From: Bdellovibrio sp.
GTDB lineage: Bacteria; Bdellovibrionota; Bacteriovoracia; Bacteriovoracales; Bacteriovoracaceae
Reading direction: 5' to 3'
Assembly: GCA_020720455.1 (NCBI GenBank)
Contig: DYOQ01000014.1
Location: forward strand, 10,469 to 54,925
DNA: 44,457 nt
Shown piece after piece: positions 1 to 44,457 of the stretch. The position numbers were made by a program, and so were the translations under genes. The first letter of the stretch is position 1. Every line of letters begins with the position of its first letter. A model generated the notes under the pieces. The model saw only the letters and a program-made list of their open reading frames with translations. It did not search any database and was not told the DNA's origin.

Positions 1-29
1 CTAGGTTCGCGCCTGTTTTCTTCGGCCAT
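1..29 (-). CDS. Possible 5' end of a gene leaving the window
   Basis: On the minus strand an ATG at 29-27 opens a frame (MAEENRREP...) that stays open to the window edge. It lies 16 nt after the stop of the membrane protein upstream, as expected for a further operon member. There is no clear Shine-Dalgarno sequence and only nine codons are visible, so this is a weak call and no function can be proposed. Confidence 0.25.
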
Positions 30-45
30 CTAATATTATAAAATT

Positions 46-465
46 CTATTTGATTGGTGAAATATATTTCTTGTTAATAAAAAAATAGATAAACATTAGA
101 CAATCAAACAAAGTTGTTCCAAATATTCCAAAGGTAAATGCCCAGGATGAAATGACAATAGAGATAGTCATTAGAGGTAGATTTATTACGACATGACAAA
201 TCATCCATTTTGGGATTTTAATTTTTTCTAGTAGGTTAGAGAAATAAAAACTGTAGGAGTAAAGGATTGAGATAATAGAGTATCGGCTTTTGCCGTTAGG
301 CCTATGGTCAAACTTTGGGTGTGCGTGGAGAGTTCTCCATGTATACGCAATTAGAAAAAACGAGATAAATAGCATATCAACATCAGACAAAAAGAAAATA
401 GTCTCTATTATTAGAAGCGGAGGAAGAACAACGAAATAGTAGTTTTTAATTCCAATTTTGTTCAT
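46..465 (-). CDS. Small multi-pass membrane protein, unknown function
   Basis: A 139-residue protein with hydrophobic stretches near residues 10-40, about 65-80 and 90-130, probably three to four membrane passes, with a short basic C-terminus. The middle carries His and Arg residues (RTLHAHPKFDHRP) between hydrophobic segments. I do not recognise a family. Its start overlaps the end of the upstream SDR-like gene by 20 bases, so the two are likely translationally coupled. That link is the only hint to its role. Confidence 0.6.
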   Translation of the reverse strand: MNKIGIKNYYFVVLPPLLIIETIFFLSDVDMLFISFFLIAYTWRTLHAHPKFDHRPNGKSRYSIISILYSYSFYFSNLLEKIKIPKWMICHVVINLPLMTISIVISSWAFTFGIFGTTLFDCLMFIYFFINKKYISPIK

Positions 466-1117
466 AAGGTGTTTGCTTGATTTTTAGCATCGATAAATCA
501 ACACTTCCTGGAACTGATAAAACAGTATCAATCGAACTTAATAATCCATCGACGTTCTTATATTCTTTTCCATCTTCAGGATATCCATCTAACATTAAAT
601 TACAAAACTTAATGTTGGAGTTGGCCCACTCTTCTTTGCAAACTTCCAAGAGGCACTTGAGTGACCTGTGAACGGTGCAAGCAGTAGCGTAGCTAGGGAG
701 TGATTCTTCTGTTAGTGAGTTTAAAACATTAATAAATATTCCCTCGCTCTCAGTGAGAAAATGTTTTGAATGTTTTAAAAGATGAAATTGGCCAAGAACG
801 GAGGTTAGTAAATTATTTTTAAACTCGTTGGTTGAAATATCTTCAATCGGGGCAGTTGGGAATGTCTCTTGAACATTAACTATGATTGATAAATCGTTTG
901 AATGTTCTTGAATCGTATCGAACATGTTTTCAACAGAGCTTTCATTGTTTAGCTCTGTTACAATATCAAAAAAGTGTCCATGATAGATTGGACACTCCTC
1001 TTTTCCTGCTCCAAAAACAACGAAATCTTTATTGAGAAGATGTTCACAGATCTCTTGTGCGATCTGGATGTGTGGATTAATTACGAGGGCAAATTTGCGA
1101 TATTCTAAATCAGACAT
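446..1117 (-). CDS. Degenerate SDR-fold protein, probably non-catalytic
   Basis: A 223-residue protein with the rhythm of a short-chain dehydrogenase/reductase: an N-terminal strand-helix, an NVQE segment at 81-84 where SDRs have NNAG, a Ser near 134 after a hydrophobic strand, and a Tyr at 143 followed by a long helix. The glycine-rich nucleotide motif after strand one is absent (it reads NPHIQIAQ), and no Lys stands four residues after Tyr143 (YATAC instead of YxxxK). The fold is inferred. Loss of cofactor and catalytic motifs argues for a pseudoenzyme or regulatory protein. It sits 9 nt after rny, probably in the same operon. Confidence 0.6.
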   Translation of the reverse strand: MSDLEYRKFALVINPHIQIAQEICEHLLNKDFVVFGAGKEECPIYHGHFFDIVTELNNESSVENMFDTIQEHSNDLSIIVNVQETFPTAPIEDISTNEFKNNLLTSVLGQFHLLKHSKHFLTESEGIFINVLNSLTEESLPSYATACTVHRSLKCLLEVCKEEWANSNIKFCNLMLDGYPEDGKEYKNVDGLLSSIDTVLSVPGSVDLSMLKIKQTPYEQNWN

Positions 1118-1126
1118 TGTTAGTCC

Positions 1127-2686
1127 TTATTTTGCAATACCAATGGCCTTTGTTTCTCTTAGAACAGTAATTTTAATAGTTCCAGGATAGCTCATCTCAC
1201 TCTCGATTTTTTTAGCGATGTCACGAGACAAGATTACAGTTTGCTCATCTGAAACTCTATCATTTTCAACTAGAACTCGAACTTCACGGCCGGCACTAAT
1301 TGCATAACTTTTTGAGATGCCGTCGAAGCTATTAACGATTGCTTCAATATCGGTCATTCTTGAAACGTATGATTCCATCATCGCCTTTCTTGCTCCTGGG
1401 CGAGCACCACTTAAAGCGTCGGCAGAGGCAACAATATGAGCTAGAACGGTCTCTGGTTTTTCATCATCATGGTGTGCCCTAATTGCATGAACGATATCAG
1501 GTGACTCACCATATTTTTTAGCAAAGTTTGCGCCAATCATGGCATGAGATCCTTCAGCTGAAGCATCTAGAACTTTACCGATGTCGTGTAGGAGTCCGGC
1601 CCTTCTTGCTTGTTTAATGTTTAGTCCAAGCTCGGCCGCCATTGAACCAGCTAAAAACGCTGTTTCAAGCGCATGTTGGTATTGATTTTGAGTATATGAA
1701 GTTCTCCAGTTTAGAGCACCTATAAGTTTTAATATCTCAGGGTGAATACCGTGAACACCAATTTCCATCTGGGCCTTCTCACCAAGTTCACGCAGTTGTT
1801 TGTCCATTTCAGTTTTAGATTTTTCGTAAAATTCTTCGATTTTTGCTGGATGAATTCTTCCATCTGCGATCAGTTTAAGAATTGTCATTCTTGCAATCTC
1901 TTTCCTTACTACGTTAAAAGATGAAATGACGGCCGTCTCAGGAGTGTCATCAATAATTAGATCTACACCACAGATTTGTTCAAACGCGCGGATGTTTCTT
2001 CCTTCTCGTCCAATTAGACGGCCCTTTATGTCATCAGAAGGTAGCTCAACTGAAGAGATGGTTTTTTCTCCAACATATTCTCCGGCAAACCTTTGAAGTG
2101 CTACTGAAATAATTTTCTTGGCCTTCTTCTCAGCTTCTTCATTTGCCTCTTCTTCGATTCTTCTTAATTCTTTCGCAAAAGCAACTTTCGCATTTTCTTC
2201 CATTGTTTTCATTAATTCATTTTTAGCTTCTTCTCTCGTCATGTTTGCGACTTTAGAGAGTTGATCTGCTAAATCATTTTGCTTTTCGCGATATTTATCA
2301 ATCTCTTGATTTACTTTCTCTTTTTTTCTGTCGAGCTCTTCTTCCTTTTCCTTCATGTTGACAACTTCTTTCGTGTGCTCATCAATTTTTTGGTCAAGAG
2401 CGAGTTCTTTTTTTGCAAGTTGTCTCTCTTGCTCTTTCCACTCATTCTCTCTTTTTTTCATCTCTTGTTCGAAAATTTGCTTTTCTTCAGTGACAATGTC
2501 TTTAGCCTCTTTTCTTGCTTTATACTTAATTTCAGAAGCTTTATTTTTTGCGCTCTCGATGATCTGATCGCCTTTAGACTCTCTGTCCTTAGTCTCTTTT
2601 GCAACCATCAGTTTTACGGTCACAAAACCGATGACTCCTCCAATGATAAATAGTAGTGCTGCTGCCAGAATGAACGTAGTATCCAT
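1127..2686 (-). CDS. rny: Ribonuclease Y (membrane-anchored endoribonuclease)
   Basis: RNase Y starts decay of many mRNAs at the inner membrane. The 519-residue product has the family layout and length (about 520): one N-terminal membrane helix (residues 4-26), a long charged coiled coil to about 185, a KH RNA-binding domain with GRLIGREGRN near 222-231, and an HD phosphohydrolase domain with LLHDIGK near 365 and downstream HH/D metal ligands. An in-frame ATG exists at 2731, but 2686 is preferred: GGAG lies 8 nt upstream and the membrane helix follows at once. Upstream are zapA and ftsY in the same direction, 63 nt from zapA. Confidence 0.95.
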   Translation of the reverse strand: MDTTFILAAALLFIIGGVIGFVTVKLMVAKETKDRESKGDQIIESAKNKASEIKYKARKEAKDIVTEEKQIFEQEMKKRENEWKEQERQLAKKELALDQKIDEHTKEVVNMKEKEEELDRKKEKVNQEIDKYREKQNDLADQLSKVANMTREEAKNELMKTMEENAKVAFAKELRRIEEEANEEAEKKAKKIISVALQRFAGEYVGEKTISSVELPSDDIKGRLIGREGRNIRAFEQICGVDLIIDDTPETAVISSFNVVRKEIARMTILKLIADGRIHPAKIEEFYEKSKTEMDKQLRELGEKAQMEIGVHGIHPEILKLIGALNWRTSYTQNQYQHALETAFLAGSMAAELGLNIKQARRAGLLHDIGKVLDASAEGSHAMIGANFAKKYGESPDIVHAIRAHHDDEKPETVLAHIVASADALSGARPGARKAMMESYVSRMTDIEAIVNSFDGISKSYAISAGREVRVLVENDRVSDEQTVILSRDIAKKIESEMSYPGTIKITVLRETKAIGIAK

Positions 2687-2749
2687 GATATTATCTCCAG
2701 TTGATCGGTGTACCCACCGATATATTGCCACGGTGTGAAAAGTCAGGTT

Positions 2750-3052
2750 CTAAGATTTGCTAGGAGAGATTGATTCGATAATATTTAGAGCATGGTTAGC
2801 TTTAGTTTGCAGATCGCCAACATTTCTTTTGTACTCTTTTTCTATATTCAGTTTATCAGAAGCAATTTTTAGCGCAGTTAATATCGCCACATCTTTATCG
2901 TCCAAGTTTATATTTCTATTCTTGATACTATTAGCTTCTTTTAAAACAGATTCGATCACATCTCCAACAGATACCTGATTGCTTGAGTCAGACTTATATC
3001 TAACCCTAAATCCAAGTATCTCAAATTCCTGTTCTCCACCCTTGTTATACAT
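2750..3052 (-). CDS. zapA: Cell division protein ZapA
   Basis: ZapA binds and cross-links FtsZ protofilaments. The 100-residue protein has the family's short N-terminal globular part (FEILGFRVRYKS) and a C-terminal helix that would form the tetrameric coiled coil (about 55-95), with the typical DKDVAILTALKIASD segment. Length is normal. It lies between ftsY (32 nt upstream) and rny, a common neighbourhood for zapA. The gap after it is too short for a 6S RNA gene, which often follows zapA elsewhere. The ribosome binding site is poor, which suggests translation coupled to ftsY. Confidence 0.88.
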   Translation of the reverse strand: MYNKGGEQEFEILGFRVRYKSDSSNQVSVGDVIESVLKEANSIKNRNINLDDKDVAILTALKIASDKLNIEKEYKRNVGDLQTKANHALNIIESISPSKS

Positions 3053-3084
3053 CTTTTTAGATTACAGAGAATCCATTGCTTTGT

Positions 3085-4179
3085 CTAGGTTCGCAGCAGT
3101 GCATTTAGATAATCATCAAGATTAAAAACATCGAGATCTTCAACAGATTCGCCAACTCCGATATAGCTAATTGGTACACCGAGCTTTTCGACGATTGAGA
3201 CGGCACTTCCGGCCTTGGAAGAGCTATCACATTTTGTAAAAATGAGGCCAGATATTGTAAGCGTTTTGTGAAACTCTTCTGCTTGCTTAAGCGCATTTTG
3301 CCCAGTTATAGCGTCAATGACAAGTAAAGTCTGATGGGGGGCATTATTATCAAGTTTCGCAAGCACTTTTTTTGTCTTTGCGAGTTCTTCCATTAGGTTT
3401 GTTTTTGTATGAAGACGGCCCGCAGTATCCAAGATGCAGTAGTCGGCCTTCTCTTTTATTGCTTTTTCTAACGCGCTATATGCGACTCCAGTTGGATTGC
3501 TTCCTTCGTTTGCTCTAACCATCTCAGCTCCGGCCCTTTTGCACCAAATTTCTAGCTGATCAACTGCAGCTGCCCGAAATGTATCACATGCTCCAACGAT
3601 TACGGTTGCTCCTTGTTTTTTGAGTTTTGTTGCTAATTTTCCTATTGTTGTTGTTTTTCCGGCGCCATTAACACCAACTATCATAATAACCTTTGGGCCA
3701 ACGTAATTACTGTTTGGATTAAATGAGTATAGCGAAGAGTCGATTTTTTGTTGATGAACTATCATCTTGTTTTTCATAAAATTAAATAGTGTATTTTTAA
3801 ACTGTTCCATCTCCATTTTGTCACTGAGTTTTTTAGAAACTAGTTTTAGCTCGGCCATTAATTCAGCAACAAGGGTTGGACCTAGATCTGCTAAATAGAG
3901 GATCTCTTCTATCTGCTCAATTGAGTCATCATCAAACTTATCACTCTTAAAAATAGTTTCTATTTTTCCCCATACTTGAGATCTGGAACTAGCAAGCCCT
4001 TTTTTTAATCTGTCGGCAAAAGTAATAGTTGGTTGTACTGGTTCTAAAGCTACCGGTTCTAAAATTGTTTGATTTTGTTTTTTTCTAGTGAGAAAAACAA
4101 CAAGCAATATGGTTGGAATTAGCAATGCTAAAGCGACGAGTGCTATCTCGATATAGGTTAATTGTAAAAGCTTTTCCAT
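3085..4179 (-). CDS. ftsY: Signal recognition particle receptor FtsY, membrane-anchored form
   Basis: FtsY docks SRP-ribosome complexes at the membrane and hydrolyses GTP with Ffh. This 364-residue form has a real N-terminal membrane helix (residues 8-30) instead of the long acidic A domain of E. coli. A helical N domain (about 55-140) and the G domain follow: P-loop GVNGAGKTTT near 169-178, DTAGR at 251-255, TKCD at 315-318. The last two elements are unusual: families normally have TKLD followed by GTAKGG, here TKCD followed by SSSKAG. The C-terminal IGVGE...DLDVF motif is intact. AAGAG lies 7 nt before the ATG. It heads the ftsY-zapA-rny operon. Confidence 0.95.
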   Translation of the reverse strand: MEKLLQLTYIEIALVALALLIPTILLVVFLTRKKQNQTILEPVALEPVQPTITFADRLKKGLASSRSQVWGKIETIFKSDKFDDDSIEQIEEILYLADLGPTLVAELMAELKLVSKKLSDKMEMEQFKNTLFNFMKNKMIVHQQKIDSSLYSFNPNSNYVGPKVIMIVGVNGAGKTTTIGKLATKLKKQGATVIVGACDTFRAAAVDQLEIWCKRAGAEMVRANEGSNPTGVAYSALEKAIKEKADYCILDTAGRLHTKTNLMEELAKTKKVLAKLDNNAPHQTLLVIDAITGQNALKQAEEFHKTLTISGLIFTKCDSSSKAGSAVSIVEKLGVPISYIGVGESVEDLDVFNLDDYLNALLRT

Positions 4180-4189
4180 TTTTTTACTC

Positions 4190-4216
4190 TTGTTTCATGG
4201 TTCTTTGTTCTATAAT
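4190..4216 (+). promoter_or_regulatory. Putative sigma-70 promoter for epmA
   Basis: TTGTTT at 4190-4195 and a perfect TATAAT at 4211-4216, with a short 15-nt spacer, lie in the 49-76 nt gap between divergent ftsY and epmA. The expected transcription start near 4222 leaves almost no leader for the GTG at 4229 but a normal one for the TTG at 4256, which supports the later start. The spacer is shorter than optimal. Confidence 0.4.
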
Positions 4217-4255
4217 TAGTTATCTGTTGTGAAAAATAATACTAAGGTGGAAGCA

Positions 4256-5218
4256 TTGTCAAACGGCCAAATTAATAGATTTAAGTTTACTCAAGGAGTC
4301 AGAGAGTTTTTTTTAAAAAATGGATTTTTAGATTGCCAGATTCCACCAATCGTTCCAAATCCTGGAATGGAAACCCATATCCACCCATTTCAATTAGCAA
4401 GCGTTAAAGATAATGTGAAGCTTGACCTCTATTTGCACACATCACCTGAATTTTACATGAAGAAACTATTATCAGAAGGACTAGGTGATATTTTTACCAT
4501 CGGATATGCCTTTAGAGATGAACCAATTTCTCCAATTCATCGGCCACAGTTTTTGATGCTCGAGTGGTATAGAGCAAATGCTCGATATGAAAAAATAATG
4601 GAAGATGTGCAAAAGTTAGTTTCGTTTATGATTCAATATATGCAAAGGGAGAATATTCCGCTTAAGCATGGTAGTGATAAAATCATTTTTGAACGAATGA
4701 CTGTGCAAGAGTTGTTTGAGAAATATCTTGGGGTGGATATTTTAAACTATCTGGAAGTTGATTCGATAAAGCATTTGATAGAAGAAAAATTTAAAGATAT
4801 TCCACTTCCTAGAAAAAACCTTGAGTGGGATGACTACTACTTTCTTCTTTTTTTAAATAAAATTGAACCAGAATTAGTTAATCACCCATATCTTTTGATC
4901 TATGAGTACCCATTTCATTTGAGTGCTTTAGCAACATTAAAAAATGATGATTCAAGAGTGTGCGAGCGGTTTGAACTATACATGGATGGTGTGGAAATTT
5001 GTAACTGCTTTAACGAATTGAGAGATATAAAGGAGCAAAAAGCTAGGTTTAAACTTCAAGCATTAGAAAAGAAAAAAGTGTATGGGTATGAGTTACCCGA
5101 TGCTCTTGTTCTATATGATGCTCTAAATAAAGGGATGCCAGAATCTTCTGGTGTTGCCCTTGGAATTGAACGGCTCTATCATGTTCTTAGTGGAAGAGAT
5201 GATATATTTTGGGAATAG
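4256..5218 (+). CDS. epmA: EF-P beta-lysyltransferase (EpmA/GenX/PoxA type)
   Basis: A stand-alone class II lysyl-tRNA synthetase catalytic core without the N-terminal anticodon-binding domain, the hallmark of EpmA, which attaches beta-lysine to elongation factor P so ribosomes pass polyproline stretches. Visible class II motifs include HTSPEFYMKKLL, the motif 2 region FRDEP...PQFLMLEWYR, and a C-terminal motif 3 (SGVALGIERL). Length (about 320) fits. A GTG at 4229 would add nine residues. I prefer TTG 4256, with AAGGTGG 5 nt upstream, because the promoter-like TATAAT lies so close. The EpmB partner is not in the window. Confidence 0.9.
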   Translation: MSNGQINRFKFTQGVREFFLKNGFLDCQIPPIVPNPGMETHIHPFQLASVKDNVKLDLYLHTSPEFYMKKLLSEGLGDIFTIGYAFRDEPISPIHRPQFLMLEWYRANARYEKIMEDVQKLVSFMIQYMQRENIPLKHGSDKIIFERMTVQELFEKYLGVDILNYLEVDSIKHLIEEKFKDIPLPRKNLEWDDYYFLLFLNKIEPELVNHPYLLIYEYPFHLSALATLKNDDSRVCERFELYMDGVEICNCFNELRDIKEQKARFKLQALEKKKVYGYELPDALVLYDALNKGMPESSGVALGIERLYHVLSGRDDIFWE

Positions 5219-5235
5219 CAACCTTGGAGGTTACA

Positions 5236-5505
5236 GTGAAGCTGTTATTTGTTTATCTTTTTTTTGCCGCTTCGTTATCAGCGGAGGAGGTCTTTAAAAA
5301 AGAGGTTTCAGTAGTTGAAGATAATCAGGGAAAGGCGTGTAATATTGCGTTTGGGAAATATAGACGTGAGTCTCAAGCAGAGTGTGCCAAGGTGAAAATG
5401 AGAGTAGATTATGATTCACTTAAGGTGTCTGAATGTGCGCAGGAAAAACTGCCGGACGGCAAATTTAAAGCGACATATAAGATAGAGTTCCAGTGTAAGA
5501 AATAG
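5236..5505 (+). CDS. Small exported protein with conserved-looking cysteines
   Basis: The start is GTG 5236 with GGAGG 5 nt upstream; an upstream in-frame codon at 5209 overlaps epmA and has no such site. The 89-residue product begins with a clear signal peptide (KLLFVYLFFAASLSA, cleavage probably after residue 15). The mature part is about 74 residues with four Cys (CNIAFG, ECAK, ECAQ, QCKK), which could form two disulfides in the periplasm. No family is recognised. It ends 1 nt from the stop of the convergent gene on the minus strand. It may be cotranscribed with epmA, 17 nt upstream. Confidence 0.7.
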   Translation: MKLLFVYLFFAASLSAEEVFKKEVSVVEDNQGKACNIAFGKYRRESQAECAKVKMRVDYDSLKVSECAQEKLPDGKFKATYKIEFQCKK

Positions 5506-5506
5506 C

Positions 5507-6316
5507 TCATGGCGCTGATAGGTAGTTCATTACTTGATGAATCTTGATATATGTTTCAGATTTGATGTGTTCCACTGGAACACTCATTGCCCAGCGAAGA
5601 TGGGCCATTTTCGAACTATTTTTTCGGAGATCATTTGTCCAAGCCTCAGTATATTTCATTGCAACGTACCCTGAAAATACAGCATACCATTTAGCAAGAT
5701 CATTTTGATTTTCAAAAAGATCAATAATAGACAATGCTCTCTCTGTGATCTCTCGCTTCATAGAAAAAAAGTTAGGCTTCTTTAGAGAGTTTGCATCAAT
5801 TTTTTGATTGATAAATGTTTCTAAAAAATAGATAGAAAAATCTATTGCGCTTTTTGATGTTGAAATTGTTTTGGTTTCTAATTCATAGTACTCAGCATCT
5901 AACACCATGGCACGATAGACCCCTTCTCTACTTCCACCTTGAGTAAGCGTATTATACCAAATCCCAAGATCGTTCTCAGTAGCTTCCCTAAGCTTAGTTG
6001 TTATAAAAAGTTCTTTGATGAATAGATAGTCTAGTTGTTGTTTTTGTTGGCCAGTCGGTGCCTTGGCGCTTGATAACTCTTTCTTGTTATAAACTGCGGT
6101 AGATTTTGTATCATCGTTTAGCTTTGGTATTTCCGGGAGCGTAATTTCATCTTCGCCCATAATTTTTTCAACATACTCGGGGCCAAGTTTTTCTGATAAA
6201 TATGTTCTAGCTTTGGAGAGAAAGTCACGCGCCATGTTTAGAAGGTCTGGGGTTGCGTTAGCTGAAGTGGTTAGTGTTAAAAATAATAACGTGACGATAA
6301 TGATTTTTGATCTCAT
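5507..6316 (-). CDS. Exported protein of unknown function downstream of tatC
   Basis: A 269-residue protein with a standard Sec signal peptide (RSKIIIVTLLFLTLTTSANA) and no twin arginine, so probably not a Tat substrate. The mature part is mostly helical; about residues 45-85 are Pro, Lys and Thr rich and probably a linker. The helical domain that follows has aromatic-rich stretches (LDAEYYELE, WYAVFSGYVAMKYTEAW). I do not recognise a family. It follows tatC by 3 nt, so the two are almost certainly cotranscribed, but the sequence shows no functional tie to Tat. Confidence 0.7.
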   Translation of the reverse strand: MRSKIIIVTLLFLTLTTSANATPDLLNMARDFLSKARTYLSEKLGPEYVEKIMGEDEITLPEIPKLNDDTKSTAVYNKKELSSAKAPTGQQKQQLDYLFIKELFITTKLREATENDLGIWYNTLTQGGSREGVYRAMVLDAEYYELETKTISTSKSAIDFSIYFLETFINQKIDANSLKKPNFFSMKREITERALSIIDLFENQNDLAKWYAVFSGYVAMKYTEAWTNDLRKNSSKMAHLRWAMSVPVEHIKSETYIKIHQVMNYLSAP

Positions 6317-6319
6317 AAA

Positions 6320-7036
6320 TTATTTCCTTATCATAATGAAAGATAAAACTAGGCCTATTTCAAAAAGTATTATTAGTGGTACTAACACTAAGAGCATGGT
6401 AAAGACATCAGGAGGCGTTACTATAGCTGCTAAGATAGTAAATGCTACGTAGGCATATCTTCTTGCGCTGTTAAGTCTTGAAAAGCTAACAATGTTTGTC
6501 ATTCGTAAAATTATAATTATGTTTGGAATTTGGAATAGTATTCCAAAACCAAGAATAAGTTTACTTGATAAAATTAAGTAATCTTTCATGTTAATGAAGG
6601 CGTTAACGTTACTTACTCCAAAATTTATAAAAAGTTTAATGAGCAAAGGTAAAACAATAGCGTGCCCTAGAAAAACTCCTAAACAAAATAGAAGAAAGCT
6701 AATAATGATTAATGGACGAACGATTTTAATTTCTTTTGTAAGTAACGCTGGCTTGATAAATCTCCAGATTTGAAAAAACCAAAGTGGCGATGTTAATACA
6801 ACAGATAACCATAGCGATAGCTGCATCTGGGATAAGATTTTGTCGAGTAATCCCGTGTAAATAATCTGGCCTGAACCTGAATTTAGAAAAAAAATTCTAA
6901 TAGGTCTTAAAAGTAATTCGATAAAAAAATCACCATAGTTAAATGTAATTAAAATACCAAAAAAAATGATCAGGATTATTTTAATCATTCTCAAACGTAA
7001 TTCTTCTAAGTGTTCAATTATCGGTTTTTTGTCCAT
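6320..7036 (-). CDS. tatC: Sec-independent translocase subunit TatC
   Basis: TatC is the receptor of the twin-arginine pathway, which exports folded proteins. The 238-residue protein has six membrane helices and the family signatures: N-terminal HLEELR at 9-14, the segment FFQIWRFIKPALLTKE after the second helix, and ATPPDVFTMLLVLVPLIILFE before the last helix. Length is typical. tatA/tatB are not adjacent. A TATAAT-like element on the minus strand (7099-7104) lies in the 177-nt gap to the divergent secreted-protein gene and could drive it, but no good -35 is visible. Confidence 0.95.
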   Translation of the reverse strand: MDKKPIIEHLEELRLRMIKIILIIFFGILITFNYGDFFIELLLRPIRIFFLNSGSGQIIYTGLLDKILSQMQLSLWLSVVLTSPLWFFQIWRFIKPALLTKEIKIVRPLIIISFLLFCLGVFLGHAIVLPLLIKLFINFGVSNVNAFINMKDYLILSSKLILGFGILFQIPNIIIILRMTNIVSFSRLNSARRYAYVAFTILAAIVTPPDVFTMLLVLVPLIILFEIGLVLSFIMIRK

Positions 7037-7213
7037 TTCTCAACTGCCAAAAAAAAATGGCGCTAAAAGGTTTAATATAAATATTTATTACTTCAAATAT
7101 TATAGGTGATCTGTTTAAAAATGGTTATTAAAAAATGTCATTTTGACTAGTTATTGAGGGGGCCTTATTCGGTGACTTAGTTAGTTTCAAGGTATGATAG
7201 AATCATTTTAGAG

Positions 7214-10063
7214 ATGAATACACTAAAGTCGCTTTCCCTGATGCTAATAATGCTGGTACCACTTACTGTGGTTTGGGGTAGTGTTGAATCATCTCATTCG
7301 TCATCTGCTTTAAACGAAGATTGTAGGATAAATGGGGGCCCGACCACAAGCAAAGCACTATCTTCGCTACTAAGTTTTGGAAAGGAGTTCGGGGACAGAT
7401 TTCAAAATTCTGCCTTGGATATATTTAACAACGGAAAAAAAATTATCTGGGATGATCCAAAACAGTATTGGGGAGAGCTTGGAAAAGAAAAGTTAGTAAA
7501 AAAAATAAGAAAGGAGTACGTTGACCAGAATCAAATGCTTCAAGATTATTTACGACAAAATGTTATTGTCGAAAGTGACTTAAATAAAATTTCGCAGGAT
7601 GCGGCGAAGAGGATTCTTGATGACGGCATTTTTGGAAGTGATATATCGTCCTTTGATGATTTGAGGGCAAGAGTTGAGCTTTCTGGTTTTAAGGGAGCGT
7701 ACACCTCATCAGTTATAGAAAAAATAATTTTAAAAGAGCTTGAAAGAAACGGTGTTCTTGGTGATCTTCAAGGACTTGCTGAAAAAATAAGTGGTGAGAA
7801 TAAAAAGTGTGTTGATAATGCTCGGGATGGCCAAGAAGTTATAAAGTGCACGAGCGTATTAGAAAGCAACTTGGCAACACAGATAGGAGGGCAGAGGCTA
7901 GAACAAGGGTTATTAGCGTTTGGCAAGTACGCTCCCGCAGGAGATATAAAAGAAAAGGTTGAGCAGACTTATCGTGCGTGTGCGAGCGGATGGTTTAAAA
8001 ATAAGAAGGAACGTAAAGGTAAAGATATCACAGCTTGTGTTGTGAAGTCAGTTTTGTTTGCTTATCGTGAGACATCAACGGCCGAAGCAATGAAAGAGTT
8101 GAATAAGATAAAAACTACGAGTGGAAAAAAACTTGATGATGTAACGAGCAAAAATATAATTCTGGATGCTCTAAATGATCCAAAAGTTAAGGATGAGTGT
8201 AAGTACATTGACGGTATTGTTGGGAAACTATCAGAGGATGAGATTAATAGTCGTTTTGTAAATACAAATGATCTTGCTACGTTAGGAGCGGAATTGAGTG
8301 GTCAGTGTAAAGCGGCATTAACGAAATCGATAGGTGCTCGAATAGTTGCTGTGTCACTTACACAAGATCCAGGAGTGCTAAGTTCGTTTAAGGTGGTTCC
8401 CCAAAGTTTTGTAGATCAAATATTAAATGTAGGTTACTGGCCTTGTATCTCTCTTCAAAAAGAGATAGAACCACAGAAATGCACGGGGTACGTGACACTG
8501 CAAGCGATGAAGGAGATTTCTGTAAAGGAGTTAGAATCAAAGTTAGCAGGATACGGCTTAGGAAAAAAATCTAGTGTGATCTCAAACTACACAGATGTTT
8601 GTATATCTAAAATTGAAAAAAAATTTTTAAATGACATTGAAGCAGATGTTGACTCTGGAAGTCCTGAGCATGCTGTTGTTGGATGTTTAGAGCAAGCCGT
8701 TGCGGATGCTGGCGGCGAGATTTCTAAAGTTGAGTTAGGGAAATATCTAAAGAGTGAAGGTTTTACGTTGCAATATCATCAAAAATTAAGTGAAGCGTTT
8801 GGTAATAAAATAGCAACTGAGACGACTAATTGTTTGCGTTTACAGTTTGTATCGAAAGGTAAAAGAAGATTTAACTCTATTCTTGATTTTCAAAAAGGTG
8901 TTTCTCTAGTTGTTAATTCATGTACAGAGAGTGTCGCTAATAAGATGAGGCCGGAGATATTTAAAAGTACATTAAAATTGGCGATGACGGAATACTATGA
9001 AAAGACAGTAAATGCTATTTTCGATAATGAGTCCAGCAATGCTGTCGAAGATGCTTCTAGATTATTGTTAGCACTAGAAGGATCCGAGAAAAGTGGAAAG
9101 GGAACCCCTCTTGATGAGTCTACAATTAAGAGTATTAAAAAATTTTCAAAAGATATAGTTAGTTGTTATAAGCGGTTTCCAGAAGAGTGTCAGTCATTAT
9201 TGAATAAAGCTATTTTAGATTTATCTAGCAAGAAGAATTTAACTACAAAAGAGCTGACTGGGTTATTAATTGAAACTGAGCTGGGCCGTAGGTTAATAGC
9301 GATGGAGACTAGTGCAAAATTAATTGATGGGATAGAGGTCGCTGGAAAGCGGGCAGGGTTGAATGTTTCCAGAATGAATCTTGAATTATTACTTGATCCA
9401 GTATTGTTAGAAAAAGAGTTTTTCAATAGCTCGAATAAATCATGGAACAAATATCGCGAGCTGATTAAAAAAGCAACTATTGAAAATGTTGATCCAGATA
9501 GCTCAGTTGAGATCCAGCAAAATTTGGCGGATACTCTGTTTGGTGATTATTATAAGTATTATGATATTAGTGGTAAGAAAAAGGATGGGGTAGAAATAGA
9601 TACTAACAACAGCAGTGTGAAATTAATTGATGGGATCATGGGAACTTTTATAGATGCAAAGCTTGGAGAGGAGGTATCTAAGAGCATAAAAGGACATTTT
9701 ATTATTGATGGTGTTGTTTCTCAAACGATTGGCGGCAATCTCTTGTCACTTGAAAAATATACAACATGGGATTTGATTAAGCCTAACGGAGAGGGCGCTC
9801 GGAAATATTTTGTTGATGAGTTCTTATATCTAGGTGTTTCTGGGAATAGTAGTTCATCAAATGAACAGGAAAAAAATAAGAAGCTTACCTCCGAAGTAAA
9901 AAATGCTGTTCTAGTTAGTGGCGCAAAAGGTGTAGGTATTGTAAGTATTTTTAAATCAGTGGTTGGTATTCCTTGGGCAGTGGCAAGTGAGTTTCTTGAA
10001 GCACTTTCAGGAACTGAGATTTCAGGCCAAAAAACGATCGATGGTGGCACAGGAAATCAGTAG
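7214..10063 (+). CDS. Giant exported helical protein with seven cysteine pairs
   Basis: A 949-residue protein with a signal peptide (residues 1-22, cleavage near VWGS) and no further membrane segment. It has 15 cysteines: one at 37, then pairs at 199/212, 256/275, 329/365, 411/423, 463/491, 540/570 and 651/659, recurring every 50-110 residues in helical, Lys/Glu-rich sequence. This suggests repeated disulfide-bridged helical hairpins. The last 290 residues lack Cys and probably form a separate domain. I recognise no family. The ATG has almost no Shine-Dalgarno sequence; TATGAT at 7193-7198 is a possible -10. The gene ends 7 nt from the convergent caspase-like gene. A surface or predation role is only a guess. 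Confidence 0.75.
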   Translation: MNTLKSLSLMLIMLVPLTVVWGSVESSHSSSALNEDCRINGGPTTSKALSSLLSFGKEFGDRFQNSALDIFNNGKKIIWDDPKQYWGELGKEKLVKKIRKEYVDQNQMLQDYLRQNVIVESDLNKISQDAAKRILDDGIFGSDISSFDDLRARVELSGFKGAYTSSVIEKIILKELERNGVLGDLQGLAEKISGENKKCVDNARDGQEVIKCTSVLESNLATQIGGQRLEQGLLAFGKYAPAGDIKEKVEQTYRACASGWFKNKKERKGKDITACVVKSVLFAYRETSTAEAMKELNKIKTTSGKKLDDVTSKNIILDALNDPKVKDECKYIDGIVGKLSEDEINSRFVNTNDLATLGAELSGQCKAALTKSIGARIVAVSLTQDPGVLSSFKVVPQSFVDQILNVGYWPCISLQKEIEPQKCTGYVTLQAMKEISVKELESKLAGYGLGKKSSVISNYTDVCISKIEKKFLNDIEADVDSGSPEHAVVGCLEQAVADAGGEISKVELGKYLKSEGFTLQYHQKLSEAFGNKIATETTNCLRLQFVSKGKRRFNSILDFQKGVSLVVNSCTESVANKMRPEIFKSTLKLAMTEYYEKTVNAIFDNESSNAVEDASRLLLALEGSEKSGKGTPLDESTIKSIKKFSKDIVSCYKRFPEECQSLLNKAILDLSSKKNLTTKELTGLLIETELGRRLIAMETSAKLIDGIEVAGKRAGLNVSRMNLELLLDPVLLEKEFFNSSNKSWNKYRELIKKATIENVDPDSSVEIQQNLADTLFGDYYKYYDISGKKKDGVEIDTNNSSVKLIDGIMGTFIDAKLGEEVSKSIKGHFIIDGVVSQTIGGNLLSLEKYTTWDLIKPNGEGARKYFVDEFLYLGVSGNSSSSNEQEKNKKLTSEVKNAVLVSGAKGVGIVSIFKSVVGIPWAVASEFLEALSGTEISGQKTIDGGTGNQ

Positions 10064-10070
10064 ATGTTTT

Positions 10071-12125
10071 CTATAGGCTTTTTAAAACGGCCAGAGCTAT
10101 TTTTTTATATGCGATTTCATATGCTGAGTAAATTCTCATCGAAGCATTTTCCTTTTCTTCATTTGGGTCATCTAGCTGAGCTTGTTCGGATGATGACATC
10201 TGTTTAGTTTCGAGCTCGATTTCAGCTGACAAGGCAGATATAAGATCAGATTTATATGGTTCTTCTCCGTTATATGCTTTGAGCGAATTTGTGAGATGCT
10301 TGATGTGAGGGTTTTCATTATAGTCAATATTTGAATACATGGCCAATAGATCTTGACTGACTTCTAAATCTGATTTGTGATTGCTTATGAAGGTGTCTCG
10401 GATTGATCTTAGTATATCTTTGTTTTTGTCTGGCGCACTTAAGTAGTCAGCGTATTGCTGGAGTACAGTATTGTTTTTTTCTGAAGTTAATCTTTTTTCG
10501 ATCACTTGGTTTTCAAAATTAGCTCTTATTGTATCGTTTGGAAAGGTGGTGTACTCGGTTAGTTTTAGAGTTTGGATGTTGTCTTGAAGTTTGATGCGTT
10601 CCAGGAGATGCTCGATGCGTTTCTCGTCATTTTTTTCTGATAAAATCTTTTCTTCAATGTCGGATAATACAATGGAACTTTTTACTAAATTGCCAATCGA
10701 AGTATCAATCTCACATCTCGGCCAGTCAGCAACTTTTGAAGGTGAATCTTCAGCAAAAGAGGTTAGGTTTTCACTATCAGAAGAGAGGCAGTAGTGATCA
10801 TGTTGGAGTAACAGTTCGTTAAGTCCTGCCTGTAATCTCGATGCAATTTTTTTATCCTTGTCGTTAGCGAGACCTTGAATGTTCTTAGAAAGTTTTTCAA
10901 GTTCCGTGCTTATTTCCCCACGTTTCATCTTTTTTAATTCATCAGCAGATGGAAATGAAATCCCCATTTCTTGAAGAATAATCTTAGTCTCTTCAAACTG
11001 TTTTTTAAATAGTTCAACGGCATTGTTCTTAATTTTTTGGTATTTGATTAGCAGTAGTGAGATGTTTGTGTTTTCAGAAAAGTTAGTGCCCAAGATGTTT
11101 TTCAGGAATTGTTTGCACTCATCAAGATTTGATATCTGCTGTAGTAGTGCATGAAACTGTCTTAATGTACTTCCTTCTTGCTCTGGTGGATCATTACAAT
11201 CAGTAGTTTTTGCTTCATAATAACAGACATACTTTTTGTATAGTTTAGAAAAAATATCTTCTTGACAGTTTTTTGTATCAGCGAAGTTGCGGACTCGTAT
11301 GTTTTGCTTAGAAGTGTTTGCGTCAGCATAATACTCATTTCCACAACTGTTTTTCAAGTATACAGCTGCACTAGTTGTAGAGATGTTTGCAATTTTTGAA
11401 AGTATACTTTTCATTTTTTTATCATCAGCAGAACGGATCAGCTCTTGTTCCTTGACTAGTATCCCTTCTAAAAATTGATGGTTAGACGCTTTATATTGTG
11501 AGGGCCCAAGATCATGAAATCCAGAGACAAGGGCTAAATTTTGAAAAGAGTCTTTCCAGACACTCTCAACTGTTCCGGGTGAGTTTGTGTAACACCCCCA
11601 CAGGTTGACAGAGCGGACGCTTTCGGCCGTTTCCGGCAATTTGTCTTTGATGGAGTCTATAAAGATCTTTGAAGAGAAACCGCCTAGCGCTCCACTAAAA
11701 CGTCCGCCACCGTGGTGTCCGGATAGGATGATAGATGTAATACCATCGGCATTAGTTGATTGTTTGATGGATGAGAGGTCTTTTTCAAGGTTTATTTTGC
11801 GATTAAGCACAAGGCCATCTCTTTCTGCTGTTTTTGCATCAATCTTCATTTGTAATTGTTGGCAATTTCTGCTGCAGTTATAGTAAGCTTTTTGAATTTT
11901 ATCTATATTATCATCGATTGCCCGAAGTTTTTTTCTTTCTGATATTGGCATTTTTTCAAGAGAGGGAATTATGATTAACTGTTCGCCTCGTTTGATCGCA
12001 GCTTTTTTTGCAGTTTCAATTTCAAGAAGATTGTTATTAATATCGACAAATAAAATAGCAGCATTAGATCTAGTACAAACTACCAACAAAAATATGAACA
12101 GAAATGCATAGTTTGCTTTACCCAT
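10071..12125 (-). CDS. Exported protein with clan-CD (caspase/gingipain-like) peptidase motifs
   Basis: A 684-residue protein with a signal peptide (1-22, ends TRSNA). After a first hydrophobic strand (AILFVDINNN) and a helical insert come two motifs typical of clan CD cysteine peptidases: a strand ending in His-Gly (TSIILSGHHGGG, His137/138) and a second strand ending in Cys (SVNLWGCYTNS, Cys178). A segment FHDLGPSQYKASNHQFL follows that could complete the fold. From about residue 280 the protein is helical and Cys-containing, without a known domain. Motif order and spacing fit caspase, C11 or gingipain folds; peptidase activity is inferred. Its ATG overlaps the upstream stop by 8 nt, so translation is coupled. 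CHAT-like non-peptidase variants are the alternative. Confidence 0.65.
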   Translation of the reverse strand: MGKANYAFLFIFLLVVCTRSNAAILFVDINNNLLEIETAKKAAIKRGEQLIIIPSLEKMPISERKKLRAIDDNIDKIQKAYYNCSRNCQQLQMKIDAKTAERDGLVLNRKINLEKDLSSIKQSTNADGITSIILSGHHGGGRFSGALGGFSSKIFIDSIKDKLPETAESVRSVNLWGCYTNSPGTVESVWKDSFQNLALVSGFHDLGPSQYKASNHQFLEGILVKEQELIRSADDKKMKSILSKIANISTTSAAVYLKNSCGNEYYADANTSKQNIRVRNFADTKNCQEDIFSKLYKKYVCYYEAKTTDCNDPPEQEGSTLRQFHALLQQISNLDECKQFLKNILGTNFSENTNISLLLIKYQKIKNNAVELFKKQFEETKIILQEMGISFPSADELKKMKRGEISTELEKLSKNIQGLANDKDKKIASRLQAGLNELLLQHDHYCLSSDSENLTSFAEDSPSKVADWPRCEIDTSIGNLVKSSIVLSDIEEKILSEKNDEKRIEHLLERIKLQDNIQTLKLTEYTTFPNDTIRANFENQVIEKRLTSEKNNTVLQQYADYLSAPDKNKDILRSIRDTFISNHKSDLEVSQDLLAMYSNIDYNENPHIKHLTNSLKAYNGEEPYKSDLISALSAEIELETKQMSSSEQAQLDDPNEEKENASMRIYSAYEIAYKKIALAVLKSL

Positions 12126-12540
12126 GAGGAGTCCTCTTGGTCTGTTTTTTTTCTTCTTGTTTTTTTAATTTGATAAGCTTTACAAGGTTTTCATTCGGAA
12201 TTTTGGGATACGTCTTGGATAGATCTTCTAAGCTCATGTAGCGAGATCTAGAGTATAACATATCTTTATCGACAGAATCCATGGTTGTTATGTGGGTATC
12301 AACGCCAGCAGTTGCAAAGATATTTTCTCTTTTTTCTATGTATGTTTTTTGGGTAGCGTTGGTTTTTACTTTGTCATTTGTATAAGTTTTGACACCATCT
12401 GATTCTAATTCCTTAACGTCAATATTTGGATCTAGCTGGATGACGTGAATGTTTTGTGATGTTCTGCTCTGTTCAGTTGAAAATGATTGGTTACTGAATA
12501 ACCACAAAAACGAAGATAAAGCTAGATTAAATTTCCACAT
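12118..12540 (-). CDS. Small exported protein coupled to the caspase-like gene
   Basis: The preferred start is ATG 12540 (MWKFNLALSSFLWLFSNQSFS, a good signal peptide) with CAGGG upstream; an upstream in-frame codon at 12567 would add nine residues and spoil the signal. The 140-residue product is polar after cleavage, with many Thr, Lys and Asp, and ends in a basic KKQEEKKQTKR tail. No Cys and no known domain. Its stop codon lies inside the first codons of the caspase-like gene (8-nt overlap). A chaperone, inhibitor or propeptide-like partner is a guess based only on this tight coupling. Confidence 0.6.
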   Translation of the reverse strand: MWKFNLALSSFLWLFSNQSFSTEQSRTSQNIHVIQLDPNIDVKELESDGVKTYTNDKVKTNATQKTYIEKRENIFATAGVDTHITTMDSVDKDMLYSRSRYMSLEDLSKTYPKIPNENLVKLIKLKKQEEKKQTKRTPHG

Positions 12541-12651
12541 AAAATGCCCTGTTACATTGTAGCACATTGGAGATGTTCAACTTAAAAAACTATACGTGGG
12601 AAATTTTGGCCGTTAGAATATGGATAACTGTCAAATTGAATAGGTAGTTAC

Positions 12652-13044
12652 ATGAATGAAAAATTTTTAAGTTGGTTGGAGCAAGCTGCAGAGGATATAA
12701 AATGGGGAGATGATTCCTTGGCCTCTGGTCATTATGCACAAAGTTGTTTTATTGCTCAGCAGATTGCAGAAAAAAGTTTAAAAGCGTTAGGTTTCTTTAG
12801 AGGTTATGATCTTCTCAAGTCTCATTCGTTAGTACAGATTGCGAAAGAGTTGAAAATTAATGGTGAGATTGAAAAAGCTTCAAGACGATTAGATTTGTAT
12901 TATATTTCGACAAGATATCCTGATGCTTTGCCTGATGCTGGTGTCCCAAGTCACTATTTTGGTATAGAACAGGCCGAAGAAGCGATGTTGATGGCAAAAA
13001 TGATTCATGAAAAATGTAAACATGAAATCGAAGGGCATTCTTGA
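12652..13044 (+). CDS. HEPN-domain protein, toxin of a HEPN-MNT pair
   Basis: A 130-residue all-helical HEPN protein (Pfam HEPN, PF05168 type). It has the N-terminal signature of a Trp/Leu-rich helix with AAEDIKWGDDSL, then CFIAQQIAEKSLKAL and SHSLVQIAKEL, and the C-terminal RYPDALPDAG segment common in MNT-linked HEPN proteins. The classic Rx4-6H RNase motif is not obvious; RYPDA occupies the equivalent helix. In such pairs HEPN is usually the toxin and the nucleotidyltransferase the antitoxin. AGGT lies ahead of the ATG. The partner gene begins at the last base of its stop codon. Confidence 0.85.
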   Translation: MNEKFLSWLEQAAEDIKWGDDSLASGHYAQSCFIAQQIAEKSLKALGFFRGYDLLKSHSLVQIAKELKINGEIEKASRRLDLYYISTRYPDALPDAGVPSHYFGIEQAEEAMLMAKMIHEKCKHEIEGHS

Positions 13045-13427
13045 TGTCAATTATTGCAAAATCTATGAAATTTTCTGACCTCACTAAGGTTGATTATGAT
13101 CAAGTTATTTCTGAATTAAGAGAGAAAATTAAAGGACGTGTAGATAAGGCGTATCTTTTTGGAAGTTTTGCTAATAAAACCCACAGAGCAGACAGTGATA
13201 TTGATATAATTTTGATTATGGAAACGACCACCTCGTTTACTAGTCGATCTCAACAATTTGTTGATCTTTTTGACACATATCCGAAGCTTGATATTTTGGT
13301 GTATACACAGCGAGAATTTGACTCAATTCTTACTCAGGAAATTGGGTTTGGAAAAAATATACAATTAAGTCTAAAGAATTTTTACAAGAATGGCTGGGGA
13401 GGTGGGACTCGAACCCACGACCAATAG
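13044..13427 (+). CDS. MNT-type nucleotidyltransferase, antitoxin, overlapping tRNA-Asn
   Basis: A minimal nucleotidyltransferase with the active-site signature GSFANKTHRADSDID (GSx10DxD) and a following strand with a third acidic residue (KLDILVY). Family members can AMPylate the HEPN partner. A TTG precedes it, but ATG 13044 (tgATG junction, AAGGG upstream) is the better start, giving 127 residues. The last dozen codons (GWGGGTRTHDQ) are antisense to the 3' end of tRNA-Asn: the overlap is 37 nt. The natural C-terminus was probably lost or replaced at that junction, which hints at insertion beside the tRNA. Confidence 0.85.
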   Translation: MSIIAKSMKFSDLTKVDYDQVISELREKIKGRVDKAYLFGSFANKTHRADSDIDIILIMETTTSFTSRSQQFVDLFDTYPKLDILVYTQREFDSILTQEIGFGKNIQLSLKNFYKNGWGGGTRTHDQ

Positions 13428-13467
13428 ATTAACAGTCTACTGCGCTAACCAACTGCGCTACTCCCCA
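13391..13467 (-). tRNA. tRNA-Asn (anticodon GTT)
   Basis: Read on the minus strand the sequence folds as a full cloverleaf. The 7-bp acceptor stem is TGGGGAG/CTCCCCA, discriminator G, and CCA encoded at 13393-13391. The D-arm is GCGC..GCGC. The anticodon loop is CTGTTAA with GTT. The T-arm is GTGGG-TTCGAGT-CCCAC. U1 and discriminator G match bacterial tRNA-Asn. The 3' 37 nt overlap the end of the convergent MNT gene. No intrinsic terminator follows the CCA end. Confidence 0.97.
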
Positions 13468-13496
13468 ACTAAATTCAAGTATCTGAAGTATCATTT

Positions 13497-13525
13497 GTTA
13501 TATTTTGGGTTTAACAATTTGTCTA
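13497..13525 (-). promoter_or_regulatory. Sigma-70 promoter of tRNA-Asn
   Basis: On the minus strand, TAGACA (13525-13520), a 17-nt spacer and TATAAC (13502-13497) match the -35/-10 consensus at five of six positions each. The predicted transcription start near 13490 gives a leader of about 23 nt before the tRNA 5' end at 13467. Confidence 0.65.
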
Positions 13526-13601
13526 GCTAAAATTTTATATCCGCTTTTTTTGGTCAAGTTTTTTGGCGGTCTGCCGATATGGTATTGAGGTGGGCCAATA
13601 T

Positions 13602-14093
13602 ATGAGCAATGTGGCAAAAAAAGTAAAGAAAGAGGGTGTTGAAAATCAAGTTGCGATTGAAAGTCTTCCTCTTATTACTGAGCTTTTAAATCTCATTACA
13701 CCGCAATCTTTGACTCGGCTTATTTCCGAAACTGGAAGTGGCAATAGGGTGCCTCTAATTAGTCTATTTGAAAGGAAAAAAACTTTAGATCAGGCAGAGG
13801 AGACGAGTCGGCCAGCAAGGATTGTAAATGAGAATAATTTTAAACTTATTCAAGGTGGAGATGATCAACAAGTGGAGAGTGAAATTGAAGATCTGTCGAC
13901 ATCAGAGTTTATACTTTTTGAGAAGAAAAAACTGAAGAAGCTTTCAATGATGATTATGAAGGGAAAGAGCAAGAAAGTTTACGAAGACGCTGCGAAAATT
14001 ATTGTAACAAAGAGAGATGTTAATATTGAGGAAGAGGTTGAAGAAATAGATATTCAAGGAAAAGGGTTGATCGTTAATAAAAATCAATATTAA
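13602..14093 (+). CDS. Small charged protein of unknown function
   Basis: The start is ATG 13602, with GAGGTG 9 nt upstream; the longer in-frame opening at 13563 has no site. The 163-residue product is soluble, without signal peptide or membrane segment. Residues 1-60 look helical (ESLPLITELLNLITPQSLTRLI), the middle is a polar linker, and residues 110-163 alternate Lys-rich and Glu-rich helices (FEKKKLKKLSMMIMKGKSKK, EEEVEEID). No family is recognised. It lies just beyond the tRNA-Asn promoter, transcribed away from it, and ends 2 nt from the convergent aldehyde dehydrogenase gene. Confidence 0.65.
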   Translation: MSNVAKKVKKEGVENQVAIESLPLITELLNLITPQSLTRLISETGSGNRVPLISLFERKKTLDQAEETSRPARIVNENNFKLIQGGDDQQVESEIEDLSTSEFILFEKKKLKKLSMMIMKGKSKKVYEDAAKIIVTKRDVNIEEEVEEIDIQGKGLIVNKNQY

Positions 14094-14095
14094 AT

Positions 14096-15580
14096 TTAGT
14101 ATCTAGATAGATTTGAAACAGGAAAAACGCAGCTATCAAGCGTTCCAATTCCACCTGTTCTAAAGTTACTAGAATTTTTCAAGCTGCCAATTGGAAAACG
14201 TGGATCGAGTGTAGTGGTTGGAACGTTAAAATTAATAGAACCGGTATGGATATCTCTAAGACATATCTCTTGCATCTCTTTTGCGTTTGAAAAAAGAGAG
14301 GTTGCTAGTCCAAACTCTGTGCTATTTGCAATATTGATTGCCTCTTCAGCTTCTTGATAAGGGATGATGGTACAGTTTGGAGATAAAATTTCACTTCCAA
14401 GAAATAGACTTTGTGGTATTAATTTTTTTGTATAGTGGATAGATGGTGAGACATAGTGTCCTCTTTTTTTTCTTTCAAGTTGTTTACCCCTCATGATCTC
14501 TGTTATCCCCTCACGTTTTGCCATGCCGATAAAAAGCAAATAGGTTTTTACTGCTTGTTCGTTTATTAGCGGTCCCATAAAAGGTTCATTGCCTGATTCA
14601 AATTCAAAAGGGTGATCGACAACGATCTCTTTTGAACGTTGATGAAATTTTGTGATGAACTCATCTTCAATGTTTTTATGAATAGCTACGATTGCGGTAG
14701 AAAGACAGTCTTGGCCGCTGCATGCATAGCAAGAGTGGATGACAGCATCTAAAATTGAATCGACATTGCAGTCTTTGTGTAAAATTGTTGTATTTTTTCC
14801 ACTGAGCTCAAGCGAAAGCATTTTATTTATGCGTGAACTTGCGCTGTCTAGTAGGTGGCCACCTGTTTCGTTGCTACCAATAAATAGTACACCGATAATT
14901 TCTTTGTATTTAACTAGTCTTTTACCAACTTCTTCTCCGCCAATTACCATATTGATAACACCATTTGGGAAACCAGCTCGATGAAGAGCGCTTATTATTA
15001 GTTGTGAGGTATATACGGATTGCTCAGACGGTTTCAGTATGACAGAGTTTCCGCCAAGAAGAGCACTTACAATTCTATTTGATGGGATCTGGCATGGATA
15101 ATCAAATGGAGAGATAATTAATACTGGGCCAATTGGTTTGTATGAAATTGTGCCTGCGTATTTTTGATCGTCATTATGTATTGTTGCAGGAGATATTCTT
15201 CTTTTTGCATAATCGATTAGGACAGAGATGTGTGCGATGGTTTTGTCTACTTCGATATTTGCTGACCATTTTGGCTTTCCGACTTCATAACAGATTGCCT
15301 CGATGAGCTCATTTTTTATTATGCTCAATTCATTTTTATACCTTTCGATGATTGCAATTCTATCTTCAAGAGTTGTTTTTCTCCAAGAGCTAATACCTTT
15401 AACAGCAGATTCGACGATAGCGTCTAGATCGTTAAGACTTACGGGAGCTTTCCATAGGGTAGTTTGGATATCAGCAGGACAAGTTTTTTCTATGAAAATA
15501 TCACAAGCATCTGGCCCCGTCGTTGGCGGAAGATTGAAACAGTTGTTGTAGTAGTTGCCATGAATTGTAAATTTGCCCAT
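14096..15580 (-). CDS. AstD-like NAD(P)-dependent aldehyde dehydrogenase
   Basis: A 494-residue aldehyde dehydrogenase. Visible are the cofactor-loop motif ISPFDYPCQIP, the NAD-binding FIGSNETG near 233-240, the general-base Glu258 in LSLELSGKN and the catalytic Cys292 in ACSGQDC. Several segments match succinylglutamate semialdehyde dehydrogenase AstD: EVGKPKWSANIEV and the C-terminal CVFPVSNL (E. coli CAWPMASL). AstD oxidises succinylglutamate semialdehyde in arginine/ornithine breakdown. It follows an AstC-like aminotransferase by 47 nt, and the pair would run steps three and four of that pathway. astA, astB and astE are not here, so the substrate could be a different acyl-ornithine or ornithine product. 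Confidence 0.85.
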   Translation of the reverse strand: MGKFTIHGNYYNNCFNLPPTTGPDACDIFIEKTCPADIQTTLWKAPVSLNDLDAIVESAVKGISSWRKTTLEDRIAIIERYKNELSIIKNELIEAICYEVGKPKWSANIEVDKTIAHISVLIDYAKRRISPATIHNDDQKYAGTISYKPIGPVLIISPFDYPCQIPSNRIVSALLGGNSVILKPSEQSVYTSQLIISALHRAGFPNGVINMVIGGEEVGKRLVKYKEIIGVLFIGSNETGGHLLDSASSRINKMLSLELSGKNTTILHKDCNVDSILDAVIHSCYACSGQDCLSTAIVAIHKNIEDEFITKFHQRSKEIVVDHPFEFESGNEPFMGPLINEQAVKTYLLFIGMAKREGITEIMRGKQLERKKRGHYVSPSIHYTKKLIPQSLFLGSEILSPNCTIIPYQEAEEAINIANSTEFGLATSLFSNAKEMQEICLRDIHTGSINFNVPTTTLDPRFPIGSLKNSSNFRTGGIGTLDSCVFPVSNLSRY

Positions 15581-15627
15581 AAACGCGTCCTTGTTAGAGG
15601 CAAAGTAGAGAAGAGTTAAAGATGATA

Positions 15628-16995
15628 TTAAAGAATCTTAATTGCAGTTGCTTCTACAATTTTTAATACCTCTTCTATCTGCTCATCAGTAATAGATGTT
15701 GGAATTAAAAAACGCACACGAACAGCAGGGTCATGTCCTGACGTGAACGCAATAACTCCGTTATTAAATAACTCTTTGAGATATTTAGTCGTAACATCTT
15801 TACTGGAGTTGCCTACTTCAAAGGATATCATGGTTCCAACACCACCCATATAGGTTATTTTGTCCCTACAACTATTTTTGGCCAAGTGTTTTAATCGGTT
15901 AATAAAGTTTTTTTCAATCTGTTTTATTCGACCGTGTTCTCCGTAAAAATTTCCTTCTTTTAAATATTTTAGGACTTTGGCACCAACATTTAAAGAGACA
16001 AGACTTCCATTAAAAGTACCAGCTATTAGTCCTGGCTTTGGATTTAGTTCAGGCGAAAACATGATGCCACAACACTGTAGCGCTTTTCCGATTGTAACGA
16101 TGTCGACGTACTCTTGTAAGCCTAACATTTGAAATGCAAAAAGTTCTGTGGTTCTTCCGAATGTTTGAATCTCATCAATCCAGACGAATAGACCGTGATC
16201 TTTTGCCCATTTGAATACAGCTTCGTAATATTCTTTTGGGCCAAAAACAAATCCGGCCTCACCTTGGATAAGTTCAATCATTAGTGCACAGTGTGAGTCT
16301 GGATATTTTTTAACAATTTCTTCAAGCGCATTAATGGTTGTTTCAATTGCCTTCTCTGGGTTTTTTTGATCAAAGTGAGGAACTCTGTCGACATCTATAG
16401 AAGTAGGCATTCCATCTCGGTATTCTGCACTAGAGGTAAGAATTTGAGTTGCCACAGTCCTGCCTGCAAATGCATTATCAAATGCAATTACGCGGTATTT
16501 GGGATTGCTTTTTTGCCAAACAAGCTTCAGTGCAGTGTCATTAGAAAAACTTCCTGAGCCCGAAAACCAAAAATGTGTTAGCTTGGAATCTTTCACAGAA
16601 TCCATTAGTTCTTTTGTTAGGTCAAGAGCTTCAACATGTGGAAGCAAATTACCACACATAACGACATCGTTAGTGGCAGCTTCAAGATGGCCTTTGATAT
16701 ATAATGGATGAGAGTGTCCAAGAAGATTTACTCCAATAGCACCTATCATATCGTACTTTACTGATCCATCAATTAGTTCAGTAAATGGCCCATGCCCTCT
16801 TCCTGAAGATAGGTAGTTATAAAAAAAGCCCTTTCCTCTCATCGCTGTGAACTCTTTAAGGATGGATTCAGTAACGTGGGCATTTTCTGGGGAAGCAGGT
16901 GTTACTTTAGAGACCTTTTTTTGTTCTGCTAAAATGGTAGAGAATAGTGAGTTAATTTGATCGGTAATTGTATCATTACTTACACCATGTTTCAT
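15628..16995 (-). CDS. Class III (ornithine-type) aminotransferase, AstC/ArgD-like
   Basis: A 455-residue PLP aminotransferase. Motifs: the PLP phosphate-binding SGSGSFSNDTALK near 145-157, the WIDEIQTFGRT motif with the Asp that contacts the pyridine nitrogen (Asp274), and the Schiff-base Lys304 in IVTIGKALQCCG. The family transfers the delta-amino group of (acyl)ornithine or an omega-amine to 2-oxoglutarate. The 40-residue N-terminal extension before the conserved core is longer than in ArgD. The downstream aldehyde dehydrogenase would take its semialdehyde product, so catabolism fits better than arginine synthesis. AAGGGG lies ahead of the ATG. Lysine 6-aminotransferase or 4-aminobutyrate use cannot be excluded. 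Confidence 0.85.
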   Translation of the reverse strand: MKHGVSNDTITDQINSLFSTILAEQKKVSKVTPASPENAHVTESILKEFTAMRGKGFFYNYLSSGRGHGPFTELIDGSVKYDMIGAIGVNLLGHSHPLYIKGHLEAATNDVVMCGNLLPHVEALDLTKELMDSVKDSKLTHFWFSGSGSFSNDTALKLVWQKSNPKYRVIAFDNAFAGRTVATQILTSSAEYRDGMPTSIDVDRVPHFDQKNPEKAIETTINALEEIVKKYPDSHCALMIELIQGEAGFVFGPKEYYEAVFKWAKDHGLFVWIDEIQTFGRTTELFAFQMLGLQEYVDIVTIGKALQCCGIMFSPELNPKPGLIAGTFNGSLVSLNVGAKVLKYLKEGNFYGEHGRIKQIEKNFINRLKHLAKNSCRDKITYMGGVGTMISFEVGNSSKDVTTKYLKELFNNGVIAFTSGHDPAVRVRFLIPTSITDEQIEEVLKIVEATAIKIL

Positions 16996-17087
16996 GTTGG
17001 CCCCTTTTTTTCTGTTTTAGTTTTTAGTTCAAGTGGTAAAGGTTTACGCATCTTGCTTTATATTTGTACAGAGAACATAATAAAAAT

Positions 17088-17732
17088 ATGAGCGAGAATG
17101 AGGTTAGTCAACAGACAAAGCTGTTTGAAAATAGCTATGGGGCAAGAGATTATAAGGGTGTTCGAGAGATGGTTTTGCAAAACAAAACATCTTTTCCGAC
17201 AGATCAGTTCCACTATAATATTGGAACTCTTTACGCAAAAGAGGGAGAGCTTCACTTCGCGCGTTATCATTTACAAAAATCCTTGAAGTTTGAGGGGTTT
17301 AGGCCAGAAGTGTTCAATAATTTGAAGTATGTTGACGACTCTCTTGGGATTAAAGATGATGCAATTAGTGTGTATGCGTTTGTAGATCTACCTTCATCTT
17401 TTTTTATGATAGTGACTCTATTCTTGTTAATTTTGGCTGCATTACTATTAAGGATTAGAGTTTTTAAAAAAATTCAGATTTGGATACTATTTTTTACGTT
17501 ATCATCTCTTCCTTATTTTGGGTCATTACTCTCGAAGCATTTTGTCAGTGGTGCTATTAATATTGGAAATGGTGAGCTTAGGGCCGGCCCATCTAATATT
17601 TTTGAAAAAAATGGTGAGGTACCGAAAGGGCAAAAACTTATAACTGGAAATGTTGACAAGGGTTGGTGCCGAATTCTTTATCCATTTAGGTATGTTGGTT
17701 GGATAGAAAAGGATAGTCTCGGTTTTTATTGA
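17088..17732 (+). CDS. TPR - membrane - SH3 protein (BatE-like layout)
   Basis: ATG 17088 is preferred over an upstream in-frame TTG at 17064. The 214-residue protein has an N-terminal TPR-like region (about 5-80, with FHYNIGTLYAKEGELHFARYH), two closely spaced membrane helices (about 105-125 and 133-152) and a C-terminal bacterial SH3-like domain (LRAGPSN..., then GWCRILYPFRYVGWIEKDSL). This is the domain order of the C-terminal part of BatE proteins in aerotolerance (bat) loci. No BatA/B/D genes are near, so the role is unclear. SH3 domains of this kind often bind cell-wall peptides. The CNBD gene starts 33 nt downstream. Confidence 0.7.
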   Translation: MSENEVSQQTKLFENSYGARDYKGVREMVLQNKTSFPTDQFHYNIGTLYAKEGELHFARYHLQKSLKFEGFRPEVFNNLKYVDDSLGIKDDAISVYAFVDLPSSFFMIVTLFLLILAALLLRIRVFKKIQIWILFFTLSSLPYFGSLLSKHFVSGAINIGNGELRAGPSNIFEKNGEVPKGQKLITGNVDKGWCRILYPFRYVGWIEKDSLGFY

Positions 17733-17765
17733 TATATTGATAGAGGATAGTGGTGGAGAGAAACG

Positions 17766-18473
17766 ATGAGTAGTTATGAGAGTGATATAAACGAAAAAAT
17801 AAAAGGTAATGCGTCTCTTCCAGAGAAAATGGACGTCTCTGTTATAAAATATTTTTGGCAGGCCGGCCCATTTACTGGAAAAAGAAGGGATACTGTTCCG
17901 AAATTTTTAAGAAGCATTGAGGTTTTAAAAAATTTTTCAGATAACGAATTAAGGATTCTAACCAAATATCTTCACATGAGAATTTTTGAAAATGGTGAGG
18001 AAGTTTTTGAACAGGGAGATCTTGGTGTAGGTTTTTATTTTATCTACTCAGGACATGTTGATGTTATTGTTGATCATAATAAAGCCGATCAAGTAAATGA
18101 GGAGCAGTTTCTTGGTGATTCAAAGTTAGTTTTATCTCTCGAAAGATTTGATTATTTTGGAGAGCTGGCGTTACTGCAGGATCATAGCATCCGAAATGCC
18201 ACGGTAATTGCAAGAGAGTCGTGTGTGTTGTTAGGTATTTTTAAGCCAGATGTCGAGGAATTAATTAACTACTATCCGATTACTGCTGCAAAACTACTCC
18301 AATCTGTTTCAGTAATTATTGCTACGAGGTTGCACTCTTTAACGAGGGAAACGCGGTTACTTAAGTACAAGGTGACTCAACTAGAAAAAGAAAAAGAGGA
18401 GTGGTTTGAATGTAGGAAGAAAGATAAAGATAAAGAGAAAGAGAAGGATAGGGAAGTGGAGAAAGAAAAATGA
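17766..18473 (+). CDS. Cyclic-nucleotide-binding-domain protein with charged coiled-coil tail
   Basis: A 235-residue protein. A CRP-type cyclic nucleotide-binding domain spans about 50-170 (LRSIEVLKNFSDNELRIL, then EEVFEQGDLGVGFYFIYSGHV) and includes the phosphate-binding cassette FGELALLQDHSIRNATV with the ligand Glu and Arg present. There is no helix-turn-helix after it, so it is not a CRP-like DNA-binding factor. Instead the C-terminus is a helix followed by an almost pure Lys/Glu/Asp tail (205-235). The binding cassette looks intact, so cAMP or cGMP binding is plausible. Its stop overlaps the start of the PerM-family gene (ATGA), which suggests the two act together. Confidence 0.85.
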   Translation: MSSYESDINEKIKGNASLPEKMDVSVIKYFWQAGPFTGKRRDTVPKFLRSIEVLKNFSDNELRILTKYLHMRIFENGEEVFEQGDLGVGFYFIYSGHVDVIVDHNKADQVNEEQFLGDSKLVLSLERFDYFGELALLQDHSIRNATVIARESCVLLGIFKPDVEELINYYPITAAKLLQSVSVIIATRLHSLTRETRLLKYKVTQLEKEKEEWFECRKKDKDKEKEKDREVEKEK

Positions 18474-19516
18474 CAGAGGCCAGAATTTTGAAAGTCAGGA
18501 AAAAATGGAAAATGATTTTCTTCTGTGCAGTATTTTTAGTCTCGGCCGTTGTATTGTTGACTTTACCAAGACTAGCAACTCCGCTTGGAATTGCGTACGT
18601 AATGTATTTGATACTAAACCCAGCAGTACCGCTAATGATGAAACTTGGATTGAATAAAAAAATGTCGATTGCTGTGTTGCTAATAGCGCTCACTGCTATA
18701 TTAATCTATCCATTGATCAATATTATCCCTATTGTTGCAGAAGAGGGTAATAAACTATCAACCTATCTTCCAAAAATTCATGAACATTCAAAAATTAATT
18801 ACGATAAATTAGTGGTCTGGGCAAAGCAGAACTACAGTCTTAGTTTGCCAGAACACCTTGTAGATGATGTTTTTGGCTACAGTAAAAAATTTATTGGAGA
18901 TATGTTGCTGAAAGTGCCGCAGTTTGTTGCCTCCTTTGCGGAGTGGTTGTTTCTAGTCCCACTGTTTGTATTTTTCTTTCTAAAAGATTCTAGAAAACTT
19001 AAATTTATTATTTTAAATCTAACTCCCAATAGTGTTTTTGAGCGGTTCTATTATCTATCTCACCAGTTTAATAGAAGGCTTGGTGACTATATTTTTGCGA
19101 AATTTGTCGAGGCAAGTATTGTTGGTGTTGTAATAACATCTGGTCTTTTGCTTATGAACGTAAGGTTTGCTTTCTTGCTTGGCCTACTAGCAGGAGTAAC
19201 AAATATTATCCCTTATGTTGGGCCACTAATTGGCGCTGTTCCTGCCGCAATTTTTGCTCTTGCTGAGTATGGTGGCGAATGGGGTAGCTTAGGAGCAATT
19301 CTTTTGTTGTACCTAATAGCAAACATTATTGATCTTGCTATCGTTTTTCCAATTTTAATCTCAAAAATTGTTGATCTTCATCCAATTGTGGTCGTAGTCA
19401 GTGTAATTCTTGGCTCTCAATACATGGGGGTTATCGGCATGGTTATTTCGATTCCTCTTGCGGCGGCGGTCAAATTGGTAGTTTTAGAGGTTTACGAAGA
19501 GATTTATACTCGTTAA
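18470..19516 (+). CDS. AI-2E/PerM-family membrane permease
   Basis: A 348-residue protein of the AI-2E (PerM, YhhT) family, with about eight membrane helices: two pairs near the N-terminus, a soluble part (about 85-145), then LVPLFVFFFLKDS and the family signature GVTNIIPYVGPLIGAVPA near 240-257. Family members export small molecules or ions; some act as Na+/H+ antiporters, and AI-2 transport itself is rarely shown. The overlap by ATGA with the cyclic-nucleotide-binding gene suggests ligand-controlled transport, which is inference. Confidence 0.88.
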   Translation: MTEARILKVRKKWKMIFFCAVFLVSAVVLLTLPRLATPLGIAYVMYLILNPAVPLMMKLGLNKKMSIAVLLIALTAILIYPLINIIPIVAEEGNKLSTYLPKIHEHSKINYDKLVVWAKQNYSLSLPEHLVDDVFGYSKKFIGDMLLKVPQFVASFAEWLFLVPLFVFFFLKDSRKLKFIILNLTPNSVFERFYYLSHQFNRRLGDYIFAKFVEASIVGVVITSGLLLMNVRFAFLLGLLAGVTNIIPYVGPLIGAVPAAIFALAEYGGEWGSLGAILLLYLIANIIDLAIVFPILISKIVDLHPIVVVVSVILGSQYMGVIGMVISIPLAAAVKLVVLEVYEEIYTR

Positions 19517-19597
19517 TTATTACTTGGTTCTTTGTCACATTAGTTTTTTTTTGCTATCTTGTGAGTGATGTCTGTTTTTTATTAAGGTGGTTATTTG

Positions 19598-20344
19598 ATG
19601 AAACACTTAGGTCTATTACTTGGAGCGCTTGTTTTGTTTGGTTGTTCTACTGAGCGGCCGACCGGAAAATCTGAAGCAGAAGTCCTCTTAAAGGAGGCAA
19701 AAGAACTCATTGCGGATTCTCGTTATTTGATGGCAACAGAGAAACTAAATACTCTACGATCCGAGCATCCGTATAGCTATTATGCAACCCATGCAGAATT
19801 GTTGCAGGCAGATATTCTTTTTAAGCAAGATAATTTCGTCGAAGCCGCTGGTGCCTACATACTTTTTAAAGATTTCCATCCAAAAAATGAGAATATGGAG
19901 TATGTCTATTTTATGATAGCTGAATCATATTTTAATCAGATTCCATCTAGCTATGATCGCGATCTCTCTCCTGCTGTGGAGGCCATTAAATATTATCGAG
20001 AGTTAAGTGCTAGATATCCAAACTCTACATATTCAAAATCTAGCGCAGAAAAAGAGGCCAAGTGTGAATCGATGTTAGAGTCAAAAGAGCGCTATATCGC
20101 AGATTTTTATTATAAGACCAAAACTTATGATGCTGCTAGATTTAGGTATTTGGATATTTTGAATAGTTTTAAAAACAGTAGTCTAAGAATGCATTCCATG
20201 TTGAGAGTTGTTGATACTTCTTTTAAACTAGCAAAGTATGATGAGTGCGTGAAATATTACAGAGATTTCCAAGCAGAGTTGAAAGATTCAGAAGTACTAG
20301 ATGACGTCGACGGTATTTATAGTGAGTGTAAGAAGAAACTATAG
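19598..20344 (+). CDS. bamD: Outer-membrane assembly lipoprotein BamD
   Basis: BamD is the essential lipoprotein of the BAM complex that inserts beta-barrel proteins. ATG 19598 has AAGGTGG 8 nt upstream; the TTG one codon earlier is less likely. The 248-residue product has a lipobox (LFGC, Cys near 16) and tandem TPR repeats with the BamD pattern: AEVLLKEAKELIADSRYLMATEKLNTL, ADILFKQDNFVEAAGAYILFKDFHP and, near the end, ARFRYLDILNSF. Length fits the family (about 245). It heads a short unit with the TPR gene 26 nt downstream. Confidence 0.85.
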   Translation: MKHLGLLLGALVLFGCSTERPTGKSEAEVLLKEAKELIADSRYLMATEKLNTLRSEHPYSYYATHAELLQADILFKQDNFVEAAGAYILFKDFHPKNENMEYVYFMIAESYFNQIPSSYDRDLSPAVEAIKYYRELSARYPNSTYSKSSAEKEAKCESMLESKERYIADFYYKTKTYDAARFRYLDILNSFKNSSLRMHSMLRVVDTSFKLAKYDECVKYYRDFQAELKDSEVLDDVDGIYSECKKKL

Positions 20345-20370
20345 GTGTCGATGATGAGAAGGGGGAATGT

Positions 20371-21108
20371 GTGATTGAGCAAAGAACTAGAGAGTTAATG
20401 TCAAAGGGTAAGGATGCATATAACAGAGGTGAACACGATAGTGCGAAAAAGATTTTAAGTGAACTAGTTGAGATCGAGGATAGAAATCCTGAGGCATTTT
20501 TCTACTTGGCAAACATCTTTCATATTAATGGTGAAATAGGGAAGGCGATTAAAGCGTTTAAAAAGGTTCTTCAGTTTGATCCTAATCACACAGATGCGTC
20601 GATTAGTCTGTCTGTACTTTATAACGATATTGGTCGTTATGAGGATGCCAAAAAGATTTTTGATAAAACAAGTGAAAGAGTTAAAAAGGCCAAAGGCCCT
20701 TCTCACGGAATTGTTGCCGAAGATGGCCATATCAACAAAAAATTCTCATTAAAGCACTCTGAGATTGCAGAGTTGTATATGACATACAATAGATATGACG
20801 AGGCCCTTTTTGAGTATAACAAAGCTTCATCTCTAGATACTGATAACCTAGATTTAAGAGTTAAAATAGCTAAAGTGTATGCAAAAAAAGGGTTTGTCTC
20901 TAAAGCATTTGAAGAGCTAAGAAAATTAAAGAATGAACAGCCAGGGTTTGTTCCTGCAAGACTTGCACTTGGGATTTTGCATTATGGAAACGGAAATGTT
21001 TTAGAAGCCCAGTCTGAATGGCAAAATATTTTAAGTAAAGATCCTGCTAATGCTGAAGCAAAAATGTATTTGAATCTATCAAAATCAGCAACAGAAACTA
21101 CAATATAA
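20371..21108 (+). CDS. Soluble TPR protein
   Basis: A 245-residue TPR protein with at least five repeats: two at 5-75 (AYNRGEHDSAKKILSELVEI; AIKAFKKVLQFDP), one at 80-100, then two or more from 125 to 240. No signal peptide and no enzyme domain. The GTG start has a strong GGGGGA a few nt upstream. It probably mediates protein contacts. It follows bamD closely and is convergent with fliW, with only 2 nt between the two stop codons. The partner cannot be told from the sequence. Confidence 0.8.
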   Translation: MIEQRTRELMSKGKDAYNRGEHDSAKKILSELVEIEDRNPEAFFYLANIFHINGEIGKAIKAFKKVLQFDPNHTDASISLSVLYNDIGRYEDAKKIFDKTSERVKKAKGPSHGIVAEDGHINKKFSLKHSEIAELYMTYNRYDEALFEYNKASSLDTDNLDLRVKIAKVYAKKGFVSKAFEELRKLKNEQPGFVPARLALGILHYGNGNVLEAQSEWQNILSKDPANAEAKMYLNLSKSATETTI

Positions 21109-21110
21109 AA

Positions 21111-21698
21111 TTATAATTCTCGTTGAATATTATTACTATGATGTGGTGTTGATCTCTCGTCTTGGTCGGTATGATTATGAGTTGTCTCGTTCATTTGGGT
21201 AACAACATTTTCATGTAGCTCAACTTTTGTTCTACGGCTATCATCTGAGCTGTAAGCAGAGATATATCTTTTTAGCTCGACATACATTTTTTTCTGAACT
21301 TCAAGTTTGCTATCTTGAAGTACAACTTGTCTTGATTTCTTTGTTTTATTGTTGATAACAACAGGGGCCTTGAGGTTTGCTGACATCTCCGTAACAACTG
21401 AAGGTATTGTCAGGATGGCATATACAGCAGCATCACTAAGAGCTGCCAACTCTAATCCTGCGAGTTCTGCTGGAAGTAATGTTATTGAGTAATCAGGAAT
21501 GAACACTCTTGGCTCTAGCATTGGAAAAGCAACTGCGGGATCTTTTATAGATTGTAACCAAAGAATTAATGTCTGATCGCCTGGGTCAACTATAAAAAAT
21601 TTTTTATGCTCTTCAAAACCCAAAAGTCCGTCTTCAAAGTGAAGGATATCCTCTTTGTTAACTACAAGTTCTCCAAAACGCGTTGTGTTGACTTTCAC
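21111..21698 (-). CDS. fliW: Flagellar assembly factor FliW with a long C-terminal tail
   Basis: FliW binds flagellin or CsrA and relieves CsrA repression when flagellin is exported. The core (about 1-150) matches the family: TTRFGELVVNKEDILHFEDG, GFEEHKKFFIVD and the LWLQS...DPAVAFP motif. I place the start at GTG 21698 (MKVNTTRF) with GGAGG 4 nt upstream; an upstream codon at 21725 adds residues outside the family. The last 45 or so residues are an extra polar, His/Thr/Asp-rich tail not usual in FliW. It lies 83 nt after csrA, the classic pairing. Confidence 0.9.
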   Translation of the reverse strand: MKVNTTRFGELVVNKEDILHFEDGLLGFEEHKKFFIVDPGDQTLILWLQSIKDPAVAFPMLEPRVFIPDYSITLLPAELAGLELAALSDAAVYAILTIPSVVTEMSANLKAPVVINNKTKKSRQVVLQDSKLEVQKKMYVELKRYISAYSSDDSRRTKVELHENVVTQMNETTHNHTDQDERSTPHHSNNIQREL

Positions 21699-21781
21699 CG
21701 TTCCTCCGACCCAATGATGAAGCAAAATTGCTCCGTAGTAGGAATGATATCAGTGAAAAAAGCAAAAGAGCAAGTAGGAAT

Positions 21782-22012
21782 TTATTTCTTATTAAGTTCT
21801 TTGAATAATTTTTCTATGTCAGACAAATCTGCTTTAGATGCCTCGGTGTTTTGACCTTGGATGGCCTCGTACACCTCTTCTCTATGAATCTTTGTCTCTT
21901 TTGGAGCTTTTATTCCGAGCCTGACTTGCTTTCCCTTAATTTGAACAACAATGATCTTGATGTGATCATCAATAGCAATACTTTCTCCGAGCTTCCTTGT
22001 CAAAACGAGCAT
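21782..22012 (-). CDS. csrA: Carbon storage / translational regulator CsrA
   Basis: CsrA is a small dimeric RNA-binding protein that blocks ribosome binding at GGA-containing hairpins. The 76-residue product starts MLVLTRKLGESIAIDDHIKI at ATG 22012 with GAGG upstream; an in-frame codon at 22039 is not the start. The RNA-contact residues of strand 1 (LTRK) and strand 5 (RLGIKAP..IHREE) are present. The C-terminal 20 or so residues extend past the E. coli protein. It lies between flgL and fliW as in many flagellar clusters. Two leader regions in this cluster (flgJ, flgM) look like its targets. Confidence 0.95.
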   Translation of the reverse strand: MLVLTRKLGESIAIDDHIKIIVVQIKGKQVRLGIKAPKETKIHREEVYEAIQGQNTEASKADLSDIEKLFKELNKK

Positions 22013-22158
22013 AAATACAACCTCAGCAAAGGGAATCAATCCTTATGCAAGCGCATGAGAGGTATATGCTCTACCTAGTTAAAAATCAAGAAAAATCGAC
22101 TAATCTGACAAAATATTACAGGGGGCTTAAGATTGTCTTTAGATTTGACTAAACCTAT

Positions 22159-23265
22159 CTAGCCGAGGAAGTCTAAAAGGTTTTTATTTAGAACTGTTTT
22201 GCTTGCTTGGTAGGTAGTCTTTAACGTGTCCTGATGTCGCGTTATATCAGAAAAAAGTTCAGCAACGTCAGCGTCAACGAGTTGGCTCTTCTTTGCTTCA
22301 TTGTTGATAAAATCAGCTTCGAGGGTATCTCTAGTTTTTAAAATCGAATTAGAAATTGATCCTACTCTGGTTCTTAAGGTAATAAGTCGTGAAGTTGCGG
22401 TATCGAGTTTTTCCAAAAGGTCTTGAATGTACCTAGTATCGTCGTTTTCAAGCGCGTTTGTTAATCCCGAGAGCAGCGAGAATACGTTGGCACTGTTTTC
22501 AAATTTGGTTTCGTTAATTTTTTCTTCGCTGACCTGTGTGTCACTTGCTTCCTCTTTATCTGTTTTAATTCTTTCGATAGAGGCAAGGTCACGGCCAACA
22601 TTTAGTATCCCGTCTTCACTTGCATAATCTTTGTCTTTTTCGTCGTAACGATAGTCTTCAGGATTGTTGATAGCAGGAAACTCATTTAGAGGATGTTCTC
22701 TTTTATCTTTTGAAAAATCTGATCCGTAGAAAACTTCAACACCGTTAAGGTTTATCGGGACAAAAAAATCTTTTGAGACCTCGAGGTTTGTATGTCCCCC
22801 ATCGCCATTATAGTTACCGTCTAGTCCAAATGGTCGAGTTAGTGTTTTATATCCGGAGAAAATATATTTGCTTCCGATTCTTTTGTTGGCTATTGCAAGA
22901 GCAGAATTTCGTAGTTGAACTACTTCGTTTGCTACGTTAGAGCGAATGTTTTTATCATAGAAGTCACTTGCCTGAGTGATTGCTAGTTCTTTTGCTTTGT
23001 TCATTATCTCGACAAGGGATTCTAGTGCTTGGTCAGTTGCGGTAAGGTTTGTAACAGCGTGAATAATGTTTCGTTGATATTGGTTATTGTCAGTATTTTC
23101 AGATGAAATCATAAGCGCATTTACATTACTAACTGGATCATCGGAAGGCTTGGTCATTTTTTTAAGAGTTGAACCTTTGAGTTGCAAATCTTCAAGCTTA
23201 GCCTTGGCACGATTTATCGATGTGTTCATCGCTGCTCGTGTACTATTCTCTGAAACTCTTGGCAT
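22159..23265 (-). CDS. flgL: Hook-filament junction protein FlgL
   Basis: FlgL (HAP3) joins the hook to the flagellin filament. The 368-residue protein has the flagellin-like N-terminus (MPRVSENSTRAAMNTSINRA, then LKKMTKPSDDPVSNVNALMI) and the matching C-terminal helix (LVDADVAELFSDITRHQDTL...TYQASKTVLNKNLLDFL). Both ends form the coiled-coil core of the axial structure. The middle is a variable surface domain with an acidic stretch near 205-255. It follows flgK by 20 nt in the operon; csrA is the next gene downstream. Confidence 0.95.
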   Translation of the reverse strand: MPRVSENSTRAAMNTSINRAKAKLEDLQLKGSTLKKMTKPSDDPVSNVNALMISSENTDNNQYQRNIIHAVTNLTATDQALESLVEIMNKAKELAITQASDFYDKNIRSNVANEVVQLRNSALAIANKRIGSKYIFSGYKTLTRPFGLDGNYNGDGGHTNLEVSKDFFVPINLNGVEVFYGSDFSKDKREHPLNEFPAINNPEDYRYDEKDKDYASEDGILNVGRDLASIERIKTDKEEASDTQVSEEKINETKFENSANVFSLLSGLTNALENDDTRYIQDLLEKLDTATSRLITLRTRVGSISNSILKTRDTLEADFINNEAKKSQLVDADVAELFSDITRHQDTLKTTYQASKTVLNKNLLDFLG

Positions 23266-23285
23266 CTCTAAATCCTTTTATCAAA

Positions 23286-24749
23286 TTATCTCATAATACC
23301 AATAACGGTATCAAACATCTTCGATGCAGTTGACATTAGTTTAGCAGATGCTTCGTAAGCGTGTTGATATTTAAGCATGTTGGCCGCCTCTTCATCTATT
23401 GATACACCTGCAGTTTTTTCTCTTAAAGATTTTGTCATTGCTAGCAACCCTTCTGACTGTTCAGTATCTAGTTTTGCCTTTCCAGTCTCAAGACCGATGT
23501 TACCTATGGTCTGAAGATATTTCTCTTCAAGCGTTGTTTGTCCGTTATCTAGTATTTTCTCATGTTGTAGTTTTGAAATTGCGATAGCGACTCTGTTATC
23601 TCCAGGAGCATTTGGTGTCAAGGCCGTAGCGATATTTGACAAATCTTTTAGAACTTCATCGCTGATAGCGATCGTGGACGCAGCGTTTGCACGAGTGTCA
23701 ATTTCGCCAAAAAAATTAAGACCAGTAGTAGGCCCATTTGCATCTGCTAATTTTGGACTTCCAGTTTCGTCGAGCTTGACGTCACGGTTGACAAAACCTC
23801 TTCGATGAACTGCGTTCACTGTTTTGGAGAAATCGTAAGCTAAATTATCAATGGATGTTCTGGTGTGTTTTAGTAATCCATCTCTTAGGTTAACAAGTGC
23901 TCCAAGCTTTCCGCCTATAAATCTGTTGGTTATAAAATTTGCGGCGGATCTCTCTTTGTAAAAAATCTCATATCTACCAACATCAAGATGAGTGCCATCT
24001 CCAGAAGTAAAGCCACCAGTTAGGTGCTGCGGGACTCCGGCGGAGACGAGCGTTCCAACGTTTTGAGCAGAGATGGTCATTTTACCACCTTCATCCTCAT
24101 AATAATTAACAGCAAAATATTCAGATAGGTTGCGAATGTGTCTATCTCGTTCGTCCCTTAAATCACCAGTTTCACCACCAGAAGCTTCAAGTTCTTTAAT
24201 TTTTGTATTTAGTACACTGATCGCATCACTGCATGAGTTTACATCTGTAATTGTTGTTTCTATTTTACGATTGATGTTTTCAGTTATTTTTTCAAGGGTT
24301 TCTGAAATACGGTGAAAGTCTTGGACGACAAGGCCGGCGTTATCTCTTACAATTGAGCGAATGGTTTCATTTTCTGGTTGGTTTGCTAGTTCTCTGAAAG
24401 AGTTGTAAAATCTTCCGAGAAGTTTATCTAGTCCGTCATTGTCAATTTCATTAAAAATATTTTCTACTTGCTCAAGTTGCATGTTTCGTTCATCAAACGT
24501 ATTGAAGCGAGAGATGTTAGCGTTCAGTCTTTTTTCAATGAAAGGATCATGGCTTCTGGTTATACTCGCAACTTTGACACCGGTTCCTTGAACGATCCCC
24601 TTCCTAATTAGTGGTGGGTTAGTAACTTGGTTTACGGTTTGTCTCGAATATCCTTCTGTGTTGGCGTTAGACAGGTTATGCCCTGTCGTTTCCAAAGCTT
24701 GTTTAGAAGCGAATAATCCTGATGTGCCAATGTTTAGCATGTCAGACAA
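23286..24749 (-). CDS. flgK: Hook-associated protein FlgK
   Basis: FlgK (HAP1) is the hook-proximal junction protein. The 487-residue product has the conserved N-terminal rod/hook motif (LFASKQALETTGHNLSNANT) followed by GYSRQTVNQ. The C-terminal motif shared by axial proteins is also present (DEEAANMLKYQHAYEASAKL), ending MFDTVIGIMR. Length is near the lower end of the usual 450-650 range, so the central domain is short. It lies 3 nt after the FlgN-like chaperone gene. Confidence 0.95.
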   Translation of the reverse strand: MSDMLNIGTSGLFASKQALETTGHNLSNANTEGYSRQTVNQVTNPPLIRKGIVQGTGVKVASITRSHDPFIEKRLNANISRFNTFDERNMQLEQVENIFNEIDNDGLDKLLGRFYNSFRELANQPENETIRSIVRDNAGLVVQDFHRISETLEKITENINRKIETTITDVNSCSDAISVLNTKIKELEASGGETGDLRDERDRHIRNLSEYFAVNYYEDEGGKMTISAQNVGTLVSAGVPQHLTGGFTSGDGTHLDVGRYEIFYKERSAANFITNRFIGGKLGALVNLRDGLLKHTRTSIDNLAYDFSKTVNAVHRRGFVNRDVKLDETGSPKLADANGPTTGLNFFGEIDTRANAASTIAISDEVLKDLSNIATALTPNAPGDNRVAIAISKLQHEKILDNGQTTLEEKYLQTIGNIGLETGKAKLDTEQSEGLLAMTKSLREKTAGVSIDEEAANMLKYQHAYEASAKLMSTASKMFDTVIGIMR

Positions 24750-24752
24750 TGC

Positions 24753-25250
24753 TTAACTCCTTTTGCTCATTCCGACACTTCTTGTTGTCGAACCTGTAGA
24801 AGTGTAGGTTGTAAAGCCCTTTCCAGTAACACTTGCCTTGATATCATCGATAGATATTAGTGCTTTGTTGATGAAGAGTTGATTTTTTTTATTTTGTTCT
24901 TGAATTTTTTCGATGATATCAACTAGGAACAAATTATATCGAGTAAGATGGGAAATTTTTTCTTTTTCTTCAATACTTTTCATGAATGCAAGAAGTTCAG
25001 AGACACAGGAGATTTTATTGCCAGTATCTTTATTAATTTCATTGATGAGAGAGGTTCTTAGTTCGTCGATCAAGCCTATGCGGTTGACTGTTTCTTGTTT
25101 CTTTGCAAGTAATGCTTCTAGGGTTTCGAGATCACATTTTAGCAATGTTGAGTACTCCTTGCACGTCTGATCTAGTAGATTGTTGTGTTCTTCACAAAGA
25201 TCTTTCCATACGTCACATACGTTATAATAAAAGATGCTAAGCTTTTCCAT
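24753..25250 (-). CDS. flgN: FlgN-family flagellar export chaperone
   Basis: FlgN-type chaperones bind the C-termini of FlgK and FlgL before export. The roughly 165-residue product is almost all helical, with the FlgN layout: long N-terminal helices carrying hydrophobic heptads (LDQTCKEYSTLLKCDLETLEALLAKKQETV) and a disordered Ser/Thr-rich C-terminus. Sequence similarity in this family is low, so the position directly before flgK and after flgM carries much of the weight. Two ATG codons are adjacent; the second (25250) has the better 5-nt spacing to GGAG. Confidence 0.82.
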   Translation of the reverse strand: MEKLSIFYYNVCDVWKDLCEEHNNLLDQTCKEYSTLLKCDLETLEALLAKKQETVNRIGLIDELRTSLINEINKDTGNKISCVSELLAFMKSIEEKEKISHLTRYNLFLVDIIEKIQEQNKKNQLFINKALISIDDIKASVTGKGFTTYTSTGSTTRSVGMSKRS

Positions 25251-25267
25251 CATAACTCCGTTAATTG

Positions 25268-25609
25268 TTAAAACTCTTGCTCGAGCAGTTTGTCTGCTAG
25301 CGCGTCGTAATCAATAGTGTATGTCCCGGCCTCGATTTCACTTTTGAGCTTTGCAATTTTGTCGCTGTTGTCAATAGGAGGTGATTTGTCGACAGCGTTT
25401 TTGATTTTTGCAAACTCCATTATGCCACTTGGTATACTAATATCGGCATCATTTTTTGCAAATTTCTCAAGCTCACCTTTTCTTTCGGTGCTGTTTTGTC
25501 TTACACTGGAGGCACTACCTTTTGTACGTGATTTTCCAACTGCTTCTTCTCCAGTTTTCTTAGGAAAGAAGGCACCCTTGGTAGCATTCGTTTGACCTAC
25601 ATTACTCAT
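25268..25609 (-). CDS. flgM: Anti-sigma-28 factor FlgM
   Basis: FlgM holds FliA (sigma-28) inactive until the hook is complete and FlgM is exported. The 113-residue protein has a long polar, disordered N-terminus and the conserved C-terminal sigma-binding segment (KIAKLKSEIEAGTYTIDYDALADKLLE). Its start overlaps the end of flgJ by 8 nt, so translation is coupled. The Shine-Dalgarno region reads AAGGATGT, resembling the CsrA consensus. FliA itself is not in the window. Confidence 0.9.
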   Translation of the reverse strand: MSNVGQTNATKGAFFPKKTGEEAVGKSRTKGSASSVRQNSTERKGELEKFAKNDADISIPSGIMEFAKIKNAVDKSPPIDNSDKIAKLKSEIEAGTYTIDYDALADKLLEQEF

Positions 25610-26030
25610 TAGTCACATCCTTTTTTTCGTGTATGACGATGTTGTCTCGATTCTCTCTCATGGCACTGTTTGCCTTGATCGTTTGTTGGTTAAAGGCTTC
25701 TTGTTGTTTCATATAGCTGTCATAAGCTAGTCTGTTTCTGAATTTCTTTGGGTATATTTCGTCTAGAACTAAATCTTTTAAGCCGATACCTTTTTTGGTA
25801 GTGGATAATATTTTTGCTCGCTCGCTATCTTCCATTGCTGAGAAAATTTCTTCTGCGGAACTCTGTGCTTCCTCTAGAGGAACACTTTTTCTCATCTGCT
25901 GAATCATTAGATCTATGAATTGAGATTCCATTCCAGCTGCTACTTGTTGGAAGTTTTCTGGAATGTACTGGTCACTATTAGTGGCCACATGTTTAATGGT
26001 AGTAATTGGTGGAGAAATTTTTTCGATCAA
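25602..26030 (-). CDS. flgJ: Flagellar rod-binding protein (FlgJ N-terminal domain only)
   Basis: A 142-residue protein carrying the rod-binding domain (Pfam PF10135 type): QVAAGMESQFIDLMIQQMRKSV, with the tail following. The muramidase domain of enterobacterial FlgJ is absent, as in many alpha/delta-type flagella, where a separate hydrolase opens the wall. The start is TTG 26030 with a perfect AGGAGG 9 nt upstream. That site is enclosed in a small hairpin (26036-26050). flgI lies 81 nt upstream and flgM overlaps downstream. Confidence 0.88.
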   Translation of the reverse strand: MIEKISPPITTIKHVATNSDQYIPENFQQVAAGMESQFIDLMIQQMRKSVPLEEAQSSAEEIFSAMEDSERAKILSTTKKGIGLKDLVLDEIYPKKFRNRLAYDSYMKQQEAFNQQTIKANSAMRENRDNIVIHEKKDVTNE

Positions 26031-26035
26031 GGTTT

Positions 26036-26050
26036 GTACCCTCCTGGTAC
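26036..26050 (-). promoter_or_regulatory. Shine-Dalgarno hairpin of flgJ, candidate CsrA-binding site
   Basis: On the minus strand GTACC-AGGAG-GGTAC is a perfect 5-bp inverted repeat that puts the AGGA of the flgJ ribosome binding site in a 5-nt loop. CsrA prefers A(N)GGA in a hairpin loop over the Shine-Dalgarno sequence. The stem is directly visible; CsrA binding is inferred. Confidence 0.5.
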
Positions 26051-26054
26051 TTTA

Positions 26055-26073
26055 GGGATTTTTACTAAATCCC
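26055..26073 (-). promoter_or_regulatory. Hairpin between flgI and flgJ
   Basis: GGGATTT and AAATCCC form a 7-bp perfect stem with a 5-nt loop, 4 nt upstream (in transcript order) of the flgJ Shine-Dalgarno hairpin. There is no T-run after it on either strand, so it is not a usual terminator. It may shape the flgJ leader or mark an RNA-processing site. Confidence 0.4.
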
Positions 26074-26111
26074 ACTTTATGCTATATTCTATCACTTTTT
26101 GCCTATCTTAA

Positions 26112-27134
26112 CTATATCACCTCAATATCAGCAATTAGTGCCCCGTTCTTTTTAAGAGCTTGAAAAATTGCCATTAAATCGTCTGGTGTTGCGCCAAGAG
26201 CATTTAATCCTTTTACAAGACTTTGGAGAGTTGCTCCATCTTGCATATAATACATAGTATTAGTTGAGCCTTTACCTTTGTCTTTTTTTTCTTCTTTTTC
26301 GGAGGCTATCTCAATCGTTAAATCACCGTGTGATATTGCGACAGGTTTTAAAATAATGTCACCGCCAGCTACAATTGTTCCGGTACGTTCGTTAATTACA
26401 ACTTTTGCTTTCTGGTCAGCGATAATGCGGAAATTTTCCATGATCGCTACTAGTTGAACAACGTTTCGTTGATAATTTGGAGGAATGATTAGATCAATGG
26501 TTGTTGCATCTTTTGCTGAAGCAAACTTTCCACCTAATTCGCTGTTAATTATTTTTTCGATTCTTGCGGCCGTTGTAAAGTCAGGATTGTTAAGAGCAAG
26601 TCTTAGTGCTGTTTTTTGGTCAAACTGTAGATCGAGTTCTTTCTCAACAACTGCTCCGTTAAGTATTTTAGCTGTTGTTTTAAAACTGTTGGTAGCTTTT
26701 CGTCCGATTAAGAGTTGTCCGCTTGCGATGGCGTAAATATTATTGTCCCCTCCCTTGAGTGGTGTGACAAGCAAAGTACCTCCCGCTAGTGATCCTGAAT
26801 CACCAACTGCAGAGATGGTCACATCTAGTTTTTGCCCAAGCCTGGCAAACGGTGGAAGTGTTGCAGTTACAACAACGGCAGCAATATTTTTTGACTCGAG
26901 CTGTTTTTGCAAATTAAGGCCCAGTTTTTTAAATAGTCGCTGAAAGGATGAGGTGACGATTTCATTGCTGCTGTCTCCTGTACCATTTAATCCAATGACT
27001 ATTCCATATCCGACAATTGCATTTTCTTGGACACCTTTTATTGAGACTAAATCTTTAAGCCTGTTGGCGTTTGGTATTGCTTGAAAGGAGATAACTAAGA
27101 GTAAAAAAAGTGTGGTTAGTTTAAGTTTATTCAT
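26112..27134 (-). CDS. flgI: Flagellar P-ring protein FlgI
   Basis: FlgI forms the periplasmic P ring around the rod. The 340-residue protein has a signal peptide (KLKLTTLFLLLVISFQAIPNA) and the family's start of the mature chain (RLKDLVSIKGVQENAIVGYG), followed by GLNGTGDSS. The C-terminal part ends LVKGLNALGATPDDLMAIFQALK. A Lys/Glu/Gly insertion around 285-300 (EKEEKKDKGKGS) is mildly unusual. It lies 3 nt after flgH. Confidence 0.96.
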   Translation of the reverse strand: MNKLKLTTLFLLLVISFQAIPNANRLKDLVSIKGVQENAIVGYGIVIGLNGTGDSSNEIVTSSFQRLFKKLGLNLQKQLESKNIAAVVVTATLPPFARLGQKLDVTISAVGDSGSLAGGTLLVTPLKGGDNNIYAIASGQLLIGRKATNSFKTTAKILNGAVVEKELDLQFDQKTALRLALNNPDFTTAARIEKIINSELGGKFASAKDATTIDLIIPPNYQRNVVQLVAIMENFRIIADQKAKVVINERTGTIVAGGDIILKPVAISHGDLTIEIASEKEEKKDKGKGSTNTMYYMQDGATLQSLVKGLNALGATPDDLMAIFQALKKNGALIADIEVI

Positions 27135-27137
27135 AGA

Positions 27138-27878
27138 TCACCTTACAATGTTAATCGTAGATTCAAGAATTAAGTTTGAGTCTAGAGTGTCAGTATCAGA
27201 AATATCCCTTCTTGCTACTAGTGCTTGGATTTCGACCATTCGCTTAAGTCCGTTAAAGACAAGAGTTTTTCTGCCTTTTACGAGCAAATATTTTTCTTTT
27301 AGTTCTTCGACTATTACGCTAGATATTTTGTCTTGGATCTCACCCTTTTCTGAGTCAGCAGGAGCAGCTTGAGTTGCTGGTGTAGTTTTTGTGCCATCCG
27401 TACCTTCAGTTGCTGCAACAGGTGACGGGAATGCTCTTTTGAGTTCTTCGGTTATTTCATTTTTAAGGGAAGGTTTTACTTCGATTAAAATAATATCACC
27501 ATTACGTTTACGAGTATCAACAGTAAAGAGGTCTGCTTCAGCATTGCTTCCGCTCCATAAACTGCTACTACTGCTATTGTCATTTAAATCTGTGGCAGTA
27601 TATCTTTTTCGAACCGTGTTTTCTGGCCGGTATAACCTTTTAACAGAGGGGCGCAAATTGTCGTGTGTGCTTGTTGAGTACTCGTCCTGACTACTAATTT
27701 TTCTTTCTGGCCCAGTGTTATCCTTATCTTTTTTGTTTTGAACGTAATCTGGGTTAATTTTCCCCATGTCATTATCGAGTTGACGATGAAACCTATCTAC
27801 TAGGTTTGTACATCCTGTTACCAGTTGTAAAGTTAAAAAAAATGTTAGAGGGAAATTGAAAAGATGTTTTGAATTCAT
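27138..27878 (-). CDS. flgH: Flagellar L-ring lipoprotein FlgH
   Basis: FlgH makes the L ring in the outer membrane. The 246-residue protein has a lipobox (VTGC, Cys near 23) and the family's core: SSSSLWSG near 104-111, ADLFTVDTRKRNGDIILIEV, then KEKYLLVKGRKTLVFNG and the ARRDIS..DTLDSNLI ending. Ser/Asn and Ala/Thr/Pro-rich linkers (about 98-106 and 150-172) are longer than in enterobacteria. It overlaps the end of flgA by 4 nt. Confidence 0.92.
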   Translation of the reverse strand: MNSKHLFNFPLTFFLTLQLVTGCTNLVDRFHRQLDNDMGKINPDYVQNKKDKDNTGPERKISSQDEYSTSTHDNLRPSVKRLYRPENTVRKRYTATDLNDNSSSSSLWSGSNAEADLFTVDTRKRNGDIILIEVKPSLKNEITEELKRAFPSPVAATEGTDGTKTTPATQAAPADSEKGEIQDKISSVIVEELKEKYLLVKGRKTLVFNGLKRMVEIQALVARRDISDTDTLDSNLILESTINIVR

Positions 27879-28786
27879 AGTTCCACCGTTACTTCATTGG
27901 CCCCTGTTACGCGGCCATAAATTGTTCTTTGACTTTTGGTTTGTCTGAGCGGAATCATCTCATTTAGCTTTCCACTCCTAAGTGGTATTGCGCTACTAGA
28001 AAGTTTTAAATTTTCGTTGTTGATAATAACTTTACTGGCTATTCCAGGCGTTACAAGAAGAATCGGAACAAGTTTTCTTGTTTCTAGCGGTGCCCCTGCA
28101 GTTAAAGTACCACTCAGTTTGTAAAACTTTAATTGCTCTAGATTAGAAAAATACTGATCAGGGTGTTGAACATTTCTACTGACTTTTGTAAACAGCTCAC
28201 TGTTTAATGATTGAGTCATCACATCAATGTTTTGTGTTGCGACCAGTATGTTTGCTTTATACAGAATATCAGCAACGAACCAGAAGGTTTGACTACTTCC
28301 TTCAAGATTAATTTTAATTTCACTAGTCGTCGTGCTATTTGTGCAGTTAACACATGCGGCAGTAACTGTTTCTGTTGCAGAGGGGTGGATGACTTCACGT
28401 TTATCAAGAGATCTAATGTTGCTGATAATTCCATCATTTGGAAGAGATATTTTTTCGTTAATAAATTTGTTTCCGTCTATTATGCTAGTTTCGATTGGTG
28501 ATATTAAGGATATCTCTTTTGGGATTTCTGATTTGAAGGCTTCGGACAAATAGTATGTTGAAATTTTGCCATGAAACTCTTTAACAATCTCAGCAATTTT
28601 TTTGTTGCTGCTTGTTGAACAAGTTGAGTTTTTGATAACGTCGCTATCTTTTATGTCGGCCGAGCTTTTTGAAAAATAGATTACTGATTCATATAGTGTT
28701 ATTTCACAAGCGTAAGTATCAATGTGTGATATCCCGCAGAAGAAGATTATAAAAAATATACTTAGTAATTTTATAAAACTAATAAT
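27875..28786 (-). CDS. flgA: P-ring assembly chaperone FlgA, apparently with a non-canonical start
   Basis: FlgA helps P-ring formation in the periplasm. The C-terminal half has the SAF/FlgA pattern (FYKLSGTLTAGAPLETRKLVP, LLVTPGIASKVIIN, IPLRSGKLNEMIPLRQ, YGRVTGANEVTVEL). The first ATG/GTG/TTG of the frame is TTG 28549, which would leave 224 residues and no signal peptide. The same frame stays open upstream for about 80 codons and encodes a clear signal peptide (SFIKLLSIFFIIFFCGIS) back to the flgG stop at 28790. The only start candidates there are ATT codons at 28786 and 28783, just after AGGTAGG. I therefore extend the gene to 28786 (about 303 residues). A sequencing error is the alternative. 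Confidence 0.7.
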   Translation of the reverse strand: MISFIKLLSIFFIIFFCGISHIDTYACEITLYESVIYFSKSSADIKDSDVIKNSTCSTSSNKKIAEIVKEFHGKISTYYLSEAFKSEIPKEISLISPIETSIIDGNKFINEKISLPNDGIISNIRSLDKREVIHPSATETVTAACVNCTNSTTTSEIKINLEGSSQTFWFVADILYKANILVATQNIDVMTQSLNSELFTKVSRNVQHPDQYFSNLEQLKFYKLSGTLTAGAPLETRKLVPILLVTPGIASKVIINNENLKLSSSAIPLRSGKLNEMIPLRQTKSQRTIYGRVTGANEVTVEL

Positions 28787-28789
28787 TAC

Positions 28790-29575
28790 CTACCTGATGT
28801 TATTCACTGTTTGAAGCATTTGATCTGCTACACCCATTACTTTAGAGTTCATTTCATATGCTCTTTGTGCTTGAATTAAATTTGTCATCTCGTTCATGAT
28901 ACTGACGTTTGAACTTTCAAGGGCCCCTTGCATAATTGTTCCAGAGTTTTCAGTGCCGGCCACATGTTGCATTGGAACTCCACTTGCTACAGTTGTGTTG
29001 TATAAATTTCCACCAAGTGATTTTAGACCGGCAGGATTCATAAATGTATAAAGGGGGATTTGCCCAACATTGATTGGTTCAACTTGTCCTTGGATATAAG
29101 CATCGACGGTCCCACTATCTGAAACTTTTACGGTTAATGTGTTTGGTGGAAATGTTAGTCCTGGAGATAGTTGATATCCTTCAGATGTAACAAGGTTTCC
29201 TTGCGCATCAGTGTTAAATACACCATGCCTTGTGTAACTTTTTGATCCATTAGGAAGAAGGATCTCAAAAAAACCATCACCATTAATCATAAAGTCAAAT
29301 GGGTTGTTGGTGATTTGAGGATTTCCTTGAGAGAAAATTTTTCTAACGGCAGCTACTTTGGCACCAGTTCCAATCTGTGTTCCTACGTTATATGTTGTGG
29401 ATGCTGTTGAACGGCTCCCAGCTTCTGTTTCTGTCTCATAGAGAAGGTCTTCAAATTCGGTACGTCCTTTTTTAAAACCAATCGTGTTTACGTTTGCAAT
29501 ATTGTTGGAGATGGTTGAGACGTTTGTTGCTTGTGCTCCCATACCTGTGGCCGCGGTATTTAATGCTTGAAACAT
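28790..29575 (-). CDS. flgG: Flagellar distal rod protein FlgG
   Basis: FlgG forms the distal rod. The 261-residue length and motifs fit the family: N-terminal MFQALNTAATGMGAQATNVS, then ISNNIANVNTIGFKKGRTEFEDLLY, the central FDFMINGDGFFEI and the C-terminal SNVSIMNEMTNLIQAQRAYEMNS followed by DQMLQTVNNIR. GGAGG lies ahead of the ATG. It follows flgF by 23 nt, and its stop codon immediately precedes the in-frame flgA coding sequence. Confidence 0.97.
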   Translation of the reverse strand: MFQALNTAATGMGAQATNVSTISNNIANVNTIGFKKGRTEFEDLLYETETEAGSRSTASTTYNVGTQIGTGAKVAAVRKIFSQGNPQITNNPFDFMINGDGFFEILLPNGSKSYTRHGVFNTDAQGNLVTSEGYQLSPGLTFPPNTLTVKVSDSGTVDAYIQGQVEPINVGQIPLYTFMNPAGLKSLGGNLYNTTVASGVPMQHVAGTENSGTIMQGALESSNVSIMNEMTNLIQAQRAYEMNSKVMGVADQMLQTVNNIR

Positions 29576-29598
29576 GAGTCACCTCCAATTAGTGCCCG

Positions 29599-30432
29599 TT
29601 AAAATTTAGCGATGTCATTGACACCTCGGCCACTAACGTTATCATAGGCCTTGATCGCTTTTTGAATTGATTCAAAGTGACGATTTGCCTTTATTAAATT
29701 TGCCATTTCAAGGACAGCGTTGACGTTTGATTCTTCAACGAATCCTTGATGAACAGTAGTTTGTATCGCTTCATTTTTCTTGTAATTGTCTGGTTGATTA
29801 TTAATAAAAAAGGTACTGCCCTCTTTTCTTAGAGCGTGAATGTCGTTAAATTCTGTTATTGCTAGTTTTCCGACGGAGTTTCCGTTTACGTGTAACTCTC
29901 CGGTCATGTCGACACTGACTTGACCTTTTTCTCCAATTCGGATTACTCGTTCTGTATTCGGAGGGAGCTCACCCACCGTTGTCTCTCCAGATGGCCGAGG
30001 TTTTTCTCCGAGAATATAATAACCTTTATCGTTAACAAGTCTTCCTTCGCCATCAATGGTTAGCATTCCACTTCTAGTGTATCTTATCCCATTAGGTGTA
30101 AGAACTTCTAGAAAGCCGTTACCTCTAAGAGCTATGTCGAGAGGGTTTCCTGTTGGTACAAGTTGTCCTTGTGTAAAGTCAGCATAGCTTCCTTGAATTT
30201 CAACATGAGCATCTTCTGCTCCATAGCTTCTATAAAAATCTTCTGGCTTCCACTCTTTATTTGGTAGGTCGATATCTGAAATGCCTTTATTAAAAACGGC
30301 CAAATGTTCTTTGAACACTAAGGTGTCTTTTTTAAAGCCTGGTGTGTTAGCGTTAGCAATATTGTTAGCAATAGTTTCTACATTTTTTTGTTGAGCTATT
30401 GCCCCTGATAACGATACCCAGAGATCTTTCAA
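29599..30432 (-). CDS. flgF: Flagellar proximal rod protein FlgF
   Basis: A 277-residue flagellar basal-body rod protein. N-terminal axial motif NVETIANNIANANTPGFKKD, central LDIALRGNGFLEVLTPNG...YTRSG and C-terminal FVEESNVNAVLEMANLIKANRHFES. Position upstream of flgG and the internal spacing fit FlgF. Two TTG codons are adjacent; the second (30432) has 6-nt spacing to GAGGAGG, the first only 3. It is the first gene of the minus-strand flagellar block. No convincing sigma-54 or sigma-28 promoter was found in the 160-nt gap upstream. Confidence 0.92.
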   Translation of the reverse strand: MKDLWVSLSGAIAQQKNVETIANNIANANTPGFKKDTLVFKEHLAVFNKGISDIDLPNKEWKPEDFYRSYGAEDAHVEIQGSYADFTQGQLVPTGNPLDIALRGNGFLEVLTPNGIRYTRSGMLTIDGEGRLVNDKGYYILGEKPRPSGETTVGELPPNTERVIRIGEKGQVSVDMTGELHVNGNSVGKLAITEFNDIHALRKEGSTFFINNQPDNYKKNEAIQTTVHQGFVEESNVNAVLEMANLIKANRHFESIQKAIKAYDNVSGRGVNDIAKF

Positions 30433-30504
30433 CAATTACCTCCTCGATAATCTCTAATGAATACTATATCAATTAGGGTGACAAAGTTTCTACACTAGGC
30501 AAAT

Positions 30505-30535
30505 TTGTCCTTAAGTACTAAGATGCTGATATAAC
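30505..30535 (+). promoter_or_regulatory. Extended -10 promoter for xseB operon
   Basis: TGATATAAC at 30527-30535 is an extended -10 element (TG-n-TATAAC). TTGTCC at 30505-30510 is a possible -35 with a long 19-nt spacer. The predicted start near 30542 would give xseB a leader of about 55 nt. The opposite strand of the same gap carries the flgF leader. Confidence 0.4.
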
Positions 30536-30596
30536 ATTTGATCTAAGTTATTCTGTGTCAAAAAGATAACGAATTTTGGGCCTTTATGGAGGTTGT

Positions 30597-30812
30597 ATGG
30601 CAAAAAATGATAAGACTAGTTTGGAAGATAAGCTTCATGAACTTGAAAAAATCATTGTAGAACTAGAGTCAGACGAGCTTTCGCTAGAAGGTAGTATAGA
30701 TAAGTTTGAAGATGGAGTGAAGCTATACAAAGTCTGTAAAGACAAACTTGGCGTCGTTGAAAAAAGAATCAAAGTTTTGACAGCAGAACTCAAAGAAGAA
30801 GAGTACGTTTGA
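30597..30812 (+). CDS. xseB: Exodeoxyribonuclease VII small subunit
   Basis: XseB binds the large subunit XseA, which degrades single-stranded DNA to oligonucleotides. The 71-residue helical protein has the family signature: SLEDKLHELEKIIVELESDE, then LSLEGSIDKFEDGVKLYKVC. The start is ATG 30597 with GGAGG upstream; the upstream in-frame ATG at 30576 is not supported. xseA is not in the window. Its stop overlaps the next start (TTGA), so the patatin-like gene is coupled to it. Confidence 0.92.
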   Translation: MAKNDKTSLEDKLHELEKIIVELESDELSLEGSIDKFEDGVKLYKVCKDKLGVVEKRIKVLTAELKEEEYV

Positions 30813-31804
30813 AAATTATTCTGATAATTTTTGTCACCCTATTTTTTTTTTCGTGTGGAACTTCTCAGCAAAAGAGTGACGAGTTGACTTCGCAAGATAA
30901 AAATAAGCAAGATGATGTTTACGTTGGTGTTGTTGATGTGACGAATACAGGGCCTAGGTTAAGCGTTCCAGATGTAGATGTAGGTGGTGCTAAAATTTAT
31001 GATACGGCCGCAATAAAAGGGGAGACGAGACGTGATCGTGTTCCAGTTTTGGCCATGGTATTTGGGCCAGGTCTTTTTAGAATTGTGGGCCATTTGTCGT
31101 TGCTTAGAGAGTTAAAACAAGAAGAGATTAAAATAAATATAGTTTCAGGAACAGGACTAGGAGCATTCGTCGCAGCTTTTTTCGCTCTAGGGATGACGTC
31201 AGAAAAGATGGAGTGGGTATTCTATAATTTTATTCGAGAAACAGTTAATGACGTTCCGTTTTCTAAAAGTTGGAGAAATAAAGCCGAGGAGTTGTTGATT
31301 AGACATATCGACAATAAAGAGTTGATTATTTCAAATATCTTGCTTGCGGTTCCAGTGTTTGACAAAATTAGTAGAAAACATGTTTATATGACGAGAGGAG
31401 ATTTTAAAAGTTATTTGCTTAAGAACCTTGAAATTGAAATCGGTGATGGTGGCGATTATGCGTCTGCGTTTATGTTTGGCCCATTTTATAACCCAAGCTT
31501 CTTTAGAGGTAAAGGTGCAGACATAGTGATGGGTATTGATGTGCTTGGTACTAGCGTTAATCTTGTTTCGCTAAATGAATATCTTTTTGGTTCTCTCTCA
31601 AGAATTTCTAGTATAATGGGTAAACAGAGTAAGTCCCTAGATCTTTATTATGCTGTTAATTTAGGTGATGGGCCACTTGATGCTAGAGAGAGTATTCCAA
31701 TGTACAATCAGCTTGGTCAAGAGGCGAGAGTAGCTTTCATGAAAGAGATTAAAGAGAAGATTCAGAAGTGGAGAGAGGGATTAGATAAAGAGGTTACGGA
31801 ATGA
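30809..31804 (+). CDS. Patatin-like lipoprotein lacking the catalytic serine
   Basis: A 331-residue lipoprotein (hydrophobic leader, FFSC with Cys16). From residue 78 it follows the patatin phospholipase fold: strand VPVLAMVFGPG as oxyanion loop, helix FRIVGHLSLLREL, and the nucleophile elbow INIVSGTGLGAFVAAFFALG. Patatins have GxSxG there; here it is G114-T-G-L-G118, so the serine is replaced by Gly116. No obvious patatin DG(A/G) motif follows. It is therefore probably a non-enzymatic envelope protein. TTG start in a 4-nt overlap with xseB; its own stop overlaps the PBP start by 4 nt, which links it to peptidoglycan synthesis. Confidence 0.75.
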   Translation: MKIILIIFVTLFFFSCGTSQQKSDELTSQDKNKQDDVYVGVVDVTNTGPRLSVPDVDVGGAKIYDTAAIKGETRRDRVPVLAMVFGPGLFRIVGHLSLLRELKQEEIKINIVSGTGLGAFVAAFFALGMTSEKMEWVFYNFIRETVNDVPFSKSWRNKAEELLIRHIDNKELIISNILLAVPVFDKISRKHVYMTRGDFKSYLLKNLEIEIGDGGDYASAFMFGPFYNPSFFRGKGADIVMGIDVLGTSVNLVSLNEYLFGSLSRISSIMGKQSKSLDLYYAVNLGDGPLDARESIPMYNQLGQEARVAFMKEIKEKIQKWREGLDKEVTE

Positions 31805-34542
31805 AGTTTTTTTTAAAGATAACTATAGCTTTAGTTTTTATTGGAATTTTAGGGGCAGGTTTTGTTGCAAGCCTTTTGTATTATTTTTCTCTTGATCTTC
31901 CCAAAATATCAACTCTCGCAGATTATCGTCCAGCCTTATCGTCTAAAATTTTAGCAAAAGATGGGACGGTTCTTGCAGATATCGGTCTTCAAAAAAGAGA
32001 TGTTGTTAGTATAGATGAGGTGCCTGAAAGACTTGTGAATGCTTATTTGGCAGCAGAAGATGACAATTTTTATAATCATCAAGGTATAGATTATGTAGGG
32101 ATAACTAGAGCGATGTTTAAAAATCTTCAGGCAGGCAAGATTGTCCAAGGCGGTAGTACAATTACTCAGCAAGTTGCCAAGTCTTTGTTGTTAACAAGAG
32201 AGAGAAAATTTTCTAGAAAAATAAAAGAGTTGTTACTTGCGTGGAGAATAGAGAATAAGTTTTCAAAGCGAGAGATTCTTCATTTGTACTTGAATCAAGA
32301 GTACTTGGGTGGTGGATATTATGGAGTAAAAAGTGCGTTTAAGGGGTACTTTGGGAAAGAACTAGAGGAGGCAACGATAGCGGAGTGTGCGATTGTCGCA
32401 GGTCTTCTTGTAGCGCCTGGGAAATATTCTCCATATGTTCATCCAGAGTACGCTAAGCAAAGGCAGCTGTATGTTCTTGGGAGAATGTTAGATGGCGGTA
32501 AAATTACGCAGGCTGAATATGAATCTGCAAAAAATGAAAATATAAAGTATAGGTTACGTAGAGGTGGCGATTTTAAAGCTGGATATTTCACTGACTGGGT
32601 AAGAAGAAGAATGATTGAGCTTGTCGGAGAAGAACCATTTTTAACTAATGGGTTTAAAGTTACCACTACATTAGATTGGGACTTACAACAAGTTGCGGAA
32701 AGAGCTGTTCTTAATGGTGCAAAAGAGACAGATAAAAGGCAGGGCTATAAAGGTCATTTGGGGAATCTTGAGAATGATGAAGCGATAAGAAATTATGAAG
32801 TTGAGATGAGGAAAAATTTATTTATCGATAAATCTAATTATTTTACAATCGGAGCTGAGTATAAAAAAGTTTTTGAGATTGAGTTCGATGAGAAAAAATA
32901 TAGTGACATGCAAGCTGCACAGAAATTACTTGCCGAAAAAAAGAACAACGGAGTTTTTGTACCTGGAAATATCAAAGGTGATCAGCTTCATTCATTGATT
33001 ATTAAAGGTGAGAGTTATGAAGCTGTAGTTATCGATGTTAGCAACGATAAACGGATGGTGTATGTATCGATAGGTGGATTAAGAGGGATTGTTCCGTATG
33101 ATGGGTTTAAGTGGGCCCATGAACGTGTTATTAAGGATTCTCAAAATTTTTATCCTTATGTAACAAAACCTTCATCTATCTTAAAAAGAGGAGAGAAGGT
33201 TCTTGTTAGGATTGATGATTTGGAAGCATCTGCGTGGAACCATTTTTATAAAAATTATAAAGATCAAATTAAAGATAACAATGTTATTAAGGATGTTAAA
33301 GAAGAAAAGTTCTTGCTCTGTACATTGGATCAAGAACCAGAAGTGCAAACAACTTTGCTTTCACTATCACCACAAAACGGAGAGATTAAGGCATTCGTTG
33401 GTGGAACATCTTTTGATAAGAGTAAGTTTGATAGAATTTTACAGGCGCGGAGGCAGCCTGGTTCTTCCTTTAAACCTTTTATCTATGCAGCGGCCCTTGA
33501 AAACGGGTTTACTCCAACTTCAATTCTGATCGATTCTCCAGAAGCGCTTCTGGCCGGGCTAGATGAGTCTCTTAGCTGGAAGCCAAGTAACTATGATGGA
33601 CAGTTTCTAGGGGCAATAACACTTCGGAATTCGCTTGAGGTTAGTAGGAACGTTACAACTATTAAACTTGCTTCAGAGGTTGGTGTAAAAAAGATTTTAG
33701 ATTTTGCTGATAGGATTTGTTTAAATGCAAAGATTGAACCAAACCTTGGGTTATCTCTTGGGTCGTTTGGTGTATCGATGATGGATCTTGTCTCAAGTTA
33801 TGGAATTTTTCCAAATAGAGGAAGGGTGGTTGAACCAAAATCGATAATTTCAATAGTTGATCGCGAGGGAAATAGTTACGAGATAATAGAGAATGAAAAA
33901 GAAAAAATGATTACTAATCGCACAGCTTTGTTAAATGCAGAATCTTCAAAAAAAGATGGAGGTAGTGATGCTGCCGAAAGCGCTAGTGGTAAGAATGAAG
34001 GGAATACTTTTTATGTAACACTTGAAGGACATCAAGTTTACGATGCGAGGCTTTCTTATATTATGACAGACCTACTTAGAGGTGTAATTAAGCATGGTAC
34101 CGGAAAGGCTGCAAACGGGATTAGTGGTTTCATTGGAGGAAAAACTGGAACAACCAATAATTATGTTGATGCATGGTTTGTTGGGTTTTCTCATAATTTA
34201 GTGACGGGTGTGTGGTCGGGCTTTGATGATAACAGTACTCTTGGTTGGGCCGAGACTGGTGCGAAGGCCTCTTTGCCGGTTTGGATAACGTTTATGAGAG
34301 CAGGTATTGATAAGTATGGAGAGCAAGATTTTTTTACTCCAAAAGGAATTGTTAATGTCAAAATAGATAAAAAAACTGGGCAGTTGTATAGAGGCGGAAA
34401 AGAGCAGCCTTTTGTTGAGGCTTTTGTTGAGGGAACAGAGCCAGGTGCTGATGGCAATGGTTCTGCTATTAGTGGCGGTCAAAAAAAGAAAGATGATGAT
34501 GACTCTGTCTTAAGTGAAGAAGACTACTACAATTTTCAATAA
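31801..34542 (+). CDS. Class A penicillin-binding protein (PBP1A family)
   Basis: A bifunctional peptidoglycan synthase of 913 residues. One N-terminal membrane helix (5-29), then the GT51 glycosyltransferase with catalytic Glu86 (AEDDNFYNHQGID), GGSTITQQ (117-124) and the KELLLAWRIE...EILHLYLNQ motifs. An OB-like insert lies between the domains (about 330-480). The transpeptidase has SSFK with Ser555, SRN (615-617) and KTGT (781-784). The last 30 or so residues are disordered and acidic. All catalytic motifs are intact. It overlaps the dead patatin-like lipoprotein gene by ATGA. Confidence 0.95.
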   Translation: MKFFLKITIALVFIGILGAGFVASLLYYFSLDLPKISTLADYRPALSSKILAKDGTVLADIGLQKRDVVSIDEVPERLVNAYLAAEDDNFYNHQGIDYVGITRAMFKNLQAGKIVQGGSTITQQVAKSLLLTRERKFSRKIKELLLAWRIENKFSKREILHLYLNQEYLGGGYYGVKSAFKGYFGKELEEATIAECAIVAGLLVAPGKYSPYVHPEYAKQRQLYVLGRMLDGGKITQAEYESAKNENIKYRLRRGGDFKAGYFTDWVRRRMIELVGEEPFLTNGFKVTTTLDWDLQQVAERAVLNGAKETDKRQGYKGHLGNLENDEAIRNYEVEMRKNLFIDKSNYFTIGAEYKKVFEIEFDEKKYSDMQAAQKLLAEKKNNGVFVPGNIKGDQLHSLIIKGESYEAVVIDVSNDKRMVYVSIGGLRGIVPYDGFKWAHERVIKDSQNFYPYVTKPSSILKRGEKVLVRIDDLEASAWNHFYKNYKDQIKDNNVIKDVKEEKFLLCTLDQEPEVQTTLLSLSPQNGEIKAFVGGTSFDKSKFDRILQARRQPGSSFKPFIYAAALENGFTPTSILIDSPEALLAGLDESLSWKPSNYDGQFLGAITLRNSLEVSRNVTTIKLASEVGVKKILDFADRICLNAKIEPNLGLSLGSFGVSMMDLVSSYGIFPNRGRVVEPKSIISIVDREGNSYEIIENEKEKMITNRTALLNAESSKKDGGSDAAESASGKNEGNTFYVTLEGHQVYDARLSYIMTDLLRGVIKHGTGKAANGISGFIGGKTGTTNNYVDAWFVGFSHNLVTGVWSGFDDNSTLGWAETGAKASLPVWITFMRAGIDKYGEQDFFTPKGIVNVKIDKKTGQLYRGGKEQPFVEAFVEGTEPGADGNGSAISGGQKKKDDDDSVLSEEDYYNFQ

Positions 34543-34614
34543 TTTAATTAAATAACCAACAAAAAAGGTTCATTTATCAAAAAACCTTCCGATACGAAGT
34601 TAAGAGGGTTAGTT

Positions 34615-35532
34615 GTGAAAATTAACAAGGATAAATTGAAGTCGTTAGTCTGTTCGAGTTGGTTTGTTCCAGTTCTGGCATCAGTTGCACTTCACTTAGT
34701 TTTTTTTGGAATTAATCTCAAGAACGGTGTGGAAAATTTCTTAAGCAAAGCACCTGTAGCTCAAAAAAGTAAAATGATAAAGATTGTTTATCTTGATAAG
34801 AAAACAGTTTTGGAAAAAAACCAGATTGTAAATACTGAACAGACTGGGAAAAATGATTTGGAGAAAGAGAGTAGATTTCTTGGTAAAACGACACAGAGTT
34901 TTGATAGAGAGACAATCTCGCGAAAAGTTGGCGAATTTCAAGAAGCTTCAAAAGGAAAACAAGGTAGTGCCGAACTAGCTGAAAAAGTTGTTAAAAATGA
35001 GGTGTTTAAAGAAAAGATTAAAAAAATGTCGTTAAACGATCTTTCGTTGCATAAAAGTTATGAAGAGTTGCTAACTAAAAGTACCGCCGCAAAATTAGCA
35101 TCTCTTGGGACAATTGGCGGTGTTAGTGCAAAAGCTAGCTCCGGACAGAGTAACGACTATATAGACGATGTACCACTGGGAGATTTGACTAGAGTAAACA
35201 CTAATGAGTACCGTTTTTTTGGTTTTTATGACAGGATTAGAAAAAAGTTAGAACAGTTTTGGGGTAGCACTTTAAAAGAGAAGGCCGGAGAACTATATAA
35301 AACCGGTCGAAGATTGCCAGCAAGTGTTGATAGGATTACCTCTTTAAAAGTTACTATTGATAAAGAAGGAAATATCGTAGATATTGCTATCAAAGGAACA
35401 AGTGGTGTTGCTGAGCTTGACGAAGCGGCCGTTGAGTCATTTAACAAAGCCGGCCCATTTCCGAACCCACCAGTCGAACTTGTAAAAAATGGGCAAGTAG
35501 ACATTGAGTGGGGATTTGTTGTTAAGAGTTAA
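34615..35532 (+). CDS. TonB/TolA-type envelope-spanning protein
   Basis: A 305-residue protein with one N-terminal membrane helix (about 17-33), a long polar Lys/Glu-rich periplasmic linker (to about 195) and a C-terminal TonB-like domain (about 200-305: YDRIRKKLEQFW, SLKVTIDKEGNIVDIAIKGTSG, LDEAAVESFNKAGPFPNPP). Such proteins pass proton-motive energy to outer-membrane receptors or act like TolA. The Pro-rich linker of classical TonB is absent, so TolA-like or gliding-type (AgmX-like) use is equally possible. The GTG start has GAGGG 5-6 nt upstream. exbB/exbD are not seen nearby. Confidence 0.8.
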   Translation: MKINKDKLKSLVCSSWFVPVLASVALHLVFFGINLKNGVENFLSKAPVAQKSKMIKIVYLDKKTVLEKNQIVNTEQTGKNDLEKESRFLGKTTQSFDRETISRKVGEFQEASKGKQGSAELAEKVVKNEVFKEKIKKMSLNDLSLHKSYEELLTKSTAAKLASLGTIGGVSAKASSGQSNDYIDDVPLGDLTRVNTNEYRFFGFYDRIRKKLEQFWGSTLKEKAGELYKTGRRLPASVDRITSLKVTIDKEGNIVDIAIKGTSGVAELDEAAVESFNKAGPFPNPPVELVKNGQVDIEWGFVVKS

Positions 35533-35549
35533 CCATTTGCTTATGAGTT

Positions 35550-36482
35550 ATGATAGTAGTAAACAGCATAGATGACATTGATTCAAAAGAATATGTTGGT
35601 ATTGGCTTAACTGTTGGTAATTTTGATGGGCTACATCTTGGCCATCAAGAGTTTATTGGAAAAATGGTTGTGAGTTGTGAACAAAACGGATTGTTGCCTG
35701 TTACAATGAGCTTTAAACCACATCCAGTAATGATTCTTCGGCCACAAGAAAACTTTTTAATAAACAGCTACGAAGAAAGGGCCCATTTAATAGAAGCTCT
35801 TGGAGTAAAATATTTGGTTGAGTTTCCGTTTAACCGAGACGTAAGTAGTTTGCCGCCTGGTGCATTTCTTGATCGCTATATTATTTCAAATTCAAAAGTT
35901 AGGAAACTTTTTTTAGGATTTGATTTTGCCTTTGGTGCGAATAAGAGTGGTGGCCACTTATTTATTAAAAATTATTGTAAAGATAAAGAGATTACTGTTG
36001 AGTTTCAACAGCAATATTTCATTAACAATAAAGCAGTTTCTTCTACGACAATTAGGGATTCCATTAGAAGCGGAGATGTTGCTCTTGCAAGTAGATTGCT
36101 TGATCGGCCCTTTTACCTTTCTGGGAGCGTAGTAAAAGGAGATGGTAGAGGTAGGCTTCTTGGTTTCCCAACTGCTAATATAGGTGAATTGGCCGGAAGA
36201 GTTGTTCCGAGTGAAGGTGTTTATGTTACTTGTACGTATTATCAAAATAAAAAATATGACTCGATAACAAATGTAGGAAAAAACCCAACGTTTCTTTCTA
36301 GTGATACCACTCGTGTAGAAACTCATTTGTTTGATTTTGATCGCGATGTCTACGGAGAGAAAATCAAGGTTGAATTTCTAAAAAAAATTCGAGATGAAAA
36401 AAAATTCTCCTCGGCGAACGAATTGGTAGCGCAAATTAAGGTGGATATTGAAAATGCTAAAATTTTTCATGGGCAAGTATGA
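35550..36482 (+). CDS. ribF: Bifunctional riboflavin kinase / FMN adenylyltransferase
   Basis: RibF makes FMN and FAD from riboflavin. The 310-residue protein has the N-terminal adenylyltransferase (TVGNFDGLHLGHQ near 22-34, LFLGFDFAFGANKSG near 116) and the C-terminal flavokinase (GSVVKGDGRGRLLGFPTANI near 192-211, then YGEKIKVEFLKKIRDEKKF). Length is typical. No FMN riboswitch is visible in the 17-nt gap upstream. Its stop overlaps the aroE-like start by 4 nt (ATGA). Confidence 0.95.
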   Translation: MIVVNSIDDIDSKEYVGIGLTVGNFDGLHLGHQEFIGKMVVSCEQNGLLPVTMSFKPHPVMILRPQENFLINSYEERAHLIEALGVKYLVEFPFNRDVSSLPPGAFLDRYIISNSKVRKLFLGFDFAFGANKSGGHLFIKNYCKDKEITVEFQQQYFINNKAVSSTTIRDSIRSGDVALASRLLDRPFYLSGSVVKGDGRGRLLGFPTANIGELAGRVVPSEGVYVTCTYYQNKKYDSITNVGKNPTFLSSDTTRVETHLFDFDRDVYGEKIKVEFLKKIRDEKKFSSANELVAQIKVDIENAKIFHGQV

Positions 36483-37171
36483 GGCTTGCTTTAATTGGAA
36501 AAAATATTTCTCATTCCAAATCAAAAATTGTTTACGAAGAGCTATTAAATAAAAAAATTGAATACAATCTTGTTGATTGTAAACTTGAAAGTGATATTCC
36601 AAGTGCTAAAGATTTATTTTTAAAATATGATGGCGTTAGCATTACATCTCCATATAAAAAACATTTTGTTGATAGCGCTCCAGTCCTAATTGACAAGGCA
36701 TTTGCTTGTTTAGGTGCGGTTAATTGTCTTAGAAGTGTGAACGGAAAAATAGAAGGAATTAATACGGATTATCTTGCAGTCAAAGAGATAATCTCTGATT
36801 TGATTTTGAAATTCGGACAACTGGATGTTGTTATTCTTGGCAATGGCATTATGTCTAACATAACAAAGATGTGTCTTGCTAATCTCGGTGTTCCGATTCA
36901 AGTTTTTTATAGAGGTAAGCATGGAGATATCTCTACATTAGATCTGAGTGATAAAATATTTTTGTCAAAAGAGAGAACTCCGATCGTAATCAATTGTTGT
37001 TCGCGTGATTTTGTTTTCAGAGGTAAGTTGCCGAAAAATTCAATTTTCTGGGATCATAACTATGATATGAACTCTCATGCGTTATTAGTTAAACAAGCTA
37101 TATTTTATCTTGATGGAATGAGTCTGTTAAAAAAACAGGCTTTGCACGCTCTTTCTTTCTGGGGTTTTTAG
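36479..37171 (+). CDS. Divergent shikimate dehydrogenase (AroE-like)
   Basis: AroE reduces 3-dehydroshikimate with NADPH. The N-terminal half keeps family motifs: LIGKNISHSKSK at 5-16, the catalytic Lys in SITSPYKK near 54-61, AVNCLR and GINTDY. The Rossmann part is weaker: the GxGGxx nucleotide loop reads GNGIMS. The C-terminus ends QALHALSFWGF, about 15 residues earlier than most AroE proteins. At 230 residues it is short (usual about 270). Its stop codon shares bases with the Walker B codons of the truncated ATPase, so the 3' end may have been trimmed by that insertion. It could be an AroE paralogue with altered cofactor use. Confidence 0.75.
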   Translation: MRLALIGKNISHSKSKIVYEELLNKKIEYNLVDCKLESDIPSAKDLFLKYDGVSITSPYKKHFVDSAPVLIDKAFACLGAVNCLRSVNGKIEGINTDYLAVKEIISDLILKFGQLDVVILGNGIMSNITKMCLANLGVPIQVFYRGKHGDISTLDLSDKIFLSKERTPIVINCCSRDFVFRGKLPKNSIFWDHNYDMNSHALLVKQAIFYLDGMSLLKKQALHALSFWGF

Positions 37172-37185
37172 ATGAAATTTCATGG

Positions 37186-38280
37186 ATGGCATCGGGTTGT
37201 GCGGATTTTTCGGGCCAGTTGAAAATTGTTTGGGATACACAATTCAAGAAAAATAAAAAATTAAGACTAGTACTTTGCGGTAGCGTATCTTCTTGGATAG
37301 AGGAAAACATTTTGAATAGCACCGATTTTATGGGCAGAGTGTCGCTTGTCATAACGTTGCCTGAGTTGCCACTGATGTACTGCAATCTTTTTTGGGGCAA
37401 ACGATCTGAAAGAATTTCGACTAAAGAAAAATTAAAAATTCTTTCAATTACGGGAGGAGTGCCGCGATACTTGGAAGAAATAAATCCTTTGGAAAGCGCA
37501 GAGAAAAACATCGTTGACCTGTGCTTTACTCAAAGTGGACTTTTGTTTAATGAGTTCGATACTATTTTTCATGATATTTTCAATAAAAGGGCCACAATAT
37601 ACAAAAAAATTACAATGAGTCTTGTTAATGGTCCCAGAAATTTTTCAGAAATTTGTCATGAACTAAGGATTGATCCTAATGGTGTTATCACAAAATACTT
37701 GAGTGATCTTGAATCGTCAGGATTTGTAAGAAAGGAATATGCATGGCAGCTGAGTAGTGGAAAAATTACATCAAAGAGCGGTAGATATAGGCTGTCGGAT
37801 AACTATGTGCGATTTTACCTTAAATATATTTCTACTCATGCTGAAAAAATAAAACGAGGGATTTTCAAACTAAAATCAATAGAAGAACTGCCACAGGTTG
37901 AGTCAATTATGGGCCTACAGTTTGAAAATTTAATTTTGAACAATTTACCTTTGCTAATCGACATACTTAAAATCGCTCCCTCGTCAATCGTGCAAGCAGG
38001 TCCGTATTTTCAGAAAGCAAACTCTAGACAAAAAGCGTGTCAGATTGATCTGCTTATACAAACAAAGAATACCTTGTACGTGTGTGAAGTTAAATTCAGA
38101 AATAAAATTGGACAAGAAGCTATAGATGAGGTTAAACAAAAAATTGAAAATTTAAAAACTAATAAAAAACATAGCATACGCCCAATCTTGATTTATGCTG
38201 GTGAGTTAGCTGAGGTCGTCAATGATGCGGATTATTTTGATGAGATTGTTGATCTGGGTAGGTTTTTAGAAGCTAAATAG
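37186..38280 (+). pseudogene. 5'-truncated AAA/DUF234-type ATPase lacking the P-loop
   Basis: Known members of this ATPase family (AAA_14/archaeal-type ATPase plus DUF234) begin with GRRRxGK(S/T) about 130 residues before Walker B. Here recognisable sequence starts at Walker B itself (FLDEISWMASG): the D-E codons lie at 37171-37176, on top of the aroE stop, and the frame is open only from 37114. The rest is full length and well kept: LRLVLCGSVSSWIEENIL, GVPRYLEEINP, a winged-helix region, RLSDNYVRFYLKYI and a nuclease-like end (CQIDLLIQTKNTLYVCEVKF). No ribosome binding site precedes ATG 37186. It is best read as a decapitated, horizontally acquired gene. Confidence 0.8.
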
Positions 38281-38443
38281 GAAGAGCTATCTCATAGCAA
38301 AGCACTCTTGTATTATGTTCACAAAAGATACGCAGCAATGAAAGAACGATAATAATTACATGACAATCATTAAAGCTAATAATTCAGCTTCCGAAGAGTT
38401 ATCAAGATATAAATATTTCGTATTTGTGTGAGGGAGGACTGAT

Positions 38444-40123
38444 ATGTTTAGACCTGAATTTGCTGAAGTGATTCAGCAGACAGGGATGATCCCACTTAGA
38501 GATTTAAAACCTCTGATGAATAATGCGGATGCTCGTGACATTACGGAGCTCAAGCTTCTTCAGTTAGCTTTTTTTGATGATATTAAGTTTGCGAAACAAA
38601 TTGCAGCGACATATAAGATGACTTTTATAGACTTGGCCGGTGCCAAAATTCCGGATAAGACTATTCAGCTAATTAAAAAAACTCAAGTTATTAAATATAG
38701 ATGTATACCGATTCAAAAAACAGCAAAGTCTGTTAGTGTCGCAGTCTTTGATCCGACGATTGCGGATTTAAAGGCAGAGCTTAAAAAGGTGTTTCAGCAC
38801 CCAGTTGAAGTAATTGTAACCAACCTGTCATCTTGGCAAAAACTTTACTCTAGAGCTAAGCATACGCTTGAAGAGATTATGAGTTCTATTGAAGAGGTTA
38901 AGCCAGATAATCATGACGAAAAGACTATTGAGGTGAAGGTTGAAGATATTGGTGCGGATGTTATTCATCACGTAAATAAGTTACTGGCCGATGCATATGT
39001 AAGAGGGGCCAGCGATATTCATATTGAACCATACGAAGATATTTTTAGAATTAGGTTTCGGCTAGATGGTGAGTTGTTTGAGTATGAACGGCCAAACATA
39101 AATATGATGTTGCCGATTATTTCTCGAGCTAAAATCATGGCCCAGCTAGATATTTCTGAAAGAAGAAAACCACAAGATGGAAGAATTAAGCTACTAATCG
39201 CTGGTGAGCCAGTAGATTACAGGGTTTCATCTTTACCAACTTTGTTTGGTGAAAAAATAGTTATGAGGATTTTGGATCAGTCAAATTTGCAACTAGATAT
39301 GACCCAGCTTGGATTTGAAAAAAATCAATTGGAAGTTTTTAAGAATGGAATTTTTCAACCATACGGAATGTGTCTTGTTACTGGTCCAACTGGTTCTGGA
39401 AAAACGACGACGTTATATTCAGCTTTGGCTGAACTTAATCAGATAAACACAAATATTTCGACTGCTGAAGATCCAGTTGAGTTTAATCTCTCAGGCATCA
39501 ATCAAGTTAACGTTAAAAAAGATATTGGTTTTACTTTTGCGGCAGCACTTAAAGCTTTTTTGCGGCAAGACCCAGATGTAATCATGGTTGGTGAGATTAG
39601 AGATTTTGAAACTGGAGAGATCGCGATTGAAGCGGCCCTGACTGGCCACTTAGTTCTTTCAACATTGCATACTAACGATGCGCCATCTACTGTAACAAGA
39701 TTAGTTAATATGGGAATAGAGCCATTCCTTGTTACTGGTGCTGTGAACGTTGTAGTGGCCCAAAGACTTTGCAGGAAAATTTGTTCTGAGTGTAAGGAAG
39801 AAGATAAAAGAATAACGGTTGATGAGTTTGTTGCTGCAGGTATTTCACGAAAGTCAGCAGAAAAACTTAAGATTTATAGAGGGAAAGGGTGCCCACATTG
39901 TAATGGTACTGGTTACAAAGGTCGAGTCGCAATTTATGAGGTTATGGAGATGACTCCTGCTGTAAAAATGTTAATTATTCAGCGTTGTTCAAATGACGAG
40001 GTTAAAAGACAGGCAATAAGAGATGGTATGAAGACTCTAAGAATGTCAGCACTAACAAAATTGGCCCAAGGTGTGACTACTTTTGAAGAGGTGATTACGA
40101 ACTCGAGCTCGGATAAATTGTAG
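38444..40123 (+). CDS. pilB: Type IV pilus assembly ATPase PilB
   Basis: PilB powers pilus extension. The 559-residue protein has an N-terminal GSPII_E_N domain (1-140), a second N-terminal region, and the secretion ATPase core: Walker A GPTGSGKTTT at 314-323, the Asp box TAEDPVEF, Walker B VIMVGEIRDFET and the His box TLHTND. Four cysteines (CRKICSEC...CPHC) make the zinc-binding element typical of PilB/GspE. GGGAGGA precedes the ATG. The 163-nt gap upstream separates it from the truncated ATPase, without a clear promoter. Confidence 0.95.
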   Translation: MFRPEFAEVIQQTGMIPLRDLKPLMNNADARDITELKLLQLAFFDDIKFAKQIAATYKMTFIDLAGAKIPDKTIQLIKKTQVIKYRCIPIQKTAKSVSVAVFDPTIADLKAELKKVFQHPVEVIVTNLSSWQKLYSRAKHTLEEIMSSIEEVKPDNHDEKTIEVKVEDIGADVIHHVNKLLADAYVRGASDIHIEPYEDIFRIRFRLDGELFEYERPNINMMLPIISRAKIMAQLDISERRKPQDGRIKLLIAGEPVDYRVSSLPTLFGEKIVMRILDQSNLQLDMTQLGFEKNQLEVFKNGIFQPYGMCLVTGPTGSGKTTTLYSALAELNQINTNISTAEDPVEFNLSGINQVNVKKDIGFTFAAALKAFLRQDPDVIMVGEIRDFETGEIAIEAALTGHLVLSTLHTNDAPSTVTRLVNMGIEPFLVTGAVNVVVAQRLCRKICSECKEEDKRITVDEFVAAGISRKSAEKLKIYRGKGCPHCNGTGYKGRVAIYEVMEMTPAVKMLIIQRCSNDEVKRQAIRDGMKTLRMSALTKLAQGVTTFEEVITNSSSDKL

Positions 40124-40132
40124 AGGTAGTTT

Positions 40133-41344
40133 ATGGGAAAAAATGTAGAAGAAGATAAAGGTGATAATACTACTCAAATTATAGATGATGTTTCTACATC
40201 GACAAATACAGGAACAGATGGGAATACTGGAATACAGATTCAGCAGCTGTTTAAGCTAATGGTTGAAAGGGGTGCCAGTGATCTTCATATCAGTCCAGGA
40301 AGTTCACCAGGAATAAGGGTCAGTGGAGATATTATAAGAGTGAAAAGTTCACCACTAACAGGTAGTGACACGAAAAAAATGATCTATCAAATATTGACTG
40401 ATACTCAAAAAAATGAAATTGAAAAAGAGTTAGAGTTAGATTTTTCATTTGGAATCAAAGGTCTTGCAAGATTTAGGGCAAATATTTTTTATACAAAAGG
40501 TTCACTTGGAGCAGTGTTTAGGCTCATTCCATCTAAGATTCCAACGTTCAAAGATTTGCATTTGCCAAATGTTCTTCTTAAAATGACAGATGCGGCAAAT
40601 GGTTTAATCTTAGTTACTGGCCCAACAGGTTCAGGTAAGTCTACAACGCTAGCCTCCCTAATTGATCGGTTAAATGAGAATGAAGCTGGCCATATTGTTA
40701 CTCTCGAAGATCCTATAGAGTTTGTTCACGGCCACAAAGGGTGTATCGTTAACCAAAGAGAGGTCGGAGCTGATACTCTTGGTTTTAAAGATGGACTAAA
40801 GAGATTGCTACGACAAGACCCTGATATCGTGCTAGTCGGAGAGTTGAGAGACATCGAGACAATAGAATCAGCATTAACGATAGCCGAGACTGGACATTTA
40901 GTTTTTGCCACTCTTCATACTAACTCATGTGTGCAAACTATTAACAGAATCATTAACGTTTTTCCAGCTCATCAACAGTCGCAGATAAGAACTTTACTAT
41001 CTTTTGTGTTGCAAGGAATTGTTGCTCAACAACTAATCCCAAAACCTTTTGACAAGGGCCGAGTTATGGCGTGTGAGGTGTTAGTTCCAAATGCAGCGAT
41101 AAGAAATTTGATTCGTGAAGATAAGGCACATCAAATATATTCTCAAATGCAAATAGGGCAGAGTGAGTCTGGAATGATTACTATGAATCAATCATTGATC
41201 AGACACATAGACGCTGGGATGATTGATATTAAGACAGCGATGACTTATACTACAGTTCCAGATGAGTTAGCAAAGGCATTAAAGATAGGTACAGCTTCAG
41301 TAGCAGACAAGAAACAACCTGGAACTAAGCCTAAAGACAGGTAG
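40133..41344 (+). CDS. pilT: Type IV pilus retraction ATPase PilT
   Basis: PilT depolymerises the pilus for twitching. The 403-residue protein shows a PAS-like N-domain (ASDLHISPGSSPGIRV), Walker A GPTGSGKST from 163, the Asp box TLEDPIEF, Walker B IVLVGELRD, the His box TLHTN and the retraction-specific AIRNLIRE motif. The first 30 residues are a Thr/Asp/Asn-rich extension not found in most PilT, and the end is basic (KKQPGTKPKDR). It lies 9 nt after pilB and 19 nt before pilC. Confidence 0.95.
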   Translation: MGKNVEEDKGDNTTQIIDDVSTSTNTGTDGNTGIQIQQLFKLMVERGASDLHISPGSSPGIRVSGDIIRVKSSPLTGSDTKKMIYQILTDTQKNEIEKELELDFSFGIKGLARFRANIFYTKGSLGAVFRLIPSKIPTFKDLHLPNVLLKMTDAANGLILVTGPTGSGKSTTLASLIDRLNENEAGHIVTLEDPIEFVHGHKGCIVNQREVGADTLGFKDGLKRLLRQDPDIVLVGELRDIETIESALTIAETGHLVFATLHTNSCVQTINRIINVFPAHQQSQIRTLLSFVLQGIVAQQLIPKPFDKGRVMACEVLVPNAAIRNLIREDKAHQIYSQMQIGQSESGMITMNQSLIRHIDAGMIDIKTAMTYTTVPDELAKALKIGTASVADKKQPGTKPKDR

Positions 41345-41363
41345 AATGTAGAGAGATAAGAAA

Positions 41364-42587
41364 ATGGCAAAGTGGCGTTGGGAAGGTTTCAATATTGATG
41401 GAGAAAAAGTCTCCGGCATTTTTGATGCTAAAACAGAAAAAGATGTGAGACAGCAGCTGCGTGCTAGGCGAATACGTGTTAAGAAAATTTCGCCGCCAAC
41501 TTTTGCGGACCTAGATCTTGGAGAGTGGTTTGTTGAAAAGGGAATAGTTGCTCCATTTGGTGCCAAAGAGCTTTGCACATTTACCAAACAGTTTTACGTT
41601 ATGGTTAATGCAGGTGTTCCAATTTTACAAACACTAGAGATTCTTTCGGATCAAGAAAAAAATCTTTCGTTGAAAAAATCTTTAGCGATTATTCGGCGCG
41701 AAGTAGGAGAGGGCCGTCCACTAAATGAGGCCCTAAGAACTCAGAAAGGTTTTAGCAAATTATATTGCAACTTAGTCAAAGCCGGTGAACTCGGTGGTAT
41801 CTTAGATGAGATTATGGCAAAGTTAGTTATCCATCTTGATAAACAGGAAAAAATTAAATCTCAAATTAAATCGGCGATGACTTATCCAGCAATAGTCGTT
41901 GTAATCAGTATTGGTGTAATTATAACTATGATGGTATTTGTGGTACCACAGTTTACAGGAATGTTAACTGAATCTGGCCAAAAAATTCCAGCAATCACTC
42001 AGTTTGTTGTAGATACGTCTGATTTCGTTTCCTCGTATATCATTCAAATAATTGTTGCATTTGTTGCTGGAGCAACCCTATTTTTGCAATCAATTAAAAC
42101 ACCGGTTGGTAAACCAATTTTTGATAAAATTGCAATGAAGGTTCCAGTTTTCGGAACTATTATTATAAAAGGAAATCTCGCTTCCTTCACAAGAACTCTT
42201 GCTACGCTGTTAACCTCTGGAATCTCCCTTGTTGATGCGCTAGAAGTTAGCTTGGAAACAATCAATAATACAGTTATTTCAACTGATATTAAAAAAGTAA
42301 GAAAGGCCGTAATGGAGGGTAGGACGCTTGTTGAGCCGCTTAGTAAAATAAAATACTTCCCTACTATGGTTGCTTCAATGGTTGCAGTTGGTGAGCAGAC
42401 AGGTGAAATTGATAACATGCTTGTTAAAGTTGCAGATGTTTTCGAGGAAGAGGTTAGCGCCGCGATTTCAACAATGACGAAGATGATTGAACCATTAATC
42501 ATTGTTATTCTCGGTGGAGTCGTCGCAGTTGTTCTAATTGCGATGTACATGCCAATCTTTATGGCCGCTGGTGGGGTTGATAGTTAA
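41364..42587 (+). CDS. pilC: Type IV pilus inner-membrane platform protein PilC
   Basis: PilC is the polytopic platform on which PilB and PilT act. The 407-residue protein has two T2SSF domains (about 70-195 and 270-395), each with helical bundles and a membrane segment (YPAIVVVISIGVIITMMVFVVPQF; PLIIVILGGVVAVVLIAMYMPIF). It also has the family motifs FTKQFYVMVNAGVPILQTLE, GELGGILDEIM and GEQTGEID. Length is typical. The pil operon ends here; the MNT gene follows on the opposite strand. Confidence 0.95.
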   Translation: MAKWRWEGFNIDGEKVSGIFDAKTEKDVRQQLRARRIRVKKISPPTFADLDLGEWFVEKGIVAPFGAKELCTFTKQFYVMVNAGVPILQTLEILSDQEKNLSLKKSLAIIRREVGEGRPLNEALRTQKGFSKLYCNLVKAGELGGILDEIMAKLVIHLDKQEKIKSQIKSAMTYPAIVVVISIGVIITMMVFVVPQFTGMLTESGQKIPAITQFVVDTSDFVSSYIIQIIVAFVAGATLFLQSIKTPVGKPIFDKIAMKVPVFGTIIIKGNLASFTRTLATLLTSGISLVDALEVSLETINNTVISTDIKKVRKAVMEGRTLVEPLSKIKYFPTMVASMVAVGEQTGEIDNMLVKVADVFEEEVSAAISTMTKMIEPLIIVILGGVVAVVLIAMYMPIFMAAGGVDS

Positions 42588-42657
42588 TTTGGTAATTTTA
42601 ATGAGTAAAGCGGGTCTGGTGCTAAATCAGCGCCGCACTCTCAAGAGATTCTCCCAG

Positions 42658-42761
42658 CTAAATCAATTTTAATTTTTTTAATCCAATGGTGTCACCGAAG
42701 GTAAAGGGGTAATATTTTTTTGAGCTAACTTCCAAACATGTAATAGCAGAGCCTCTTATGT
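42658..42761 (-). other. Coding-like tail after the second MNT gene, possible gene remnant
   Basis: Just beyond the MNT stop a different minus-strand frame continues to a TAG at 42658 and reads like protein (VDIRGSAITCLEVSSKKYYP, then FTFGDTIGLKKLKLI). The frame overlaps the end of the MNT gene and has no good start of its own. It may be a remnant of the original C-terminus or of another gene. Weak evidence. Confidence 0.25.
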
Positions 42762-43082
42762 CTACAATATAACGATTCCTGTTTTCAAAACCTCGGAAAG
42801 AATTGGCGACTCTGTTTGATGGGACATATAGTCGTCCAAAGAAATGGTTACAACCTCTGCTTCTGGAAAGACATCCCATAGTAAACGGTTTGCTTTTGCC
42901 CCCTCTTTAATTGGGTTTTTTCCAAAGTCTCGTGAGACTAGAGCAATGTCGACATCGCTCTCCTTTTTATTGGTTTTTTTTGCATGTGATCCAAACAAAA
43001 TAAGCACATCGGGGTGAATTTTATTTTTTAGTAATACCTGTGCATAAGCGATACTTTTTATTTTAATTTCTGTAAAATCCAT
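42762..43082 (-). CDS. MNT-type nucleotidyltransferase, antitoxin of the second HEPN-MNT pair
   Basis: A 106-residue minimal nucleotidyltransferase with GSHAKKTNKKESDVD (GSx10DxD) near 31-45 and a following strand EVVTISLDDY that supplies the third acidic residue. AGGA precedes the ATG. It begins 25 nt before the HEPN stop, so translation is coupled. It is not a copy of the first MNT (13044-13427): only the active-site frame is shared. It lies convergent with pilC and upstream of pilA, on the strand opposite to the pil genes. Confidence 0.85.
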   Translation of the reverse strand: MDFTEIKIKSIAYAQVLLKNKIHPDVLILFGSHAKKTNKKESDVDIALVSRDFGKNPIKEGAKANRLLWDVFPEAEVVTISLDDYMSHQTESPILSEVLKTGIVIL

Positions 43083-43459
43083 TTTCTTAAATCCTGGGTA
43101 TATAAAAAATATTTCATGGTAGATGTCTTTGTTGCTTTTTTATAAATTTCGTATTTATCGTCAGGGTAACGACATCTTAAGTTAAACTCATTTATTTCAG
43201 AGAAAGTAATTCGATCTTCAATGTCTAGTTCTAACTTGGTGGCCAATTGAATGAGGTTGTGAGTATAGGGGGCATGGTCTTGGAATTTATAAACGTAAAC
43301 GGCCTTTAGTGCTTTTTCAAGCGATAAATGGAGCATGAATAGCACATTTACATACTGCTGTGTTTTGTGGATAATTTCTTGAGCAGCTTTAAAATCTAGG
43401 TCTGATCCCTGACTCCAGTATTTGATTAATTTATTTACATCGCATATCACCATGCTCAA
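43058..43459 (-). CDS. HEPN-domain protein, toxin of the second HEPN-MNT pair
   Basis: A 133-residue helical protein. The HEPN pattern is VNVLFMLHLSLEKALKAVYV, then APYTHNLIQLATKL, and NLRCRYPDDKYEIYKK near the C-terminus. The R-Y-P-D segment replaces the Rx4-6H RNase motif. In MNT-linked pairs this protein is usually the toxin. It is the upstream gene of the pair, as in the first locus at 12652. Its 5' end is divergent from pilA across 257 bases. Confidence 0.82.
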   Translation of the reverse strand: MSMVICDVNKLIKYWSQGSDLDFKAAQEIIHKTQQYVNVLFMLHLSLEKALKAVYVYKFQDHAPYTHNLIQLATKLELDIEDRITFSEINEFNLRCRYPDDKYEIYKKATKTSTMKYFLYTQDLRKWILQKLK

Positions 43460-43640
43460 ATTGTATGTTGTACGCTAAAAAGACTCAAGTAGGTTTTTTA
43501 ACAACTAATTATCTGACCGGTCTGCTTATCCATTTGATTTCTAGATTTATTTTTCGCGCAGGACGAGAAATATAGGCGCCAATTTTCTGTTGCTTCTCTA
43601 ATATTTCAACTTGTTAGTTAGTACAGTTAGTAAAAATGAT

Positions 43641-43670
43641 TTGGCGCAATTTAAACTTTTGCGTTATAAT
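43641..43670 (+). promoter_or_regulatory. Sigma-70 promoter of pilA
   Basis: TTGGCG at 43641-43646, an 18-nt spacer and a perfect TATAAT at 43665-43670, about 47 nt before the pilA start. GAGGAG at 43704-43709, 7 nt before ATG 43717, is a strong ribosome binding site. Both fit a highly expressed pilin. Confidence 0.6.
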
Positions 43671-43716
43671 AGACGATAAGTGGTTGAGCAGTTCGTAGTT
43701 TACGAGGAGTTTTGTT

Positions 43717-44295
43717 ATGAAGAATCTTCAAGGTTTTACATTAGTAGAGTTAATGGTCGTTGTCGCCATTATTGGAATATTATCAGCGGTCGCGATCCCT
43801 AATTTTAAATCATATCAAGCGAAGGCGAAGACGAGCGAGGCGAAGCTTCAGTTGTCAGCGCTTTATTCAGCAGAGACTGCGTTTAATGGTGATTATGATA
43901 CCTATGCGACGTGTTTAAAGGATATGGGTTACGAGCAGCCGGGAAAGGGTTATTATTTTGTTGGATTTCCTGCGGCAGTTGTGATTGCGGACGGTAATGC
44001 TGTGATAAATGGTGCTCCGAAGTGTGATATGGTTGGTGCAATTGCTGCAAATCATGATTTAGGTTTTGCACAGGGGCCAGTTGTTTTTACTAAAGTCGGA
44101 AATGATAACGTAGCCGCAGTACCCGCGAACATTGGCTTAGTAGCCATAGGCGTCAGCGGTGTAGCGCCAGTAGGAGGTACCTTTATAGCTGGTGCTGTTG
44201 CTAAAATTGTTCCTGATGCATTCGCCGCTGTTGCTAATGATGGGTGGACAATTGATCAGACTAAAAATTTAGTAAACGGAATAAAGAATTGGTGA
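43717..44295 (+). CDS. pilA: Type IV major pilin PilA
   Basis: The 192-residue prepilin has a short leader (MKNLQG), cleavage before FTLVELMVVVAIIGILSAVA with the N-methyl Phe and Glu5, and the hydrophobic N-terminal helix. The globular part has two Cys (TCLKD, KCDMV) that may form a loop and is rich in Ala, Gly and Val (VAAVPANIGLVAIGVSGVAP). It uses more GCG, GCA and GTA codons than its neighbours. It is cut off from pilBTC by the HEPN-MNT pair and has its own promoter, so pilin dose can differ from that of the machinery. Confidence 0.93.
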   Translation: MKNLQGFTLVELMVVVAIIGILSAVAIPNFKSYQAKAKTSEAKLQLSALYSAETAFNGDYDTYATCLKDMGYEQPGKGYYFVGFPAAVVIADGNAVINGAPKCDMVGAIAANHDLGFAQGPVVFTKVGNDNVAAVPANIGLVAIGVSGVAPVGGTFIAGAVAKIVPDAFAAVANDGWTIDQTKNLVNGIKNW

Positions 44296-44336
44296 AAACA
44301 TTATTTCTATACTAACAGGAGCAAAGTATTTCACGT

Positions 44337-44457
44337 TCATTTCTTCGGCCTAAATGGCACCCACTTTTTTTGCGCAACATACTTACCATCGCCATTATCA
44401 TTTTGATTAATATATAAATTACCATCAAGATCTTTATTGTTACAACTCTTTTTATTA
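44337..44457 (-). CDS. 3' end of a gene running off the right edge
   Basis: On the minus strand a frame open from the window edge ends at TGA 44337-44339. Its last 35 or so residues look coding: CNNKDLDGNLYINQNDNGDG followed by KYVAQKKWVPFRPKK. The Asp/Asn/Gly pattern (DLDGN, NDNGDG) resembles calcium-binding loops or surface repeats. The visible part is too short for a family call. It is convergent with pilA, 41 nt away. Confidence 0.6.
   Translation of the reverse strand, partial: NKKSCNNKDLDGNLYINQNDNGDGKYVAQKKWVPFRPKK

Follow-up and report, generated by a model that had tools for sequence, protein, structure and literature searches.

The window analyzed here, a stretch of 44,457 nucleotides, carries a gene for a putative secreted cysteine peptidase with a predicted caspase fold and, overlapping it, a gene for a small exported partner protein. 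Our preferred reading, to which we assign a probability of roughly 0.55, is that the pair consists of a secreted caspase-fold cysteine peptidase and an exported protein dedicated to it, which would most likely act as an inhibitor ('immunity' protein) or a folding chaperone. The features computed in its support are export (by a heuristic), the fold, conservation of the dyad, near-obligate pairing and correlated divergence. A bacterial predator has to secrete destructive proteases without digesting itself, and for such self-protection the literature we searched holds just one pair, made up of Bd3460 and its endopeptidases; the enzyme and partner described here are a second candidate, unrelated to the first and widespread, with dozens of genomes in the phylum carrying it. 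New in this analysis are the breadth of the enzyme family, the lack of any match to it in family databases, the non-canonical context of its histidine and its near-obligate exported partner.

Predicted fold and conserved residues of the enzyme

The enzyme gene (positions 10,071–12,125, minus strand) is single-copy in its own genome and encodes 684 amino acids from an ATG start. By inspection, the N-terminus (MGKANYAFLFIFLLVVCTRSNA^AILF) is a Sec-type signal peptide, placed from the sequence at about residues 1–21 (MGKANYAFLFIFLLVVCTRSN; 12,063–12,125, minus strand) with cleavage near SNA^A. The sequence-only reading had already proposed a signal peptide, and relatives agree with it: a lenient N-terminal hydropathy heuristic called signal-like N-termini in 38 of 39 enzymes and 36 of 39 partners, compared with 171 of 346 background ORFs. 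We also count the conserved Cys287 and Cys337 in favor of export, as they are compatible with an oxidizing compartment.

A full-length AlphaFold2 model built on a 14-sequence alignment was confident only within the core, and the approximately 400 residues downstream were modeled as helical at low confidence. Modeling the core alone (residues 19–300; 11,226–12,071, minus strand) gave a pLDDT of 88.9 and a pTM of 0.87. The modeled elements run strand 1, helix 1, strand 2, an optional helical hairpin, helix 2, strand 3, His137, three short strands, helix 3, strand 4, Cys178, helix 4, strand 5 (Gly202...Pro208), helix 5 and further strands. The hairpin, a coiled-coil insertion of residues 61–106 at the junction of strand 2 and helix 2 (11,808–11,945, minus strand; containing Cys84 and Cys88), is missing from some homologues. 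The core of clan CD peptidases is a parallel sheet whose strands are ordered 2-1-3-4, with the catalytic His at the end of strand 3 and the catalytic Cys at the end of strand 4, and caspase-7 has a small three-stranded section linking strand 3 to helix 3 (PMC4357240). In our model the putative catalytic His137 (11,715–11,717, minus strand), within SGHHGGG at residues 135–141, directly follows strand 3, and the putative catalytic Cys178 (11,592–11,594, minus strand), within LWGCYT, lies two residues after strand 4.

Foldseek comparison of the core with the PDB ranked caspases first (probability 1.00, E-value 5.5e-4, TM-score by target 0.42–0.51) and legumains next, while other folds such as binding proteins and ATCase had far lower probability. 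Predicted secondary structure and Foldseek matches both agree with the clan CD fold, and the model indicates that the enzyme core is a caspase/haemoglobinase fold. As to the earlier label of 'caspase/gingipain-like', the closest solved folds are those of caspases and legumains and not gingipains. We consider it very unlikely that the resemblance is superficial and that the His and Cys are merely structural: TM-scores are moderate (0.35–0.51), E-values reach only about 5e-4 and sequence links to solved structures are lacking, but the top PDB matches are nearly all caspases and legumains, and the order of secondary structure and both dyad positions agree with that fold.

Among viral structures, the top match of the core was BFVD A0A8S5MXG5, an uncharacterized Myoviridae protein (E-value 2.1e-6, probability 1.00); this phage protein of similar fold outscores every PDB match. 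The other viral matches were mostly weak. Those named as clan CD proteins were a clostripain-like protein and a caspase, both from viruses. A search of viral contigs returned no relative of the enzyme family.

Relatives of the enzyme occur in 13 of 143 related genomes, counting the window's own, and 14 aligned sequences share 20–27% identity with the window protein. Glu35, Ala43, Gly47, Ser135, Gly136, His137, Cys178, Trp190 and Gly202 are invariant in this alignment. A scan of genome contigs with the window protein as single query returned zero relatives because it is a divergent family member, whereas the family alignment succeeded as a query. At order level a profile search matched 28 of 129 genomes. 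Across the phylum, 73 of 369 genomes, spread over 41 of 182 genera and with complete genomes from another family among them, were matched by a core profile; this count takes in weak matches, some of which belong to a second family with the motifs SGHFGG...GCNT. Named family records come from Bacteriovoracaceae, Halobacteriovoraceae and Bdellovibrionales MAGs.

To describe conservation we counted residues in 48 non-redundant homologues from this single phylum. Cys178, Ser135, Gly202 and Cys287 are present in all 48, His137 in 47, Trp190, Glu35 and Cys337 in 46 each and Asn30 in 45. Both SGHHGGG and LWGCYTNS are present at the spacing first reported from sequence, and because Ser135, His137, Cys178 and Gly202 are retained in 47–48 of 48 homologues we regard these motifs as beyond chance and as the His-then-Cys dyad of clan CD. 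The sequence-only reading had left the histidine as His137/138; the homologues single out His137, since residue 138, although His in the window protein, is Asp in 22 of 30 order-level members. That reading named a fold other than caspase/haemoglobinase-like, or a His or Cys not kept in close homologues, as grounds to reject it; both checks were made and the reading withstood them. As a separate observation, the enzyme ORF of one relative (L172:4331-6100, plus strand) is broken by one in-frame TGA between its His and Cys parts, reflecting either a decayed gene or a sequencing error.

These counts also bear on whether the enzyme has kept its caspase fold but lost peptide cleavage, serving as a scaffold, ligase-like or binding protein. 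The non-canonical residues beside His137 and before Cys178 would fit such a role, as would the one homologue lacking His137 (L183), which reads SGEHG, with Glu at position 137 and His one position later. We nevertheless judge this unlikely, as both dyad positions are near-perfectly kept across the phylum at only 20–30% identity.

The C-terminal helical region (residues 300–684; 10,074–11,228, minus strand) had been described as unassigned. It is helical in the low-confidence model, as proposed, but the positions of Cys287, Arg322, Cys337, Leu359, Asn368 and Arg402 are kept in 42–48 of 48 homologues, pointing to a conserved helical domain that follows the core and extends to about residue 460. 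Residues from about 470 to 684 are poorly conserved.

Placement among clan CD families

In many clan CD enzymes the residue two before the catalytic Cys is acidic or Gln. In our family this residue is mostly Leu, Trp or Met, where caspase-7 has Gln184 (PMC4357240). A Gly beside the catalytic His is structurally conserved in every clan CD family (PMC4357240), whereas position 138 is mainly Asp here and Gly stands at 139 in 41 of 48 homologues. Judged from sequence, the replaced Gly after the His, the hydrophobic residue before the Cys and the lack of a profile link to C14 or C11 count against our preferred reading.

The enzyme has zero matches to Pfam, NCBIfam, PADLOC or PHROGs models, and PDB sequence searches gave no meaningful chain match. 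Neither C14 (PF00656) nor C11 (PF03415) was matched in Pfam, and profile-profile comparison gave probabilities of 1.8% and 0.1%, respectively. Neither the window protein and its relatives nor the 14 members of alignment A3 had a Pfam match to CHAT, C13, C25 or C80, and CHAT was not found in 59 genomes of the phylum. The fold and dyad together make the enzyme clan-CD-like with no described family assignable. We conclude that the family, compared by profile with C11 and C14 among described families, is undescribed and without a match in current family databases, and that it gives the clan CD fold a further lineage, one in which the sequence next to the catalytic His is unusual.

Caspases (C14A; caspase-7 and caspase-3) share with the predicted enzyme their fold, strand order, three short strands and placement of His and Cys. 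Unlike them, the enzyme is exported, has a long C-terminal helical region, a partner gene and no identified p10 subunit, carries SGH-D/N-G-G in place of HG and hydrophobic residues before the Cys, and lacks a Pfam C14 match. Legumain (C13), the second-ranked fold match, is likewise exported with a helical region after the core; it differs in lacking any sequence match and in having its autoinhibitor as a C-terminal prodomain, whereas the partner here acts in trans if at all. Orthocaspases (C14B) resemble the enzyme in their His-Cys dyad and SGH context (FYFSGHGS), and no C14 protein was found in the window's genome or in the family mates tested. Clostripain (C11) is another bacterial caspase-fold peptidase, but its motifs are WNHGSGW and DACLM where our family has SGHDGGG and GCYT; C11 occurs in other genomes of the phylum and was not found in the window's own.

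Profile comparison linked our family at 95.8% probability to the second SGHFGG...GCNT family (L041-L045, L185 and L145:3988-5481), an undescribed set of exported proteins mostly of 500–800 amino acids. The two share the motifs N..S..E, SGHxGG, GCxT and GFxxxGP and occur in the same phylum, but differ in their C-terminal region, and no partner-family gene was found beside genes of the second family.

Pairing of the enzyme with a small exported protein

Directly upstream of the enzyme gene lies the partner gene (12,118–12,567, minus strand), which the sequence-only reading overlooked. It encodes 149 amino acids as called, although the start is more likely Met10, near 12,540. The two ORFs overlap by 8 nt (12,118–12,125, minus strand), and a Shine-Dalgarno-like AAGAGGA lies inside the partner ORF at 12,132–12,138; by sequence, these features suggest translational coupling of partner and enzyme. 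Many relatives have ATGA-type overlaps of 4 nt. Promoter and terminator scans did no better than on shuffled sequence. The partner had no match in Pfam, NCBIfam, PADLOC or PHROGs scans, but BLAST against the neighborhoods of relatives found it repeatedly upstream of the enzyme. Judged by its family alignment, the partner consists of an export signal, then a variable linker, then a conserved domain that looks helical and has the C-terminal motif R(D/E), [WM]D, [DE]-K-D-[ILM]-[LF], K-Y-P; the mature protein is about 90–125 amino acids long.

In 45 of 51 loci the partner and enzyme genes are neighbors on one strand, with the order reversed in four. At order level 27 of 30 loci have them adjacent, the partner lying upstream in 23 and downstream in 4 and always sharing the strand of the enzyme. 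The three exceptions are an enzyme at a contig edge whose partner gene ends another contig (G046), a locus with a weak partner-like ORF just downstream (G078) and one with only an unrelated-looking 78-amino acid ORF (G059). In further loci of the phylum the partner is directly upstream in 17 of 20, mostly with an overlap of 4 nt or smaller, and G116 shows the arrangement as well. That adjacency persists despite reversed order suggests that the products act together, as opposed to merely sharing an old operon. Mere synteny can be rejected, since 29 of 36 wide loci contain the partner, against 4 for the next commonest neighbor family, mostly from one closely related group. A mirror-tree comparison of 39 enzyme-partner pairs gave a correlation of pairwise distances of r = 0.82, a value reached by 0 of 2000 permutations and owed partly to shared ancestry.

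Two partner-like genes without an enzyme (L137:4475-4777 and L138:6480-6803) adjoin a leucyl-tRNA-synthetase-like gene in two MAGs. They may be partners kept after loss of the enzyme or products of incomplete assembly, and unless the latter holds they suit an inhibitor. Two relatives carry a gene for a papain-like protein (NTCLYVASTGAME ... WHVILIVGYDD) 46 bp ahead of the caspase-fold gene (in L053, upstream of 3646; in L054, upstream of 695).

Proposed role of the partner and neighboring genes

In Bdellovibrio bacteriovorus, the periplasmic protein Bd3460 is co-transcribed with a secreted DD-endopeptidase that it binds and inhibits, and its loss causes the predator to damage itself (PMC4686830). 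There a secreted enzyme and a small exported protector are encoded together in a predator (PMC4686830), an arrangement that the conserved adjacency of a small exported protein to our enzyme at 45 of 51 loci resembles. The proteins are unrelated in sequence, Bd3459/Bd3460 being a serine DD-endopeptidase and an ankyrin-repeat protein, and the Bd3460 gene follows its enzyme gene whereas our partner usually precedes. By this analogy we favor an inhibitor, then a chaperone, with a substrate less likely.

We propose that partner and enzyme would be made in that order from overlapping genes and both exported by Sec. The partner, made first, would bind the folded enzyme in the periplasm of the producer, most likely as an inhibitor or else as a folding chaperone, and the peptidase would become active only once the partner parts from it, for example on release toward prey or another outside protein. 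There its His137/Cys178 dyad would cut a protein outside the cytoplasm. Catalysis, inhibition, place of action, target and any role in processing prey or the envelope are what we infer from the computed features. The wider proposal, a phylum-wide and so far undescribed two-component secreted system of Bdellovibrio-like bacteria in which a caspase-fold peptidase is checked by an exported immunity protein as self-protection for a protease of predation or digestion, we hold tentatively, at somewhat below even odds.

A less probable alternative, though one to be taken seriously, is that the partner is an export or folding chaperone, or a detached propeptide, needed for peptidase maturation and not an inhibitor protecting the producer. 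In its favor, the exported partner is mostly made before the enzyme, to which an overlap of 4–8 nt couples it, both gene orders occur, and most tandem copies, too, have one partner for each enzyme, but the orphan genes in two MAGs would be odd for a dedicated chaperone.

Gasdermin operons pair a caspase-fold protease with a linked substrate gene. The same holds for MaOC1 and its antitoxin (PMC7935541), and by that precedent the partner could be a substrate, a small secreted pro-protein cut to yield an active peptide or structural subunit. The variable linker ahead of the conserved part would suit cleavage, yet it has no conserved cleavage-site-like motif across the family, and the conserved part resembles a compact helical domain of the kind one would expect to bind; we regard a substrate as improbable. 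A bacterial gasdermin was rejected given the export and mature size of the partner, and a defense system was rejected because a PADLOC match is absent, the proteins are exported and a mobile context was not seen.

Convergent with the enzyme gene and ending 7 bp from it is a gene for a 949-amino acid protein with a signal-like N-terminus (7,214–10,063, plus strand), which belongs to no Pfam family and was matched just twice, both times partially, across 116 related genomes. Overlapping ORFs (12,652–13,427, plus strand) encode a HEPN domain protein and then a nucleotidyltransferase-fold protein; they run divergently from the partner-enzyme unit. As MaOC1 cleaves an antitoxin (PMC7935541), we weighed a link between this pair and the enzyme and set it aside because the enzyme is exported. 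The nucleotidyltransferase-fold protein has PADLOC matches, and the two genes are a HEPN/MNT-type toxin-antitoxin pair.
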